This document shows, piece after piece, positions 1 through 54,049 of a stretch of DNA of 54,049 nt. The translations under genes and the position numbers were made by a program. The number at the start of each line of letters is the position of its first letter. The first letter of the stretch is position 1. Location of the stretch: positions 1 through 54,049 of the IMG/VR virus record IMGVR_UViG_3300048011_000299, one strand, 5' to 3'. The notes below the pieces were generated by a model. It ran no database searches. It had not been told where the DNA came from and worked only from the letters and a program-made list of their open reading frames with translations. The stretch is from a virus.

Positions 1-390
1 AGGCATCCCTCGCCTCTGGAAATGGTCTCTGACTTCGCATCCAGAATGGAGCAGCCACTGGGCGAGAAGTGGAAGTTCAGCAAGAAGCTGGAAGATTTTC
101 GCTGGGATATGATTCAGGAAGAATACGGGGAAGCTTTTGATGAAAGCTGCAACGGAAATAACCCTGAAAACATGCTCAAGGAATTAGCTGACTTAGTCTA
201 CGTGATTTACGGATACGCAGCCACATACGGCTGGAATTTAGACAAGGCAGTTCGCCGTGTACACCGCTCTAATATGAGCAAGCTGGGCTTAGACGGCAAG
301 CCCCTGAAAGGACCAGACGGCAAAGTGCAGAAGGGTCCAAATTATAAAAAACCAACACTAACAGACCTTGTGGAGACCAATGATGAGTAA
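1..390 (+). CDS. MazG-like nucleotide pyrophosphohydrolase (3' part; gene begins at 53925)
   Basis: The reading frame is open from base 1 and continues the frame that begins at 53925, so this is the 3' part of a gene cut by the contig ends; joined, it would be about 161 aa. The fold family hydrolyses (d)NTPs to monophosphates. Visible are the metal-binding EExxE pattern in IQEEYGEAFDE, the second helix ELADLVYVIYGYA, and the phage-type tail VHRSNMSKLGLDGKP followed by DGKVQKGPNYKKP. An internal ATG at 22 would give only 122 aa and lose the conserved HPSPLEMV segment. It overlaps the start of the reductase gene, so the two are probably co-translated as a nucleotide-metabolism pair. Confidence 0.88.
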   Translation, partial: RHPSPLEMVSDFASRMEQPLGEKWKFSKKLEDFRWDMIQEEYGEAFDESCNGNNPENMLKELADLVYVIYGYAATYGWNLDKAVRRVHRSNMSKLGLDGKPLKGPDGKVQKGPNYKKPTLTDLVETNDE

Positions 391-2332
391 CCTATTACCA
401 ACTGACTACCAAACCTTCATAGCAACCAGCCGCTATGCGAGGTGGCTCGAAGAAGAAGGCCGAAGGGAGACATGGTCAGAGACAGTATCTCGCTACGTGG
501 ATAATATTGTGCGCCCTAAAGTAGGTGCGGAGTTTAATTTATCAGAAATAGAACAGGCTATACTGAGCCTAGAAGTCATGCCCAGTATGCGGTCAATGAT
601 GACTGCAGGTAAGGCGGCTAACCGCGATAATACGTGTATGTATAATTGCAGCTATCTAGCCGTAGATGATTTGAAGGCCTTCGATGAGGCTATGTTCATC
701 TTGCTTTGCGGTACTGGAGTAGGTTTCTCTGTCGAGAGACAGTATATCAATAATCTCCCTGAAGTTCCGACTCTCTTCGACAGTGATACTATCGTTATGG
801 TCAGGGATAGTAAGGAAGGCTGGGCTAAGGCTTTCAGGCAAGTTCTTGCTCTCCTGTGGGCTGGTGAAATTCCAAAATGGAATGTGGAAAAAATAAGACC
901 GGCTGGCTCTAGGCTAAAGACATTCGGGGGCAGGGCGTCTGGCCCAGCGCCGTTAGTCGATTTGTTTAACTTTGCAGTCACTACGTTTAAGAATGCTCAA
1001 GGACGTAAGCTGTCTTCGATTGAGGCGCATGATCTAATGTGCAAAGTAGGAGAAGTAGTAGTCGTTGGCGGTGTACGCCGCTCCGCAATGATTTCTCTGA
1101 GCAACCTGTCTGATGACCGTATGCGTCATGCTAAGTCCGGTAAGTGGTGGGAGAATGACCCACAACGCGCATTAGCAAACAACTCTGTGGCCTACTCAGA
1201 GAAGCCTGACAGCATGTCCTTCATGCGGGAATGGACTGCCTTGGTAGAGAGCGGGTCAGGGGAGAGAGGCATCTTCAACCGGCAAGCTGCTATTAAACAA
1301 GCTGCTAAGAATGGACGCCGTGACCCTAATCGTGAGTGGGGTACTAATCCCTGTAGTGAGATCATTTTAGCTGGGCCTAGAACTGATCCAAAGACTGGTA
1401 ATCCTATTGCCGGTACAGGTGGGCAATTTTGCAACCTCAGTGAAGTAGTTGTGAGGGCAACCGACACGATAGAAGACTTGGAGCGTAAGGTTAGGCTGGC
1501 TACTATTTTAGGAACCGTACAGGCCACCTACACTAAGTTCCCGTACCTTCGGAAGGTCTGGGAGAAGAATACTGCCGAAGAGCGTCTGCTTGGCGTCAGC
1601 CTGACAGGTATTATGGATAACCCGCTAATGACTACAGCCAACAAGGGATTGGCTGAGACTTTAGAGCATCTAAAGCAGGTTGCAGTGGATACTAACAAAG
1701 AGTGGGCAGATAGGCTTGGAATAGAGCAGTCGGCTGCTATTACGTGCGTGAAACCATCGGGAACAGTTTCGCAGCTAGTAGATAGTGCTAGTGGCATACA
1801 TGCCCGTCACTCTCCATATTATATCCGTACAGTAAGGGGTGATAATAAAGACCCTCTAACGCAGTTTATGATAGAACAAGGCATTCCCAATGAGCCAGAG
1901 GCATTTAAGCCTGATCAAACGACTGTATTCAGCTTTCCAGTTAAGTCTCCTGAAGGAGCGGTCTGCACCGCAGATATGACGGCTATTGAGCAGCTTGAAA
2001 TGTGGCTGATGTACCAACGGCATTTTGCGGAACATAAACCAAGCGTAACTATAAACGTAAAGGCTGATGAGTGGTTTGAAGTAGGCGCATTTGTGTATGA
2101 GAATTTTGATGAGATGTCTGGCGTATCGTTCTTGCCGTATGATGATCATACTTATCAACAGGCTCCTTATCAAGAATGTGAGGTTGCAGAATATCAGATG
2201 TTGCTAGGTCAAATGCCTGAACGCATTGACTGGTCGAAGCTGGCAGACTACGAAAAAGAGGACACAACGGTCAGTATGCAGACGATGGCTTGTACTGGAG
2301 ACAGTTGCGAACTCGTTGATATTTCAGCATAA
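380..2332 (+). CDS. nrdJ: Class II (adenosylcobalamin-dependent) ribonucleoside-triphosphate reductase
   Basis: A 650-aa monomeric B12-dependent reductase making dNTPs for phage replication. The radical site N-x-C-x-E is present as NPCSE at about residues 323-327. The N-terminal redox cysteine lies in MYNCSYL (about C90) and its partner would be the cysteine in GGQFCNLSE. The C-terminal re-reduction pair is C638 and C643 (CxxxxC), as in the Lactobacillus RTPR type. It is somewhat shorter than the roughly 740-aa family norm. The start is set at ATG 380 (or ATG 383), just after a GGAG at 372-375; a TTG at 368 is less likely. It overlaps the MazG-like gene by 11 bp and is the last gene before the convergent terminators. 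The symbol rests on family resemblance. Confidence 0.93.
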   Translation: MMSNLLPTDYQTFIATSRYARWLEEEGRRETWSETVSRYVDNIVRPKVGAEFNLSEIEQAILSLEVMPSMRSMMTAGKAANRDNTCMYNCSYLAVDDLKAFDEAMFILLCGTGVGFSVERQYINNLPEVPTLFDSDTIVMVRDSKEGWAKAFRQVLALLWAGEIPKWNVEKIRPAGSRLKTFGGRASGPAPLVDLFNFAVTTFKNAQGRKLSSIEAHDLMCKVGEVVVVGGVRRSAMISLSNLSDDRMRHAKSGKWWENDPQRALANNSVAYSEKPDSMSFMREWTALVESGSGERGIFNRQAAIKQAAKNGRRDPNREWGTNPCSEIILAGPRTDPKTGNPIAGTGGQFCNLSEVVVRATDTIEDLERKVRLATILGTVQATYTKFPYLRKVWEKNTAEERLLGVSLTGIMDNPLMTTANKGLAETLEHLKQVAVDTNKEWADRLGIEQSAAITCVKPSGTVSQLVDSASGIHARHSPYYIRTVRGDNKDPLTQFMIEQGIPNEPEAFKPDQTTVFSFPVKSPEGAVCTADMTAIEQLEMWLMYQRHFAEHKPSVTINVKADEWFEVGAFVYENFDEMSGVSFLPYDDHTYQQAPYQECEVAEYQMLLGQMPERIDWSKLADYEKEDTTVSMQTMACTGDSCELVDISA

Positions 2333-2340
2333 ATCACAAT

Positions 2341-2372
2341 AAAAAAGCCCTCAGATCGCTTGACCTGAGAGC
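2341..2372 (-). terminator. Rho-independent terminator of the leftward late operon
   Basis: On the minus strand an 8-bp stem (GCTCTCAG with CTGAGGGC, one wobble pair) and a 10-base loop are followed directly by TTTTTTATTG. It lies about 95 bp beyond the stop of the 1265-aa virion gene and just after the stop of the reductase gene on the other strand. Confidence 0.8.
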
Positions 2373-2432
2373 GCATTTACACTAAAATGTATCTTGAATG
2401 AGGTTGAGATTGGTCCACCTTGTTCGTTGGTT

Positions 2433-2470
2433 GAGACCCCTGCTTTGGTTGGCGGGGGTCTCTTTCTATT
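2433..2470 (+). terminator. Rho-independent terminator of the rightward nucleotide-metabolism operon
   Basis: GAGACCCC pairs with GGGGTCTC (8 bp perfect) across a 14-base loop, followed by TTTCTATT. It sits about 100 bp after the reductase stop and abuts the stop of the convergent gene. With the leftward terminator at 2341-2372 it forms an interleaved convergent pair. Confidence 0.8.
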
Positions 2471-5400
2471 CAGGGAAGTTTTTCCTAGTCTCAAAGTTTG
2501 GCATTACACCTAAAGCAGCTTCAGTCATATCTTCACCCACGGCTATAGCTAAACTATTGAGTACTGGGTTACTATAATCTTGCTGGCCGTCTTCTTCTTC
2601 TCTGATACGGATTTGGTATCTACCGTCCAGCCGTGCTACCCGAAGAGCCGCTAAGGAAGCATCTCTGATAGCATCCCTAGATTGTCGCTTCCTAGTTATA
2701 TCTACAAGATTAGCAAATTCTTTAGGGCTTGTAATAATGGTAGCCAAAACCTGTTTGTGGATTTCTTTTTCGAGGGCAATAATTTCCTCTACTCTAGCGG
2801 ATGATAATCTACGCAGCATTGCAGCGGTTGGGTTCATGTAACCGGCTAGTACCAGAATACTGGTTGAGACAGCATCTCTAGTTTCTTCACCTATTCTAGT
2901 AAGTATCTCTGTATTAGAACCTACAGGAACATCCCTGAGCAGGGTTGGACCAGCATTGGCATATAAGACATTAAGAGCGTTGAATACACCTACTCTAACT
3001 GACTCTGTGGCTGCGTCAGCGGCTCCCTCTGGAAAGATGATGTCTAAGCTCTTCATTAAGCCTTTGGCAGAATCGGCGGTAAGCTTAACAATCTGGCTTG
3101 GCTGTATATTACGAAGCGGTGTGCCGTCAGGTTTAAAGCCGGTTATGCTTGATCCAAATACTTTCGAACCGACTGTATCTAAAGCAACAGACTGTAAGGC
3201 TTGTTGAGCAAGAAGACGTTGGCTAGTGGGTAGCTTATCTATCTCAGCCATTAGTTCTATAGTGCCATTGCTATCGGGCTTAGTAATAATATCCGACAGG
3301 GCTGCTCTAGTATCAGTTCTAGCGGCCTTACCTACACCACCCGATCTGCGAGTTACTTTAGATAGAAGATCATTTAGAACAGAGCTTTCTGCGGCCTTCA
3401 GAGCTTGCTTGGCTTGAGTAATGCTCTCTTCAGCACCTAACAAGTCATCTCCTAAATCACGCCGCCTCTGGCCTATGTCTACAACCATCTGCGCTAATCT
3501 GTCTGCACTCTGGTCATTACCGGCTGCGCGTAATTGTTTGATGGCAGGAGCAATTTGCTGATTGAGGTCTATCTCACTCATGCCTTTTGTAGCCAGTACA
3601 GAAAGCTTCTCCATCATCCTAGCCATGATGAGATCACCCATAAGAGGGGTGGTCGGCCCTACGTTACCCATAGATTCATCGATGGCTTCGTATAGCTGCG
3701 TAAAGCCTGACCCGTCAGCCTCATCCATAGCCGTATTGACGTAGGATTCCATTGCACGGTTGGAGTCTACAACACCTTGATCCCTAGAGGTTACTTGAGA
3801 GGGGTCTAGATTACGCTTGGAGCGTTGATCTGATAGTACAGACGTAAGAGCCTTAATCCGGTCATCATTACGCCAGCGATTATCAAAGTCTTTGTATTTC
3901 TGGTCAGCTATTTCTGCAAGTTCTCTGGTCTCTCCCTGAGCGTAGCCTAATTGACCCAGATTACCATCATCTTGCACTTTGGAAGAAATGTGCTTTTTAA
4001 TTTGACTGAATTTCTGAGCTAATTTTGGATTAGTTGCAGAGTAAGTGTCATACATACCGCTAAGAGTGGGCCGTAAGTTATAAACGTCTTGAAAGCCTAT
4101 GGTACTACCAATTCTCTCAAGAAACTCTGCCTTCTTTTCAGGTCTGATAAATATCTCACCACTGGTCTGCATAGTGAAAACACCATCAGGACCATATAAA
4201 AAAGTACGGGTATCCTCAGTAACCATCTTCTTATTAGTAAGTGCGGTGTAGATTTTACCCAAGGCATCTCTGGCTTGATTGCCGCTGGAGTCAAAGACGT
4301 TTACGTTTTGAACTGCGTCCAGAACTTGATCGACTAAAGCTTCCGCAGCCGCAGGTCCAATAGGCGTATTGGGAATTGCTCTAAAGGCAGCTTCTACTCC
4401 ATCTTTCTGAGCTTCAAAGACAGGGTATGCAGTACTTTGAGTCCAATTAGATAATGCCTGACGGTCATCACCGGTAAGCTGCATCTGGGTGAAGTCATCC
4501 ATCAGAAGATCGATGGATTGGTCATCTGCTACTACATTATCGATGTTTGTTTTAATAGCATCCCTAGCAGCTTCAGCCTCAGTAATGTCAGCGCCCAGAG
4601 CATTCTTTTCTACTTCAATTTGCCGTGACAGATTACCTACAGTAGTGTCTGCGGCTTCATCTATATCACCAGCAATGCGGGAGTTAGCAAATTCAGAGAA
4701 GAAGTCTCCCATTTGATTGAGGACGGCATTATCTGTGCCAGCCACATCTGGATTACTTCTATTACTACGCATGATAGAAATCATACGCTGATACATATCT
4801 CCAGAAGCCTGTTGGATCATTTCTTCAAATTCGTCGGCTCCCATAGTATCCTGAAGATGCTGACGGGTTTCTCGCATATAGGCCTCAGAGCCTGTCATCA
4901 GAGCCTGAGCCGTAGGTACTGGGATGTCTTTCTGAAAATCAGCAATCTTCAGTGTGACTACGGCATTACTGTTTAGTACCTTAGAAAGAACTTTTAAATT
5001 CCTTCCTACCTCAAGAGCATTCTTACCCTTCATCATAGTTGGGTCTAGAAACTCAGCTACCTTTAGGACTATGCCGTCTTGTACGGCGGCACTCATCCCA
5101 TCGAGGTCTCTGATAGTTGCCCCTGTAGCGTATTTACCTTTGCGAGTAATAAAATTAAACAAGGGAGTTGCTACTGTAAGCAAGCCATCCATAGCACCGT
5201 TAAGAATTAGACCGTCTGCTAATACAGCTAAATCATTGGCAGTTTCATCTGTTATATCTGCACCAGCACTCTCTGCTATACCTTTAATACGATCCGAAGA
5301 TATTACTAAACCAGAATCTCCTTCACTAACGGCCAGTGTTTCTAAAATAGAGCCAGATATTGTATTAGCGGTAACTGTACCAACGCCACCTAATTTTGCA

Positions 5401-6263
5401 CCTCTATTAAGAGTTGCCCCAGCCTTAGCTAAACGTAATGCTCCTTGAGCAGGTTTAGCCACAACACCCATAGGAAGAGCAAGCGTCCACAAGTCAGACA
5501 TAAATTGTTCGCCGCCACTAAGCTGCATACTAGGGGTGTTTGCTGCAAAGCCGCGCTCCTCTTCGGGAACAGAGGGGTCGTATTCGCTGGTATCTGTGGT
5601 AAACTCTTTATTATAAATACCTACAGCGTCCTTAGCTAGGCTTTTACTGCCTTCTTTAAAAATCCTAGACCAGAAATTACTGTCATAGGTTGGTATTAGG
5701 TAATCAGTGGCAACCAATTTAGAAGGATCGTTTGGATCAGGTTCATAAGCGGTATAAACTCTATCACCGTTATCTTGTAGAACGCCGGTCTGGTTATATA
5801 GCTCCTGAGATTGCTTCTCCCATTGCTCTTTTGCCGCTGGAAGGTCTTGGATTGCTAACTGAGACTCGCTTAGTTCGTTATAGCCCGTCCAGAGGTTTGC
5901 TACGTCCTGAAACGCGGCAGTAGCTCTTGTAATAGGGCCAACTCTAGGTGGTTTACCGTATAGGTCTTGCTTAGACAGGCTGTCTGCTTCTGCAACAGCA
6001 CTCTCTCGTACATTATTACGGGCATCTTCTGAAAACCTGTCGGACTCAGATCGCCAATCTTCCGCATTGCCGCCAAGAAAAGTCTCTTTCTCTTCTGGAA
6101 ATGCTAGGAAGTAATCATCTATAGCAGAGCTTTGGGGCGTTTCTGGAACAGTAGGAGAAGTTCCGTTGAGAGCATTCTGAATATCTTCTGGAGAGTATCC
6201 TAAAGCCTCCGCTTCTTCTGGAAACTGATCATAATATTTTGCCTGAGCTTCAGTCAGTTCCAT
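2466..6263 (-). CDS. Very large virion protein, probably internal/ejected (1265 aa)
   Basis: The largest gene of the phage and the last of the leftward operon. The protein is hydrophilic and helix-rich. Its N-terminus carries a repeated short acidic motif (YYDQFPEEAEALG and DYFLAFPEEKETFLG). A hydrophobic, glycine/alanine-rich stretch lies around residues 255-320 (LWTLALPMGVVAKPAQGALRLA). Long charged helical segments follow. I recognise no catalytic domain and see no lysozyme or transglycosylase motif. Size, position after the tail and lysis genes, and pairing with another very large protein match the internal core/ejection proteins of short-tailed phages; that role is inference. Four bases separate it from the upstream gene. 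Confidence 0.8.
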   Translation of the reverse strand: MELTEAQAKYYDQFPEEAEALGYSPEDIQNALNGTSPTVPETPQSSAIDDYFLAFPEEKETFLGGNAEDWRSESDRFSEDARNNVRESAVAEADSLSKQDLYGKPPRVGPITRATAAFQDVANLWTGYNELSESQLAIQDLPAAKEQWEKQSQELYNQTGVLQDNGDRVYTAYEPDPNDPSKLVATDYLIPTYDSNFWSRIFKEGSKSLAKDAVGIYNKEFTTDTSEYDPSVPEEERGFAANTPSMQLSGGEQFMSDLWTLALPMGVVAKPAQGALRLAKAGATLNRGAKLGGVGTVTANTISGSILETLAVSEGDSGLVISSDRIKGIAESAGADITDETANDLAVLADGLILNGAMDGLLTVATPLFNFITRKGKYATGATIRDLDGMSAAVQDGIVLKVAEFLDPTMMKGKNALEVGRNLKVLSKVLNSNAVVTLKIADFQKDIPVPTAQALMTGSEAYMRETRQHLQDTMGADEFEEMIQQASGDMYQRMISIMRSNRSNPDVAGTDNAVLNQMGDFFSEFANSRIAGDIDEAADTTVGNLSRQIEVEKNALGADITEAEAARDAIKTNIDNVVADDQSIDLLMDDFTQMQLTGDDRQALSNWTQSTAYPVFEAQKDGVEAAFRAIPNTPIGPAAAEALVDQVLDAVQNVNVFDSSGNQARDALGKIYTALTNKKMVTEDTRTFLYGPDGVFTMQTSGEIFIRPEKKAEFLERIGSTIGFQDVYNLRPTLSGMYDTYSATNPKLAQKFSQIKKHISSKVQDDGNLGQLGYAQGETRELAEIADQKYKDFDNRWRNDDRIKALTSVLSDQRSKRNLDPSQVTSRDQGVVDSNRAMESYVNTAMDEADGSGFTQLYEAIDESMGNVGPTTPLMGDLIMARMMEKLSVLATKGMSEIDLNQQIAPAIKQLRAAGNDQSADRLAQMVVDIGQRRRDLGDDLLGAEESITQAKQALKAAESSVLNDLLSKVTRRSGGVGKAARTDTRAALSDIITKPDSNGTIELMAEIDKLPTSQRLLAQQALQSVALDTVGSKVFGSSITGFKPDGTPLRNIQPSQIVKLTADSAKGLMKSLDIIFPEGAADAATESVRVGVFNALNVLYANAGPTLLRDVPVGSNTEILTRIGEETRDAVSTSILVLAGYMNPTAAMLRRLSSARVEEIIALEKEIHKQVLATIITSPKEFANLVDITRKRQSRDAIRDASLAALRVARLDGRYQIRIREEEDGQQDYSNPVLNSLAIAVGEDMTEAALGVMPNFETRKNFPE

Positions 6264-6266
6264 GCG

Positions 6267-8594
6267 TTACTCCTGTGCCGATAATAAGGGACCAAGGGCA
6301 GATTTAGCTTGTTGGATTTGTTCTGGGGTAGGGTCTGGGCCAAAGATCATCCTAGCTCGAATATAGTAGAAGTTATCCATCAATTGTCCTTGTACAGCTT
6401 CAGGCTGGCCCCTAATCCAGTCCACTCTAATTTTATCGCTGTCCAACAATTGTTGATTATTCATATAGGTATTTAAGCCCAAGCCATTATTGTTTTCAGT
6501 TTCGTCTGTTTGCTGGTCAGACGGCACTGGCGCGGTGCTGGAAAGCCACTGCATCACTTCAGGGGTATTGTTATTCAGGTGATCGTTGATACCAACTTGA
6601 AGCTGAGTTGCTTCAAATGCCTGTCTATAAACAGGGTTCATCATGGCAATGTTATGCTCACTGCTATTATTTAATATCTGATCATAATCTTTAACCGCCT
6701 GAGTAATCATATTCTGGGTCTGAGTTTTTAGGTTGGCAGTATATGTGGGATAATCAGTGCCTACATTATTGATAGTAAGCGCATTCTTATAATCGAAGTT
6801 AGAAAGAGCCTGACCTGAGCTATCCAGAGCCAATTTAGCAAAGGAGAATGCGTGTCGAATATTAAGAGCATTCCACTGCGCCCATGCCGAAGCATTTTGT
6901 GCTAAAATAGACTTACTTTCTTCGTCTTCGGGTTGAAGATTTTGTAATTTCTGAGCCGCTTGTCTGCTAAATTCTTCAGCAAATTTGCTATCCGATAGAC
7001 CTTCACCGCCTAGCTCATTAGCCAGCGACTCTAGTTCTTCACCTACTCTTACGACTAGAGATGCACCCTTACCACCAATAAATGTCAGTATGTCTGGGTT
7101 GTTCTTAGCAAAAGTATCCAGTTGCAGAGCAGTCTGAGCCAGAGTGGTTGTATCGGTCTTCAAGTCTGACAGCGGCGCATTAAAGTCGGCGGTATTTCTA
7201 TTAGCCATATTCTGTGCGGCAATAACTTGATCGCTGCGAGGTCCAAGGTGTACAATATCATCTTTATCGTATGTCTTACCGTGTAATGCGTCATACCAGT
7301 TACCATTCTCCATCACAGCCAAATACATTTCAATAGGATCGCCAAAAGAAATCGCGTCAGGGTTTTCAAGCTTAGGCTTCAGAAATACCGTCTGCATTTT
7401 ATCTGTAAGCTTTAAGTCATTAGAGGTGTCGCCTTCGGCAGCATCATAAGTAGCTTGTACCTGAGCCAGTAACGATTTACGCTGCTCTAGAGCCAGTTTC
7501 TGTCGCACTTGATCTTCTGTTAAACTTGAATCGTCAGGACCAAAAGACGCTAATTCTGAGGTCACATTAGCCGTGAAGTCTGCAATGTTAGTCTTAGTTA
7601 TAGTCTCCGTCATAAACTTCTTAGTAGTAGGCTCTGCCAAAAGTTTATCGACTTCCGGTCGTAGAGATGGATCAGCATTTGCTAATTTCTTTAACTCATC
7701 GTCATCCTTAAAGGAGCCATCGTCATTCTTTAATGGGTTATTGTCAGGATTAAGATTAAACCGTGGCTCCTTCTTTATGGTTTCTAGGGCAGTAAGCAGG
7801 GCAGTCTTTTGCGTACCGGTGGGCATTGCATTGATCTGACTTTCCTTAGCACTTAAATCTGCTTTATTTTTTATACCCTTAAAGAACTCAGATACATCGG
7901 CAGGTACGTCTGTATATGGCGATACTTCAATGCCGCTTTTCTCTATTTCTACGGGTTCAAGGGAAGCATCATTCTCCCCTTCAGGGCCAAGAATAGCATC
8001 CATCTGCTTTTCCATGCCGCCCTGTATAGTACCGCCCGATTCTCTTAAATCCCCAACAGTGTCACGAACTCTAGCTTTAGTCTCATTATCGCCTTTGGCT
8101 CCAGCATTCTTAAAAGCAGCGTATGTACTGCTTTGGGCAACATCCAAATCTACATCACTACGCCGTAGCAGCGGCCCCTGTAATTCAAGGCTCTCAGTTT
8201 CCTTAGTGAATTTAAGCTGACCGCTATCAATCATACTCTTAGTCAGAGTAGTTACATCGCCTACATCCCCGTCCATTAAACGGAGTTGCTGCTCAAAAAA
8301 GTTTATAGCGTCAGTGTTGCTGGCATCGCCTGAGAAGTTTAAGTTCAACGCCTTAGCGTTACTCTTTAACTTTTTTTCTTTTAAATCCGCTGCATCTTGT
8401 GCGGCTTTTATTCGACGCTCTTCAATACGCGCCTCTTTGCGCTTTGCTATTTCTTCTAGCCGCTGGGCCTCTGCGCCTTTGCGAATACCATAAGAAATTT
8501 CATCCGCGAAAGCGATAAAGGGATCACTTTTCTTTTTGTATGCTCCAGAGCTTAAACCAGCCCGTACTTTAGCAGCCTCACTCTTAAAGCTCAT
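6267..8594 (-). CDS. Large virion protein, probably internal/ejected (775 aa)
   Basis: A hydrophilic protein with a strongly charged helical N-terminus (residues about 35-80 rich in Arg, Lys and Glu, RLEEIAKRKEARIEERRIKA) that looks like a coiled coil, and a long middle with many Asp/Asn/Thr turns. It has no signal peptide, membrane segment or recognised motif. It lies between the small acidic gene pair upstream and the 1265-aa gene downstream, overlapping the upstream stop by 11 bp. This suggests stoichiometric production with other virion proteins. Function unknown; an ejection-protein role is inferred from position and size. Confidence 0.78.
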   Translation of the reverse strand: MSFKSEAAKVRAGLSSGAYKKKSDPFIAFADEISYGIRKGAEAQRLEEIAKRKEARIEERRIKAAQDAADLKEKKLKSNAKALNLNFSGDASNTDAINFFEQQLRLMDGDVGDVTTLTKSMIDSGQLKFTKETESLELQGPLLRRSDVDLDVAQSSTYAAFKNAGAKGDNETKARVRDTVGDLRESGGTIQGGMEKQMDAILGPEGENDASLEPVEIEKSGIEVSPYTDVPADVSEFFKGIKNKADLSAKESQINAMPTGTQKTALLTALETIKKEPRFNLNPDNNPLKNDDGSFKDDDELKKLANADPSLRPEVDKLLAEPTTKKFMTETITKTNIADFTANVTSELASFGPDDSSLTEDQVRQKLALEQRKSLLAQVQATYDAAEGDTSNDLKLTDKMQTVFLKPKLENPDAISFGDPIEMYLAVMENGNWYDALHGKTYDKDDIVHLGPRSDQVIAAQNMANRNTADFNAPLSDLKTDTTTLAQTALQLDTFAKNNPDILTFIGGKGASLVVRVGEELESLANELGGEGLSDSKFAEEFSRQAAQKLQNLQPEDEESKSILAQNASAWAQWNALNIRHAFSFAKLALDSSGQALSNFDYKNALTINNVGTDYPTYTANLKTQTQNMITQAVKDYDQILNNSSEHNIAMMNPVYRQAFEATQLQVGINDHLNNNTPEVMQWLSSTAPVPSDQQTDETENNNGLGLNTYMNNQQLLDSDKIRVDWIRGQPEAVQGQLMDNFYYIRARMIFGPDPTPEQIQQAKSALGPLLSAQE

Positions 8595-9132
8595 CTTCAG
8601 GCTCCTCTTCGTCTACTCCACCTAACATGGCAGCTTGTTCTTCTTCGGGGGCCACACCACCCGCTTCAGGCATAGCCATGAGACCTTCTGAAGGGGCCTC
8701 TGAAGTAGGTTCTTCAGGAATTACCTGCTCCTCGTCTTCCTCTTCCTGTAGAACACCTAGAGAAGCCTTGAGAAGCGTAGGGGTGATGATTATCCGGTCC
8801 TTGTTTTCTACACCCATCTCATATTTTACACCGGCATTCTTGGCCGATATTTCAATGTAGCGAGCTACGGGGCCAGCAATTAGAATGGATAGGTCTATAC
8901 CTATCTTACCTTTGCTGACTGCCTGTAAAAGTAAGGTGGAGACCACGGTTGCTATGTGGGCGTCTATACCCAGCATAGCAAATATTAGTTCCTTTTCTTC
9001 CGGTTCATCAATCTTATCGATTAAATAGGAAACAGCCTCATCGTAATCCACCATATCAGGTGGCCTGTGCCACGCATAATTTCGAGTATCTGATAGATAA
9101 TTACCGCCCGGAATTGGAGCATTAAACCTCAT
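8584..9132 (-). CDS. Putative virion-associated protein, acidic C-terminus (182 aa)
   Basis: Not recognised. The N-terminus, through about residue 120, looks globular, with a hydrophobic segment around GIDLSILIAGPVARYIEISAK. The last 50 residues are a low-complexity Glu/Pro/Ala tail (EEEDEEQVIPEEP, EEEPEDEL). It overlaps both neighbours by 11 bp, so translation of three successive genes is coupled. The acidic tail suggests a packing or chaperone-like partner for a basic surface; inference only. Confidence 0.7.
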   Translation of the reverse strand: MRFNAPIPGGNYLSDTRNYAWHRPPDMVDYDEAVSYLIDKIDEPEEKELIFAMLGIDAHIATVVSTLLLQAVSKGKIGIDLSILIAGPVARYIEISAKNAGVKYEMGVENKDRIIITPTLLKASLGVLQEEEDEEQVIPEEPTSEAPSEGLMAMPEAGGVAPEEEQAAMLGGVDEEEPEDEL

Positions 9133-9316
9133 CTTCTAATTCCTCTTCTTTAGACAGCTTGCTATCAGTGGGTTCTTCAAGAAATTCTTCTTCCATCTCA
9201 TCGAAAAACTCAGGCGTATACAGAAGCCCATCCTCAACTAATTCAGAGGTCTTCATCGGCATTTTACCATTTATAAATACTTTAATTGATTTTTTGACCG
9301 CTTCATCAAACGTCAT
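9122..9316 (-). CDS. Small acidic protein (64 aa)
   Basis: Not recognised. The first 30 residues are mixed helix and strand (MTFDEAVKKSIKVFINGK). The rest is strongly acidic, ending EEELEDEV. The start is supported by an AAGGTG ribosome-binding sequence seven bases upstream. It overlaps the next gene by 11 bp and belongs to the same block of virion genes. Confidence 0.65.
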   Translation of the reverse strand: MTFDEAVKKSIKVFINGKMPMKTSELVEDGLLYTPEFFDEMEEEFLEEPTDSKLSKEEELEDEV

Positions 9317-9352
9317 TTTTTATCACCTTATTTATTTACAGCACGGTTAATT

Positions 9353-11620
9353 TTAAGCGGTGGGTAAATATTTAGACAGCCATGCCGATCCCGCCTCAGA
9401 GCCAAAGTACGCCCCGCCAACTGACCCTAGTATTTTCATCATTCCGTCAAAAAAGCCGCCGCCAGACTGTTGACTTCCCTGAGCTTGTATCTGCGCTATA
9501 AGCAGCCGAAGCTCTTTTTCGGATTCGTTGTCTGTAGTCTTCCAAATGTAATCAAGTAAGTTATCTGCACTATCCCAGAGATTATTTTGAGCCTCTGTGG
9601 TTAAGTCCAGACCTGCTTTAACGTCTGCCGTATGTGCGTCTACCATGTTTTTGTTGCCGTCGGTCTCTACGGTCTGCCGCCATTTTGCATTAGCTAAATC
9701 CAACATATACTGAAATTCTGCTAAAAACTGTTGCCGGTCATTCTTCATGTCGGCGTTAAACTGTGCAGCATCGTTTATTTCACCGGCATTGAATTTCTTG
9801 AATGCATTTACTTCAGAAGTGTTATGCCGCTGAATAGTGACTACCATTTCAGTGTAGAATTTATTCATGTCGTTAGTAGCTTCTGCATTGAACCTTCTAG
9901 CAGTGTTTTCTTCTTTAGTGTTCGCCAGCATAGCTTGAACAAGAGCTTGCTTATTAACCATTTCAGCTTGTTGTTCATTAGTAAGATTTTTTAAGTCCAT
10001 TTCTAAAAAGGCTTTGGCATTCTGTACCGCAGCCTCTGAACGCGCATCTAGATTAGCCACCTCCAGATTGGAAAGGATATTAGCTTTATTTATTATAGCC
10101 TCTTGCTTATTGCTCAAGTTTTCGACGGTAAGCGTTTGAAAAAATGTAGCTTCTTTTTCAGCTACTCCCAAAGTAGCTTCCATAATTGCATTAGACATAG
10201 CCGCTGTAGCAGCGGTTCCAGAGATACCGCTGAATGAGATAGTTTTCATTACCTCTCTGTGCTGTGCTTGCGCCCACGGCGGTATAATAGGGTTGCCATT
10301 TGAGTCTTTGAACTCAGCAGCAATTGTCTTCATCTGCCATAAAATAGATGTTTTAGCGTCTACAAACTCCTTACCCTCTTTGCGAAGTTTATCAGCTAAA
10401 AGTTTACCGGCGGTAGTTGTTGTATCTATGACTTTAGAGAGGTCCACACTAGCCCAGTCATTTACAGCAATACCAAGTTCATTCTTTGTGCCGTCAGCAT
10501 TTACGCCCGTAGCAGCGCCGGTCATATCAATGGTATACTCTTCAGCGTCTACAAGAGCATCGTCGCTTACTGTACCAGTAGCTGCGGTCATCATCTCGTT
10601 ATCAGTGAGAGTAGTGGTAGAAGCATCGTAGGTACTTGCCCCCGGATTGTCAGCTAGGCTGGTATCTACTGTAGACGCATCTCCGGTTCCGGTTGCCGTA
10701 AATCCTTCATTTTCTCCAATATCGTAATTGGGATTATTAGGGTCTAAGTTAGTTCCTTCCGCATCTGCATTTATAGAAGGCATAATGTCGGCAAGAACTA
10801 ATCCCTTGTCTTTTAAAAACTTGTTAGGGTCGGCTAAAATAGCCTTCATATCGTCTTGATTGGATATAACTCCAGCCGCAACAGCCATGTCTTTAATAGT
10901 TTCTGCAGTAAGACGGTCCTCAGATATTACCCCATCTTCGTTTGCATTGTCTTCTGCGTACTGAGCAATTTGTGAAGCACTATCGCTATCGCCGCTGGAT
11001 TGAGCTTTCTGTTGATTAAACTGATATCCAGTCATTGTACCGTTGGCGTCCAACTCGCCGTTAGCATTTACTTTCATGGCTAGTTTATCAGTAACCGTTT
11101 TACCGTCTTCTGATACTACAACCTCATAAGGCATTCCTAGAAAGTTATAGGAGTATTGCATACCGCCTTCACTGACGTATACTTGGCGTCCATCAACAAC
11201 CCCTGCAGATGTATTAGGACGGTTCTTATCCGCTTCAGCATCTAAGCCGTTAAACCAACTAGCTATTCCACCAAATACTTTAGGTAGGGCCGACATAGGG
11301 TTTAGAACAAAAGCCGCAGCGTCCTTAACGCCTAAAGTATTTTTCTCACCTTGTATTTTATTTATGGGGTCTTGGTTGGGGTTGCTGTCTACATAGTTGG
11401 AGGTATTTCCTGAGCTATTATCGTCACCGTAGCCGTCATTTGCATGGCTATTACCGGTTAATGTATTAGAGATTGATGCAATACCCGTTACGTCATTATT
11501 GGGATTATTATCATTATCATAGGAGATAACTTTGCCATCGCTATCCAAATTAGATGCTCCGGGTCCACCGCCATCAAACATATCGCTAATGCTATCGTAG
11601 TTGCCAAAAATGCCAGCCAT
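9353..11620 (-). CDS. Large virion protein with glycine-rich ends (755 aa)
   Basis: Unrecognised structural-type protein. Residues 1-110 are low-complexity Asn/Asp/Gly/Ser. A conserved-looking segment, NPMSALPKVFGGIASWFNG, follows. A long alpha-helical, Ala/Asn/Glu-rich region occupies about residues 500-690, with an alternating pattern (INKANILSNLEVANLDARSE) typical of rod or coiled-coil proteins. The C-terminus has a glycine-rich hydrophobic patch (GGGFFDGMMKILGSVGGAYFG) that could insert into a membrane. It lies directly after the lysis genes. An ejection-apparatus or internal core role fits both ends but is inferred. Confidence 0.75.
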   Translation of the reverse strand: MAGIFGNYDSISDMFDGGGPGASNLDSDGKVISYDNDNNPNNDVTGIASISNTLTGNSHANDGYGDDNSSGNTSNYVDSNPNQDPINKIQGEKNTLGVKDAAAFVLNPMSALPKVFGGIASWFNGLDAEADKNRPNTSAGVVDGRQVYVSEGGMQYSYNFLGMPYEVVVSEDGKTVTDKLAMKVNANGELDANGTMTGYQFNQQKAQSSGDSDSASQIAQYAEDNANEDGVISEDRLTAETIKDMAVAAGVISNQDDMKAILADPNKFLKDKGLVLADIMPSINADAEGTNLDPNNPNYDIGENEGFTATGTGDASTVDTSLADNPGASTYDASTTTLTDNEMMTAATGTVSDDALVDAEEYTIDMTGAATGVNADGTKNELGIAVNDWASVDLSKVIDTTTTAGKLLADKLRKEGKEFVDAKTSILWQMKTIAAEFKDSNGNPIIPPWAQAQHREVMKTISFSGISGTAATAAMSNAIMEATLGVAEKEATFFQTLTVENLSNKQEAIINKANILSNLEVANLDARSEAAVQNAKAFLEMDLKNLTNEQQAEMVNKQALVQAMLANTKEENTARRFNAEATNDMNKFYTEMVVTIQRHNTSEVNAFKKFNAGEINDAAQFNADMKNDRQQFLAEFQYMLDLANAKWRQTVETDGNKNMVDAHTADVKAGLDLTTEAQNNLWDSADNLLDYIWKTTDNESEKELRLLIAQIQAQGSQQSGGGFFDGMMKILGSVGGAYFGSEAGSAWLSKYLPTA

Positions 11621-11868
11621 CAGATATTACCCTTTTCTTTTTCACATGCACGAATGCGGTCACGAAGCTTTGCGTAGTCAGCTATAGCCGTTTGAATACT
11701 GCCGTCAGTGCCTTCTTCTAAGGCGTCTAATTCATCGGCTAATTCGTTGTTAAATTCAGGGGTGTAGGTCTGGATAGGTGGACAGTAGACTTCCAGCTTT
11801 GTTCTATAGACCGTTTCCGCGCAGCCGCTCAGTGAGACTGCGGCTATCAGTAATACTATCTGCTTCAT
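11620..11868 (-). CDS. Outer-membrane spanin lipoprotein (Rz1-like)
   Basis: An 82-aa protein starting MKQIVLLIAAVSLSGC, a lipoprotein signal peptide with lipobox LSGC and predicted lipidated Cys at residue 16. The mature part is short with a charged helix. The longer in-frame opening to 11958 would bury the signal peptide, so ATG 11868 is chosen. The gene starts out of frame inside the inner-membrane spanin gene, an arrangement typical of Rz/Rz1 pairs. The two proteins should bridge the periplasm and fuse the inner and outer membranes at the last step of lysis. Confidence 0.85.
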   Translation of the reverse strand: MKQIVLLIAAVSLSGCAETVYRTKLEVYCPPIQTYTPEFNNELADELDALEEGTDGSIQTAIADYAKLRDRIRACEKEKGNI

Positions 11869-12043
11869 GCTCTGCCATTGCTTTATAAAAATCAGTCGCC
11901 TTTTCCTGCGCCTGTAGATCGTCCTTGAGGACTTTATTCTTTTCGTTAGCTGCCCCACGTACTCGACCCATCACGTAAATAATGGGAAGAGCCAGTGCGA
12001 GAGCGCCTATAATGTATGTCTTAATCTTGCCGAAGATGAACAC
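11804..12043 (-). CDS. Inner-membrane spanin (Rz-like)
   Basis: A 79-aa protein with one N-terminal membrane segment (about residues 9-27, TYIIGALALALPIIYVMG) followed by a charged periplasmic helix (KNKVLKDDLQAQEKATDFYKA). This is the i-spanin layout. It starts at the last base of the endolysin gene, and its 3' part overlaps the lipoprotein spanin by 65 bp in another frame. The pairing rests on topology and overlap, not on sequence similarity. Confidence 0.82.
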   Translation of the reverse strand: MFIFGKIKTYIIGALALALPIIYVMGRVRGAANEKNKVLKDDLQAQEKATDFYKAMAEHEADSITDSRSLTERLRGNGL

Positions 12044-12774
12044 TAATGAACGCCTTCTTTATTATCCTTCCAGCGAGCGTATGCAGCTAAGGCAATGCCT
12101 CCAATTGCACACAGTAGGAAGATGGTTTTAAGGCTATCGGCATAAGCTACCAGCCCCTGTAATTGACCTGCAACTTCATTTAAGCCAGTGGCTGCACCCG
12201 CTATACCTGCGCCTACCATAGTCTTAGACTTAGTAAGCTTCTTAGGAGCCTCTGCGGTAGGCTTCTGTGCCATAGCAGGGCCACCCTCATCAGACGGCAA
12301 TTGAGCGTCACGGCTAAAGATAGCTGCTTCCGCTGCACGGCGGCGGGTAAGTCCACGTAGAGGTGTTAGCTTTCCGTCTACCCGCGCCTTGTTCCAACGG
12401 TTAAGCTGCTCTGGTACATCGTCGTATAGACCTGAGTTCAGGCGTTTAAGGGCTGTCGATGATTTAAAGTTACCTCCACCGACATTAAATACAAACGATA
12501 CTAGGGCGTCATACTGACCTTGGCTCAGAGGCACGTTTACTAGACGTTTAACTATCTTGCCGTGTTCGTCTAAGTCATCCTTTAGACGTTGCTCTGCCTC
12601 TGCTATCGTGCAGGTCATTCCAGAGCGAATACCCTTAGTTGCCCCGTAACCCTGAGTCCACTTACCTGCAGGGCAGCGATAGGCGTGTACTAAGCCATCG
12701 TCTTTTACTTTATGAAGACCTTCAAATTTTTTTACTAAGTCTACACAGTCTTGTGATACATTAGTTGGGTGCAT
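12043..12774 (-). CDS. Endolysin, GH24 (T4 lysozyme-type) muramidase with C-terminal membrane segment
   Basis: A 243-aa peptidoglycan hydrolase. The family's E-...-C-x5-T triad is visible as E18 (VKKFEG), C34 (YRCPAG) and T40 (KWTQGYG). The conserved VPLSQGQYDALVSFVFNVG segment follows at about residues 99-117. The GH24 domain ends near residue 155. The C-terminal 80 residues add a linker, a small Gly/Ala-rich hydrophobic patch (MVGAGIAGAATGL) and a clear membrane helix (TIFLLCAIGGIALAAYARW, about residues 216-234). It may therefore be membrane-tethered or carry a holin-like module. It directly precedes the spanin pair. Confidence 0.93.
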   Translation of the reverse strand: MHPTNVSQDCVDLVKKFEGLHKVKDDGLVHAYRCPAGKWTQGYGATKGIRSGMTCTIAEAEQRLKDDLDEHGKIVKRLVNVPLSQGQYDALVSFVFNVGGGNFKSSTALKRLNSGLYDDVPEQLNRWNKARVDGKLTPLRGLTRRRAAEAAIFSRDAQLPSDEGGPAMAQKPTAEAPKKLTKSKTMVGAGIAGAATGLNEVAGQLQGLVAYADSLKTIFLLCAIGGIALAAYARWKDNKEGVH

Positions 12775-12824
12775 CTATGCTACTTTCTTTGTTGATATGT
12801 CTGCTCCCCGCCACATATTTATAA

Positions 12825-14300
12825 TCATTGAGTTCTTCCGTAAGGGCTAACAAAGCCGCCGTTGCCCGTACCTAAATCTTGAAGCGGCTGCGATAAGTTG
12901 CCCATACTGGCACTAGCACCCGGAAGCATATTTAACTGGCCTATCTGCTCCATAACAGTATTCATGTTAATACTCATTTGACCCATAGAACTGCCGGTTG
13001 CGTCAAACTTTTGTAAGATCATGTTACCTTGATTATCCATTGCGCGAACAATAGTATTGCCTTGGTCATCAATGCTATTCTGAATAAGATTACCTTGGTC
13101 ATCAAATGCGTTAGACAACTGACCAAACTGTTGGCGCATAGTGTCAGGAAGACCGCTAAGTTGGGAGAGCGATTTTAGCTGACCTGTGACGGCCTCGCTT
13201 TGCTGTCTTGCTAAATTTTCTTGATCTGTACCGAAATTTTGCAGTTGATTAAGAATTTGGGAAGCACTGCTTTGATCCTGATTGAACCCGTCACCTAAAG
13301 TTGATGCAATTTCATTTTGGCCCTTTTCAAGAGTAGCAAAGCCACCCTCTAAGTTATTGAAGCCACCCTCAAGGATACTGGATACACTACCTGCACTATT
13401 AGCCGCCGCAGCTTCAGCAGCCGACTTAGTATCTTGTGCGCCTTGATTGACTGCACCAGTAAGACCGGAAAGACTGCCTGTTACATCCCCAGCAAAATTT
13501 GTAAGGCCTGACTGAATGCCGCCAAGAGTATCATTTTGTGTGGAAGTATCATCTGTATAGCGCGTAACATAGTCATCAAATGTAGTTGAATACTGCTCTT
13601 GATTGCCTAGCATAGTGTCTTGATTTCCAGACAAGGTATCAAAGTAGGTATTACGGTCTGTAGTTTGTGTGGCAAGGTCATCCAGAATACTACTTTGGCC
13701 CTTCAGAGCTTCTGTCTGTAAGGTTGCAATATCGCCCTGCGTATCCGTAAACCCTGTATCAAGTGCTTTTCCCGCATCAGTAAAATTTGTATCCGTGGTA
13801 TCAAAGCGGCGACCCATTTCAGTACCCATGTCGGAGATACCAGTATTTGCATCATCGACGCCTGTCTGTACATTACCGACAGACGTATCTAACGTATCAA
13901 AACGTGTGGTTTGATCTGCAAAGCCTTGAGTTACATCGCCACCTACACCCGTAAGTTGTTGCCCCAGATCATCGGCACGACCTTGGTTCTCAATATTAAG
14001 ACGACTAAAGCCCGTCATCTGGTTTTGGGCAAGCTGTGCTTGGCTGGATGCGTTTTTTTTGTCAAACGCATTAATCAGAGACTGCAAGTCGGAAAAACCC
14101 GTGGTAACCTTTCCATCAACCCCTGCTATGTTTGTATTTATACCGCCTTGACCCGTATTAAGGGTTCCAATACCCGACATAATACCGGATAGGTCTACCG
14201 GAGCCGGTTTATTAGCGGCTGCGGCACTATTTATTGCCCCAGTCAATTCGTCCATCTGTGTGTCAGAAAGCTGATTTGTAGTCTTTTTATTAAAACTCAT
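12825..14300 (-). CDS. Repeat-rich coiled-coil virion protein (491 aa)
   Basis: Unrecognised, highly repetitive, Gly/Asn/Asp/Gln/Thr-rich protein. A degenerate repeat of the type GF-x-D-x-x-T runs through residues 80-260. Near residues 395-435 there is a tandem 11-residue repeat (DDQGNLIQNSI, DDQGNTIVRAM, DNQGNMILQKF). Such patterns form long trimeric or dimeric rods, as in fibre shafts or methyl-accepting-type coils. It lies between the acetyltransferase and the endolysin. Role unknown: a fibre, needle or internal rod is possible. Confidence 0.72.
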   Translation of the reverse strand: MSFNKKTTNQLSDTQMDELTGAINSAAAANKPAPVDLSGIMSGIGTLNTGQGGINTNIAGVDGKVTTGFSDLQSLINAFDKKNASSQAQLAQNQMTGFSRLNIENQGRADDLGQQLTGVGGDVTQGFADQTTRFDTLDTSVGNVQTGVDDANTGISDMGTEMGRRFDTTDTNFTDAGKALDTGFTDTQGDIATLQTEALKGQSSILDDLATQTTDRNTYFDTLSGNQDTMLGNQEQYSTTFDDYVTRYTDDTSTQNDTLGGIQSGLTNFAGDVTGSLSGLTGAVNQGAQDTKSAAEAAAANSAGSVSSILEGGFNNLEGGFATLEKGQNEIASTLGDGFNQDQSSASQILNQLQNFGTDQENLARQQSEAVTGQLKSLSQLSGLPDTMRQQFGQLSNAFDDQGNLIQNSIDDQGNTIVRAMDNQGNMILQKFDATGSSMGQMSINMNTVMEQIGQLNMLPGASASMGNLSQPLQDLGTGNGGFVSPYGRTQ

Positions 14301-14304
14301 AATA

Positions 14305-14760
14305 TTATCCTTTTACGGCTAGAAAACCTACATCCCTGTAGCCCATACGTTGTAGAAATTTCTTATATCCTGTTCCGTAGGCTTCAGTAGACGCTCCAAT
14401 TGATATTTCTTCTGCGCCGTTTTTTCGGCCCCACTGCTCAAACGCTAGTATAAATTGCTTCAATACTTTTGGTGCGCTTCTTCTATATTGGGGAAGAATA
14501 CATACCGCCCATTCCCCTGCATATTTCATGTCACTGAAGTAGTGGTAATCAACATATCCATGAAAATATCCAATTATCTGATCATCTTGAACAGCAACCC
14601 AAACAAATACTGGACTGTCTGTTACGAGACTTGTTGCTAGTAATTCTAGCACTTTGTCTTCCTTAAATGTGAAGACTTTATATCGGGAGTTTTGGTGCAG
14701 CCATTTGGCTACAACCATAACTTTCCCTAGATCAGTTTTTTTTAAAGGTCTAACTAGCAT
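14305..14760 (-). CDS. GNAT-family acetyltransferase
   Basis: A 151-aa protein with the GNAT fold pattern: an N-terminal strand and helix (MLVRPLKKTDLGKVMVVAKW), the central strand pair FVWVAVQDDQIIGYFHGYV, then WAVCILPQYRRSAPKVLKQF. In the last of these the usual acetyl-CoA loop (R/Q-x-x-G-x-G/A) is present only in degenerate form, YRRSAP. GNATs placed among podovirus tail and lysis genes are common; substrate unknown, possibly a virion or host protein. It has its own strong promoter just upstream (14790-14818). Confidence 0.8.
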   Translation of the reverse strand: MLVRPLKKTDLGKVMVVAKWLHQNSRYKVFTFKEDKVLELLATSLVTDSPVFVWVAVQDDQIIGYFHGYVDYHYFSDMKYAGEWAVCILPQYRRSAPKVLKQFILAFEQWGRKNGAEEISIGASTEAYGTGYKKFLQRMGYRDVGFLAVKG

Positions 14761-14789
14761 ATAGGGTTAAGTAATTAGTTATATATGCT

Positions 14790-14818
14790 AGTATAGCACT
14801 TAGTTAGTGTAATGGCAA
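14790..14818 (-). promoter_or_regulatory. Sigma70-type promoter for the acetyltransferase/lysis segment
   Basis: Read on the minus strand: TTGCCA, 17-bp spacer, TATACT. It starts right after the stop of the chaperone gene and lies 30-60 bp before the acetyltransferase ATG, in the only real gap of this part of the operon. Confidence 0.65.
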
Positions 14819-14822
14819 GAGC

Positions 14823-15122
14823 TTATTCTGGCTGCGTAGGCCAAGTGATTTCTTCACTGTTAGGCCATTTTTCATCAGCCGAGGGCAAATTACGAAGCGA
14901 AGCTCTATAAGTTGCCCATGCTGCCTTTTGGTCTGAAGTTAAAGGGCTATCAGCCGCTTGCGTCCAATCACACTCAGCAAGGCTAGCATCGCGTAGCATT
15001 CTAGATGCTTTGGCTTGGTCTTCTGCTAAACCATCCGCTATTTGCTTTTGAATAGCTTCTTCCGCTGCTTTTTCTTCCGCCGTCATTTCGCGGAAAACAC
15101 CGCCTTTATATATTGACCCCAT
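14823..15122 (-). CDS. Tail fibre/tail assembly chaperone-like protein
   Basis: A 99-aa protein. Its C-terminal half carries the pattern R-x-x-x-L-x-x-C-D-W-T-x-x-x-D-x-x-L, then A-x-Y-R-x-x-L-R-x-L-P and a final WP-rich segment. This matches the small tail assembly chaperone family (Phage_TAC type) often encoded after tail fibre genes. The first 40 residues are charged helix. It follows the last fibre gene with only 3 bases between stop and start, which supports a role in folding or assembling that fibre. Confidence 0.72.
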   Translation of the reverse strand: MGSIYKGGVFREMTAEEKAAEEAIQKQIADGLAEDQAKASRMLRDASLAECDWTQAADSPLTSDQKAAWATYRASLRNLPSADEKWPNSEEITWPTQPE

Positions 15123-15125
15123 GAT

Positions 15126-16022
15126 TTAACCCTCTTCCATTTGAACTTCGACAACGAGCCTGCCGTGGTTGAAATTTCCTGATGTAGCATAAAAACGGAA
15201 GCCGCCTTCCATTGCATTGGGTGCTGGATTGCTACCGTAATTATTCCATCCCCCATGTTCGACATTGGGATAGCTATGAGAACTGTGCTGCCACATTACA
15301 TTGTGGTGAGCGCCACCGCCTTTTTCTGATTCATGGGAAGAACCTTCGCGCCAAGGAATAAACATAATTTGGCCCGTAATACCTTGTCCATAGCTGCTAT
15401 TTGTCTCCGCTATTGGGTTGCCGTAGAGTGGAAATCTCATCCAACCGTTGGCTGAATTGTCAAGGGTTCCACTCATATTATTTTGATTATATCTGCCGGT
15501 ATAAGTGCCGCCTAAATAGCTATTGGAAAGAAGGGAGTTACTACTACTAAGCCCGTAGATGTAAATGTAGAAGCTGGAAGTACTACTAACTTCATACATA
15601 GACAAACGAACACCAGCAATTTTTTCATAGGTGATGTCCGAGTTTATGCTTGCCCAAGTAATGTCGTAAGTACCTGTTGCCGAAAGAGTTTTGAAGTCGT
15701 ATGTTTTTGAGTACGTTGAGCTATTTGGCGTGGGCGCTGAAACGTATTCAAGAGCGGTTGCTCCAGTGTTGACCGCAAGTTGCTGACCAGCCAAACCTAT
15801 CGTCGCTGGTAGGGCATTAGGGTTGAACTGTAGCTGCCCAGAGCCGTCAGTGGTTATGGGCTTGTTCGCAGTTCCATCGGCTGCCGGTAGCTGAAGTGGA
15901 GAGTACGCAAGCGTACCACTTCCGTTTGTGACAAGAGGTGCGTTAGCGCCTCCGTCTGTCGAGGGCAAGGTAAATGTCGTACCCCCATTTTTGGCTATTT
16001 GATCTACTATGATCTTACTCAT
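15126..16022 (-). CDS. Tail fibre-type protein (298 aa)
   Basis: The N-terminus MSKIIVDQIAKNGGTTFTLPSTDG is a common fibre attachment module. It is followed by imperfect repeats ending in DGSGQLQF and NGSGTLAY and then a Ser/Tyr/Gly-rich globular domain (about residues 100-298). Probably a distal fibre or receptor-binding subunit exposed on the virion. It is adjacent to two other fibre-type genes and the chaperone. The assignment rests on composition and position. Confidence 0.7.
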   Translation of the reverse strand: MSKIIVDQIAKNGGTTFTLPSTDGGANAPLVTNGSGTLAYSPLQLPAADGTANKPITTDGSGQLQFNPNALPATIGLAGQQLAVNTGATALEYVSAPTPNSSTYSKTYDFKTLSATGTYDITWASINSDITYEKIAGVRLSMYEVSSTSSFYIYIYGLSSSNSLLSNSYLGGTYTGRYNQNNMSGTLDNSANGWMRFPLYGNPIAETNSSYGQGITGQIMFIPWREGSSHESEKGGGAHHNVMWQHSSHSYPNVEHGGWNNYGSNPAPNAMEGGFRFYATSGNFNHGRLVVEVQMEEG

Positions 16023-16049
16023 CTATTTATCCTTTCAATGAGTGGGGGT

Positions 16050-16709
16050 TTAAGTGGATTTACGGCGTTTCGTACCGTAGATGGTGTAAAAACTATCTGC
16101 GCCATCGGCCTCACTAAACGTGCCTGATGGAGTGCGAAGATAAAATCCGTTGCAGGTATCGCTAGTCAACTTTGTGAACCATCTACAGCGGCTGGTGCTA
16201 TTTTCTTGGTAGCCACCCTCCATACCATGATAATTAAAGAAATCTCCTGTTACGCCTCTTTTTGTGCTGTCATCCGAATTTGGATCAGGAACATAGAAGT
16301 TAAACTCTAAAATTTTGTAACTGCCAGAGTTATCTGCTTCTTGAAACGTATTGTTCTGACCTGTCGTGTACATCTCACCACTGGTATTGTTGGAAAAGGC
16401 AGTGGTTCCCCTAAAGCCTATCTGTGACCAAGATTGGGTCGTTACTCTGCTAGAGCCATTCATGCAGCCAAAGAAAAGATAACTTACTTGCTGTGACGTA
16501 TGAAGGCGCTGGCAGCGAACTTGGAAGCTCTCATACTTTTCTGTGTCTAGGTTGGTAAACTCTATTACGTCCGTGCCATTGCTATCCACTTTGATTTCTT
16601 GCAGCTTTCGTCTGGTGAAAAAAGCATTCTCAATATCATCAAGCGTTAGCCCTGCTGTTGTTGACGATGCGCCGCCGCTAGACGTATTTGTTCTTAAAGT
16701 CCTTCCCAT
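16050..16709 (-). CDS. Probable tail fibre/receptor-binding protein (219 aa)
   Basis: Not recognised by motif. The start is ATG 16709, preceded by a GGAGG six bases upstream; the longer frame to 16745 has no such signal. The first 25 residues are Ser/Thr/Gly-rich, followed by DDIENAFFTRRKLQEIKVD and then a beta-rich Ser/Thr/Gly/Phe/Tyr domain like the neighbouring fibre proteins. It is sandwiched between fibre-type genes, so a receptor-binding or fibre tip role is inferred. Confidence 0.65.
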   Translation of the reverse strand: MGRTLRTNTSSGGASSTTAGLTLDDIENAFFTRRKLQEIKVDSNGTDVIEFTNLDTEKYESFQVRCQRLHTSQQVSYLFFGCMNGSSRVTTQSWSQIGFRGTTAFSNNTSGEMYTTGQNNTFQEADNSGSYKILEFNFYVPDPNSDDSTKRGVTGDFFNYHGMEGGYQENSTSRCRWFTKLTSDTCNGFYLRTPSGTFSEADGADSFYTIYGTKRRKST

Positions 16710-16710
16710 A

Positions 16711-18294
16711 CTAGACCTCCACGAACGTAACGGTTGTGAAGACACTTGTGCTATTGTCTTGGTTTTCTAAATACAAATTGTCACCACTATTTAAGACGAT
16801 ACCATTTCGCTCAAATGTGCCGACACCTACGCCGTTTTCAAGAAGACCTGACTTTGGGATAGCGCTAAAACCTGTACGAGTTTGACTTAGCTTAGTGTTG
16901 TTGGGTAGACCCGAAACCATAAATTTTTGTTCTGGGACGGTTTTACTATTATCCATAGCAACCAGAACAGCATTTGATACGCCAGTATGCTCTGCCGCTG
17001 TCTTCCAGTTAATTAAGTCTGTAGAGTAAAGGGCGTCACCTTTAGTGTTGCTGGTAAAACAAACCCAAAGAGATGCGCCAATCCTCTGAGGCTGGGTGGT
17101 CTTTTGTGTAAGAGCGTGTGTGGCGGTTTCCTTCGTGCAGACAGAATCAAATTCTCTTCTGGAAGTCGAATTAAAAACGTCTTCATGGGCAAATGACCAG
17201 ATTCCTTGTTTTGCGGTGTCAGCACCTTGAATATTAAGGTAATACCTGTCGTTAGTAGGATTGTATTTAATCCAACTGGCAGAGTTACCAGTTCCATGAG
17301 ACAATTGCAATCTAGCGTGATAATTTTGACCTGAATAAACCAATTGCGCAAGGCCCTCAGAAGTAGCGGTGTCCTTAGCATTCAGGATAGTTGACGCACC
17401 CGCTGTGTAAGTATTGTTGTTTCTCCATCGCCGCGCAGATATAAGCCCCAACTGTTCTTGGGTTTGTTTGCTGTTTGCTGAACTTATAAAGTTATGAAGG
17501 CCGAACACAAATACCCCACCGTCAGATTGAAAGTCGAGCGTCACGCCATCATTTGCGGCGTAGTTATCCCAATCGCCGCTGCTTGTATGACCGTATTGGT
17601 AAGTAAAGCTATCAGATGTTGTGTTGCCATAACCGCGATTTGTTGTGGAGCCGTTGAAGCTGTGAAAGTAACCTCCCGACATATAACCGGTGTCATGGAC
17701 GCTCATAAATACATCCGTCCAAGGGTCGCATATCGCTGCTCTATTGTAGTAACTAACACTGCGAGTCTCAATCGAAGTTGTTCCGCTCGCAGCGTATGTG
17801 CCTTGTAACCAAGTTGCAAAAAAAGATTTATCTGCCACTAAGTCAGTGTGAAAACGAAAATCGTTGCTACCGGGAAGAAAGCCACCATACGCAGTCTCTT
17901 TGTTGTAAGCCGCTGGGTTCTCAAAGAAGTATGGTTCAAATATCTGATACCGAAAACCGCCGGTACCAGAGTTCTTGGCGACCAGATTGCCGTTAAATGT
18001 CATGGCTTGCTTATCTGAGCCAGTACCAACGCTTATTATTGTTGATCCTTTAGGATCACCCAATAAGTCAAAGTCACCTGTATTATAAGTAATGTTTTGA
18101 GCAAGTGTGTCGGAGGTTTGTATAAAGTTGAGTGGATAATCTCCCTCGCTATCAACAACAATTGAACACTTTGGGTTCTTTGTGTTGTCTGCACTAATTG
18201 CATTGATAGCCACAACCACAGGTAAACCTGTGTTGTTTGTAAAAATCTTTTCGGCCTTTCCCGCCGCAACAGTATTGCTTGATCTACCTGCCAT
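16711..18294 (-). CDS. Tail fibre/tailspike-type protein (527 aa)
   Basis: Beta-rich, Ser/Thr/Asn/Gly/Tyr-rich protein without membrane segments. The N-terminus MAGRSSNTVAAGKAEKIFTN resembles a small attachment domain; the C-terminus (FVSGLPNNTKLSQ to TTVTFVEV) looks like a compact beta sandwich. No enzymatic motif was recognised. Its stop is followed one base later by the next fibre gene's ATG. Probably part of the host-recognition apparatus. Confidence 0.68.
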   Translation of the reverse strand: MAGRSSNTVAAGKAEKIFTNNTGLPVVVAINAISADNTKNPKCSIVVDSEGDYPLNFIQTSDTLAQNITYNTGDFDLLGDPKGSTIISVGTGSDKQAMTFNGNLVAKNSGTGGFRYQIFEPYFFENPAAYNKETAYGGFLPGSNDFRFHTDLVADKSFFATWLQGTYAASGTTSIETRSVSYYNRAAICDPWTDVFMSVHDTGYMSGGYFHSFNGSTTNRGYGNTTSDSFTYQYGHTSSGDWDNYAANDGVTLDFQSDGGVFVFGLHNFISSANSKQTQEQLGLISARRWRNNNTYTAGASTILNAKDTATSEGLAQLVYSGQNYHARLQLSHGTGNSASWIKYNPTNDRYYLNIQGADTAKQGIWSFAHEDVFNSTSRREFDSVCTKETATHALTQKTTQPQRIGASLWVCFTSNTKGDALYSTDLINWKTAAEHTGVSNAVLVAMDNSKTVPEQKFMVSGLPNNTKLSQTRTGFSAIPKSGLLENGVGVGTFERNGIVLNSGDNLYLENQDNSTSVFTTVTFVEV

Positions 18295-18304
18295 TTAATT
18301 TCTC

Positions 18305-20620
18305 CTAGTTGTCTCCGAAGTAGACCACGCGGCCTGTTGATTGGAATTTATCTTGCGACGAACCACCAATTGGTGCATCAGCAAATCCGTGAAGTACTTT
18401 GCCAGAAGGTACGGTTACGGTTGCTGCATCCCCAACATAAATAAATTGATATGCAGCGTGATTATCTATAGTGGCTACTGTCTCAAAATAATTATAATGG
18501 CTGTCTATCGTATCGCTCTCGCCAATGTAGAGCGTTGCATTTCTATCCATGCCCTGCCATGTACCTGCTATAGTCGTGTTGTTAGGCACAATTTCTATAG
18601 TCTTCCACATGTAGTAAGTAGCAGAAGCATCTGGAACCACATAGGCAGACGCTGTACCGCCAGATGATGAAGCTGATGAACTACCGCCTGATTTGTAAGC
18701 AGTAGAACCCATTCCAGAATGGTTAGCGCAGTAGTAGTACAGGGTAGGGCTATCTTGTTGTACAGTTATTTGTACATACGCACCCGCCTGACCTGCAGTT
18801 CCTACCACCGTCACTCCAGTAGTGAACTCTGATCCGCTGTCGTGTGTGCCATCTGCAGTAGTTGAGAACTTTAGAGGATGACCTGAGTTTGAACTATGCG
18901 ATTGATCGAAGCGATACTGTATAGACGGGGCTAAAGAAGCCTTCTGTAATGCCGTACCATCCAGATAAAATTCACCGCTGGCGGCTGTAACTGCTATTGT
19001 GTTGTACGCTAATCCAAGATTTGTAACTGAGGTAGCTGGATTATTAACATCACTCAGATTATTTACTGCAGTGAGGGCAGTACCTGCATCGAAGACTGCA
19101 GTAGCAAATGCAGTTCCATTGAATACTTTTAGGCTATCTACGGTAGTATTGTAGTAAATGGCTCCTGTAGCCACTCCGCTAGTGGATGGGTCAGAAGAAA
19201 AGCTACCCAGAAACAGAGTTACTATAGTGTTCTTTGAGGATACTGCTATTGCCTCAGAAGCGGCGGCGCTATTTTCTGAAACAAGGGCGTTAGCTGCGCT
19301 GGTAGCCGCTGCAGCCGCTGACGTAGCTGCGTTAGTGCTTGATCCAAAGAGGTTGTCTACATAAGCCTTATTTGCGCTGTCAGTGCTGACAGAAGGTGTA
19401 CCTAAACCAGTGACTTTATTGCCGCCAAGGGCAATGTCGCCTGTCATTGTGCCGCCAGCTAAACCCAAGAATGTAGTGTCTGAATAATTCTTAGTGGTAG
19501 GGTGTAGAGGCTGGGTAGGATCAGCCGACAGGATTATGTGTCCTGTCATTGTACCACCAGCTTTTGGTAGCTTAGTACCTATGCTAGTTGTGATAGTATT
19601 AGAAAAGTCTGAATCATCGCCAAGGGCAGCGGCTAATTCATTCAATGTGTCTAGGGCAGCGGGGGCAGAATCTACTAGGTTAGCTACCGCATTATCAACG
19701 TCTACTTTTCGTGCGGCATCGTTGGCGTTTGTTGGGGCAGAAAGATTGGTAATAGTAGCAGAAGTGCCAGCGTTCATATTCAATGTGCCGTTGATAGTAA
19801 CGTCATTGAAGGATGAAGCACCAGAAGTGGCAATTACGTTTGAGTTCAATGCGCCACTAGAAGTAAGCGTACCATTTAACGTGATGTTATTAAAAACTGA
19901 TGTTCCAGTGGATGTAACATTACCGCTTATGTCACCAGTTACTGAACCAACAAAGCCACTATTAGCCGTAATCTGAGTGCCAGTAATAGCCGTAGGTGAA
20001 TTACCGCCAATAACCGTACCGTCGATAGTACCGCTGTTTACATCTACCTGAGCTGCTGTAGTTAAACCGTTTAAATTAGCAGCACCGTTTGCGGTGAGAG
20101 TACCTGTCAGAGCAGTAGTACCACCTACGGAAACATTTCCCTGTGCGCTTATACCGCCTGATAAGAATAAGTCTTGGAAACGTAAGGAAGGTGATCCAAG
20201 GTCAGTTAAGTTGTTTGTCTCTGGAATAATTGCAGCGGCTGTACCGTCTACTAAAACCAACTCTCGCCAGACTGCTGAACCTGTAGTATTACCCACACAG
20301 ATGAACACACGGCCTGTAGATACATTTTCCCAAAGAGACCCTACCGCATATCCTTGAGTGAAATCGTTAGTTACGACAGGATTGGAAGTGGCAGCTAGAT
20401 TATTTTTACCGCCTGTACCGCCATGCACTGGAGGTAAATAACCAGATAAAGACGTAGAAAGATTTATCTTTGGTCCTTGGCCTACTGTACCGTTATGGCT
20501 ATGACCGGAAACACCATCAAAGGCGTCTTCTAATTTGTTAAATTCCGCATTGAGAGGCGGTGCTGTTATATCTGCACCGTTAAAAATCTGTGCGGTGGAT
20601 TGGCGCGTGTAACCTGCCAT
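18305..20620 (-). CDS. Main tail fibre protein (771 aa)
   Basis: N-terminal MAGYTRQSTAQIFNGADITA and the following GHSHNGTVGQGPKINLSTSLSGYLPPVHGGTGG match the phage fibre/tail collar module. Long Gly/Thr/Asn-rich repeats with G-x-x-x-x-L-x-G-x-x-T-x-x-G character follow (about residues 150-420, TGTLTANGAANLNG). Next come an Ala/Ser coiled-coil-like stretch (AATSAANALVSENSAAASEA, about residues 440-465) and a C-terminal globular part. It shares one base with the nozzle-type gene upstream. Likely the structural fibre linking tail and receptor-binding subunits. Confidence 0.8.
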   Translation of the reverse strand: MAGYTRQSTAQIFNGADITAPPLNAEFNKLEDAFDGVSGHSHNGTVGQGPKINLSTSLSGYLPPVHGGTGGKNNLAATSNPVVTNDFTQGYAVGSLWENVSTGRVFICVGNTTGSAVWRELVLVDGTAAAIIPETNNLTDLGSPSLRFQDLFLSGGISAQGNVSVGGTTALTGTLTANGAANLNGLTTAAQVDVNSGTIDGTVIGGNSPTAITGTQITANSGFVGSVTGDISGNVTSTGTSVFNNITLNGTLTSSGALNSNVIATSGASSFNDVTINGTLNMNAGTSATITNLSAPTNANDAARKVDVDNAVANLVDSAPAALDTLNELAAALGDDSDFSNTITTSIGTKLPKAGGTMTGHIILSADPTQPLHPTTKNYSDTTFLGLAGGTMTGDIALGGNKVTGLGTPSVSTDSANKAYVDNLFGSSTNAATSAAAAATSAANALVSENSAAASEAIAVSSKNTIVTLFLGSFSSDPSTSGVATGAIYYNTTVDSLKVFNGTAFATAVFDAGTALTAVNNLSDVNNPATSVTNLGLAYNTIAVTAASGEFYLDGTALQKASLAPSIQYRFDQSHSSNSGHPLKFSTTADGTHDSGSEFTTGVTVVGTAGQAGAYVQITVQQDSPTLYYYCANHSGMGSTAYKSGGSSSASSSGGTASAYVVPDASATYYMWKTIEIVPNNTTIAGTWQGMDRNATLYIGESDTIDSHYNYFETVATIDNHAAYQFIYVGDAATVTVPSGKVLHGFADAPIGGSSQDKFQSTGRVVYFGDN

Positions 20621-22284
20621 TATCTTCTCCCTGCAACGGAATATTCAAATACGAGACCTTGAATGGAATATGGGTCAAATTGACCAATAGACACAAACTC
20701 GGCGCGGGTTGAAAATCCTGACCCTTGAATGTTGGTAGACATAACCGGCTTAGAGTTGCCGCCATACAGTACGCTGGATGCCCCGTAATCTATATTACGA
20801 CCAGCATATTCCACAGGACCGCCTAAACTACTTTGGGAGTAACCGGCAGGTTGGGGATTGTTGTAATCTCCCCAATCAAAACGGAGTCCAAGATTTAAAG
20901 TGAATGGGCCTTCCGCACGTACAAAAGTATTGATCTGTCGCATTATTTTACGCAAATCAGTATCGCCAAAGTCTAAATATGGCGTGGAATATACTGCTAA
21001 AATATCATCACCAGAAAAGTTATTACCGACTTCCTGTTGATATACTTTGCCGTCAAAATCCCCATGCAATACAACTTCAGAAGACCCCACATAATCTGAA
21101 GTGGTTACATGCGCCCTGATCCCTACTAGCTCCCCAAAGTTCCATTGGATAGCGCCATTGGTTTCAGTTAGACCTCCTATTAATCCGTAGGAGTCTATCT
21201 TAGCTATAGAAGAGCCACCTATGAAGTACCTTACCTGAGACTTAGAGCGTATTACAACGCCACACAAAGTATCTAAATTATAGTTGGCTATAACGTCTAC
21301 TAAAGCACCTTGGATGGGGCGAGATACGGACTCAATCTCTACATCACCAATACGAGAAGTACCTGCGACAGGTCTAAAGCCATCAGGCGCTAGAAACATC
21401 AGGTCGCCACCAATTTCCAAAACACTGTCAGCGGCAACACAGCCTACGTTGGCAGTAACTGGAGAAGTGACGAAATTTAAAGTTGAATCGGTTGCAACCT
21501 TAACGATAGCATTTGATCCAAAAACAAATAAATTATCACGAAACGGCTTAATCTGAACTACAGGAAAACCTGCGGATAACTGACCTCCACTTGAGCCGAA
21601 ATCTAAGTAAGCGTCTGTATCTGCCGTATTTACAGGAGCGGAATAGGCTATAGCAGGCTTAGTACCCTTATCTCCAGATAAAAAGAGAGTATGGTTAAAA
21701 AAATCTACTACGCTAGGAGCATTTAGAACATTAGGACCGCCCGGACTAGAAGTGCCGCCAGTATTAGTGTTTACAAGCTCATACCAATTAGTACCATTAA
21801 ACACGATGGCTGGATTTACGCCATCTACAAAGCAGATTGCATCTCCACCACCAAAGTTAAATTGTACGTGGCGTAGTCTATTTACTGAACGCAATCCAGC
21901 CGACATATCGCGGGTAAATCCTGTAGATATAACCTGCCAGCCGGATAAGGGTACATACTTATAGAAGCTATAAGTGTTAGCATTTTTATCTTTACGTGCA
22001 GAAATATAAAACGGATTATTAAACTGAGAGTTCTGATAGATAGCTAATCCCAGTACAGCACCTTCTGCTGTAGATGAAGTGCCGACTTCACCTAGACCCC
22101 CTGAGCCTGCATAACCCAACTCTTTGTAGCCATTTATGCGCCGATAGCCGCCAAATAAAGACGGTTCATAATTAATCAGCCGTGTAGCAGAACCGGGAAG
22201 ATTGTCTGATAAATCTAAATGGTTTTCATTAGAATTTAGACCGCCTCCACATATAACCTTAAAGCTTTCTATCTGGTCAGCCAT
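20620..22284 (-). CDS. Tail nozzle / tail tubular protein B-like (554 aa)
   Basis: A beta-rich protein starting MADQIESFKVICGGGLNSNE and continuing DLSDNLPGSATRLINYEPSL, a pattern I associate with the tail hub/nozzle protein of marine podoviruses. The gene order (adaptor, then this protein, then fibre) is the standard podovirus order. No enzymatic domain seen. It overlaps both neighbours by one base (TAATG-type junctions). Assignment by position and pattern, not by a search. Confidence 0.72.
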   Translation of the reverse strand: MADQIESFKVICGGGLNSNENHLDLSDNLPGSATRLINYEPSLFGGYRRINGYKELGYAGSGGLGEVGTSSTAEGAVLGLAIYQNSQFNNPFYISARKDKNANTYSFYKYVPLSGWQVISTGFTRDMSAGLRSVNRLRHVQFNFGGGDAICFVDGVNPAIVFNGTNWYELVNTNTGGTSSPGGPNVLNAPSVVDFFNHTLFLSGDKGTKPAIAYSAPVNTADTDAYLDFGSSGGQLSAGFPVVQIKPFRDNLFVFGSNAIVKVATDSTLNFVTSPVTANVGCVAADSVLEIGGDLMFLAPDGFRPVAGTSRIGDVEIESVSRPIQGALVDVIANYNLDTLCGVVIRSKSQVRYFIGGSSIAKIDSYGLIGGLTETNGAIQWNFGELVGIRAHVTTSDYVGSSEVVLHGDFDGKVYQQEVGNNFSGDDILAVYSTPYLDFGDTDLRKIMRQINTFVRAEGPFTLNLGLRFDWGDYNNPQPAGYSQSSLGGPVEYAGRNIDYGASSVLYGGNSKPVMSTNIQGSGFSTRAEFVSIGQFDPYSIQGLVFEYSVAGRR

Positions 22285-22973
22285 TAGAACCTAACCCGCG
22301 TGTCTCGCACATATTCATAATTATTAATGTACAGCGTCTGAAGGTCTTTGAGACCTTTCTCAAAGCTCATAAATGCCGCCTGAGCCGCTTCTATGTTATC
22401 TTTGAACATATACATATTGTACAAAGCACCATCTACGATAACGCTGTCGAAAGAGGTGGGAACGCGAGTTTGATCATTAAACACAGTAAGATCAGCAAAA
22501 TTTAAATAGTATCTGAAACGCACACTGTAGGCTTTGTCGGGAGATGGCGAAACGCCGTATCCGTTACCGTGGCTGGCAAAGACGTACTCAGGGATGTCTC
22601 TACCACTATTACCGCTGGTATAGTCATCGTCACGGTGCTTGTCATACCACTCATCCCTCTCTATGAGCTTGAGGGTTTTAAAGCCGGTATTTAAGCTGTC
22701 ATTTTTTTGTATCTGGAAGCTATTCCAGTCAGCTACTTTGAAGGCTTCAGGCCAGACATATTCTTCCTGCCCTTGGATCAAAGTTTCTGTATGCTCTGCA
22801 GCATTAAAGGGCCATTCAAACTCAGCCTGATTAACCCTACTGATAGCCGTTTTCACGCTATCCTTTGTAAGAGCCTGTACACCTCTAACAGAGTCAAACT
22901 CAGAGGCAGAAATCTCCACTTCGTTTAATCTACGAAGTACTAGATTACATAAAGTGAGGTAGGTGCTAGGCAT
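22284..22973 (-). CDS. Head-to-tail adaptor / tail tubular protein A-like (229 aa)
   Basis: The N-terminus TYLTLCNLVLRRLNEVEIS is typical of podovirus tail-tube/adaptor proteins: a helix with paired Leu-Asn-Glu. It is followed by helical SVKTAISRVNQAEFEWPFN and a beta-rich middle (VRFRYYLNFADLT). The C-terminus (YNMYMFKDNIEAAQAAFMSFEKGL) is helical. Located between capsid and nozzle genes. Probably closes the portal channel and joins the nozzle. Confidence 0.75.
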   Translation of the reverse strand: MPSTYLTLCNLVLRRLNEVEISASEFDSVRGVQALTKDSVKTAISRVNQAEFEWPFNAAEHTETLIQGQEEYVWPEAFKVADWNSFQIQKNDSLNTGFKTLKLIERDEWYDKHRDDDYTSGNSGRDIPEYVFASHGNGYGVSPSPDKAYSVRFRYYLNFADLTVFNDQTRVPTSFDSVIVDGALYNMYMFKDNIEAAQAAFMSFEKGLKDLQTLYINNYEYVRDTRVRF

Positions 22974-22993
22974 GAATGTTCCTTAGAAGTAGG

Positions 22994-23020
22994 AAAAGGG
23001 GCCAGTGCAGGACCAGCCCC
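22994..23020 (-). terminator. Terminator after the major capsid gene
   Basis: On the minus strand GGGGCTGG pairs with CTGGCCCC (8 bp, two wobbles) around a 7-base loop, followed by TTTTCC. It lies 10 bases beyond the capsid stop codon. The short U run suggests partial termination, lowering tail transcripts relative to capsid. Confidence 0.7.
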
Positions 23021-23029
23021 TCAGTAATC

Positions 23030-24079
23030 TTATGCGAGGTTGTAGTTCGCTGTGAACAATGCCTCTGGTCTCAGAATCTTCCGACCATAGAGGCTCATGC
23101 CGCGCACCACATCCGCGAATGTAGTAGGTGACCGGAAGGTCTCAGTCTTAGCAATCTGTTGAGCCGTAGCTACCGCAGATGCGTGACCAGCAACCATCAC
23201 ACCGAAGTTGGCTTCGGAACCCGCAGAAGCGGCTGTACCAGCACCAGTACCAAGATATGGAAGGTTATTGGACTTGTAGATTGAGAACCCACGCAATGTT
23301 CCGGGCAAGCGTCCGTTACGCAACTCATCACCGCCACCGAAGTCGGCGTTAATAAGCTTACTAGACTCATCCATCAGTACTTCTGCAAATACCGGATCGA
23401 TTACTACCCACCGTCCATCGGTGTCTACATTAGCCTGATCCATCTGCCGTGCGATACGGTTTAAGATTGCCAATGGAGAAGTGATACCACCAGCACCACC
23501 GCCAGCGGCGATTGGGATAGAAGTAACTTCACCCGTACCACCAATATCGCTGCCACCGAATGTTGTGATATCCAGCTTGTTAGCTGCCAACATTTCGTCT
23601 GAACCTGCAGTGGAATCTGCTTTAGTACCATTGGTTGTGGTGTTACGCGCCCATGCGGAAGGTGTCTTCCAACCAGACATGTATCCAAGTACTTCTGCGT
23701 CAAAGGTATCACGCAGTTTGTAACCTGCACGATCACTTGCTAGATCACCAAAAGAAACATGAGAGTGTGCCTCTTCAATATCGTCGATAGCGAACTGAAA
23801 GTAGTTAGCTTGATCAACAACCATAGTGAAATCAGCGTCTGTAAGGTCTTGAGTAGACAGAGCCGTACCACGCTCATATGTCGTGATAGTGATATCTGGT
23901 TCTTTAATAATCTTTACAGAGTCACCGAAGTTAGCGATTTCTCCAGCGTAGTCAGTGTTAGTTACTGACTCTACTACAGACGCCTTCCTCAGAGCCTTCT
24001 GTACCTTTTTTGAGTAGATTACTGGGCTGAACGCACCCGAATTGAGGTTAGTATAACCTGATGCCTTTGGAAATGCCAT
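23030..24079 (-). CDS. Major capsid protein (349 aa)
   Basis: Start MAFPKASGYTNLNSGAFSPV, then a long region with E-loop-like charged segments (NFGDSVKIIKEPDITITTYE) and the P-domain-like helical run DRAGYKLRDTFDAEVLGYMS. Length and position (right after the scaffold, before the adaptor) fit an HK97-fold capsid protein of podoviruses. It has its own strong upstream promoter and a terminator right after it, as expected for the most abundant virion protein. No signal or membrane segment. Confidence 0.85.
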   Translation of the reverse strand: MAFPKASGYTNLNSGAFSPVIYSKKVQKALRKASVVESVTNTDYAGEIANFGDSVKIIKEPDITITTYERGTALSTQDLTDADFTMVVDQANYFQFAIDDIEEAHSHVSFGDLASDRAGYKLRDTFDAEVLGYMSGWKTPSAWARNTTTNGTKADSTAGSDEMLAANKLDITTFGGSDIGGTGEVTSIPIAAGGGAGGITSPLAILNRIARQMDQANVDTDGRWVVIDPVFAEVLMDESSKLINADFGGGDELRNGRLPGTLRGFSIYKSNNLPYLGTGAGTAASAGSEANFGVMVAGHASAVATAQQIAKTETFRSPTTFADVVRGMSLYGRKILRPEALFTANYNLA

Positions 24080-24443
24080 TGCTCTAATATCCTTGTATGA
24101 AATGGCTTAAAATAAACTTCTAGGCACACGTAATTGTGTGATTAATAAAATGATTAAATAATTCTAGAAGCAGCTAGATCAGACAATTAAACAACAGTGT
24201 CAGCTTGATTAGAGTGTCGCTAATAGCGGGTCTAACGCACTGGTGGACTTTGTATCTATTATCTGGGAGGGAGATGCGGGGTATACTACTAAGAGTGTCC
24301 TACATCTATGAAATCAATGGTTTCATTATAACACATTGAGTTAATTAATACAATAGTTAATTAATATATTACTGCACCCCCAAGGGCGCAGCCGTAGGCT
24401 ATAGTTAAGTGGCTTAATTGTCAACCCAAGCCTACGGCTTTTT
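24080..24443 (-). other. Capsid gene control region with long leader
   Basis: A 364-bp non-coding stretch between scaffold and capsid genes. It holds an outward hairpin at 24390-24445, two candidate minus-strand promoters (24396-24424 and 24325-24353) and a leader of about 240 bases reaching an AAGGA ribosome-binding sequence before the capsid ATG. The AT-rich part 24340-24365 repeats TTAATTAAT twice. I see no open reading frame of note on either strand. Confidence 0.7.
24325..24353 (-). promoter_or_regulatory. Strong sigma70-type promoter for the major capsid gene
   Basis: Minus strand: TTGTAT, 17-bp spacer, perfect TATAAT. The spacer and flanks are AT-rich (TTAATTAA motifs). Transcription would begin near 24318 and give a leader of about 240 bases before the capsid start. 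Confidence 0.75.
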
Positions 24444-24445
24444 TT
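24390..24445 (+). terminator. Plus-strand-oriented hairpin with T run between scaffold and capsid genes
   Basis: A perfect 11-bp inverted repeat (AGCCGTAGGCT and AGCCTACGGCT) with a 28-base loop, followed on the plus strand by seven T. The T run lies on the side that would stop rightward, antisense transcription; the late operon runs the other way. The loop holds a minus-strand TTGACA with TAGCCT 17 bp downstream, a possible second capsid promoter (24396-24424). Confidence 0.6.
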
Positions 24446-25211
24446 ATCGGGCAGCGCCAGAAATGTCGTATGCAAATGCTCCAGAGGAGATAGCAGCATT
24501 AATAGCTTCTTCGTTAGCCTCATACTCACGGTCACTCATTGCCTGTACCATACTCTCTGAGAAGGTAGCTTTACCGCCTGTACTTGGGGCAGAGGATGAG
24601 GTGCGGCCTACTGCCTGAGCAGCCGACTTGTTTGAGCGGCGTTTGCCGGTATCGGCTTTATACAGATCAATTGTACGTGCTGCCCAAGTAGCGTCAGTAT
24701 TATTCTTATATACGCTGTCCTGCATTGCAGACGGCTGTAGGGCTACCCACTCATGGAACTTTGGATCAGACCTAATTTGAGCGAAGTCTGGGTGTAGTTG
24801 CATAAGCTGTTGCTCTGCGGTTTTACGGTAAAGAGACTTCTCAAAGTTCTCCACCTTAATAAGACGCTGTTCACCTTCCTGAAGAGCTTCGTTAGCTCGC
24901 TTACGGGCAATAGTATCGACGATTTTAGCGACATCGGGGTAGCGGTTAGACCATGCCTCTACTTCCGCATCTGTCTTAGGGAAGCGTATTTGTTGGCGGG
25001 TTGCCGCGTCTAGTTGCTTCTTAACTGCGGCTAACTCTTGATCCTTTTGATCACGCACCGTCTGAATATGACGTTGTATGTCCTGATAGCGTTTCTTGTA
25101 GCTCTCCTCTTCAGCGTCTAATTGCTTAGTGGGTTGCTGTTGTGCCATCTCTTGGCTGTATGTTAATTCATCTTCCGCTTCAGGTGTGCGACTATACTTT
25201 TGCTTCTGCAT
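24444..25211 (-). CDS. Scaffolding protein-like (255 aa)
   Basis: Hydrophilic, highly helical and charged (about residues 30-70, EEESYKKRYQDIQRHIQTVR), rich in Gln/Glu/Lys, with Ser/Gly-rich linkers near residue 210 (RTSSSAPSTGGKATFSES). No Cys and no membrane segments. Composition, length and location just before the capsid gene are those of a podovirus scaffold. An ATAAGGAAATATT ribosome-binding leader supports the start. Confidence 0.78.
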   Translation of the reverse strand: MQKQKYSRTPEAEDELTYSQEMAQQQPTKQLDAEEESYKKRYQDIQRHIQTVRDQKDQELAAVKKQLDAATRQQIRFPKTDAEVEAWSNRYPDVAKIVDTIARKRANEALQEGEQRLIKVENFEKSLYRKTAEQQLMQLHPDFAQIRSDPKFHEWVALQPSAMQDSVYKNNTDATWAARTIDLYKADTGKRRSNKSAAQAVGRTSSSAPSTGGKATFSESMVQAMSDREYEANEEAINAAISSGAFAYDISGAAR

Positions 25212-25251
25212 AATATTTCCTTATGGGTCCGATAATATTCGGGTATCCAGA

Positions 25252-26163
25252 TTAAATTGCGAATGCGTACTTCTGCTTTTTCAGCATTCCGGGGAGTTTA
25301 GATGTTGAGGAAGCTTCTTCTTCGTAGGCTTCTTCGTCATCCAAGAGGTCATCCACCTGAACGGTAGCTACCTCAATATCGATACCCTCATCAGGTTCAT
25401 CGATTTCTTCGTCTTCCACTACTTCAGCGTCAGACATTTCTGCGTGTTGGATTAGGCCGGTCATCTGCATAGACATCAGACCCATCTCCGCTTCGGACTG
25501 CATCATCTGAATGTGCTTCAGCCCGTGCCACTTAACTACGTGAGCCGGTAAGACGTATTCGTCTGTACTCAGTTTGGCGTCTATATCGTCGCGCACATTT
25601 TCTGCGTGAGAGCCAATGGGAATAGGATTACCAGAGACTTCGTCATAGCCCATGATGCCGTCCATCATCATACCGCCGCCGCAATCTCCCTCGCAATCGC
25701 CTTCGCAGCCGCAAGCCATGCCGCCGTGGTACATCTCTACAAGTTCGTTTTTCTGTACAGCTTCGGCCACTTCCTTTTCGCGGGTGGATAGTTCGCCGTC
25801 TTCATTAGTGTCGGCCTTGGCGTCATCCCTTTGAAATTTCTTAGCTGCCATGTCTTTTCCCTCTTGTGTGGTAATTCCTTTAGTGGCGGTAGCTACGCCG
25901 CCTAATGCAAAGCCCTTGCCCTTAATCGACTCCCAGACCGGACCCATGTTGAAGCCTAGCTTCTGACCGCCTAGCATCACGCCCATCAGACCTAGCTTCG
26001 CAACATCTCTAAAGGTTACGTTGCCGTCTTCATCTCTGGCGTCCTCTAAGGCATCCAGCCGGTCCTGCTCCTCAAAGTCTTCTGGGTAGCGTTCCCGTAA
26101 GTACTTCTGCTCCATTTCAAAGAGGTCGCCTAAGTACTTCTCATATTCAGCTTGTTCGCTCAT
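25252..26163 (-). CDS. Virion-associated protein with a Cys cluster (303 aa)
   Basis: The start is ATG 26163, sharing ATGA with the stop of the upstream gene; a longer frame to 26256 lies inside that gene. The middle contains C151-x-C153-x3-C157-x3-C161 (ACGCEGDCEGDCGGG), a likely metal-binding knuckle. It is followed by DIDAKLSTDEYVLPAHVVKW and HGLKHIQMMQ, a segment type I know from other marine phage head-module proteins. The C-terminal third is strongly acidic (VVEDEEIDEPDEGIDIE). Function unknown; the place in the portal-scaffold block suggests a minor head protein. Confidence 0.7.
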   Translation of the reverse strand: MSEQAEYEKYLGDLFEMEQKYLRERYPEDFEEQDRLDALEDARDEDGNVTFRDVAKLGLMGVMLGGQKLGFNMGPVWESIKGKGFALGGVATATKGITTQEGKDMAAKKFQRDDAKADTNEDGELSTREKEVAEAVQKNELVEMYHGGMACGCEGDCEGDCGGGMMMDGIMGYDEVSGNPIPIGSHAENVRDDIDAKLSTDEYVLPAHVVKWHGLKHIQMMQSEAEMGLMSMQMTGLIQHAEMSDAEVVEDEEIDEPDEGIDIEVATVQVDDLLDDEEAYEEEASSTSKLPGMLKKQKYAFAI

Positions 26164-28958
26164 AAAATTTCCTCTTCGGTAGGCGACATTAATCCATCTT
26201 CGCCTTCCATAATGGCTTGAGTTGCCATTACCCCTGCCATCAAAGAAAGAACCCAAGGTTTAGCGTTAGCCTTTTTCGCGGCCTTAATAGTTTCGCTAGT
26301 AATTTTCTCATTAAGAAGTAAATCTTGTGCAAAACTTAATGCAGCACCCCTGCCATACTTTTCGGACATTTCCTCAAAGGACATAGCTAAATCTACTATC
26401 TTAGCATCAATCTTTTGCTGAGACCGCCGAGGACTCATTTCAGCTACTTTATAGTCGGCTGAAGAGGGTATTAATCTACCGCCTGATCCTCTAGCCCTTT
26501 GAGCTTCAGACATATCTTGAAGGATAAGGTTCATAGGTATGCCGTCACTATCTACCTTCATAGATTGGCCTACTTTGCCAATAGTAGTGTCGTAAGTGTT
26601 GTGTAATCCTTCTGGAGTAGGGAAGAGACCCCTCTCCATGTCAGGTATAATAAGACGCTCTCCTGCACTGAGCCAATCTTTACCAAACAAATCAGGGTTC
26701 ATAAGGGCCAGCCTTACATCTCCTACATTTGGAACACCTTTCTGTTGAAGGCCGTGTCTGTCTAATCCTTTGATAAGACCTGCTCTTAAAGCTCCTGTAG
26801 GTAGCTCTGCGATATATCTAGCCATATACAAAGGGTCGGCTACCGATTTAAAATCGGAGAAAGGACGAATACGTTCAGATTCAGTCTTCCACTGCTCGTT
26901 TTTAGCATCCCAAATCTTTTCGCCATTGCTGTCGAGCTTAGGTACTTTTTTATCCATACCTATTTTTCTAATATGCTCATCAATGGCTGGTATTGCATTT
27001 GAAGAAATACGTGCTTGCTTAAATAGCTCTCCTATGAGCATTCCTGTATGATCCGCAAAATCTCCAGAGACTTCTGCCATTTGTAAGTACATGAGAAGAG
27101 GATCAGCGCCGTCTTCATCCATTGCCCTTACAATTTCATTATGAGTAGAAGCCATTGCTTGTTGTGCAGAGGCATAGCCGTAGTCCTGCTTATCCATGAA
27201 CTCTACACCAGCCTGAGATTCAACTGGAGTAATAAGCTTATCACCTTGTACCTTAGTGACCGTATTTGCAGAGGTAGGGTCTCCTACTACACTGAATACA
27301 GTTTTACCTTCTAAAGCTTCCCAATTAATTTTGACTGGCTTAATAGTCTGAGTAGATTTTAGTCCTTCGCTATAATGATTTGGAAGCAATGTAGATTGCT
27401 GTGCGGTAAGACCACTAAATTTAGCTCCTGATGGCTTTTTAACTCCTGTAGCAACCTCTTGTGCCGAAACAGTGTTATCTAACTCAGCGGCTATTTTAGC
27501 GCCGTCCATGACGTAGGGTTCCGGTGGACCTTCTCTAGGAGTAGTGAGAGTGGGAAGATCAAAGGCAGAGTCTGTTTGCTGGGCTATTGTAGCAGGTACA
27601 GTACCGGAACTTTTCTTGCGAATAGTTACACCAGCGGCTCCAAGCTTATTATTAACAACCTCAAAATTATCGCCTAAAGTTTCTTGTACATATTCACGCA
27701 GTTCGCTTTGAGTAAAACCTTTTTGATAAGTTCCTGCGGAAGTAATAAGAGACATTGCCTCTGGGCCTGTATCACCTTTGGCGTTTAAAACATCGCGGCC
27801 TCTAGTGGTTATGATGGCAGTGCCGTCTGGCTGTAATATACGGCCAATGTCTTTAACAATTTCATCCCGTGTTTCTTTTGGGACGACATTTAAAACATTT
27901 AGATTGGTAATACGTTTGTAAGAACCCTCTGGTATATCTGCACCGGAATTAAACGTAGGCTTAAAACCTTCACGGGGAAATGGCTCAAAAGTATCATATC
28001 CCAGTTCTCTCTGAGATAGACCTAGTCCAGCACCATAGTCCAAAGTAGAGCCTTCTCCTGATAGATCGGTAAGAAGGGCGTCTGCTTTTTTATATGTGGG
28101 TAATGTACCCGCTATTTGGGTTCTCTGTGAGTTAGAGGCTGGGGGTAGTTCTATTTCAGGTTCATCTATAACTTTACTGATTGCGGAAGGAGACCCCCCG
28201 TCAGGAACCATAGTCAGAGATGTTTCGGGTAACTGGTAATCTAGGAAGGTATTGAACGCGCTATTTTCGTACATATCCCTGCGCTGGGCTTCCCTGAGTA
28301 CATTATCAATTTCAGGCATACTGGTAGGGTCATCAAAAAATTCAGTAAGCTCATCAGCCAGTTCACCATCATACATCTTCTCATCTAAGTTACTTAGCAT
28401 TTGAGAAAAATCTTCATCAGATAATTTGGCTAATGCTTGTGGAGAAAAAATGTCTTCTAGTTGTTTAGATGCCGCAGTTGCTACTTCATCCATCGGAGGT
28501 AGCATTAATGCCGCAGGAGATGCGGCTGCGGCTGCAACAAATTTACGGCGGTCTGGGTTAAAACTGCCACCTAACATGGTTTCTTTAAGTGCTGTAGCTG
28601 CATCGGTTACGTCATCACTGACACTAGCAATTCCTTTAACTAAAGGCTTTGCAACAATTGCTCCTGCTACTGGCAATGCTGCGGCGGCTGTTTCAGTAAC
28701 AGCGTCTAAGTATCTACCTTCTTCAACAGCCTGACCTGCGTCTGAAATTCCTACAACAGGATTTAGTAATTCGTTAGCGGATCGTAGTTTGTCTGGTATA
28801 CCTGTTGGACCCAGATAATAATCTAGGTTCTCATTTATAGTTTTATTAAGTGCCTCAGTTCTTTTTTGACCTGCTTCTTTACTAAAAAAGCTTTCCGTAT
28901 TTTCTAAATCTTCTTCTACCTTCTCATCGCCGCCAAATATGCTCTCGAATAAACCCAT
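26160..28958 (-). CDS. Large head-module protein with embedded methyltransferase-like domain (932 aa)
   Basis: A 932-aa protein between portal and scaffold genes. Around residues 290-450 there is a Rossmann methyltransferase pattern: motif I-like LDYGAGLGLS (D307), then NLNVLNVVPKETRDEIVKDI (N352 onward) and GRILQPDGTAIITTRGRDVL. Near residues 130-155 is NPDRRKFVAAAAASPAALML, which resembles a Tat signal but is internal. The N-terminus has an Ala-rich hydrophobic patch (AAAALPVAGAIVAKPL). The C-terminal part is helical and of unknown fold. It could be an ejected multi-domain (polyvalent) protein acting on host nucleic acid or protein; substrate and activity are unknown. Confidence 0.75.
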   Translation of the reverse strand: MGLFESIFGGDEKVEEDLENTESFFSKEAGQKRTEALNKTINENLDYYLGPTGIPDKLRSANELLNPVVGISDAGQAVEEGRYLDAVTETAAAALPVAGAIVAKPLVKGIASVSDDVTDAATALKETMLGGSFNPDRRKFVAAAAASPAALMLPPMDEVATAASKQLEDIFSPQALAKLSDEDFSQMLSNLDEKMYDGELADELTEFFDDPTSMPEIDNVLREAQRRDMYENSAFNTFLDYQLPETSLTMVPDGGSPSAISKVIDEPEIELPPASNSQRTQIAGTLPTYKKADALLTDLSGEGSTLDYGAGLGLSQRELGYDTFEPFPREGFKPTFNSGADIPEGSYKRITNLNVLNVVPKETRDEIVKDIGRILQPDGTAIITTRGRDVLNAKGDTGPEAMSLITSAGTYQKGFTQSELREYVQETLGDNFEVVNNKLGAAGVTIRKKSSGTVPATIAQQTDSAFDLPTLTTPREGPPEPYVMDGAKIAAELDNTVSAQEVATGVKKPSGAKFSGLTAQQSTLLPNHYSEGLKSTQTIKPVKINWEALEGKTVFSVVGDPTSANTVTKVQGDKLITPVESQAGVEFMDKQDYGYASAQQAMASTHNEIVRAMDEDGADPLLMYLQMAEVSGDFADHTGMLIGELFKQARISSNAIPAIDEHIRKIGMDKKVPKLDSNGEKIWDAKNEQWKTESERIRPFSDFKSVADPLYMARYIAELPTGALRAGLIKGLDRHGLQQKGVPNVGDVRLALMNPDLFGKDWLSAGERLIIPDMERGLFPTPEGLHNTYDTTIGKVGQSMKVDSDGIPMNLILQDMSEAQRARGSGGRLIPSSADYKVAEMSPRRSQQKIDAKIVDLAMSFEEMSEKYGRGAALSFAQDLLLNEKITSETIKAAKKANAKPWVLSLMAGVMATQAIMEGEDGLMSPTEEEIL

Positions 28959-29176
28959 TATTCGGCTCCCTTGATTACTTCATCCCGAAGAGTTTCAATC
29001 CGCTTTAACTCAGCGATAGCACCTTGAATTTCCAACACACGGTGGTGATCTTTTATGGTCTCCAAGAGGCTGTGATATTGCCAGATACGTGCGTTGGCGT
29101 AGTCCTTCAGAGAGGCGTACTGATCCTTGTCATTGACTAAGGGTAGGAGACCCTTGAAGAACTGCTTATCCATCAC
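28958..29176 (-). CDS. Small helical protein between portal and head-module gene (72 aa)
   Basis: Unrecognised. Two helices are evident (LKDYANARIWQYHSLLETIKD and ILEIQGAIAELKRIETLRDEV-like). It shares the ATGA-type overlap with the portal stop upstream (4 bp) and one base with the gene downstream. Similar small helical genes follow the portal in many podoviruses. Confidence 0.65.
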   Translation of the reverse strand: MMDKQFFKGLLPLVNDKDQYASLKDYANARIWQYHSLLETIKDHHRVLEIQGAIAELKRIETLRDEVIKGAE

Positions 29177-31320
29177 TGTACTGGACCCTGTGGCGCTTGC
29201 TGTGGCTGCGGTGCATTACCCCCGTTGGCTCCCCCACCACCGCCTGTGAAACCGGCTGCGTCAGGCTCTGGGGCTGCTCCTGCGGCTATGTTACCACCGC
29301 CGTTGCCTGTGGGGTCATTGGGTGAGGGTGGTCCACCTTCGGGTGCGGCTCCTTGCGGGGGAACCGGAGGTTGAGGCATAAGTGCCTGAATTTCAGACAT
29401 CATCTTCTGTTGTATAGCGGCCTCACGCGGATCGTTGAGTATCTTGTCCTCATCCAAGTCCATAGAGGACGCAAGCTCACGTAAGATGTAGTCATACTTA
29501 ACAAACGGCTGCATGGATGGATTAGCAGTCATCTGCATGAACTGTAGTAGTCGCTGACTGCGTACCTCATTCCGCATTAGGCTCTCAGTACCTCGCGCCT
29601 TAACGTCGAGGTCTCCGATAAACTCCTTGTCGAAGTTAAACTGCATGTTGAATGCGAATAGGCTCTTACCTAGAGGAGACAGCAAGTAGTCATCAATATT
29701 CCTGACCACTGCCTTGATGTTCTGTGCAGCAGCGCCCATCAGCATAGACATGCCAGACGCTGTACGTCCTACTCCACCAACGGCTCCAGAGCCATGTGAG
29801 TAGCTAGGTATACCGGTGGCCTCATCCGCAAGCTGTCGGCTCTTGTCGAACATCATTAGAAGCTCTTGAGATACGTTAGGGAACTTAGTACCGAAGATGG
29901 CCTGTCCGGGCGCTCCAGCTTGTCTGCGGAACACTTTTCCCGGATACACAGACATATCCTGTCCGGGTACTAAGTTAGTCTCATCTACCTCTATAAGTAA
30001 GTTTCCTGATAGAGCGCCGTTATCTACGGCCATACGCATAAAGCCGTTCATAAGCAGTTGCGTGTCTGTCATGTTCTCAGCTACGCCGATTCCAAAGAAG
30101 CTGTATGGATTTAGCTCATAGGGTACGGATAAGTATGGTATACGGGTAGGAGTAAACGGATTGAGTACTAGACGCAGTATTTGTCCGTTACAGACCCATA
30201 TATTGACCTGTATTTCGTCCTGATCCTTTAATTCCTTGGGGATATCAATATCAGCTTCTTCAGCCAATTCTGCGTCTAATATGCCCCAATATTCGAGTAC
30301 TTCGTAGCGTTCCATAGAAGATGATACTGAATCGTCTTCTAGTGCGTCTTCCCAGTACTCTCGCTGGTAGTCTGCGCCATACTCTACCGCTAATTCGATG
30401 CTCTCTTCGCGGAAGTGAGGACGTTTCTTGAGAGAACGCATCTGAGTGCGGTTCAGGCGGTGTCTCTGTATAGTAAATTCAGCCTCAGACATATTACGGG
30501 CGTCTGGGTCAGGGTAGAAATCCCAAATGCTGACGTATTCCATCTTTGGGATTGTTTCAAACAGCGGATCGTAGTTACCTTCCTCATCCCAGCGGGGATA
30601 TTCCTTGTCCATAGCAAATGGACCTTTAAATACGCCGGTTCCAAAGAGAGTACACTCAAATGCCACTGATCGAAGGTGCTTAGGGGCGTCAGTCTCATCC
30701 AACTGATCGTGCATAAGCTTTTCCATCTTCTGAGCGGCACGTTTAGCTGGCTCAAAGGTAATAGAACCCGGAGTTGAGTTAGCTCCTATTTCTAAATCGT
30801 CTTTTATTGGCTCCAGCCGCTCTTTGTAGAGTCCTAAATCCTTGGCTATGTCGGGTCGAGCGATTGAGACAGGTACTTGGTAGTCTACGTCTACCTTTTC
30901 CTTAACTTTTTCGTCTGTTAGGGCGTTTGGATTGTAGGAAACCTCTCCAGCTACGTTACTGGGGAACTGTCTGGCCTCAATACCAATAGGAAACTTCGAT
31001 CCTGCAAATAATACGTCTACTACTTGGGCATAAGCAGCCAAAACTTTAGTCTTAGTTACCTTAATGAAGGCCTTAGACTTCTCAGTCTCCGTAAATTGTA
31101 CTTCTGAGGAGTATAGGCCACGATAATTACGATAAGAATCCAGCCAACGCTCTTCGTCAGCATATCTGGCGTCTTTTGAGCGGGTATACTGGCTATTAAC
31201 AAAGGCCACTGCCCCAGAATAGTTGATATTTTCCTCTACAACGTCACCGTCTTCGGCAAGAGGTACTGCAATGTCAGTATCTGTAACGTCTTCTGGTAGC
31301 GGTTTGTCCATTAATGCCAT
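29173..31320 (-). CDS. Portal protein (715 aa)
   Basis: Size, gene order (directly after large terminase) and sequence pattern fit the dodecameric podovirus portal through which DNA enters and leaves the capsid. Visible are charged N-terminal helices, the wing-like stretch VSIWDFYPDPDARNMSEAEF (about residues 260-280) and SHGSGAVGGVGRTASGMSML (about residues 510-530). The C-terminal 90 residues are a Pro/Gly/Gln/Ala low-complexity tail (PQPPVPPQGAAPEGGPPSPN). The tail is unusual and probably disordered inside the head. Confidence 0.88.
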   Translation of the reverse strand: MALMDKPLPEDVTDTDIAVPLAEDGDVVEENINYSGAVAFVNSQYTRSKDARYADEERWLDSYRNYRGLYSSEVQFTETEKSKAFIKVTKTKVLAAYAQVVDVLFAGSKFPIGIEARQFPSNVAGEVSYNPNALTDEKVKEKVDVDYQVPVSIARPDIAKDLGLYKERLEPIKDDLEIGANSTPGSITFEPAKRAAQKMEKLMHDQLDETDAPKHLRSVAFECTLFGTGVFKGPFAMDKEYPRWDEEGNYDPLFETIPKMEYVSIWDFYPDPDARNMSEAEFTIQRHRLNRTQMRSLKKRPHFREESIELAVEYGADYQREYWEDALEDDSVSSSMERYEVLEYWGILDAELAEEADIDIPKELKDQDEIQVNIWVCNGQILRLVLNPFTPTRIPYLSVPYELNPYSFFGIGVAENMTDTQLLMNGFMRMAVDNGALSGNLLIEVDETNLVPGQDMSVYPGKVFRRQAGAPGQAIFGTKFPNVSQELLMMFDKSRQLADEATGIPSYSHGSGAVGGVGRTASGMSMLMGAAAQNIKAVVRNIDDYLLSPLGKSLFAFNMQFNFDKEFIGDLDVKARGTESLMRNEVRSQRLLQFMQMTANPSMQPFVKYDYILRELASSMDLDEDKILNDPREAAIQQKMMSEIQALMPQPPVPPQGAAPEGGPPSPNDPTGNGGGNIAAGAAPEPDAAGFTGGGGGANGGNAPQPQQAPQGPVQ

Positions 31321-31322
31321 AT

Positions 31323-33194
31323 TCAGTATCCAAATGTTGCGTCTGCGGGTCGCCAGACTTGTTGCGGAACGCCGTGGCCCATATCAAAGGGTGAGAATGC
31401 CTTTGGTCTGCTCATAACTGCGTACCTGACGCTGTCGTATGCGTGATCTGAGGCGTAGCGAGGGTCTATATCGTCTGATCCTCTAGGGTCTGCCGGTATG
31501 ACGGGCAGGTCGGCAATGATTTGTCGGCACGTATTGAAGAATTGTATCCCCGGAAGGCCTGTGTCCTCGTCTACTTTAAGGACTTCGTGCAGCCTGTTCT
31601 TGCCAGCTACTCTTGCGCCGTTGGTTCTGTCGCTAGGACGCCAACGTGTACCCTGTGAAATCATCTCTTCAGCTATAGATGGCCCTAGTTGGCCCCGCTG
31701 ATGCCAGCAACTGGAGTCTAGAACTCCGTAGTCTACGCGATCAGAGCCTTCAGCTTCCAGTACAGCCCTAGCCAAGTCTCTTCCGGTATGCTTACTCAGG
31801 TATAATTCCCTGTAGCAGACTAATGTATTATAGCTTGGGTCAATAGCGAACCAATGAACAGCGCTATAAGAACTATATCCGTAGTCGCAGGACCGAAACC
31901 TACGCCAATCAGTTGGTATTTCATACGGCTCAATAACGTGAACCTTTGATCTGAACTCTGAGAATGCCGCTCCGTCTGCAACTGCCCAGTCTCCTTCTAG
32001 TAATTGCCGCCGCTGCATCTCAGGAAGAGATAGCAGGTTAGCCTCGTACTGACCGCCGTCCATCAGGTAGGGGTTATCCTTGAGGCTTGCCGGTATAAAC
32101 CGACGATAGAACAGCGGCTCTCCAGCCTTCTCGTGGCTGTCTGGGTAGACCATGTCCTCGCCGGTCTCTATGTCCTTAGCAACGAACTTTGAGTTGGCTG
32201 GTGCAGGGTCAATGAAGGTACGCTTTACCCAGCCATGTCCACTACCGCCCGGATTGGTAGTCGCCCTCATGTAGATAGGCAGAGTAGGGTCTGTAGTTCT
32301 AAGCCTTGAGCGCATGTAATTCCACGCGAAAGGAGTAGGGTACTGAGTTAGCTCATCGAAGGCCACGTAACTGAAGGCCTGACCCTGATAGCGTAGAACG
32401 TCTTGGTCTCTCTCTAAGTACGTCAGCCAGAGCTTGGCTCCGCTAGGGAACGTCCACTGTGACTTCTTTTCAGCCCACTTAGCTCCTTGGAATGCACGGG
32501 GGTATAACTCCTGAGATTTCCATATAAGTTCCCTAAGCTCGTCATTGGTTCTACGAAGTATTAAGCCGTTGAAGTTAGGGTTGCTGAAGTATCGCATCGG
32601 GTCTGCTAGTAAGCCAAACGACTTACCGCCACCGGCTGCACCGCCGTAGAGTACTTCACGCTCCGAGGCCGCTAGAAACTCTGTCTGTGGACCCTCGTTA
32701 GGTGCGAAGACCACTTCCTGCTTCTGCTTCTCGCTCTCAATCACAGAGAAGTCTAGATTGGCAGTGTCCAACTCCTCGTTAGGCTGTAACTCTGCTAACT
32801 GCTTCTTAGCCATTGTCAGTCTGCGTTTGGCGTCCGACTGCTTGCGCTTGGCAGTTGCTAGGGTCTTCTCTTCCTTAGTCTTCGGCTTACGCTTGCGGTT
32901 ATCCTTGGCAAGCTGCTTCAGTCGCGTGGATGGGTTGTCACTCTTTGGTCCTCTGTGAGCCTTCCAGATGTGTATCAGACCTTGATGAGATATCTTATCT
33001 CCGGTCTTGGACGTTAACCACTCAGCGGCCTTACGGCTGGAGTGACCCTCTTCCAAGTAGTCCATAGCCTCTTCGACTAGAGCGGCCTTCTCCATGTCAG
33101 CTACTACGATTAAGGGATCATGTTCTGACTCCTTGTAGGCGTAGGGTATTTTAGCTGTCTTGTTAGGTCTTGGCTTATCTAACCAGATACTCAA
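31323..33194 (-). CDS. terL: Terminase large subunit (623 aa)
   Basis: DNA-packaging ATPase and nuclease. Walker A is GGAAGGGKS (residues 184-192) and Walker B is YVAFDELTQ (D280, E281). The C-terminal nuclease domain shows CDYGYSSYSAVHW and, near the end, DHAYDSVRY, which supply the expected acidic residues. The first 100 residues are an extra N-terminal region with a helix-turn-helix-like segment (SSRKAAEWLTSKTGDKISHQ), followed by a very basic linker (KRKPKTKEEKTLATAKRKQ). It shares ATGA with the small subunit upstream. Confidence 0.95.
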   Translation of the reverse strand: MSIWLDKPRPNKTAKIPYAYKESEHDPLIVVADMEKAALVEEAMDYLEEGHSSRKAAEWLTSKTGDKISHQGLIHIWKAHRGPKSDNPSTRLKQLAKDNRKRKPKTKEEKTLATAKRKQSDAKRRLTMAKKQLAELQPNEELDTANLDFSVIESEKQKQEVVFAPNEGPQTEFLAASEREVLYGGAAGGGKSFGLLADPMRYFSNPNFNGLILRRTNDELRELIWKSQELYPRAFQGAKWAEKKSQWTFPSGAKLWLTYLERDQDVLRYQGQAFSYVAFDELTQYPTPFAWNYMRSRLRTTDPTLPIYMRATTNPGGSGHGWVKRTFIDPAPANSKFVAKDIETGEDMVYPDSHEKAGEPLFYRRFIPASLKDNPYLMDGGQYEANLLSLPEMQRRQLLEGDWAVADGAAFSEFRSKVHVIEPYEIPTDWRRFRSCDYGYSSYSAVHWFAIDPSYNTLVCYRELYLSKHTGRDLARAVLEAEGSDRVDYGVLDSSCWHQRGQLGPSIAEEMISQGTRWRPSDRTNGARVAGKNRLHEVLKVDEDTGLPGIQFFNTCRQIIADLPVIPADPRGSDDIDPRYASDHAYDSVRYAVMSRPKAFSPFDMGHGVPQQVWRPADATFGY

Positions 33195-33565
33195 TCGTCG
33201 CTCTTCGGTGGCAGAATAAACATCGCCCCGCCCGTGTTCTTAACTTCTAGCTGCTCTTTCTTAATCAGTCCGGTGCGGTCCAGTAGCTGAGAGGCGGCTG
33301 CAATAGAGTTACGTGCGCCCATAGCCCCCGGATCGTCTAGTACATCAACCATGCTCCACGCTGCCTTAGTGGAGTTCATAGCCATGACCATAGAAGCTCT
33401 CTCGTTAATTTCATTCTTTAGGGCAGATACAACTACGCAGCTATGGGTATTGTCTGCATACCCAGCTACCTTCATAGCCTTCTTGATATTACCCTTACAC
33501 TCCTCAGACATCAGTGCATCTAGGAACTTCAACTGCTTTTCGGTGTATTCCTTCTCAGTCTTCAT
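33191..33565 (-). CDS. Terminase small subunit-like (124 aa)
   Basis: The start is ATG 33565 (MKTEKEYTEKQLKFLDALMS), overlapping the stop of the upstream gene by ATGA; the extension to 33625 lies inside that gene. The pattern T-E-K-Q-x-x-F-L-x-x-L, then GNIKKAMKVAGYAD and an HxxV...L segment, is the helix-turn-helix typical of small terminases. It should recognise phage DNA and load the large subunit encoded immediately downstream. Confidence 0.85.
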   Translation of the reverse strand: MKTEKEYTEKQLKFLDALMSEECKGNIKKAMKVAGYADNTHSCVVVSALKNEINERASMVMAMNSTKAAWSMVDVLDDPGAMGARNSIAAASQLLDRTGLIKKEQLEVKNTGGAMFILPPKSDD

Positions 33566-33837
33566 CCGATAGTCCTCATGTATACGAAGCAAGCGCCGAT
33601 AGATGCCGTGAAGACGATCCACCAAATGCGCTCAAAGAATTGCAGCTTGTGGCCTCTGGACGCAGTAAGCTGATCCAGTTTCACAATACGATCCCACATG
33701 GCCTTTTGCTGATCGTCGATATTATCCATACGCTTAAACACAGTAATCATACGCTCTTCCATTCTGGCGAGAGTTACGACTGCGTTTGAGAGTTTATCCA
33801 ATTTGTCCTCAATTCTAGTGAGGCGTTCATCAGTCAT
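33562..33837 (-). CDS. Holin/XhlA-like membrane protein (91 aa)
   Basis: The N-terminal 60 residues form a coiled coil (LTRIEDKLDKLSNAVVTLAR). They are followed by one C-terminal membrane helix (IWWIVFTASIGACFVYM, about residues 70-88). This layout is that of XhlA/haemolysin-type lysis accessory proteins. It lies next to the terminase genes, as holin-like genes do in some short-tailed phages, far from the endolysin. Candidate holin; topology only. Confidence 0.65.
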   Translation of the reverse strand: MTDERLTRIEDKLDKLSNAVVTLARMEERMITVFKRMDNIDDQQKAMWDRIVKLDQLTASRGHKLQFFERIWWIVFTASIGACFVYMRTIG

Positions 33838-33983
33838 TTTCTTTTAGCTTTTTTAGCAAGACCGCCCTTAGCCATCTTACCTGCCTGAAGGTCTTTGTAG
33901 GTCTTATCGCTGATAGTACTCTTTGACTTAGAACGGCTTGTGCCAGCCTTCTTGCGAGCATTCATATTCTTAACTAAGGACAT
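33834..33983 (-). CDS. Small very basic protein (49 aa)
   Basis: MSLVKNMNARKKAGTSRSKS and the rest are rich in Lys, Arg and Ser, ending KGGLAKKAKRK. It shares ATGA with the downstream gene and uses a TAAGAAGTGGTAATAAA-type leader. Short Lys/Gly/Met proteins of this kind recur in marine phage packaging modules. Probably DNA-associated, but function unknown. Confidence 0.6.
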   Translation of the reverse strand: MSLVKNMNARKKAGTSRSKSKSTISDKTYKDLQAGKMAKGGLAKKAKRK

Positions 33984-33987
33984 TTTA

Positions 33988-34254
33988 TTACCACTTCTTA
34001 CATGACCAGTATCTGGCGGTTAGTTTACTCTTGGCTGTGTCACACTTGTGCCTAGCTCTGAATGATTTACGCGCCTTGGGATTGTCCTTACGGATTTCCA
34101 TATTCGGGTCGCCAAAGGTGATGTACTTAACCGTGTCACCCTCTACAGCCAGCACCTCGAACTTCTTAGGGCCACCTCTGCGCGGCTTATTTACCGCCGT
34201 GAAACCATGCCGCTTCTTACCGGCTGCTATCTTCTCTGCTTTAGTCTTTGCCAT
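33988..34254 (-). CDS. Conserved basic marine-phage protein (88 aa)
   Basis: Starts MAKTKAEKIAAGKKRHGFTA. The core is KKFEVLAVEGDTVKYITFGD, then NPKARKSFRARHKCDTAKSK and ARYWSCKKW. I recall this FGDPNM...KSFRARHxCD arrangement from many uncultured marine phages, always next to small packaging or structural genes. Two Cys and one His in the C-terminal half could bind metal. No known activity. Confidence 0.72.
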   Translation of the reverse strand: MAKTKAEKIAAGKKRHGFTAVNKPRRGGPKKFEVLAVEGDTVKYITFGDPNMEIRKDNPKARKSFRARHKCDTAKSKLTARYWSCKKW

Positions 34255-34515
34255 TTACGCCACCACAAAATCTACTATCTGACCGTCAGGCATTCTCAGC
34301 TTATTGGGGTCAGGATTATACGCATACCGCTGATCGACTAACTTCAGGTTCTCTACGGGTGTATGCTCGTCTATCGGCTGCACTGAGCCAGCTTCACCAG
34401 CTTGGGCTTTCTTCTCTACCTGCTCACCGCGTCCACTTTCAAAGATCACATTAACGTGCGTCTGGAAGGGCATACTAGGCAGCGGGAAGTGGCTTATGAG
34501 AGTTTCACCGGCCAC
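34255..34515 (-). CDS. Hypothetical protein (86 aa)
   Basis: Not recognised. It begins MAGETLISHFPLPSMPFQTH and has a charged middle and a C-terminal YNPDPNKLRMPDGQIVDFVV. Its start overlaps the upstream gene by 11 bp and its stop abuts the next gene with no spacing, so it is embedded in a tightly coupled run. Confidence 0.65.
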   Translation of the reverse strand: MAGETLISHFPLPSMPFQTHVNVIFESGRGEQVEKKAQAGEAGSVQPIDEHTPVENLKLVDQRYAYNPDPNKLRMPDGQIVDFVVA

Positions 34516-34975
34516 TGAAAGTCCAAGCCCACCAAATTAAACCTGCACACCCAGCGCCTACAATTAGAACCACAATGCACCACTGGAATATGTTTACTAG
34601 AAAGGCTCTGGCTTTGGCTTGCTCCTCAGCCTCTTCCCGCTTACGCACCCGCTCCTGAGCCTGAAACTTTACCCAGTCATCGTAGAGACCCGGACGCCCG
34701 TACAGGCGCATGTGAGACTCAATCTCCTTACGGGCTTGCTTGAGCTTGTCTAGGTGTAGAAACTCCTCAAAAGAGTTCTCGTCTTTACCTAGAGCCGCAG
34801 AGAATAAGCTTCTCTTCTTGCGGTCACCCTGCGCCTTTAGAGTCTCTTCCGCAGTTAAGATTGCTCCTAGCTGCCGCCCCATAGCAGATATATCTTGTCC
34901 ATGCCCGATCAGTGTCTTAACCTGACCGATAGCGGCATTGGCGGCTCCTATAACCGCCAGTGTCTCTGCTATCAT
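34505..34975 (-). CDS. Membrane-anchored coiled-coil protein (156 aa)
   Basis: An N-terminal Ala/Gly-rich amphipathic part (MIAETLAVIGAANAAIGQVK), then a long charged helix (residues about 65-125, EFLHLDKLKQARKEIESHMR) and one strong membrane helix near the C-terminus (QWCIVVLIVGAGCAGLIWWA). The layout, large soluble part then a single C-terminal anchor, could fit a lysis accessory or virion membrane-contact protein. Unrecognised by family. Confidence 0.65.
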   Translation of the reverse strand: MIAETLAVIGAANAAIGQVKTLIGHGQDISAMGRQLGAILTAEETLKAQGDRKKRSLFSAALGKDENSFEEFLHLDKLKQARKEIESHMRLYGRPGLYDDWVKFQAQERVRKREEAEEQAKARAFLVNIFQWCIVVLIVGAGCAGLIWWAWTFSGR

Positions 34976-34995
34976 CTCTCCCCCCGAAGAAATAA

Positions 34996-35193
34996 CTAGA
35001 TGTGATTTTGTCCTATCGGAAAGCAGTACGGCTTGGCGTTTAGCTCAAGCATACTAAAAACGTACTTAGCTATGCCCTGCATTTCCTGTACGCATTCTCG
35101 CTTAGTCTCGTACAGGTTTTTAGTATTCATCTTAACGTCACAGGTCTTAACGTCTGTCATAGACGAACATACCAGTAACGCACCGATAAACAT
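34996..35193 (-). CDS. Small exported or membrane-linked protein (65 aa)
   Basis: The first 12 residues are hydrophobic (MFIGALLVCSSM), consistent with a short signal peptide or anchor. The rest has four Cys (KTCDVKM, RECVQEM, PYCFPIG) that could form disulfides in the periplasm. The ATG overlaps the stop of the upstream gene (TAATG). Function unknown. Confidence 0.55.
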   Translation of the reverse strand: MFIGALLVCSSMTDVKTCDVKMNTKNLYETKRECVQEMQGIAKYVFSMLELNAKPYCFPIGQNHI

Positions 35194-35336
35194 TACTTCT
35201 TCTTTTTCTTCATAGCCATGCCGCCGTAGCTCATAGCTGGCTTCTTCTTCATAGCCATACCGCCCATAGCAAGCTTAGGCATGGTACGGTTCTTTGCTGG
35301 AGGTACGTCTGCCCCACACTTCTTATCTTTCATCAT
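35193..35336 (-). CDS. Met/Lys/Gly-rich small protein (47 aa)
   Basis: The sequence contains two copies of a GGMAMKKK motif (MGGMAMKKKP and YGGMAMKKKKK) and ends in five Lys. It has one Cys near the N-terminus. Too short for most gene finders, but it starts inside the upstream gene and ends exactly at the next ATG, as expected for a coupled gene. Low-complexity proteins of this type occur in other marine podoviruses. Function unknown. Confidence 0.55.
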   Translation of the reverse strand: MMKDKKCGADVPPAKNRTMPKLAMGGMAMKKKPAMSYGGMAMKKKKK

Positions 35337-35580
35337 CAAACTCCTCTTCTAATAACTCTGGTATGAATCTTTTTGGATCAATGGGAACTTCTACTGAACA
35401 GTCTTCTGTTGCGAAGTATCTCCCGTAGCCGTCGAACTCTTGAGCTAAGGGATTATCCTTCAACTCCTTCTCAGAGATCAGGCCTTCTTCCAGTAGTAGT
35501 CTTCTGATGTGATCGAACTTCAGGACTTGGCCTGTTCGTTCTTGGATGGCTGCACGAATATAGTACAGATTAAATGTCAT
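35323..35580 (-). CDS. Hypothetical protein (85 aa)
   Basis: Begins MTFNLYYIRAAIQERTGQVL. The FDHIRRLLLEEGLISEKEL segment resembles a helix-turn-helix half but is not convincing. The C-terminus is acidic (FIPELLEEEFDDER). It has its own upstream candidate promoter (35599-35628), making it the first gene of the next leftward block. Confidence 0.65.
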   Translation of the reverse strand: MTFNLYYIRAAIQERTGQVLKFDHIRRLLLEEGLISEKELKDNPLAQEFDGYGRYFATEDCSVEVPIDPKRFIPELLEEEFDDER

Positions 35581-35598
35581 AATTTAACTAACCCCTTC

Positions 35599-35628
35599 AT
35601 TGTAACATTTTATATAGCCCTTGGTCAA
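35599..35628 (-). promoter_or_regulatory. Candidate promoter for the 35580 gene block
   Basis: Minus strand: TTGACC, 18-bp spacer, TACAAT, ending about 20 bp before the ATG at 35580. It lies just left of the inverted repeat at 35635-35682. Confidence 0.6.
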
Positions 35629-35634
35629 GGGATT

Positions 35635-35682
35635 AATTAATCAGCCTGTTAAGTATTTTTATTGACAACTAGCTGATTAATT
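35635..35682. repeat. Operator-like inverted repeat AATTAATCAG / CTGATTAATT
   Basis: Perfect 10-bp arms at 35635-35644 and 35673-35682. The right arm lies entirely in the spacer of the plus-strand consensus promoter, and the left arm lies next to the minus-strand promoter. A dimeric or looping repressor bound here could control both promoters. Confidence 0.6.
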
Positions 35683-35690
35683 TGTATAAT
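35662..35690 (+). promoter_or_regulatory. Perfect consensus sigma70 promoter with no gene downstream on its strand
   Basis: TTGACA, exactly 17 bp, TATAAT. Transcription would run rightward from about 35697, antisense to the DUF1127-like and endonuclease VII-like genes. Downstream the plus strand has only a 9-codon frame. It may give an antisense or regulatory RNA. Confidence 0.7.
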
Positions 35691-35771
35691 GAATTGTCGG
35701 TTGAGCGGTTTACTATATAGATAGCCTACTCTTCCTAGTAATGGTTGGGGTAGTAGTTTACTCTAAGTAAT

Positions 35772-35957
35772 CTACCCGCCGTAGACCTTGTGGTAGATTT
35801 CTCCCCGACTGATCCCCATATCTTTCAACTGACTGTCTGACAGGTTCTTCAACTGCCAGTAGTCTACCCGCCGTTGCTGCATGTCCTGCATCTTCTTGAC
35901 GATGGCTGCGTCACCTACAAAGGTGTGGACCATCACTGCAAACATCTTTCCAAACAT
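35772..35957 (-). CDS. DUF1127-like small protein (61 aa)
   Basis: The start at ATG 35957 is chosen for an AAGGAG ribosome-binding site seven bases upstream. The C-terminal half, RRVDYWQLKNLSDSQLKDMG followed by ISRGEIYHKV, has the L-x-x-L-x-D-x-x-L-x-D-I/M-G-I-x-R pattern of DUF1127/YjiS proteins, small alphaproteobacterial RNA- or stress-linked proteins. The N-terminus is hydrophobic (MFGKMFAVMVHTFVG). A hairpin (35748-35777) follows its stop. It may have been acquired from a host. Confidence 0.7.
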   Translation of the reverse strand: MFGKMFAVMVHTFVGDAAIVKKMQDMQQRRVDYWQLKNLSDSQLKDMGISRGEIYHKVYGG

Positions 35958-35979
35958 ATCTATCTCCTTAGCTGTATGT

Positions 35980-35993
35980 GGTATCATTATACC
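35980..35993 (-). promoter_or_regulatory. -10 box buried in a GGTAT/ATACC palindrome
   Basis: Minus strand GGTATAATGATACC: perfect 5-bp arms around AATG. The sequence TATAAT (35986-35991) is the -10 box of the DUF1127-like gene 30 bp away. The -35 region is poor, so an activator or a repressor bound to the palindrome may decide activity. Confidence 0.5.
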
Positions 35994-36035
35994 AACTACG
36001 CCAACTAGGTAGTAGATAGATAAGTGGAATACCCG

Positions 36036-36461
36036 CTATGCTTTCAGGTAATCGATAGCTCTTTGCATCAAGTCTGGGTCATCTCTAAATTTACCCAAGC
36101 CTGTATTGCAGGAGTCACAGAGAAACCCTCTAAAGTTACCTGTGATGTGGTCATGGTCTAACCTGAACGGTGTCTTGTTTCCCATACCGGGTGAATATAA
36201 TTGGTCTGCAGTCTTCTGGCAGATAGGGCAGGAATGTTCTTCCGGTAGTTTATGTCTGTCGTGTAACTCACGCATCTTGGCGTTGTGTACTTTAAGACAT
36301 TTCTTGCAGGTACAGGCTCGGCCCAAGCTCTTAGACTTGTTGAAACCAAACCTGTCTATTGGCAGTACCTGTCTGCAGCCAGAACAACGCTTAGTATCCC
36401 CAGAGTAGACTTCGTCTGAAGTAGCGTCTTTCCAGCCAAATAGGTTAGGCTGTTGGGTCAT
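36036..36461 (-). CDS. Endonuclease VII-type HNH nuclease (141 aa)
   Basis: Recombination endonuclease VII family: junction-resolving or nicking nuclease. Two zinc-binding pairs are seen, CSGC...CTCKKC and HSCPIC. The His-Me finger follows as RLDHDHITGNFRGFLCDSCN, then the family tail GLGKFRDDPDLMQRAIDYL. ATG 36461 is chosen over a TTG at 36485; it overlaps the upstream gene by 17 bp. It may act as a packaging-linked or homing-type nuclease in the head of the late operon. Confidence 0.88.
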   Translation of the reverse strand: MTQQPNLFGWKDATSDEVYSGDTKRCSGCRQVLPIDRFGFNKSKSLGRACTCKKCLKVHNAKMRELHDRHKLPEEHSCPICQKTADQLYSPGMGNKTPFRLDHDHITGNFRGFLCDSCNTGLGKFRDDPDLMQRAIDYLKA

Positions 36462-36783
36462 AGTCAGCGTCAAAAAGATCAGCAACTACTTCGTCGCTTC
36501 CTTCTATCGTCTGAGCTAATTCCCTTAGCTTAGTAGCTTCCTTAGTGAGTTCAGAGGCTATGTCGTATAACTCCCCATACTCAGACTCCGCATTGTCCAA
36601 GACAAACTGAGTAATCTCCCAAAATGGTTTCTGGATAGTAACCTTCTCATCCTCACCAACTTCCAAAGTAGTCTGAAGGTACAACATCCCTGAGTCTGGT
36701 ACTTGCAAGTCGTGGTCTAAGAAAAACGGTAGCCCGTCAGCAAACAGGACGCCGTCTTCTCCAAAGTCTTTATCATTAGCCAT
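36445..36783 (-). CDS. Hypothetical acidic protein (112 aa)
   Basis: Not recognised. Begins MANDKDFGEDGVLFADGLPF and is strongly acidic throughout, with a helix around SEYGELYDIASELTKEATKL. First gene of the leftward late block, after the promoter at 36819-36847 and an AT-rich leader. It could be a regulator or an inhibitor-type protein; no evidence beyond charge. Confidence 0.68.
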   Translation of the reverse strand: MANDKDFGEDGVLFADGLPFFLDHDLQVPDSGMLYLQTTLEVGEDEKVTIQKPFWEITQFVLDNAESEYGELYDIASELTKEATKLRELAQTIEGSDEVVADLFDADYDPTA

Positions 36784-36818
36784 AGGTAATCCAAATAAAT
36801 AAATAAAATATGCCGCTT

Positions 36819-36847
36819 AGTATATACTACTTAGCAACACTTTACAA
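36819..36847 (-). promoter_or_regulatory. Promoter at the head of the leftward operon
   Basis: Minus strand: TTGTAA, 17 bp, TATACT. A short perfect palindrome (ACTACT-GA-AGTAGT, about 36868-36881) lies just upstream and may be an operator. It drives the block beginning with the gene ending at 36783. Confidence 0.65.
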
Positions 36848-37557
36848 GTGCCTTTGCTAATTTGCTAACTACTGAAGTAGTACGTTGACAGATTATTTGC
36901 TGGAGTAATCGGCTGGGGGCGATTTACAGTTGCTATTTTCTAAAAATAGGTGGGAGTTGTATACGGACCCAGTACCGGGGGGGGTGGCACATGCAGGGTC
37001 GGCTGCGCTGGCCGTCGATCTAGAGTCATTTTATTAAGTCATTGATTTTATTAAATAAAATATAAACCGGTGACTGAATAGTTCATAGGCTGATAGTGAT
37101 TTGTGTAATAAAATCATGCGCTTGGAATAAATCGCTCATAAAAATAATGGCAGATTGTGCAAACGGCCAAAAAAATACTGCTTTCCAGCCGGTTTTTTCT
37201 GAGCAGCCAGCCAGCAGCCAGTGCATGACGGGTGCATATGCTGCGAGCGCGGGTTGTGCTGGTGCATCCTCAGCCCTCTTCCTGCCATCCCTCAGTCACC
37301 GGCTCGAACCGCCAGCCTGAGCAGCCGACATCAGCCCATGACCCCATGATATGCTGCCACTTGCTTTCGGCTCTGTGCGGCGTTCTCTGGGCCTGTGGCA
37401 GGGTGTTAACCCCCAAATCTATATAGCCCTCACGCTCGATATAAGCGCCACTGAATAGGGGTAATTGTTTTGGGTATAATTATGCCATCTAACTGTTTGG
37501 CTACTGTGTGAGGCTTACAGCGCCTCTGAGAGCATACTACATTCTGGTCTTCGGACA
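36848..37557. other. Long non-coding region between the two leftward operons
   Basis: About 700 bp with no convincing gene on either strand; the plus-strand frames here lack ribosome-binding sites and show Cys/Ser/Pro-rich random-like sequence. It contains a run of eight G (36977-36984), an AT-rich block (37030-37075), the GC-rich short-repeat stretch CAGCCAGCCAGCAGCCAG (about 37203-37220), a GTTAAC site (37405-37410) and a plus-strand TATAAT near 37475. Candidate replication origin, packaging site or control region; not decided. Confidence 0.5.
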
Positions 37558-37582
37558 CAAAAAAACCGGCTCGAAAGCCGGT
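37558..37582 (-). terminator. Terminator of the plasmid-like leftward cassette
   Basis: Minus strand: ACCGGCT pairs perfectly with AGCCGGT around a TTCG tetraloop, followed by a run of seven T. It lies about 30 bp beyond the stop of the last cassette gene. Confidence 0.85.
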
Positions 37583-37609
37583 TGTTCTGGTTTGTTTGTT
37601 TGGGCTGAT

Positions 37610-37900
37610 CTACTTACCAGCGCCTCGAAGCCTGACGATCAAGGCGCATTCCATCAGGTTTCTTTTGACATAGTAATGGTCCAATTCTTTTGTGTCCTTC
37701 TGACTGTCTCTTGTGATGTAAGCGATCAGCCGGTTGGTTGCTGCATATGCTCTGACCAGTTCAGCGTCAGGCGTATTAGCGATAGCCTCGTTTATTATAA
37801 ATTGCGTGTCTCCAATAGCCAAATCAGACAGCTTCAAGTGATGCCACCTGACGGCTGCGGGGCGGTTTTGCGCTGCCATCACCATCTTTTGCTGCACCAT
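37610..37900 (-). CDS. Hypothetical helical protein (96 aa)
   Basis: Unrecognised, mainly helical (DLAIGDTQFIINEAIANTPD and LVRAYAATNRLIAYITRD), ending LMECALIVRLRGAGK. The start is uncertain: ATG 37900, ATG 37885 or ATG 37879; the last forms a TGATG overlap with the stop of the upstream gene and so may be the true one. Last gene of the cassette. Confidence 0.55.
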   Translation of the reverse strand: MVQQKMVMAAQNRPAAVRWHHLKLSDLAIGDTQFIINEAIANTPDAELVRAYAATNRLIAYITRDSQKDTKELDHYYVKRNLMECALIVRLRGAGK

Positions 37901-38067
37901 ATCCAAGCGGCTGCGTTTGGCAGGTGGCCGATTTCATCCAGCACAATGCTGTCGATTTCTACATCACGCTCGATGTCGATTGGCTCTTGCACTTCAGCGA
38001 ATTGAACATGGGCTGACCACTGAGCAGACTGCGTGCCGGTGGTGGTTTCTAAGAATAGTTTTTCCAT
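37879..38067 (-). CDS. Hypothetical acidic protein (62 aa)
   Basis: MEKLFLETTTGTQSAQWSAH then acidic PIDIERDVEIDSIVLDEIGH. ATG 38067 is preferred to the longer frame to 38208, because the TGA of the tiny membrane protein overlaps this ATG (TGATG) and the extra N-terminal part has no coding-like features. Unrecognised. Confidence 0.5.
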   Translation of the reverse strand: MEKLFLETTTGTQSAQWSAHVQFAEVQEPIDIERDVEIDSIVLDEIGHLPNAAAWIWCSKRW

Positions 38068-38153
38068 CAGGATATACCCCAGATTAAATTGATAAGATTG
38101 ATTGCAAACAAGATCACAACCAGTGAAGCAGCGGCTCGATTGAGCCACCGCAT
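38067..38153 (-). CDS. Tiny single-membrane-segment protein (28 aa)
   Basis: Two positively charged residues at the start (MRWLNRA) are followed by a 20-residue hydrophobic helix (AASLVVILFAINLINLIWGI), a clean small membrane protein. Its stop codon overlaps the start of the next gene, TGATG, implying coupled translation. Too short to be confident; it could be a holin-like or a toxin-type peptide. Confidence 0.45.
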   Translation of the reverse strand: MRWLNRAAASLVVILFAINLINLIWGIS

Positions 38154-38170
38154 TGTTTTGATTGGATCGA

Positions 38171-38509
38171 TCACGCTCGAACTCTCGACACAGTGATCGG
38201 CTGGTCACGCTGCTCCGGTGTCACATCCACGACTGGGCGTTTGTTGGCTAAAGCGTAGCGCCGTGCTGCCTCAAACAGTTTGGGCAATTGGTCATATCTG
38301 ACGCAGAATATGATGTCGGAATGCTCATCTACCTGACTTTCGAGGTAGAGCAGCTTCCAGCCGTTTTCTGCAAAAGCCCAATGCAGAGGCGGCACAAAGA
38401 ATGTGTTCTTTGGGTCAGAGCTAATTAGGGCAAGCTCCCAATTACCGGCGGCGCTTTCATGGATGGAAATCTTATGATCCGGTCCGACATGCTTTTGAAT
38501 GGTTTTCAT
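38171..38509 (-). CDS. Hypothetical protein (112 aa)
   Basis: Unrecognised globular protein (KISIHESAAGNWELALISSD and WKLLYLESQVDEHSDIIFCV) with a beta-rich start and a helical end (LPKLFEAARRYALANKRPVV). A strong AGGAGG ribosome-binding site, overlapping the stop region of the upstream gene, supports the ATG at 38509. Confidence 0.65.
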   Translation of the reverse strand: MKTIQKHVGPDHKISIHESAAGNWELALISSDPKNTFFVPPLHWAFAENGWKLLYLESQVDEHSDIIFCVRYDQLPKLFEAARRYALANKRPVVDVTPEQRDQPITVSRVRA

Positions 38510-38512
38510 AGA

Positions 38513-38686
38513 TCAGCCCTCCTGCTTTGGGATTTGGATGGTGTAGCGGGTTTCGGCGTGCTTGAAGTAATAGACGCCGTCCTTTTCACCCATGAACATG
38601 AAGTCAAACTTCACCGCTTCCATGAACGCCTCGAAAGCTTTTTCGGTGTTTGCTCTGGTAATGCGCGGTCCTTTAATGCCGTACAT
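38513..38686 (-). CDS. Hypothetical protein (57 aa)
   Basis: MYGIKGPRITRANTEKAFEA followed by FMEAVKFDFMFMGEKDGVYY; compact alpha/beta pattern, Phe- and Met-rich. The start has a GGAGGT site seven bases upstream. Unrecognised, but the coding pattern and spacing from both neighbours make it credible. Confidence 0.6.
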   Translation of the reverse strand: MYGIKGPRITRANTEKAFEAFMEAVKFDFMFMGEKDGVYYFKHAETRYTIQIPKQEG

Positions 38687-38688
38687 GA

Positions 38689-38964
38689 TCACACCTCCAC
38701 ATAAACGATGGTGTCAGGCTTCAGGAATATCTCCTTGCACACATCATCAGCCGAACTGCATGAGAAATTGGCAAAGGCTGGCATCCCATACTTTGATTTT
38801 GGGTTGTAGTGATTTCTGACAAATTCGCCTTTGGCGTTTGGCTTGCGTCTGAAATATTCACCCTCTTTAACAGAGCGCAGCGCGACTGCCTGCATCCCGT
38901 TTTCTAGCGTCATAATATCTGCCGCCATTTCATTGAGCAGGTTCAGGTTTGGTTGATTGGTCAT
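38689..38964 (-). CDS. Conserved plasmid/prophage-type small protein (91 aa)
   Basis: The central VKEGEYFRRKPNAKGEFVRN and the C-terminal CSSADDVCKEIFLKPDTIVY match a small protein I recall from many proteobacterial plasmids and integrative elements (EGEYFKRK...EIFLKGDTLVFV). The family has no known activity. It shares ATGA with the gene upstream. Its presence here supports the view that this cassette is plasmid-like. Confidence 0.7.
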   Translation of the reverse strand: MTNQPNLNLLNEMAADIMTLENGMQAVALRSVKEGEYFRRKPNAKGEFVRNHYNPKSKYGMPAFANFSCSSADDVCKEIFLKPDTIVYVEV

Positions 38965-39224
38965 TGGCTCACCTCCGCAAAAGCAGCACTGAATACTTCC
39001 AACATATAATGACCACTTGAGCAGTCGTATTCCTGATCATTCAAAGCACGGTCAAAGTATGCTTTTGTGAGCGCTTCGTTTTTGCTGTCGAAAGTAAAAC
39101 GTCCAAATTCACAATCCCGAAAATGCCCTTCAGTGATCCACTTACCCTTTGCGTTTTTCACTTGGATATCCCAGTCAAAACCATTTTGGTTTTTTGCTAT
39201 TTTTGTTTCAATTTTATCTGTCAT
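38961..39224 (-). CDS. Hypothetical protein (87 aa)
   Basis: MTDKIETKIAKNQNGFDWDI then KNAKGKWITEGHFRDCEFGR: beta-hairpin-like start, helical end. Unrecognised. First gene after the GTTAAC cluster and translated from the shared AAAAAGGACCAAATAA leader (39222-39253), so it heads a transcription unit. Confidence 0.65.
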   Translation of the reverse strand: MTDKIETKIAKNQNGFDWDIQVKNAKGKWITEGHFRDCEFGRFTFDSKNEALTKAYFDRALNDQEYDCSSGHYMLEVFSAAFAEVSQ

Positions 39225-39253
39225 TTATTTGGTCCTTTTTGGTTGGTTGGTTT
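39222..39253 (-). repeat. Shared leader element, copy 1
   Basis: Minus strand: CCAACCAACCAAAAAGGACC then AAATAAATG. AAGGACC is the ribosome-binding site. Similar copies precede other genes of both strands (40865, 41167, 41579, 41912). Confidence 0.65.
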
Positions 39254-39277
39254 CGATCAGGCACAGATGCCCGTGAC

Positions 39278-39387
39278 CCCTGTTAACATGCAAATATTAA
39301 TTATGTCCACAATAAACTGTTAACAGACCGCGATAAGTTAACAGGCCAATAGAGCGCATATAACGGCCACTGAGTGAGTTAACAGGT
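39278..39387. promoter_or_regulatory. Cluster of four GTTAAC palindromes upstream of the 39224 gene
   Basis: GTTAAC at 39282-39287, 39319-39324, 39337-39342 and 39378-39383, most in a C/T-TGTTAAC context; one extends to the palindrome CTGTTAACAG. They lie between two leftward operon parts. Candidate repressor sites. A possible minus-strand promoter (TTAACA, 18 bp, TAATAT) overlaps the cluster. Confidence 0.55.
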
Positions 39388-39463
39388 TCTGCTACTTAGA
39401 GGTCATGAAATCGGCTAGACCCCACTCACCGGCGATTTTCGGTTTTTTCGGGGTAATTTTGCC

Positions 39464-39491
39464 AAAAAAAAGCCCCATCCGAAGACAGGGC
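39464..39491 (-). terminator. Strong terminator inside the leftward cassette
   Basis: Minus strand: GCCCTGTC with GATGGGGC (8 bp, two wobbles), TTCG tetraloop, then a run of eight T. It closes the transcript of the DUF932 gene and the 57-aa gene before the next promoter region. Confidence 0.85.
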
Positions 39492-39514
39492 CAGTTCAGG
39501 GGAGAATTTACTGG

Positions 39515-39688
39515 TCAGCCGGTGGCTTTTTCCAGCCGGTCTATTGATCGGTTTAGCTTGGCTGCTTTTCTTTGCAGAGCCAGCAACCGGCGGCGTTCAG
39601 TTCGACGGCTGCGGGTAGGGGTGGTGGCTGCATATGAAAACTGGCCGGTCATAAAATCAGATGGCTTATGTTTGAAGCTTTTTCCCAT
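39515..39688 (-). CDS. Small basic protein (57 aa)
   Basis: Begins MGKSFKHKPSDFMTGQFSYA and has a very basic helix (RSRRTERRRLLALQRKAAKL). Its ATG overlaps the stop of the DUF932 gene (TAATG), and it ends 24 bp before the terminator. Arg/Lys-rich helix of nucleic-acid-binding type; function unknown. Confidence 0.6.
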   Translation of the reverse strand: MGKSFKHKPSDFMTGQFSYAATTPTRSRRTERRRLLALQRKAAKLNRSIDRLEKATG

Positions 39689-40575
39689 TATGCTGCCTCC
39701 AGAAAACGGTTATCTGAAATCCACTTATTAACCTCTAATTCACGCTGCATCATATTGGCTGCGCGGTTTTGATTAGCGGCATCAGTCTGGCGCAATGCAA
39801 ACCCGTTTCGATCATCCGCATAAGTGGCATAATTGGTCCAAGCAGATACCAGAGCGAATTTGTTTTTACCTCTGATTGCGGCCTCTGATTTATACAGCGA
39901 AAACATTTTGTCTGCTTTGTTTTCGACTTGCCGCTTGCTGTCGGGGTTGGGCTTTGGAGCCATCATCGAATTGAGCAGCGCCTTCACCGTGCCATCGGTC
40001 AGGCTGGTTTGGGCAAATACTTTCAGCCGTGCGCTGTCAGCATAAAAATCATTCTTCGCTGTCCGAAGCTGCTTGATAAAACCTTCCATTGAGAACTGGC
40101 TGCTATTTCTGCGGCGCACCTTCGAGTGTTCTCCCGATACCATCCCATTTAAACAGAATGCATCTATCGCGCCGAATAGGGTGGTGTTCGATCCAGAGCC
40201 GCCGTCGATAGAGTGCAAGGCAATGATGCGCTGCTTGATGGTTGTCTGGTGTTCGTCGGTTTCAATCTGTGTTGCGATAGATGGAAACTGGATATCCATC
40301 ATTCCAAAAGCACCATTTCTGCCAGACTGAAATCTAAGCTGCGCGCCCTCAGTGTCGGCTGGGTCCATGTTCTCGGTCACCTGTTGCCATACACCCTCGA
40401 AGAAACTGCGGTGGCTGGCGCATGAGAACGTGTCTCCCACATGCCCCAGCACCTTGCCGGTGTTTCCATCGATCACAAATTTGTGCCGGTCCTGTCGGCT
40501 TGCTTCGAACACCGGATCGAAATCCAGATCAGTTGGCAGTTCGAGGTCTTGGCTGAAGTTTTGAAAATCTAACAT
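39688..40575 (-). CDS. DUF932-type phage/plasmid protein (295 aa)
   Basis: Resembles the DUF932 / phage-plasmid-like family (TIGR03299 type). Visible are a conserved N-terminal part (DPVFEASRQDRHKFVIDGNT), then FSCASHRSFFEGVWQQVTEN, the central LHSIDGGSGSNTTLFGAIDA and the Cys/Met-containing FCLNGMVSGEHSKVRRRNSS. The family is widespread on plasmids and prophages; no activity is established. ATG 40575 is preferred because of a GAGAG site; ATG 40590 is the alternative. It is the largest gene of the cassette. Confidence 0.8.
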   Translation of the reverse strand: MLDFQNFSQDLELPTDLDFDPVFEASRQDRHKFVIDGNTGKVLGHVGDTFSCASHRSFFEGVWQQVTENMDPADTEGAQLRFQSGRNGAFGMMDIQFPSIATQIETDEHQTTIKQRIIALHSIDGGSGSNTTLFGAIDAFCLNGMVSGEHSKVRRRNSSQFSMEGFIKQLRTAKNDFYADSARLKVFAQTSLTDGTVKALLNSMMAPKPNPDSKRQVENKADKMFSLYKSEAAIRGKNKFALVSAWTNYATYADDRNGFALRQTDAANQNRAANMMQRELEVNKWISDNRFLEAA

Positions 40576-40651
40576 ATTTCTCTCTTTCATTGATTGGTTG
40601 GTTTGTTCGTTGGCTTGGCAGCCCCAGAGATTGGAGCCGCCGGTTTTTTAA

Positions 40652-40867
40652 TTAAGCAGCACGCCAGAGGCGCGAGCTATCATCATCGATCTTGCGGCAA
40701 GTGGCCTTGAACCCGTGTGATTTCATCGCGTTTATGATGCTGCTCACATTTGCGTTGGGAACCTTGAGGCTGTCACCTACGGCCATTGGCTTGGTCAGGT
40801 TTACCCATTTGCCTAAAATGGTTTCAGGCAGCGGAATATTCTTTTCGAGGATTACTTGATCTGTCAT
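40652..40867 (-). CDS. Small phage/plasmid protein (71 aa)
   Basis: Pattern with VNLTKPMAVGDSLKVPNANV, then NAMKSHGFKATCRKIDDDSS ending RLWRAA. Small proteins with this G-x-x-x-x-x-R-x-x-x-x-x-x-R-x-W-R ending recur in phages and plasmids near replication genes; no known function. Uses the shared leader (40865-40892). Confidence 0.65.
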   Translation of the reverse strand: MTDQVILEKNIPLPETILGKWVNLTKPMAVGDSLKVPNANVSSIINAMKSHGFKATCRKIDDDSSRLWRAA

Positions 40868-40892
40868 TTATTTGGTCCTTTTTTCGTTGGTT
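40865..40892 (-). repeat. Shared leader element, copy 2
   Basis: Minus strand CCAACGAAAAAAGGACC then AAATAAATG: nearly identical in its last 18 bases to the copy at 39222-39253. Confidence 0.65.
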
Positions 40893-40953
40893 GCTGACTG
40901 ATCGTCAGGCAGGAAACATCACTTCCCTACTACAGGCCCATAGGCCTGTTTCA

Positions 40954-41169
40954 CTATGCAACCATAAACAGGCGTTCTTGCGCCTCTGCAATTTGCCACT
41001 GCTTCATAGACCGGCCCTCGAAAATCGGCACGATGCGGTCATTACGCTCGACAACGATATAATTGCATTGATCGAGCCGATAACCGCGCAGCGCATGGTC
41101 AAGGCGCTTTTCGTTTGCGTAGGATTTGGCTGATTTTAATTTGATGGCGCTACGATTACGTTTCTGCAT
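40954..41169 (-). CDS. Hypothetical protein (71 aa)
   Basis: Start moved to ATG 41169 (MQKRNRSAIKLKSAKSYANE) because the shared AAAAGGACCAATCAA leader sits exactly there; the ORF extension to 41193 runs through this leader. Basic N-terminus, then GYRLDQCNYIVVERNDRIVP and WQIAEAQERLFMVA. Unrecognised. Confidence 0.6.
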   Translation of the reverse strand: MQKRNRSAIKLKSAKSYANEKRLDHALRGYRLDQCNYIVVERNDRIVPIFEGRSMKQWQIAEAQERLFMVA

Positions 41170-41281
41170 TTGATTGGTCCTTTTCATTTTCATTTTGTGT
41201 CTGCTCGTTCAGCCAGACGTTTATGCTTTCTATTTCACCGAAGAATAAATCGTCGGGCATTTCCCTTAAGTCGTTTGACAT
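41156..41281 (-). CDS. Small acidic protein (41 aa)
   Basis: MSNDLREMPDDLFFGEIESI then NVWLNEQTQNENEKDQ. Its 3' end overlaps the leader and first codons of the next gene, coding over the AAAAGGACCAA ribosome-binding element. An AAAAAGG lies seven bases upstream of the ATG. Likely real but short. Confidence 0.5.
   Translation of the reverse strand: MSNDLREMPDDLFFGEIESINVWLNEQTQNENEKDQSNAET
41167..41190 (-). repeat. Shared leader element, copy 3
   Basis: Minus strand AAAAGGACCAATCAAATG: identical in the 18 bases around the start codon to the plus-strand copy at 41912-41941, apart from one base. It is contained in the coding sequence of the 41-aa gene, which replaces the usual CCAACGA part. 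Confidence 0.55.
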
Positions 41282-41371
41282 TGTTGAACCTTTTTTGCTG
41301 TCAGTTAAAAATAATGCTCAAAACGTCGAGCCAGCACGATAAAAACCCATACAAGGCGAAAAAGTATTTGA

Positions 41372-41581
41372 TTAGCGCACCGCCTTTATTAGGTGGTTCT
41401 CCATTGTGATAATGCCAAACCATTCTCTGCCTTTTCCGGTGATATGTGGGCGGTTTGCTACAGTCAGTTCGCCATCGCCTCGATACTGAGGGCCAAATAG
41501 GCTGGTCTCTATATAAGACAGCGGTTTGCCTACGTTTTCTTTGCAAGCTTTTTTGCTTGGGTAATTTGCTATCATTGTCAT
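41372..41581 (-). CDS. Small phage/plasmid protein (69 aa)
   Basis: Matches a small mobile-element family: MTMIANYPSKKACKENVGKP, then LSYIETSLFGPQYRGDGELT and RPHITGKGREWFGIITMENH. I know this kind of sequence (NYPSKKALKE...F.PEY...RPHITG...FFA.VT..) from plasmids and prophages. First gene of the leftward cassette, translated from the shared leader, downstream of the promoter at 41638-41667. Confidence 0.7.
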   Translation of the reverse strand: MTMIANYPSKKACKENVGKPLSYIETSLFGPQYRGDGELTVANRPHITGKGREWFGIITMENHLIKAVR

Positions 41582-41610
41582 TTTATTGGTCCTTTTCGTT
41601 TGTTGGTTGA
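41579..41610 (-). repeat. Shared leader element, copy 4
   Basis: Minus strand CAACCAACAAACGAAAAGG then ACCAATAAAATG; the divergent plus-strand gene at 41939 carries a nearly identical leader. Confidence 0.65.
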
Positions 41611-41637
41611 TAGACGCAAATCTAGCGTCTGTGCCGA

Positions 41638-41667
41638 AGTCTACAGGAAACCCGTTAACAATTACAA
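41638..41667 (-). promoter_or_regulatory. Leftward promoter with GTTAAC in its spacer
   Basis: Minus strand: TTGTAA, 18 bp containing GTTAAC (41654-41659), TAGACT. The divergent plus-strand promoter at 41877-41906 has the same spacing, the same TAGACT and its own spacer GTTAAC. Confidence 0.65.
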
Positions 41668-41911
41668 TAGTTAAATTAATAATTAATAACCTGACTAATT
41701 GGTCAACAAACGATTTTAAAAAATGATTTTTATTTTTTTTCCTTTCCCTGACCGGAGCGCCAGAAGGCCTTGTGAGTAATCTATCCGCTTATACGGCTGA
41801 GTATCTTTATTTTTATAGGTGTATAATGATTTGGTCGCGCAAGTAATTTTCTTAATCGAACTGTTAACTTATTTGATTGACAACCTGTTAACCGCTGTTG
41901 TAGACTGTCAA
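41668..41911. promoter_or_regulatory. Divergent control region, plus-strand promoter at 41877-41906
   Basis: AT-rich region between divergent operons. Plus strand TTGACA (41877-41882), 18-bp spacer with GTTAAC (41887-41892), TAGACT (41901-41906). A third GTTAAC lies at 41863-41868. A second TATAAT (41822-41827) has no good -35. This looks like the main early switch of the phage. No gene was seen inside. Confidence 0.65.
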
Positions 41912-41941
41912 TTCAACCAACGAATAAGGACCAATCAAATG
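41912..41941 (+). repeat. Shared leader element, copy 5 (plus strand)
   Basis: CAACCAACGAATAAGGACC then AATCAAATG. It precedes the first gene of the rightward operon. Together with the four minus-strand copies it shows a common leader used on both sides of the divergent promoter region. Confidence 0.65.
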
Positions 41942-42127
41942 AAAGCTACTGCAATACATCACTTAATGAACGACTACTTGGAGAGTCACACGCTGGTTAA
42001 GGCTTGGCGGCTGCTAAACTACGTGCGGAAGTATCCCACAGCACTCTGCGGCCTTAACCGCACTGAGTTGGCTATATACAAGGCCATCGTCAACAACTGT
42101 GGCGAGGAGATGTCGAATGCAAGCTAG
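41939..42127 (+). CDS. Hypothetical protein (62 aa)
   Basis: MKATAIHHLMNDYLESHTLV, then KAWRLLNYVRKYPTALCGLN; helical, not recognised. First gene of the rightward operon driven from the divergent region. Could be a small early regulator, but there is no motif to show it. Confidence 0.6.
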   Translation: MKATAIHHLMNDYLESHTLVKAWRLLNYVRKYPTALCGLNRTELAIYKAIVNNCGEEMSNAS

Positions 42128-42455
42128 TATTAAAATAACTCAGCGTATGCTGAATAAGTCCATTATCGATGCGAACAAGTCAGTGGTGGCATTTGCCAAA
42201 GAGTATCTGCCACACGACTACGATCACATATCTACCCTGCCAAGCAGGAAGGCTATTTTTACAGGTGTATGGACACACGCCGATAGCTTACCTGTTCCGG
42301 TACGCCTGTATCTAAGACCTCGCGGTGATAGGCTGCTATCTATCGGCAGTTTAAAGCTGTTTGCAAAGGCCGGTGATACTGTAACCTTCAGCCCAGCCTC
42401 TGACCCTTCCAACTACCAACTGGAGCTAGGTCTGATCGAAGGAGAGGCGGCATGA
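42117..42455 (+). CDS. Hypothetical protein (112 aa)
   Basis: ATG 42117 is chosen for a perfect GAGGAG site seven bases upstream, rather than GTG 42099. Helical start (MQASIKITQRMLNKSIIDAN), then a beta-rich part (GDRLLSIGSLKLFAKAGDTV). Unrecognised. It overlaps its neighbours by 11 and 4 bp. Confidence 0.65.
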   Translation: MQASIKITQRMLNKSIIDANKSVVAFAKEYLPHDYDHISTLPSRKAIFTGVWTHADSLPVPVRLYLRPRGDRLLSIGSLKLFAKAGDTVTFSPASDPSNYQLELGLIEGEAA

Positions 42456-42844
42456 GTGGATGTGGAAGCACCCTAGACTTTGAGTACATAAAAGCAATTA
42501 TTCGTTACAATCAGATGGATAAGAAAAAGGTAGTCTATTTAAACTATCATGGTGACCTCCTAAAACTTCAAGAGGAAGTCAGTATGAATGGTAAAAAGTA
42601 TATTGGATACCGCTGCCTAAGCTCAATTGATCCATTTAACCGCTGGAACCTTAACAAACATTTCATAGGAAAATGGACTACTGGAACGAAAGTAGAATTT
42701 GTACGTGACGGTGAGAAGGTTCTATTTGCCGGTCTCTCATCTCCACGGTTGGAAGAGCTAACTTCAGACATGACCGGCATGTTGGAAGTGTGGAACCTAA
42801 ACATCCAGCGGTATGAACAAACTACTGAGAGGTGTGCGGCATGA
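42452..42844 (+). CDS. Hypothetical protein (130 aa)
   Basis: Starts MSGCGSTLDFEYIKAIIRYN and contains NGKKYIGYRCLSSIDPFNRW and EKVLFAGLSSPRLEELTSDM; alpha/beta, not recognised. ATGA overlaps on both sides place it in one coupled chain. No sign of a membrane segment. Confidence 0.62.
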   Translation: MSGCGSTLDFEYIKAIIRYNQMDKKKVVYLNYHGDLLKLQEEVSMNGKKYIGYRCLSSIDPFNRWNLNKHFIGKWTTGTKVEFVRDGEKVLFAGLSSPRLEELTSDMTGMLEVWNLNIQRYEQTTERCAA

Positions 42845-43152
42845 AGCTCTATACCAACAACCAAGGCCACTGGTCAGGCACTCAGGCTGATGCTCGCAAG
42901 CGTTTTAAGAATGACATGCGCCTAGTCGAGGTTCCGGTAGATAAGCCCAATCTGCTTGCCTTCCTGAATGATAACGCAGTGGGTTCTTTCGAGGCTCTCG
43001 GTCACAAGCCAGAGCCAAACCCTGATCAACTAGCACCACACGCAACTAGCTGGGTGTCTTGGGCCTTAGAGCGCCTACAGCACGGACAGAAGAAGGACGC
43101 AGAGGAGATGCTTATCAAAGGTCTCAAGATACAGAAGGAGATGGCTCAATGA
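42841..43152 (+). CDS. Hypothetical protein (103 aa)
   Basis: MKLYTNNQGHWSGTQADARK at the start, then VEVPVDKPNLLAFLNDNAVG and a helical C-terminus (SWALERLQHGQKKDAEEMLI). Small DNA- or protein-binding fold possible. ATGA overlap with both neighbours. The start ATG 42841 is preferred over GTG 42832. Confidence 0.65.
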   Translation: MKLYTNNQGHWSGTQADARKRFKNDMRLVEVPVDKPNLLAFLNDNAVGSFEALGHKPEPNPDQLAPHATSWVSWALERLQHGQKKDAEEMLIKGLKIQKEMAQ

Positions 43153-43472
43153 AAACCATTCTACTATATAACAAGCGCCTACAAATCACTGCCCAAGAAG
43201 AACGCGCTCTACGCATCATCCGCAAGAAGAAGTTTGTTGCTAAGAAGGATGATTTTAAGGAGCGTAAGGGGCGCGGTAATTACAAGTCAATTCTTCCAAC
43301 AGACCCGCAGATAGGTATCTCCCTCGAACCTAATTGGCGAGGACAGTTTAAACAATCAACACGGGCTGAGAAGTTCTTTGCCCATAACCCTCGCTGCCGT
43401 CATGCGGTCATAGGTAATGTTCGTCGGGTGAATACTATCCTCGATAAAATAGAGTCGGGGGATTTTGGATAA
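43149..43472 (+). CDS. Hypothetical basic protein (107 aa)
   Basis: Lys/Arg-rich (ERALRIIRKKKFVAKKDDFK, then KERKGRGNYKSILPTDPQIG). Likely nucleic-acid-binding by charge. It continues the string of overlapping genes before the integrase. Unrecognised. Confidence 0.6.
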   Translation: MKTILLYNKRLQITAQEERALRIIRKKKFVAKKDDFKERKGRGNYKSILPTDPQIGISLEPNWRGQFKQSTRAEKFFAHNPRCRHAVIGNVRRVNTILDKIESGDFG

Positions 43473-43759
43473 TGGCTAAAGAAGAAGTATTCAGCAAGTT
43501 TATATGGTCTATTGGTGGTTTGACTGAGGTTATTGGTCAAATGCACTGTAGCACCACCAATGAAGCTACGGCGCTGCACTGGCACGACGATGAGAATTAC
43601 TGGTTCACGTTAGAAATGCGGGAAGACGGTGTCTACGCAGAGATAGATGACAGTACGGATGCAAAGACTATGTACGCTGCTATCGGTTACTGCCAGTATC
43701 ATGGCATCTCCTACAGTCTTATTTGGCAAGACTACAGAAAGGAGAAGTCTAATGGCTAA
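43472..43759 (+). CDS. Hypothetical protein (95 aa)
   Basis: MAKEEVFSKFIWSIGGLTEV, then HWHDDENYWFTLEMREDGVY and DDSTDAKTMYAAIGYCQYHG. Trp/Tyr/His-rich and compact; no family recognised. It overlaps the integrase start by 8 bp, so integrase translation may be coupled to it. Confidence 0.62.
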   Translation: MAKEEVFSKFIWSIGGLTEVIGQMHCSTTNEATALHWHDDENYWFTLEMREDGVYAEIDDSTDAKTMYAAIGYCQYHGISYSLIWQDYRKEKSNG

Positions 43760-44888
43760 AGCTCCTTACGTGCGGCCGCGAGAGGTAGGTAATGGTTGGG
43801 TGTACGACATCAGGCCTACCGCTGAAGTTCTAGAGGCTTTTCCGCATCTGAATGTTAAACCACGGGAGAACTACACCTGTATAAGAGATGCCAATGCCCG
43901 TGGCTATGAAATCAAGCGTCTGTTCGAGGCTCACAAAGCCGGTGAAGAGGTAGAGGTCAGGGCAGACAGCCGCTCTGTCGCTGCGCTGGTGGACTACTAC
44001 AAAGACAGCATGGCTTATACAAACATCAAGGCCGCTTCTACCAAGCGGTCCTACGATGGTCATCTCAGTCATGTGCTGCGTGTACACATAGGCGGCAAAC
44101 AGTTTAGCAAGATGTTTGTGTCACAGGTTGACTACGAATACGCACAAAGATTGTGGCTACACATACAGTCTGACGTATCTACACACAAAGCAAACCACAC
44201 ATTCAAGGTGCTGAAGCTGGTCTGGAACGAGGGTTTACGTGCGGGGAAAGTTAAATCTAACCCGTTCTCCTTAGTCAGGATACCCAAGCTACCGGACAGG
44301 CAGGTTATGTGGACCGTCGATCAGATCAAGGGAATGGTGAAGTACTGTGATGAGCAGGGCTATCCAAGCATGGGTACTATGATCGTCATGTGTTATGAGT
44401 TCTGCCAGCGTCCGGTGGATGTACGCACTATGAAGTGGTCTAACATAGATGGGCGTACTGGGGTGTCGAATTTCATCCAGCAAAAGACCGGCAAGCAGAT
44501 GTCCATAAAGGTAACCAACGCCGTTCAGGACAGGTTACATCTACATCAGCACCGTAACTCAGACGATTACATCTTCGCATACGAAAATACTGGGCGTCCA
44601 TACACGCAGGATCGCTGTAATAAGTTCTTTCGTAAGCTGGCTGACGGTTACGGGCTACCTGAAGTGCCTATACACGGTCAGTTCAATAAAGATGGCAGTC
44701 AGATGTATTCTACCATCTGGTTAGCTGACTTACGACGAACTGGGATAACCCATGCCAGTCAGTCTGGCTGCTCAGACAGAGAGCTAATGGCTCTATCAGG
44801 CCACAAGAACCCTCAGATGCTGGTTGTATACGCAGTAGAGGGCGAGATTGAATCTACCAACGCTAATATAAAACGAGGACTATTATAA
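43752..44888 (+). CDS. int: Tyrosine-family site-specific integrase
   Basis: A 378-aa integrase. Catalytic residues seen: R220 (CQRPVDV), K245 (QQKTGK), R328/R329 in ADLRRTGIT, H351 (LSGHKNP) and Y360 (VVYAVE). The usual His before L-R is replaced (ADLR), as in several phage integrases. The N-terminal 180 residues comprise an arm-binding part and a core-binding SAM-like domain. The start is ATG 43752, overlapping the upstream gene. It would recombine the attP at 46222-46264 with a host tRNA gene. No excisionase was identified. Confidence 0.93.
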   Translation: MAKAPYVRPREVGNGWVYDIRPTAEVLEAFPHLNVKPRENYTCIRDANARGYEIKRLFEAHKAGEEVEVRADSRSVAALVDYYKDSMAYTNIKAASTKRSYDGHLSHVLRVHIGGKQFSKMFVSQVDYEYAQRLWLHIQSDVSTHKANHTFKVLKLVWNEGLRAGKVKSNPFSLVRIPKLPDRQVMWTVDQIKGMVKYCDEQGYPSMGTMIVMCYEFCQRPVDVRTMKWSNIDGRTGVSNFIQQKTGKQMSIKVTNAVQDRLHLHQHRNSDDYIFAYENTGRPYTQDRCNKFFRKLADGYGLPEVPIHGQFNKDGSQMYSTIWLADLRRTGITHASQSGCSDRELMALSGHKNPQMLVVYAVEGEIESTNANIKRGLL

Positions 44889-45632
44889 ATGGATCACGAA
44901 CAAATTACTGTTCAGTATGTACGGCACTCAGGTGATGATCTCTCAGTCGTAGATGCGGCTAGAGTGAGCTATGACTCTAAGAGTGAGGCTCTGGGATACT
45001 CTGGTAAAGAGAGTGGCCCTATAGTGCCTGAGTTACACGACAGAGATAAGAAGCTCATCCGGTATCTGGCTGATCATAAGCACTACTCACCATTTAACCA
45101 TGCCTTCGTCACTTTCAGGTGTACCGCACCGTTGTTCTCTATGGCTCAACTCAAGAAGAGCGAGTACATGCCTTGGAATGAGATAAGCCGCCGTTACGTG
45201 GACAGTGAGCCTGAGTTCTACTGGCCGAATGAATGGAGAGGCCGTCCTCGAAAGGGTAACTCTAAGCAGGGCAGCGAGGGCCACATCACTATCTCCGACG
45301 ATATCATAGAGGATTCCTATGATGGTGCTATGCTCAGTTACCGGACGCTACTGGAAGTAGGTGTAGCTCCAGAGATGGCTCGCATGGTTCTGCCGCAGTC
45401 TATGTTATCGTCTTGGATATGGAGTGGTAGTCTAAAAGCCATCAGTAAGATGTGCAGCCTACGGTGTGCCTCTGACACGCAGTATGAGAGCCGTGTAGTA
45501 GCCAATCAAATCAGCGACATAATGCGAGGGCTGTTCCCAGTTAGCTGGGCTGCGCTGATGGGAGAGGCTTACCCGTACATACGTCCAATGAGCGACGATG
45601 AGAGGCAGCGAGCTAAGGAGAAGGCGGCGTGA
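44889..45632 (+). CDS. thyX: Flavin-dependent thymidylate synthase
   Basis: A 247-aa ThyX making dTMP with FAD and methylene-tetrahydrofolate. Visible are the family's KHYSPFNHAFVTFRC region (residues 64-78), then the signature, here degenerate: K90-S91-E92 where RHR is usual, followed seven residues later by S100-x-R102 (NEISRRYV). The C-terminal ASDTQYESRVVANQI matches the family's end. It starts one base after the integrase stop, so it is co-transcribed, and it supports the dNTP-supply theme. Confidence 0.9.
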   Translation: MDHEQITVQYVRHSGDDLSVVDAARVSYDSKSEALGYSGKESGPIVPELHDRDKKLIRYLADHKHYSPFNHAFVTFRCTAPLFSMAQLKKSEYMPWNEISRRYVDSEPEFYWPNEWRGRPRKGNSKQGSEGHITISDDIIEDSYDGAMLSYRTLLEVGVAPEMARMVLPQSMLSSWIWSGSLKAISKMCSLRCASDTQYESRVVANQISDIMRGLFPVSWAALMGEAYPYIRPMSDDERQRAKEKAA

Positions 45633-45799
45633 AGAATACAGGTAACATCAACGGCGCAATCAAGGCGTCTGCCGTAGTCGCATTTCTCATAGCTGGGCTA
45701 CCGATACTGATTGCTATGACTTATGACGAGTTCCCGCGCTACTGTAAGCAGACGATCCTTCTGCCATGCTTAGGGGGTGGTGATGAAAAAGACAGATAA
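45629..45799 (+). CDS. Small membrane protein (56 aa)
   Basis: GTG start overlapping the ThyX stop. The N-terminus GNINGAIKASAVVAFLIAGL and following PILIAMTYDEF form one hydrophobic helix (about residues 13-31). The tail has Cys 43 and Cys 51 and a basic/acidic end. Small TM proteins of this sort may be holins or membrane anchors; function unknown. It overlaps the next gene by 17 bp. Confidence 0.5.
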   Translation: MKNTGNINGAIKASAVVAFLIAGLPILIAMTYDEFPRYCKQTILLPCLGGGDEKDR

Positions 45800-45986
45800 A
45801 AAGCAGTACGCAATAACGTACTTGCATTATGTACTCGCAGTTCGCGGCACAATTAAAGAAGCTGCGGCGTATGCTAAACAGGCAGAAAAGGATAGGGAGA
45901 TATTGAGTGACATGAGCCAGAGAGATTTCTTAGGTCATGCCTCTGATTATATATCTATCTCAGATGTCACTGGTCAGGATGTGTAA
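45783..45986 (+). CDS. Hypothetical protein (67 aa)
   Basis: MKKTDKKQYAITYLHYVLAV, then RGTIKEAAAYAKQAEKDREI: mainly helical with alternating charges. ATG 45783 is preferred over GTG 45777 because an AGGGGGTGG site precedes it. Unrecognised. Confidence 0.58.
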   Translation: MKKTDKKQYAITYLHYVLAVRGTIKEAAAYAKQAEKDREILSDMSQRDFLGHASDYISISDVTGQDV

Positions 45987-46129
45987 TGATTAAGCTATGT
46001 TACTACTGCTCACGTACCCACCAGCTACTGGCTCACAAGACTATCCATAAGTCGGTGGCTGAACAGGAAATGAGTTATATCAACGGCTCTGACTTCTACA
46101 TTCGTTTGGAATCACTGGACGGATACTGA
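45986..46129 (+). CDS. Small Cys-containing protein (47 aa)
   Basis: MIKLCYYCSRTHQLLAHKTI, with a CYYC pair at the start, then HKSVAEQEMSYINGSDFYIR. The ATG overlaps the stop of the previous gene (TAATG). Possible small zinc-binding protein. Last gene before attP. Confidence 0.5.
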   Translation: MIKLCYYCSRTHQLLAHKTIHKSVAEQEMSYINGSDFYIRLESLDGY

Positions 46130-46134
46130 TCACA

Positions 46135-46178
46135 GTGGCAAAAATGGCAGACTGCCACTCTGTAATCTGCCATGCCAC
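46135..46178 (+). repeat. Stem-loop near attP
   Basis: GTGGCA ... TGGCAGA ... TCTGCCA TGCCAC: arms pair over 13 bases with a bulge of four A on one side. It follows the stop of the 47-aa gene by six bases. No T run follows, so termination is doubtful; it may be a recombination accessory site or an RNA processing signal. Confidence 0.5.
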
Positions 46179-46192
46179 TTTACCCATGTCAG

Positions 46193-46312
46193 AGGCATTT
46201 TATTGTTTAATATCAGTAATTTGGCTCCGGCGGTAGGGATCGAACCTACGACCAATTGATTAACCGTACCCATTGATTTCATTGGATAATTCGGGATACC
46301 TACAAAATGCCT
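46193..46312. repeat. Inverted AGGCATTTT repeats flanking attP
   Basis: AGGCATTTT at 46193-46201 and its complement AAAATGCCT at 46304-46312, bracketing the tRNA-derived core (46222-46264). The placement suggests integrase arm-type binding sites. Confidence 0.5.
46222..46264 (-). other. attP: attP core: 3' half of tRNA-Asn(GUU)
   Basis: Read on the minus strand these 43 bases are exactly tRNA positions 34-76: anticodon GTT (46262-46264), 3' anticodon stem, five-base variable loop, T arm GTAGG-TTCGATC-CCTAC, acceptor strand CGCCGGA, discriminator G73 and CCA. The upstream sequence (5' half) does not match a tRNA, so this is a partial copy that would complete a host gene after integration. The integrase gene is 1.3 kb away. 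Confidence 0.88.
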
Positions 46313-46350
46313 GTTAACACTAATTGTTTTTATATGCGCCTAATTAAGTG

Positions 46351-46378
46351 TTGACAGATTCGAATAACTGTATAAGCT
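46351..46378 (+). promoter_or_regulatory. Candidate promoter for the primase operon
   Basis: TTGACA (46351-46356), 16-bp spacer, TAAGCT (46373-46378); alternative -10 TATAAG two bases earlier. A GTTAAC lies 33 bp upstream (46313-46318). It precedes the primase ATG by about 65 bp, with a leader containing ACCAACTACCAACCAATG. Confidence 0.5.
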
Positions 46379-46442
46379 GACGCTGTCTCTTTGGAGAGGC
46401 AGAATACCAAACCAACTACCAACCAATGACTAAGAGTGACCA

Positions 46443-47210
46443 ATGACCTACCTCGAACAACTAGAAGTCATAAAGGCTATCCCTATACGGGAAGGAGACA
46501 CTAAAGTAATCCAGTGTCCTTTCTGTGGTGGCTTAAAGAAGCTGTCTGTTTCTAAAGTAGACGGCCAACTGAAGTGGTATTGCTTTAGAGCAAGCTGTAA
46601 TGGCAAAGGCATATACCAAGGCAAGAGAAGTCTACAGGCAGCTAAGAATTATCTAGCAGATGCTGTACAGCAAAAGACTAGAGAGCCGAAGCCTATTCCT
46701 TCGATCACTACTCCAGCCCGTAATCACCAGCCAGCACTCGACTATCTAGATCAGAACAATAGCCTAGAGGCTTACGAAGCTGGATACATAGATGTTCGCT
46801 ATGCACCCGCAGAGGATAGAGTACTATTCTGCACAGACACAGGCGCTGTAGGTAGATCACTAAAGAAGTATGGACCTAAGTGGCTTTCTTACGGAGTGCT
46901 GGAAGAGGGCATACACGTAGGAAATGGATCAACAGCCGTGCTTGTAGAGGATACACCATCAGCCTGTTCTGTAAGCAGAGTAGACGGCTTAGTAGGCGTT
47001 GCTTTGCTGGGAACTCGCGTAAGTAGCTGTCTTAAAAAGTCTCTGAACAAATACGATGCTTGCTATTTGGTCCTTGACAAGGATGCTTCGTCTAAGTCTA
47101 TAAAGATAGGTAGGAGTATAGATAAAAGCTTACTGATTAGGTTTACTTCTGAAGATTTAAAGAACCTATCAGTTAACCAGCTTGTAGAGGTGTTAAGTAA
47201 TGAATTGTAA
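46443..47210 (+). CDS. DNA primase (zinc finger plus TOPRIM-like domain, 255 aa)
   Basis: N-terminal zinc finger with Cys at 25, 28, 47 and 52 (CPFCGG ... WYCFRASC), the type that reads the DNA template. Residues about 100-220 carry the TOPRIM pattern: VLVEDTPSACS (glutamate region) and YLVLDKDASSKS (D-x-D-like). Unlike T7 gp4 it has no helicase domain; the helicase is a separate gene 600 bp away. The short size (255 aa) fits a primase-only protein. Confidence 0.82.
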   Translation: MTYLEQLEVIKAIPIREGDTKVIQCPFCGGLKKLSVSKVDGQLKWYCFRASCNGKGIYQGKRSLQAAKNYLADAVQQKTREPKPIPSITTPARNHQPALDYLDQNNSLEAYEAGYIDVRYAPAEDRVLFCTDTGAVGRSLKKYGPKWLSYGVLEEGIHVGNGSTAVLVEDTPSACSVSRVDGLVGVALLGTRVSSCLKKSLNKYDACYLVLDKDASSKSIKIGRSIDKSLLIRFTSEDLKNLSVNQLVEVLSNEL

Positions 47211-47418
47211 AAAATTTGACTTTATGAGGTCACTTCATATAGGCCTTGTGACACATCACTGGACAGGTTCTTATCTTAGAAAGAATTACGGCGCTCACTA
47301 CAGAAAATATCTCCGCATACTTAGTAAGAAAGTTCTCAGAACTACTTCTGATTGGGCGGGGATAGATGTTTGGTGCAGCCCAATAGTTCCCTTAGCCCCG
47401 CCCCAGCCCTCAACATAA
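47200..47418 (+). CDS. Hypothetical protein (72 aa)
   Basis: MNCKKFDFMRSLHIGLVTHH, then YLRKNYGAHYRKYLRILSKK; Tyr/Lys/His-rich, possible nucleic-acid binder. A GAGGTG site lies seven bases upstream of the ATG. It overlaps the primase end by 11 bp. Unrecognised. Confidence 0.5.
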   Translation: MNCKKFDFMRSLHIGLVTHHWTGSYLRKNYGAHYRKYLRILSKKVLRTTSDWAGIDVWCSPIVPLAPPQPST

Positions 47419-47447
47419 TTACCAGAATAAATTATGAAGGGGCCATT

Positions 47448-47510
47448 GTGGTCATTATATTCGTCTACGAAACCAGTACAGACGTTAAAGCAAAGGGAAT
47501 GGTAAAATGA
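47448..47510 (+). CDS. Very short candidate gene (20 aa)
   Basis: GTG-started frame VVIIFVYETSTDVKAKGMVK with GAAGGGG upstream, ending in an ATGA overlap with the next gene. Support is only the ribosome-binding site and the overlap; chance is quite possible. Confidence 0.25.
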   Translation: MVIIFVYETSTDVKAKGMVK

Positions 47511-47713
47511 AAGCCAGAGGCATAGCGATTATTGACATGTCAATTGATGGGGGCTTCAAGGAAGCCGCCGCAGAAGAAGTAGCATTGGAAAAACTGATAG
47601 CAGATTACTGCAAGGGCAATCCACGCATAGTACACTATCAAGTTGAGCTTAGGGAGCGTAGGGGTGAACCCGGAGCCGTTGATCTGAATAAGATGAAGTT
47701 CAGAGCTAACTAA
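47507..47713 (+). CDS. Hypothetical protein (68 aa)
   Basis: MKARGIAIIDMSIDGGFKEA, then AEEVALEKLIADYCKGNPRI and VELRERRGEPGAVDLNKMKF. Compact alpha/beta pattern, unrecognised. Last gene before the terminator at 47740-47766. Confidence 0.6.
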   Translation: MKARGIAIIDMSIDGGFKEAAAEEVALEKLIADYCKGNPRIVHYQVELRERRGEPGAVDLNKMKFRAN

Positions 47714-47739
47714 TTAAAACTAAACGAAAAAGAAATTTA

Positions 47740-47766
47740 GCCCTCACTTCGGTGGGGGCTTTTTTT
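47740..47766 (+). terminator. Strong terminator separating primase and helicase units
   Basis: GCCCTCAC pairs with GTGGGGGC (8 bp, one wobble) around a TTCG tetraloop, followed by seven T. It forces a new promoter for the helicase operon. Confidence 0.87.
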
Positions 47767-47772
47767 ATTCTA

Positions 47773-47810
47773 TTGGCTGTGCTAAGATAACATCTTATTA
47801 ATACGTTAAC
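47773..47810 (+). promoter_or_regulatory. Promoter of the helicase-polymerase operon with GTTAAC at its start
   Basis: TTGGCT (47773-47778), 17 bp, TATTAA (47796-47801), then GTTAAC at 47805-47810, near the expected transcription start. Confidence 0.5.
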
Positions 47811-47825
47811 AGCCAAGAGAGTTAA

Positions 47826-49040
47826 ATGGACCAATCATTACTTAAAAGCTGCCTCAGTAATTCGTTCTATTCTGAAAACAAGGCAAAGCTAAGACCCTCA
47901 CTTTTTGATGACACACTAAAAGAAGTCTACACCACCATCGTATCAATGCATGATACATTTGATAAAGACCTCACCCCGCTAGAACTATTTAGTTACTGGA
48001 AGGCCAACAACCCCACTAGTACCGGTGCGTGGACAGCCGACATTCAAGACTTAATCAATTCAGTATCCAATGCCGAAGAGATAGATGATGTAGTAGCTGT
48101 CGATGTAATTGAAAACCTATGGCGTCAGCACATAGGCCTCGACATAGCCACCCTTGGCATAAAAATGTCTGAGGGCGATGCCTCTGCAATGGACCTACTA
48201 AAGTCTCTTCTAGACCGTGTCTCTGAAGGTTACATGCCTGATGACTTTGCTAACGAAGTAACTGATGACATCGATGAACTACTGGCCGTTGTCAGTAATG
48301 ATAACCGCTTCAAGTTCAACATCGACACACTCTCTAGAGAGGTCTACGGAATTGGTAGAGGCGAGTTTGGTGTCATAGCTGCCTACTCAAATGTGGGTAA
48401 GACTGCGTTTGCTATTAGTCTGTGTGCTGCACCGGCAGGTTTCTGCGCCCAAGGTGCTAGAGTAGGTTACATAGCCAACGAAGAGATTGGTAAGCGTACC
48501 AAGTTACGTGCGGTACAAGCGTATACCGGCATGACCAAAGATGAGATTGCTTTTGACTCTCGCGGAGCCGCTGCCCGTTATGCAGGTATTAAAGAGAGGC
48601 TGACCTTTGTCGATGCTCAAGGCTGGGATATCCAGATGCTTGAGGCTTACCTAAATAAGAAGAAGTTCGATGTGGTCATCGTCGATATGGCCGACAAGAT
48701 TGCACTCACTCAGCAATTTAACTCTGGGCATGAACGCCTGAGAGAACTCTACTACCGTCTACGTGAGGCCGCTAAGAAGTTTGACTGCGCCATACTAGGG
48801 CTATCACAAGCATCCGCTGAAGCTGAAGGCAAGACCCGTATTACTATGTCTATGATGGAAGGCAGTAAGCTGGGCAAGGCGGCTGAGAGTGATGTCATGC
48901 TTGGCATAGGCCGAATGAATGATCCTGATAATCCTGATGACCCTAGTCGCTGGATCACCGTGATGAAGAATAAGATCAGTGGCTGGCACGGCACAGTTCT
49001 CTGTAACCTGAACTCACAGACCTCTCGCTATGAAGTGTGA
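47826..49040 (+). CDS. DnaB-type replicative helicase (404 aa)
   Basis: RecA-fold hexameric helicase. Walker A is AAYSNVGKT (about residues 185-193), Walker B is VVIVDMADK (about 285), and further conserved parts include SQASAEAEGK and the C-terminal GIGRMNDPDNP. The first 130 residues look like the helical N-domain (EVYTTIVSMHDTFDKDLTPL). It is not fused to a primase. The start ATG 47826 directly follows an AAGAGAG site. It is the first gene of its own transcription unit. Confidence 0.88.
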   Translation: MDQSLLKSCLSNSFYSENKAKLRPSLFDDTLKEVYTTIVSMHDTFDKDLTPLELFSYWKANNPTSTGAWTADIQDLINSVSNAEEIDDVVAVDVIENLWRQHIGLDIATLGIKMSEGDASAMDLLKSLLDRVSEGYMPDDFANEVTDDIDELLAVVSNDNRFKFNIDTLSREVYGIGRGEFGVIAAYSNVGKTAFAISLCAAPAGFCAQGARVGYIANEEIGKRTKLRAVQAYTGMTKDEIAFDSRGAAARYAGIKERLTFVDAQGWDIQMLEAYLNKKKFDVVIVDMADKIALTQQFNSGHERLRELYYRLREAAKKFDCAILGLSQASAEAEGKTRITMSMMEGSKLGKAAESDVMLGIGRMNDPDNPDDPSRWITVMKNKISGWHGTVLCNLNSQTSRYEV

Positions 49041-49176
49041 TGATCTGCCGCCGCACCTTGCGCTGCTTCTGGAAGAAGTTGGCGTAATTAACCCCAAACC
49101 TGAGCCGCAGCCTGTAGTGCGTGACCTCTCATTTAAACGTCCCGAGTTGGATGAGAATGGGGAGCCACCGTGGTGA
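49030..49176 (+). CDS. Hypothetical protein (48 aa)
   Basis: MKCDDLPPHLALLLEEVGVI then NPKPEPQPVVRDLSFKRPEL; Pro-rich. Overlaps the helicase end by 11 bp and the polymerase start by 7 bp. Supported by continuous coding and by the GGGGAG site for the polymerase inside it; unrecognised. Confidence 0.55.
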   Translation: MKCDDLPPHLALLLEEVGVINPKPEPQPVVRDLSFKRPELDENGEPPW

Positions 49177-51332
49177 AATGGCTTGTATTGGATTTAGAGA
49201 CAACGGTTCAGCGAATAGATGGCCGAATAGATAACAGCCCTAAAAACCCTGACAACAGGTGTGTGTCTGCTCACTACGGCTGGCTTGGGTTGGAGACTGT
49301 AGATGAGGTTCACACAGACCTGTGGCATCACAAAGAACTACACTCTCCTGATGGGATAGACCGCCTGAAGCAGCACCTCGCTGAAGCAGACGGCATGATA
49401 TGCCACAACGTGAAGTTCGATGCTGAGTGGCTTCTGGAGATGGGCTTTGAATTGCCGCCTATCGTCAGAGACACGATGATAACAGAGTACCTGTTAGCCA
49501 AAGGACAGCGTAGGCTGCTTAGTCTGAAGGAGAGCGCTCTACGGCGTAAGACTGAGAGCTTAAAGAAGTCTGACCTAGTCGATGAGCTATTTAAAGGCGG
49601 CACATGCTTTTCTGAGATGCCGTTGGATGTAGTAGTCGAGTATGCAGAGGCTGACGTTAAGGCCTGTGGTGAGTTGTATATAGCCCAGCAAGACATCTTA
49701 GCCCGTGAGCATAATCTCAGCCTGAAGAAGGTCATTCCCTTTATGAATGAGATGCTGTTGTTTCTCTGCGAGATAGAGATGAACGGGGTCAAGATCGATA
49801 GGGATGCTCTGGCAGAGGTTGAGGCACAGTTTACCGAAGAGAAGGCCGCTCTAGAGATAGACCTGAAGCGTATTGTCGAACAGGTGATGGGTGACACGCC
49901 TATTAATCTAAATTCTGGTGATGATATGACCAGAGTGATCTACTCGCGGGAAGTCATCGACAAGGCCATACACAAGCAGACGTTTAATATAGGAACCAAT
50001 GAAGCCGGTAAGTCACTAAGACCACCTTTTGAGTTCATCAAGTATCCTAATAAGTTTGTGGACGCAGTACGGACCACAACCAGAGTTGTTATGAAGCAGT
50101 CTGCCTCGCAGTGTCCTGACTGTGGCGGCTCCGGTACTATCCAGAAGTACAAGGTCAAAACTAAGACTAAGTTAGGTAAGAAGTATCGTGTGCAGGGTGA
50201 GCCTTATAAGAATAGGTCACGGTGTGCTGTCTGTAATGGCGTAGGAGCGATATACACCTCGACAGGCGTAGTTGCTGGCCTAAAGATGGCTCCTAGTACA
50301 GCCTACGATGCCAGCATCGGCGGGTTTAAGTCTGACAAGGTTACTATACAGCGTCTGATTGAACAGGCAGATCGCAAGGATAATTCTACAGCCGTAGAGT
50401 TCCTGACTAAGCTGTCACGACTAAGTGCGGTCTCTGTTTATCTGGATAGCTTTGTGGCTGGTATTAAGAGGGGTACTCGCGCAAGCGGGTTTCTACATGC
50501 CAACTTCAATCAGTGCATTGCTGCTACGGGTAGACTGTCGAGTGGCGGCGGTATGTCATTGAACTTACAGAACCAGCCTAAGAGAGGTTTTCCTGTTCGT
50601 AAGTGCTTTGTCAGTCGGTTCCCAAACGGTTTACTTTTAGAGTCGGACTACTCAGCCCTTGAATTTCGTACCGCGTGTGAGTTGTCGAGAGACAGTCAAG
50701 GCTTGGCAGACGTACTAGAAGGGAAGGACATACACAGGCAGACTGCAAGTATCTGTCTACAGAAGCCGCCTAACGAAGTCAGCAAGGATGAGCGTCAGGG
50801 CCATAAGTGGGCCAGCTTCCAGCCACTTTTTGGCGGCACTGGGGCCGGTCAGCCTGATCATATAAAGGCATACTTCAGCCGTTTCTATGAGATATACGAG
50901 GGTATATACGGCTGGCATCAGTCACTAATGAATGGCACCTTAAAAGATGGCACAGTAACCACACCTAGTGGCCGTCAGTATTTCTGGCCGAATGTCACTA
51001 GAACCAAAGCAGACAGAGTATCAAATGCCACTCAGATACTGAATTATCCAGTCCAAGGCTTCAGCGCAGACTTAGTTCAATTAGCCTGTATAAGAGCATT
51101 TAGACTGTTTAAGGAGAGAAAACTACAATCAAAACTGATACTTACGGTACACGACAGTTTAGTGTGCGATACACATCCTGATGAGGTAGATCAGGTCAGA
51201 GAAGTTCTTACAGAGGCCATGACTAAGGTCAGCGAAGAGTCAAAAGAGCGGTTTGGCTACTCCCTTGTTGTGCCGCTCGACATAGAAATAAGTCGCGGTA
51301 AAAACTGGCTAGATCAGGAAGAATATGTTTGA
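49170..51332 (+). CDS. Family A DNA polymerase with 3'-5' exonuclease and DnaJ-type zinc finger
   Basis: A 720-aa replicative polymerase. Exonuclease motif I is LVLDLETT (D8, E10), motif II-like CHNVKFDAEW, motif III YAEADVKAC (about 160). Two CxxCxGxG-type knuckles (CPDCGGSG 315-322, CAVCNGVG 352-359) form an inserted zinc finger like half of DnaJ. Polymerase motif A is DYSALEFR (D493). The O helix is R542...K546...F550...F554, so the Pol I site 762 is Phe and Y766 is Phe. Motif C is TVHDSLV (D662). GTG 49170, or GTG 49173 with the GTGA overlap, is the start. Confidence 0.93.
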   Translation: MVKWLVLDLETTVQRIDGRIDNSPKNPDNRCVSAHYGWLGLETVDEVHTDLWHHKELHSPDGIDRLKQHLAEADGMICHNVKFDAEWLLEMGFELPPIVRDTMITEYLLAKGQRRLLSLKESALRRKTESLKKSDLVDELFKGGTCFSEMPLDVVVEYAEADVKACGELYIAQQDILAREHNLSLKKVIPFMNEMLLFLCEIEMNGVKIDRDALAEVEAQFTEEKAALEIDLKRIVEQVMGDTPINLNSGDDMTRVIYSREVIDKAIHKQTFNIGTNEAGKSLRPPFEFIKYPNKFVDAVRTTTRVVMKQSASQCPDCGGSGTIQKYKVKTKTKLGKKYRVQGEPYKNRSRCAVCNGVGAIYTSTGVVAGLKMAPSTAYDASIGGFKSDKVTIQRLIEQADRKDNSTAVEFLTKLSRLSAVSVYLDSFVAGIKRGTRASGFLHANFNQCIAATGRLSSGGGMSLNLQNQPKRGFPVRKCFVSRFPNGLLLESDYSALEFRTACELSRDSQGLADVLEGKDIHRQTASICLQKPPNEVSKDERQGHKWASFQPLFGGTGAGQPDHIKAYFSRFYEIYEGIYGWHQSLMNGTLKDGTVTTPSGRQYFWPNVTRTKADRVSNATQILNYPVQGFSADLVQLACIRAFRLFKERKLQSKLILTVHDSLVCDTHPDEVDQVREVLTEAMTKVSEESKERFGYSLVVPLDIEISRGKNWLDQEEYV

Positions 51333-51357
51333 TTACCGCGCTTAACTAATGTATAAT
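51329..51357 (+). promoter_or_regulatory. Strong sigma70-type promoter
   Basis: TTGATT, 17 bp, perfect TATAAT, about 27 bases before the ATG of the 51384 gene; the -35 box overlaps the polymerase stop. AAGGA precedes the start. It gives the downstream nuclease genes their own supply. Confidence 0.72.
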
Positions 51358-51383
51358 GTAAGTTCACTTTTAAGGAAATAAGT

Positions 51384-52202
51384 ATGACTGACTTAGTATT
51401 ACAAGATAACAGCTTAACGATTGAAGAAATTAGCGCACAATTGGGTGCTGCCTCTACATCATCAGGGCCGTCAATCCCTGCCGTAGGGATGAATTATGAT
51501 GGTGAAATGGGTCCAATGGGCGCATTCTATTTAAAGACCGGACAAGACCAAGTCTACGCCACAGAGAACGTAAGGTTCAGGGCATTTAGTAATCACATCC
51601 AGTACCAGCACTGGGGTGATGACGGTCTAGTAAACAAATCCTTACTAGTGAAAAATCAACGCGAGGAAGCCCGTGATCAATTGGGCGGCATTATGTGTGG
51701 GATGCCTACTTATGAGCAGTCTATTCAAATGTCTCCTCAAGAGAAGGAAAAGTACAAGGACATTGACCGTTACCGTATTATTAGAGGCATAATTAATTAC
51801 ACAGGCAAGACATCGGATGGCCGTGAGGTCACTATCGAAAACCAGCCTTGCCTCATGTCTTTAAAGCGTAAGAACTACGGACCGTTCTACCACGATGTGA
51901 TGAAGAAGATGCCCCGTGGCATGAACCTCTGGGATTTCGAAAACATTCTGTCCAAAGACACACAAACAAACTCATACGGTAAGAAATACTACGTCATGCA
52001 CTTTGCTCCGCAGTTCGGTAGTCCAATTCCAATGGATCAACTTACTTACGACAGTCTGGCTCATGTCAGTGGTTTAATTACTGCTGAGAATAAGCGTATC
52101 GAGGAAGCCTATAAAGAAGCCAGTATGCAAGCAGTTGATGAGGCTGAAGCTGCTCGAATTATGGATGAGGTAAATCCCTTAGAAGCGGATTACCGCGTAT
52201 AA
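51384..52202 (+). CDS. Abundant early protein, possible ssDNA-binding or recombination partner (272 aa)
   Basis: Not recognised by family. MTDLVLQDNSLTIEEISAQL at the start, a beta-rich core (ENVRFRAFSNHIQYQHWGDD and YRIIRGIINYTGKTSDGREV) suggesting an OB-like fold, then an acidic helical C-terminus (AVDEAEAARIMDEVNPLEAD). Its own strong promoter indicates high expression. It lies between polymerase and exonuclease, where many phages have a single-strand-binding or annealing protein. Inference only. Confidence 0.72.
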   Translation: MTDLVLQDNSLTIEEISAQLGAASTSSGPSIPAVGMNYDGEMGPMGAFYLKTGQDQVYATENVRFRAFSNHIQYQHWGDDGLVNKSLLVKNQREEARDQLGGIMCGMPTYEQSIQMSPQEKEKYKDIDRYRIIRGIINYTGKTSDGREVTIENQPCLMSLKRKNYGPFYHDVMKKMPRGMNLWDFENILSKDTQTNSYGKKYYVMHFAPQFGSPIPMDQLTYDSLAHVSGLITAENKRIEEAYKEASMQAVDEAEAARIMDEVNPLEADYRV

Positions 52203-52972
52203 TGGGCATAGTCGAAGGCATGTCAAATGAGGTGTACCACTCCCAAAGTGGTATATCCTCAACCGCCGTTAAGACGGTGTACAAGAAGTCTCTTGCCCAT
52301 TGGAAGGGCGAGAAACGCAAGCAGACATCTGCTTTCTCTATGGGGTCTGCCGTTCATGCTCTCCTGCTAGAAGAAGATCGTGACTTAGTTATTAAGGGGC
52401 CGAAGACTAGGGCGTCTAAAGGCTTCAAAGAGCTTGAGGAGAATGCTGAAGATGATCAGGTAGTGCTTACTGAAGTAGAGTATCACGTAGCACATCGCAT
52501 GGCTCAGGAGACCCTGAAGAATGAGACCTGCCTAACTGCTCTACGGCATCAGAACCGTAAGAATGAGGTCTCTATATTCGCTGAGTGTGAGCGTACTGGA
52601 TTAATGCTTAAAACAAGGCCTGACCTCTACATACCTTCAGAGGGTACAGTCTATGACGTTAAGACTACTCAAGATGCCAGCCCTACAGGGTTCGCGCAGG
52701 AGTGCTGGAAGTACAGTTACGATTTACAGGCAGCATTCTACTTATACGTGTGCAACTTAGCTGGTATCTTAGTAGAACGCTTTCATTTCCTTGCCGTGGA
52801 AAAGGCTGCTCCATACGCCAGCCATATGCACGTAGTCAGTCCAGAGCTACTAGCGAATGCCACGGAGCGTATGCATAGGACACTGGCTGTCATTAAGGAC
52901 GCTAGTGATAAGGAAGATTTTGGTACTGGGTGGGGCGAGTATACAGTCCTAGACCTCCCGAAGTGGCTATAA
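52202..52972 (+). CDS. RecE/RecB-type PD-(D/E)XK exonuclease (256 aa)
   Basis: DUF3799/RecE-like nuclease. Motifs: MGSAVHALLLE (about residues 47-57, family HxxxxE part), ERTGLMLKTRPDLYI (D in RPD about 149), VYDVKTT (D-x-K about 160-163), then YDLQAAFYLY and LAVEKAAP. It should degrade double-stranded DNA 5'-3' for recombination or host DNA recycling. It overlaps the upstream stop (TAATG) and the next gene. Confidence 0.85.
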   Translation: MGIVEGMSNEVYHSQSGISSTAVKTVYKKSLAHWKGEKRKQTSAFSMGSAVHALLLEEDRDLVIKGPKTRASKGFKELEENAEDDQVVLTEVEYHVAHRMAQETLKNETCLTALRHQNRKNEVSIFAECERTGLMLKTRPDLYIPSEGTVYDVKTTQDASPTGFAQECWKYSYDLQAAFYLYVCNLAGILVERFHFLAVEKAAPYASHMHVVSPELLANATERMHRTLAVIKDASDKEDFGTGWGEYTVLDLPKWL

Positions 52973-53340
52973 CCCCACAGAGTGCCAAAGCGAAGGGCCG
53001 AAGACATCAACAATGGGTCAGAGATAAAATTCTCGCTCTCTTTCCCAAAAAGCTCCTCCCAGACGATGTCAGAAGCACTTCTATGGGCGCTGGCGGCGAA
53101 GACGTACAACTTAGTCCTGCCGCCAGACGCCTGTTCCCATACTCCGTAGAGTGCAAGGCATTTAAATCATTCGCAATCTACAAGGTGATGGACCAAGCGG
53201 CAGAGAACTGTCCGAAGGGTGCGGAGCCAATCGCCATTATCAAAGCAGATCGCCAAAAACCTTTGGCTGTCATGGACGCAGACCACTTCTTTAAATTGAT
53301 TGGGAAAAATAGTGCCAAAAATAAACCTGCCCGAAAATAG
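52963..53340 (+). CDS. Holliday-junction-resolvase-type endonuclease (125 aa)
   Basis: PD-(D/E)XK-like: SMGAGGEDVQLSPAARRLFP has the family's acidic pair (ED), followed by YSVECKAFKSFAIYKVMDQA with E-x-K (ECK), then EPIAIIKADRQKPLAVMDAD. This S-M-G-x-G-E-D ... ECK arrangement is known in phage endonucleases annotated as resolvases. The start is GTG 52963 (alternative GTG 52930); no strong ribosome-binding site. It would resolve recombination intermediates. Confidence 0.78.
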   Translation: MAITPQSAKAKGRRHQQWVRDKILALFPKKLLPDDVRSTSMGAGGEDVQLSPAARRLFPYSVECKAFKSFAIYKVMDQAAENCPKGAEPIAIIKADRQKPLAVMDADHFFKLIGKNSAKNKPARK

Positions 53341-53629
53341 TATTCACGTAATGCTTACTCTTGATCCTGACAGTGGCAGCATGACCCTGTCCAGCCAAGG
53401 AAACATCCCAGAAACCTTAGACCCAGAATATGTGAAAGCCATGATGGATATATCCAATGGCCTCTGCATGATTTTGGAAAATGGTGTCGAATATCTAGCC
53501 ACAACCGGCTCCATTCTAACTGCTCTCGAAGAAGAGATGAGCGAAGAGGTGGTCTTTGAACCGGATGATGAGCTTCTGGATGCCGTGTCAGACGCAAAGA
53601 TTATTGATTTTAGCAAAAAGGTGCATTGA
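53312..53629 (+). CDS. Hypothetical protein (105 aa)
   Basis: GTG start (MPKINLPENSIHVMLTLDPD) with a GGGAAA before it; TTG 53300 is an alternative. Acidic and helical toward the end (SEEVVFEPDDELLDAVSDAK). Unrecognised; it lies between the nuclease and DUF3310 genes, overlapping the former by 29 bp. Confidence 0.6.
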   Translation: MPKINLPENSIHVMLTLDPDSGSMTLSSQGNIPETLDPEYVKAMMDISNGLCMILENGVEYLATTGSILTALEEEMSEEVVFEPDDELLDAVSDAKIIDFSKKVH

Positions 53630-53928
53630 TGAACGCTCGCAGTACAAAAATGACTTACGAAGATCATCTACGTGAACCTATTGATCAAGACCCTATGCCC
53701 ATCATGGATGTGGTCCATAAGCCGCCTCACTACAATAATGCGGGTATAGAGTGCATTGACGCTATGGAAGCTATGGTAGAGGGCGCTGATGTACAGCCTC
53801 ACGCCGCCTACTGTTGGCAGAATGCTTTTAAGTATCTGTGGAGATGGCCTTACAAGTCTAAGCCTCTGGAAGACCTCAAGAAAGCCCGTTGGTATCTGAA
53901 CCGGTTGATTGAGGAGCTTGAAGAATGA
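53629..53928 (+). CDS. DUF3310 protein (99 aa)
   Basis: Contains the family's core: PPHYNNAGIECIDAMEAMVE, then AYCWQNAFKYLWRWPYKSKP and LEDLKKARWYLNRLIEELEE. DUF3310 proteins are small phage proteins in nucleotide-metabolism and replication clusters with no established activity. ATG 53629 overlaps the upstream stop (TGATG), and its stop overlaps the MazG start (ATGA). Confidence 0.88.
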   Translation: MNARSTKMTYEDHLREPIDQDPMPIMDVVHKPPHYNNAGIECIDAMEAMVEGADVQPHAAYCWQNAFKYLWRWPYKSKPLEDLKKARWYLNRLIEELEE

Positions 53929-54049
53929 TCACTCAGGAAGATATCGACGCAGTGGCTGAACTAGCAGAGCCATTATCACAAGCTGGCTTACATAATATGC
54001 CAGATGACTGGGATAAACATAGGCATCCCTCGCCTCTGGAAATGGTATC
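53925..54049 (+). CDS. MazG-like nucleotide pyrophosphohydrolase (5' part; continues at base 1)
   Basis: Begins MITQEDIDAVAELAEPLSQA and runs to HRHPSPLEMV at the contig end. The last 29 bases equal bases 1-29 but for one base, and the frame is kept across the join. ATGA overlap with DUF3310 and a GAGGAG site 10 bases upstream support the start. Part of one gene with 1-390. Confidence 0.88.
   Translation, partial: MITQEDIDAVAELAEPLSQAGLHNMPDDWDKHRHPSPLEMV
54021..54049 (+). repeat. Terminal repeat: copy of bases 1-29
   Basis: Bases 54021-54049 match 1-29 with one difference (C at 27, A at 54047), a synonymous change in a Val codon. The overlap shows the map is circular or circularly permuted, as after assembly of a genome with no fixed linear end in the contig. 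The mismatch may be a population variant or a sequencing end error. Confidence 0.9.

What the first reader, a model, noticed from the sequence alone, without database searches (positions are those of the whole stretch)
35635..35982. Perfect consensus promoter with an operator in its spacer drives RNA antisense to a DUF1127-like gene
TTGACA-17-TATAAT on the plus strand (35662-35690) is the strongest promoter in the window, yet rightward of it there is only antisense sequence over the DUF1127-like and endonuclease VII-like genes. A 10-bp perfect inverted repeat has one arm inside the promoter spacer and the other next to the opposing minus-strand promoter. This looks like a repressor-controlled regulatory RNA or lysis/lysogeny switch element.
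Basis: partly seen in the sequence, partly recalled or inferred. Interest (0 to 1): 0.7.

Follow-up and report, generated by a model that had tools for sequence, protein, structure and literature searches.

The report
Conserved promoter for a roseophage small RNA
A perfect bacterial-type promoter in a marine Roseobacter phage is kept, together with the first bases of its transcript, at the same place in the relatives examined, where it most likely makes a small non-coding RNA of unknown target rather than driving a lysogeny switch.

Summary
The promoter is real: TTGACA-17-TATAAT at 35662-35690 (+) is the only 12/12 site in 54 kb, with none in 100 shuffles. The window is an HMO-2011-type roseophage close to Roseobacter phage CRP-738. 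The 21-mer TATAATGAATTGTCGSTTGAG (-10 plus predicted first transcribed bases) is exact in 52 IMG/VR contigs. Sampling by the neighbouring gene instead of the motif gave 44 non-redundant relatives; 43 have a rightward promoter-like site there (weaker in CRP-235, CRP-3, CRP-212), usually followed by TTGT...GG..TACTATA. The transcript body fills the gap before the convergent gene. In about a third of relatives its 5' end pairs with a downstream segment, with compensatory changes; in CRP-3 it meets an intrinsic terminator. The window's own copy shows no significant fold. The promoter and 5' box persist in six relatives without an adjacent DUF1127 gene, so it is not a dedicated DUF1127 antisense RNA. 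Best reading: an undescribed phage small-RNA family, sigma70-driven, target and 3' end unknown. Transcription itself is inferred.

The parts
35662..35690 (+). sigma70 consensus promoter TTGACA-17-TATAAT
   Evidence: conserved at the syntenic position in relatives
35685..35705 (+). conserved block TATAATGAATTGTCGGTTGAG (-10, discriminator, predicted first transcribed bases)
   Evidence: exact (with G or C at base 16) in 52 viral contigs and in CRP-738
35696..35787 (+). putative small RNA; start predicted at about 35696, 3' end unknown (35787 is the last base of a possible pairing partner)
   Evidence: position of the promoter and comparative sequence; start and end are inferred, and the window copy does not fold better than shuffles
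35711..35717 (+). TACTATA box, conserved in most types of the element
35635..35645 (.). left arm of the 11-bp inverted repeat
   Evidence: conserved only in the window's close relatives
35672..35682 (.). right arm of the 11-bp inverted repeat, inside the promoter spacer
   Evidence: conserved only in the window's close relatives
35599..35628 (-). divergent leftward promoter TTGACC-18-TACAAT
   Evidence: its elements are visible in CRP-738 and other relatives
35323..35580 (-). 85-aa gene of unknown function, used as the synteny anchor
   Evidence: no Pfam or PHROG family
35772..35987 (-). DUF1127 protein, 71 aa, convergent gene
   Evidence: PF06568
36036..36485 (-). endonuclease VII-like gene
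   Evidence: PF02945, phrog_2633
37564..37583 (.). terminator-like hairpin, the first rightward one found after the promoter in the window; strong on the minus strand

Best explanation
The site is the promoter of a phage-encoded small non-coding RNA. Host sigma70 RNA polymerase most likely starts at about G35696 and reads 5'-GUCGGUUGAGCGGUUUACUAUAUAG... rightward. The functional part is probably the conserved 5' box on a fast-evolving body of about 40-160 nt, which in many lineages can fold back so that a downstream segment pairs with the 5' box. The 3' end lies at or near the convergent gene (DUF1127 in the window), by a terminator (seen in CRP-3) or by processing. The RNA probably acts away from its own locus, by pairing with phage or host mRNA or by binding a protein through the 5' box. 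Shown from sequence: the promoter, its synteny, conservation of promoter plus 5' bases, compensatory pairing in a subset of relatives. Inferred: transcription, RNA ends, mode of action, target.
For: Only consensus promoter in the window, none in 100 shuffles. The 21-mer covering -10 and predicted 5' end is exact in 52 contigs while spacer and body vary. Sampling on the neighbour gene, not the motif, finds a rightward promoter-like site plus a variant 5' box in 43 of 44 non-redundant regions. Conservation covers transcribed bases, not just the hexamers. Compensatory G-C/C-G at the fifth pair of the closing helix (5 and 4 of 9 sequences); other 5' ends with their own partners in L350, L351, L352, CRP-212, and GUCGGU/GCCGAC at another spacing in L265. 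An intrinsic terminator follows in CRP-3, where the RNA would be about 100 nt with a fold z of -3.5. Retained where the adjacent DUF1127 gene is missing.
Against: No transcript data. The window's own RNA does not fold better than shuffles (z -0.2 to -0.6) and no terminator-like site lies near it. The closing helix is contiguous in only about a third of lineages, and exchanging 5' ends among types is not significant (P=0.29). No convincing target. Not in Rfam. Conservation of the discriminator, upstream of the predicted start, is not explained by RNA function alone.
Confidence: 0.6

Rival explanations
1. Cis-antisense or transcriptional-interference promoter. Rightward polymerase makes a long antisense RNA over DUF1127, endonuclease VII and the next gene, up to the terminator at 37564-37583, and by collision limits leftward read-through into the late genes.
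For: No rightward terminator-like site between the promoter and 37564 in the window; the promoter faces the convergent genes in all relatives.
Against: Selection keeps the first transcribed bases, outside the overlapped gene, exact. The convergent gene is not constant: DUF1127 is absent next door in six lineages and the endonuclease differs in CRP-3, CRP-212 and CRP-235. CRP-3 has a terminator before or at the overlapped gene.
Confidence: 0.2
2. DNA-level control element. The conserved block is mainly a binding site for a phage or host regulator at the start of transcription, and the divergent promoter pair with the inverted repeat forms a switch between leftward late genes and a rightward transcript whose sequence does not matter.
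For: The discriminator bases are conserved as well as the transcribed ones; the TACTATA box is often part of a short palindrome such as CTATATAG; a perfect inverted repeat spans the promoter in the window clade.
Against: The inverted repeat is absent from other lineages; the block and its palindromes are not found as a series of sites in the genome; no regulator was recognised; complementary changes at variable distance point to RNA.
Confidence: 0.12
3. Promoter of a replication or recombination origin, where the transcript primes DNA synthesis or opens the duplex.
For: Strong promoter with conserved downstream DNA, one copy in the window.
Against: No base-composition turning point at this site; cumulative GC skew turns at about 42 kb with gene direction. 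No array of binding sites found nearby.
Confidence: 0.04

Closest known systems
Trans-acting phage small RNAs (for example lambda PreS and VP882 VpdS; reviewed in PMC12197685)
   Same: Small phage RNA from an intergenic region, proposed to act on host or phage mRNA
   Different: No sequence relation shown here, no target known, no expression data, and in the window no terminator; Hfq dependence untested
Phage cis-antisense RNAs (P22 sar, lambda OOP, cyanophage psbA antisense RNA; PMC12197685)
   Same: Strong promoter firing against neighbouring phage genes
   Different: The convergent gene is not constant, and the conserved part of the transcript is its 5' end, outside the overlapped gene
CIN1 locus of alphaproteobacteria: DUF1127 protein CcaF1 with CcsR (cuckoo) sRNAs (PMC10253847)
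   Same: A 71-aa DUF1127 protein next to a putative small RNA, in phages of Rhodobacteraceae
   Different: The RNA here is on the opposite strand with its own promoter, is not co-transcribed with DUF1127, and persists without an adjacent DUF1127 gene

Membership tests
Phage small regulatory RNA | Own promoter in an intergenic region | tested here: met
Phage small regulatory RNA | Discrete transcript with defined ends | not testable with these tools
   No RNA data; an intrinsic terminator is seen in CRP-3, none nearby in the window
Phage small regulatory RNA | Conserved secondary structure | tested here: inconclusive
   Compensatory pair and lineage-specific partners in a subset; not significant across types and not in the window
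Phage small regulatory RNA | Regulated target | tested here: inconclusive
   No convincing phage target; host unknown
Cis-antisense RNA to DUF1127 | Target gene constantly present opposite the RNA | tested here: not met
   DUF1127 absent next door in 6 of 43 lineages that keep the promoter and 5' box
CIN1 locus / cuckoo (CcsR) sRNA | DUF1127 gene adjacent to the sRNA | tested here: met
   37 of 43 lineages; PF06568 in the window
CIN1 locus / cuckoo (CcsR) sRNA | sRNAs co-transcribed with and processed from the DUF1127 transcript | tested here: not met
   The promoter studied drives the opposite strand; a separate sRNA on the DUF1127 strand was not tested
Any curated Rfam family | Score above the gathering threshold | tested here: not met
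   No match in the window; only chance-level hits in the region
Repressor-controlled lysis/lysogeny switch | Conserved operator at the promoter | tested here: not met
   Inverted repeat only in the window clade
Repressor-controlled lysis/lysogeny switch | Repressor gene nearby or under the promoter | tested here: not met
   Pfam scans of flanking and early proteins show an integrase but no repressor; divergent repressors could be missed

The most novel reading that the evidence does not exclude
An undescribed viral RNA family carried by an abundant marine phage group: an invariant 5' box that acts on a host or phage target, masked in many lineages by a fast-changing, co-evolving partner segment, and in most genomes placed next to a DUF1127 RNA-binding protein as a rearranged viral counterpart of the host CcaF1-CcsR system.
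Probability: 0.15. Interest if true: 0.7.

Novelty: new member of a known kind. Interest (0 to 1): 0.45.

Why it matters
HMO-2011-type phages are described as dominant and broadly distributed in the ocean (PMC9038755), and no non-coding RNA for them turned up in the papers searched. A promoter and transcript start that stay exact while flanks and neighbouring genes change mark a function that selection preserves. Cultured relatives with known hosts carry it (CRP-738, with divergent forms in CRP-3, CRP-212 and CRP-235), so one strand-specific RNA experiment could settle whether the RNA exists.

Tried and rejected
Operator/repressor switch: the inverted repeat is not conserved outside the window clade, and half-sites elsewhere are few. 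Dedicated DUF1127 antisense: the element persists without DUF1127 next door. Host-derived or attB-like sequence: the 21-mer occurs in only two of 84,980 species genomes, one a Rhodobacteraceae bin contig with the phage-type context, one an acidobacterial contig without a -35 element, probably chance. tRNA or known RNA: ARAGORN and Rfam negative. mRNA targets in phage start regions: weak best hit at the portal gene, energies barely correlated between window and CRP-738 (r=0.18). Universal closing helix: permutation across types not significant, so not claimed for the window. A broad pattern scan for TTGAC-17-TATAATGAATT returned chance hits in unrelated contigs. Most relaxed 5'-box hits outside the group were chance; one (L265) was a true variant. 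Homologous promoter in CRP-1 and HMO-2011: not recognised. RNA structure in the 800-bp gap at 36784-37609: little apart from its terminator.

Full report
Context. The window is a 54-kb virus record. Its large terminase is 87.6% identical to that of Roseobacter phage CRP-738 and 71-75% to CRP-235, CRP-3 and CRP-212, which places it among the HMO-2011-type phages (PMC9038755). Late genes run leftward and replication genes rightward from about 41.8 kb. An integrase is encoded at 43752-44888. The papers read report integrase genes in part of this group and integration of CRP-3 at a tRNA-Met gene.

Observation. The promoter, the opposing promoter, the inverted repeat and both flanking genes are present as described. 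The promoter is the only 12/12 match in the window and none arose in 100 shuffles. Weaker promoter-like sites in the surrounding 16 kb number 15 against 20.1 expected, so only this exact match stands out.

Conservation. Among 80 terminase-selected viral loci, 24 carry the block in close to its exact form, many of the others being too short to cover the region, and CRP-738 has it too. A scan for the exact 21-mer TATAATGAATTGTCGSTTGAG found 52 viral contigs. Since that scan selects on the motif, I repeated the sampling on the 85-aa neighbour gene (35323-35580) alone: 80 distinct intergenic regions, 44 after removing near-duplicates. In 43 a rightward promoter-like site was found at the same position, with a variant of the 5' box. 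In L012 the script chose a wrong site, and a weaker TTTACA-16-TATAAT is visible by eye. The sites in CRP-235, CRP-3 and CRP-212 are also weaker matches, and choosing the best site in each region favours finding one. The types differ: GAATTGTCGSTTGAG (window type), GAAGTTGTCTTCGGGG, GGAGTTGTCCCTCCC, TAATTGTGGCTAAGAGG, and divergent forms in the three cultured phages. Common to most are TTGAC, TATAAT, TTGT and TACTATA. In 20 representatives of the window type every block position is identical except the S position, while the spacer and the body vary; these were found with up to three mismatches allowed.

What is transcribed. With the -10 ending at 35690, the start is expected near G35696 (inference). 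The body extends to the convergent gene; the distance from predicted start to DUF1127 homology varies from 28 to 164 nt. The block occurs once in the window. In about a third of lineages the first five or six bases pair with a downstream segment. In the window type the fifth base is G or C and its partner C or G; among nine related sequences five have G-C and four C-G at this pair. L350, L351, L352 and CRP-212 have other 5' ends with their own complementary partners, and L265 closes GUCGGU with GCCGAC at +36. I do not claim the helix for every lineage: the window and several other types lack a contiguous one, exchanging 5' ends among types gives P=0.29, and a 14-nt duplex test gives a combined p of 0.013 without correction for relatedness. 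Folding energies over 20 representatives average z=-1.6 on the + strand and -1.4 on the minus strand, which does not settle the strand. The window copy folds no better than shuffles. CRP-3 has a compact fold with an intrinsic terminator (z=-3.5) and CRP-212 a terminator candidate; in the window the first + strand terminator-like site after the promoter is at 37564.

Relation to neighbours. DUF1127 lies to the right in 37 of 43 lineages and was not found there in six: CRP-3, CRP-212, L019, L290, L058 and L069. CRP-3 and CRP-212 have a DUF1127 homologue elsewhere in the late region. In CRP-3, CRP-212 and CRP-235 the endonuclease position is held by different proteins (sequences). A regulator specific to DUF1127 or endonuclease VII would not be expected to survive these changes, which favours action elsewhere. 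DUF1127 proteins and sRNAs are associated in alphaproteobacteria (CIN1 locus, CcaF1-CcsR; PMC10253847). That makes the adjacency suggestive, but the orientation differs and CIN1 membership is not met.

Regulation. The inverted repeat is perfect over 14 tested positions in L008 and near-perfect in L009 and the window, so it may be a real operator in this clade, spanning the -35 of the rightward promoter and lying next to the leftward promoter. It is not seen in other lineages and cannot be the general control of the element. No repressor was recognised.

Targets. Complementarity of the 5' box to the start regions of 42 genes shared with CRP-738 gave no convincing conserved target. Host targets could not be tested because the host is unknown.

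Conclusion. The evidence supports a conserved sigma70 promoter for a non-coding RNA in one branch of the HMO-2011-type roseophages; the neighbour gene was found only in CRP-738, CRP-235, CRP-3 and CRP-212 among 50,697 phage records. A discrete small RNA acting in trans is the best reading (0.6), with antisense/interference (0.2) and a DNA-level control element (0.12) as main rivals. Everything about transcription is inferred from sequence.

Noticed in passing
window 36784-37609; CRP-738 48727-49532 (L003 10728-11533): An intergenic gap of about 800 bp recurs at the same place in CRP-738, CRP-235, CRP-3 and CRP-212 with a similar core (around GTATACGG..., runs of G or C, GGTGGCA). It could hold an origin, packaging site or another non-coding element; RNA folding is unremarkable apart from its terminator.
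   Followed up: partly
window 37469-37594 (+): Sub-threshold Rfam match to STnc50 (38.6 bits, gathering score 55), overlapping the terminator hairpin; probably chance.
   Followed up: no
L013, L036, L046, L064, L068, L080, L085, about 30-60 nt after the predicted start: A module close to CTCTAAGTCACCCTAGTATGGGAGTAG recurs inside the RNA body of otherwise different lineages, as if gained and lost as a unit.
   Followed up: no
CRP-3 46529-46657, CRP-212 48413-48538, CRP-207 48845-49015, CRP-13 49328-49450: DUF1127-like genes occur at other places of the late region in several cultured roseophages, some not named as such in their records.
   Followed up: no
window 22170-22180 (+): A third exact copy of the inverted-repeat arm AATTAATCAGC.
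   Followed up: no
window 39688-40590 (-): A 300-aa DUF932 protein (PF06067, E=3.6e-10) is encoded in the leftward block.
   Followed up: no

Follow-up and report, generated by a model that had tools for sequence, protein, structure and literature searches.

A 43-base tRNA-Asn 3' half as the likely attP core of an HMO-2011-type phage of Roseobacter-group bacteria

The window, meaning the whole stretch of 54,049 bp that was analysed, is an entire IMG/VR virus record. The match to gp18 of Roseobacter phage CRP-738 spans its end-to-start junction, and positions 1-30 and 54020-54049 form a 28-base near-repeat at both ends with one mismatch, which is consistent with an overlap from circular assembly. 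The genome is therefore circular and complete. Its size lies within the range of about 53-55 kb of HMO-2011-type phages. The family A DNA polymerase carries two CXXCXGXG motifs, at residues 315 and 352; a partial DnaJ domain with two such motifs in this enzyme is the reported mark of the HMO-2011 type (PMC9038755, PMC6918029). All best polymerase matches were HMO-2011-type phages, and the core genes of the type, for helicase, primase, DNA polymerase, portal, capsid, TerS and TerL, all had counterparts in CRP-738 with unchanged order. By these sequence characters the window phage is a member of the HMO-2011 type, and the likeness suggested from the polymerase in the sequence-only reading was borne out. 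A 10-kb contig (IMGVR_UViG_2823602183_000216) encodes replication proteins 93-99% identical to those of the window; its dataset number differs from those of metagenomes, and it could be linked to a host if it came from a single cell or a genome bin.

The closest annotated phage was CRP-738 (MZ892992, HMO-2011-type), whose host is Rhodobacteraceae FZCC0089. It shared 40 of the 55 genes tested at 25% identity or more, with identities of 73% for the integrase, 76% for the DNA polymerase and 88% for TerL. Unlike in the window, thyX is not annotated in CRP-738. The features of the window that surround the site studied here are listed in Table 1.

Table 1. Features at and around the putative attP of the window
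Feature	Position	Strand	Basis or remark
Tyrosine integrase, 378 aa	43752..44888	+	Probable start M36 of the 413-aa ORF 43647-44888
ThyX-type thymidylate synthase	44889..45632	+	Between integrase and putative attP
Five-box array TGGCA-AAAA-TGGCA-GAC-TGCCA-N10-TGCCA-TGCCA	46136..46177	+	IMG/VR scan, fixed spacing
Putative attP core, nt 34-76 of tRNA-Asn(GUU), 3' half only	46222..46264	-	Host tRNA match
Conserved GTTAACAGG box	46310..46318	-	Begins 59 bases 5' of tRNA nt 39
DNA primase	46443..47210	+	First gene of replication block; adjoins attP in relatives
HMO-2011-type family A DNA polymerase	49170..51332	+	Two CXXCXGXG motifs

The integrase was identified by Pfam Phage_integrase and PHROG 1. 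Its start is probably at 43752 rather than at 43647, because relatives start there. Of the catalytic set R-K-H-R-H/W-Y, the residues R, K, R, H and Y are present, and the first H is replaced by Ala. At this position all relatives, CRP-3 included, lack His; the residues seen there are Ala, Ser, Asn, Arg or Met.

The reverse complement of the core interval is GTTAATCAATTGGTCGTAGGTTCGATCCCTACCGCCGGAGCCA, a sequence with a single occurrence in the window. It begins with the anticodon GTT, A37 and A38, positions 39-43 (TCAAT) and the variable region TGGTC, and continues with the T-arm GTAGG-TTCGATC-CCTAC, the acceptor strand CGCCGGA, G73 and an encoded CCA, with normal length in every arm. The earlier assignment of these 43 bases to tRNA positions 34-76 was thus correct in arms, ends and coordinates, as was the distance of 1.3 kb to the integrase (1,333 bp to the end of the gene). 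Identity with the host tRNA ends at position 33, where the phage has G and the host T; A31 and C32 agree as well, giving 45 of 46 bases between phage and host. Neither a complete tRNA (ARAGORN), an Rfam match nor a tRNA 5' half was detected in the window, in agreement with the absence of the 5' half claimed at the outset; a complete functional tRNA, which would have spoken against the attP reading, was likewise missing. An exact 43-base match arising by chance in 54 kb has negligible probability.

Bacterial genomes contain the exact 43-mer in at least 119 stretches. Among the matches listed, about 105 form the end of a complete tRNA-Asn with the 5' part TCCGGCGTAGCTCAGCGGTAGAGCAGTTGACT, so that the proposed search for an intact host gene with this 3' half succeeded, and the records that carry a genus or family name belong to Rhodobacterales. 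A SAR116 genome was not found among the exact matches listed. A Roseobacter-group member of Rhodobacterales is the most likely host. Displaced tRNA-Asn 3' ends were also seen in Rhodobacterales genomes (loci L015, L016, L019, L020, L050, L055, L056, L063, L070, L073, L092, L098, L100, L106 and L110), several of them in the genome of strain SB2, to which L056 belongs. About 14 such loci, with unrelated flanks, were set aside as belonging to other elements; the displaced ends probably mark other elements, with different flanks, that integrated at tRNA-Asn.

The conservation of the fragment was analyzed in 23 IMG/VR loci gathered by integrase similarity alone. All 23 contained the tRNA-Asn 3' end (39-43 of the 43 bases) antisense and downstream of int. 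Further loci gathered with the 43-mer itself are biased and were left out of this count. In each of the 23 the fragment sits in the corresponding position, between the integrase and the DNA primase. The 3' fragment including CCA was kept exactly while integrases ranged from 40 to 97% identity and flanks diverged, in a set fetched partly with the 43-mer, which does not apply to the 23 loci. The match to the tRNA starts at about nt 32-34 in the window phage and most relatives. A subclade of six loci (L243, L246, L249, L250, L251 and L255) has ACCAC in the anticodon loop instead of GTTAA; its match to tRNA-Asn is confined to nt 39-76, yet array and integrase are kept. The block common to all relatives corresponds to 46222-46259 of the window, nt 39-76.

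In the integrase tree, the phages with tRNA-Asn formed one clade (support 99/98), adjoined by CRP-3, CRP-235 and CRP-212. When 87 distinct Rhodobacterales tRNAs were compared by BLAST with the phage genomes of relatives, tRNA-Met(CAT) 3' ends were detected in these three phages at the corresponding position, including a 38-nt end at 3171-3208 of CRP-3. Integration of CRP-3 at the tRNA-Met(CAT) gene has been demonstrated by experiment (Zhang et al. 2019, PMC6918029), and its recovery serves as a positive control for both method and position. CRP-3 (MK613345), CRP-235 and CRP-212 resemble the window in having attP between int/thyX and the primase in equal orientation; they differ in the target, tRNA-Met instead of tRNA-Asn, in an integrase only about 30% identical, and in that the TGGCA array was not recognised. 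No convincing tRNA fragment was found with Rhodobacterales tRNAs, SAR116 tRNAs left aside, in the subgroup I phages HMO-2011, CRP-1, -2, -207, -345 and -603.

The same comparison bears on whether the fragment could belong to a tRNA, functional or split, or to a regulatory RNA that mimics one, and not be a recombination site. The T-arm, the 3' acceptor strand and CCA are complete, as such a role would have it. However, the window holds no 5' half, ARAGORN and Rfam were negative, and the sister phages have a tRNA-Met 3' half in that place, so that the identity of the fragment follows the integrase and not a tRNA function. This explanation is extremely improbable.

Sequence variants of the fragment were matched to host genes. 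CRP-738, like the window, has the tRNA-Asn 3' end and the five-box array in the corresponding position, but its T-stem reads GTTGG...CCAAC. This form, shared with two further lineages, is a compensated T-stem change from GTAGG...CCTAC, and its distribution on the integrase tree needs at least two changes. In CRP-738, 45 nt are exact to a variant tRNA-Asn with GTTGG...CCAAC, an allele present in 1 of 199 Rhodobacteraceae genomes. A third allele (GGTTCGACCCCTACCGTCGGAGCCA) occurred in six array-bearing loci; among 296 Rhodobacterales genomes, one has it within a complete tRNA-Asn. Since the phage alleles match rare but real host genes, the tRNA copy of the phage appears, on sequence grounds, to follow host alleles. 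The attP of CRP-738 is annotated neither in MZ892992 nor under that word in the main text of the paper.

Two conserved elements flank the fragment. The boxes of the array begin at 46136, 46145, 46153, 46168 and 46173, and 44 bp separate the array from the CCA end of the core. IMG/VR scans with the array alone returned 38 stretches, and those with its TCGCA version returned 8. Every array-bearing stretch has a tRNA-Asn 3' end 42-45 bp from the array, with a spacer of differing sequence. In some phages all five boxes read TCGCA/TGCGA, changed together from TGGCA. This concerted change at a constant distance from the core can be followed from the array of the window to loci L133, L245 and L207. 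On the other side, 16 of 23 distinct attP contexts have the GTTAACAG box at exactly -59 from nt 39, and the remaining contexts have degenerate copies in that position. Direct or inverted repeats shared between the two flanks of the core showed nothing consistent, and a sigma-70 promoter scan of the attP region found none.

Alternatively, the array could lie outside attP and serve the adjacent operons as a transcription terminator, as an operator or as an element of a replication origin. In some relatives it folds into a hairpin with a T-run behind it, and it stands directly after the int-thyX operon and ahead of the primase gene. A terminator or an operator would not require a steady distance of 42-45 bp to the core across an unconserved spacer, and the joint switch of all five boxes includes the one in the hairpin loop. 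We regard this explanation, which concerns the array only and is the main alternative to an arm-site role, as rather unlikely. The array and the GTTAACAG box most likely serve, judging from their phasing, as arm sites bound by the integrase, an excision factor or both, and the functional site probably extends beyond the 43-mer, to about 46136-46318. It is an evenly balanced question whether the attP architecture is fixed (GTTAACAG box, tRNA 3' half, array at 42-45 bp) while all five boxes have switched together between TGGCA and TCGCA, and the core between host alleles, with the integrase remaining closely related. If true, nature would have provided in these phages a series of integrases whose specificity for arm sites and core sites has changed. 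Among integrase residues, only positions 47 and 91 switched with box type, in two lineages, which is too weak to claim an association.

Taken together, the conserved position, the host allele matches, the recovery of the CRP-3 site and the phased boxes strongly support the attP proposed in the sequence-only reading. With a probability of roughly 0.9, the 43-mer would be the attP core in an HMO-2011-type phage that integrates into Roseobacter-group Rhodobacterales. Against this count the Ala in the catalytic set of the integrase, the shorter tRNA match of the L243 subclade and the empty searches described below. The integrase, encoded 1.3 kb away, would recombine the core with its identical counterpart, the 3' half of the tRNA-Asn(GUU) gene in the host. 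The host 5' half would then be joined to the phage-borne 3' half, leaving the tRNA gene intact, and the displaced 3' fragment would mark the other end of the prophage. Insertion would thus probably occur in the tRNA-Asn gene without breaking it. The expected attL is the tRNA-Asn 5' half, the core, 42-45 bp and TNGCANNGCA. In the L243 subclade and CRP-3 the tRNA match starts only at nt 39. Because CRP-3 integrates and yet shares only nt 39-76, the crossover is most likely situated 3' of the anticodon loop, and the window copy can probably do without its anticodon bases; a crossover within the loop is disfavoured by both CRP-3 and the L243 subclade.

Integrated copies were searched for in several ways. 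Neither a related integrase (E<=1e-15) nor a related DNA polymerase (E<=1e-40) was detected in 397 sampled Rhodobacteraceae genomes; the polymerase search recovered six related phage records as a control. In IMG/VR, no attL hybrid was found by exact flank or array, and attR searches gave only phage-internal sites, as were the checked loci with the left box plus core. Six-frame proteins of the window had no match in 8-kb genome loci around tRNA-Asn. The proposed check of prophage boundaries thus yielded no attL or attR in these genomes and IMG/VR contigs. A repressor or excisionase was not recognised with PHROGs among the proteins scanned, most small genes being without a match.

These empty searches would agree with a fragment that is out of use, either a phage-borne tRNA gene in decay or the scar left by an earlier integration, as would the single mismatch, G33, directly 5' of the anticodon. 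Decay does not account for the exact retention of the fragment through to CCA across 40-97% identical integrases with diverging flanks, for alternative alleles that are real host genes with compensated stem changes, or for the fixed spacing of the flanking boxes. A relic of this kind is therefore very improbable, and we retain the reading of the fragment as an attP core. The missing integrated copies are weak evidence against lysogeny, because likely hosts are sparsely sampled. What the sequences show directly is the match, its conserved place and spacing, the corresponding host alleles and an integrase clade specific for tRNA-Asn. From the attP, the integrase and the CRP-3 precedent we infer a temperate lifestyle; recombination at the core and the role of the boxes are deductions as well. 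Of the temperate HMO-2011-like phage suggested earlier, the attP part stood, and the temperate part is only deduced, as prophage, attL/attR hybrid and repressor were not found in these searches.

The surprise first expressed at lysogeny in the HMO-2011 type was misplaced. Integrases have been reported for the majority of phages in subgroups I and III (Qin et al. 2022, PMC9038755), and integration is already established for the group through CRP-3 (PMC6918029); what is added here is a new target site. For HTVC019P-type pelagiphages and other marine phages with tRNA attP, the relation of att, int and tRNA has been used to infer host and integration (PMC3861242); these differ from the window in phage group and target tRNA. 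Within the main texts of the openly searchable literature, the tRNA-Asn target and its conservation across one integrase clade are new, as are host-allele tracking and the phased box array.

For a marine phage group that is abundant and mostly uncultured, these results point to a host and an integration site that can be tested. One HMO-2011-type lineage consistently has tRNA-Asn as its target and a sister lineage tRNA-Met. The phased array offers a concrete starting point for studying how attP may be recognised by these integrases. The findings also sharpen a puzzle, in that the integration machinery is conserved and integrated copies are not seen.
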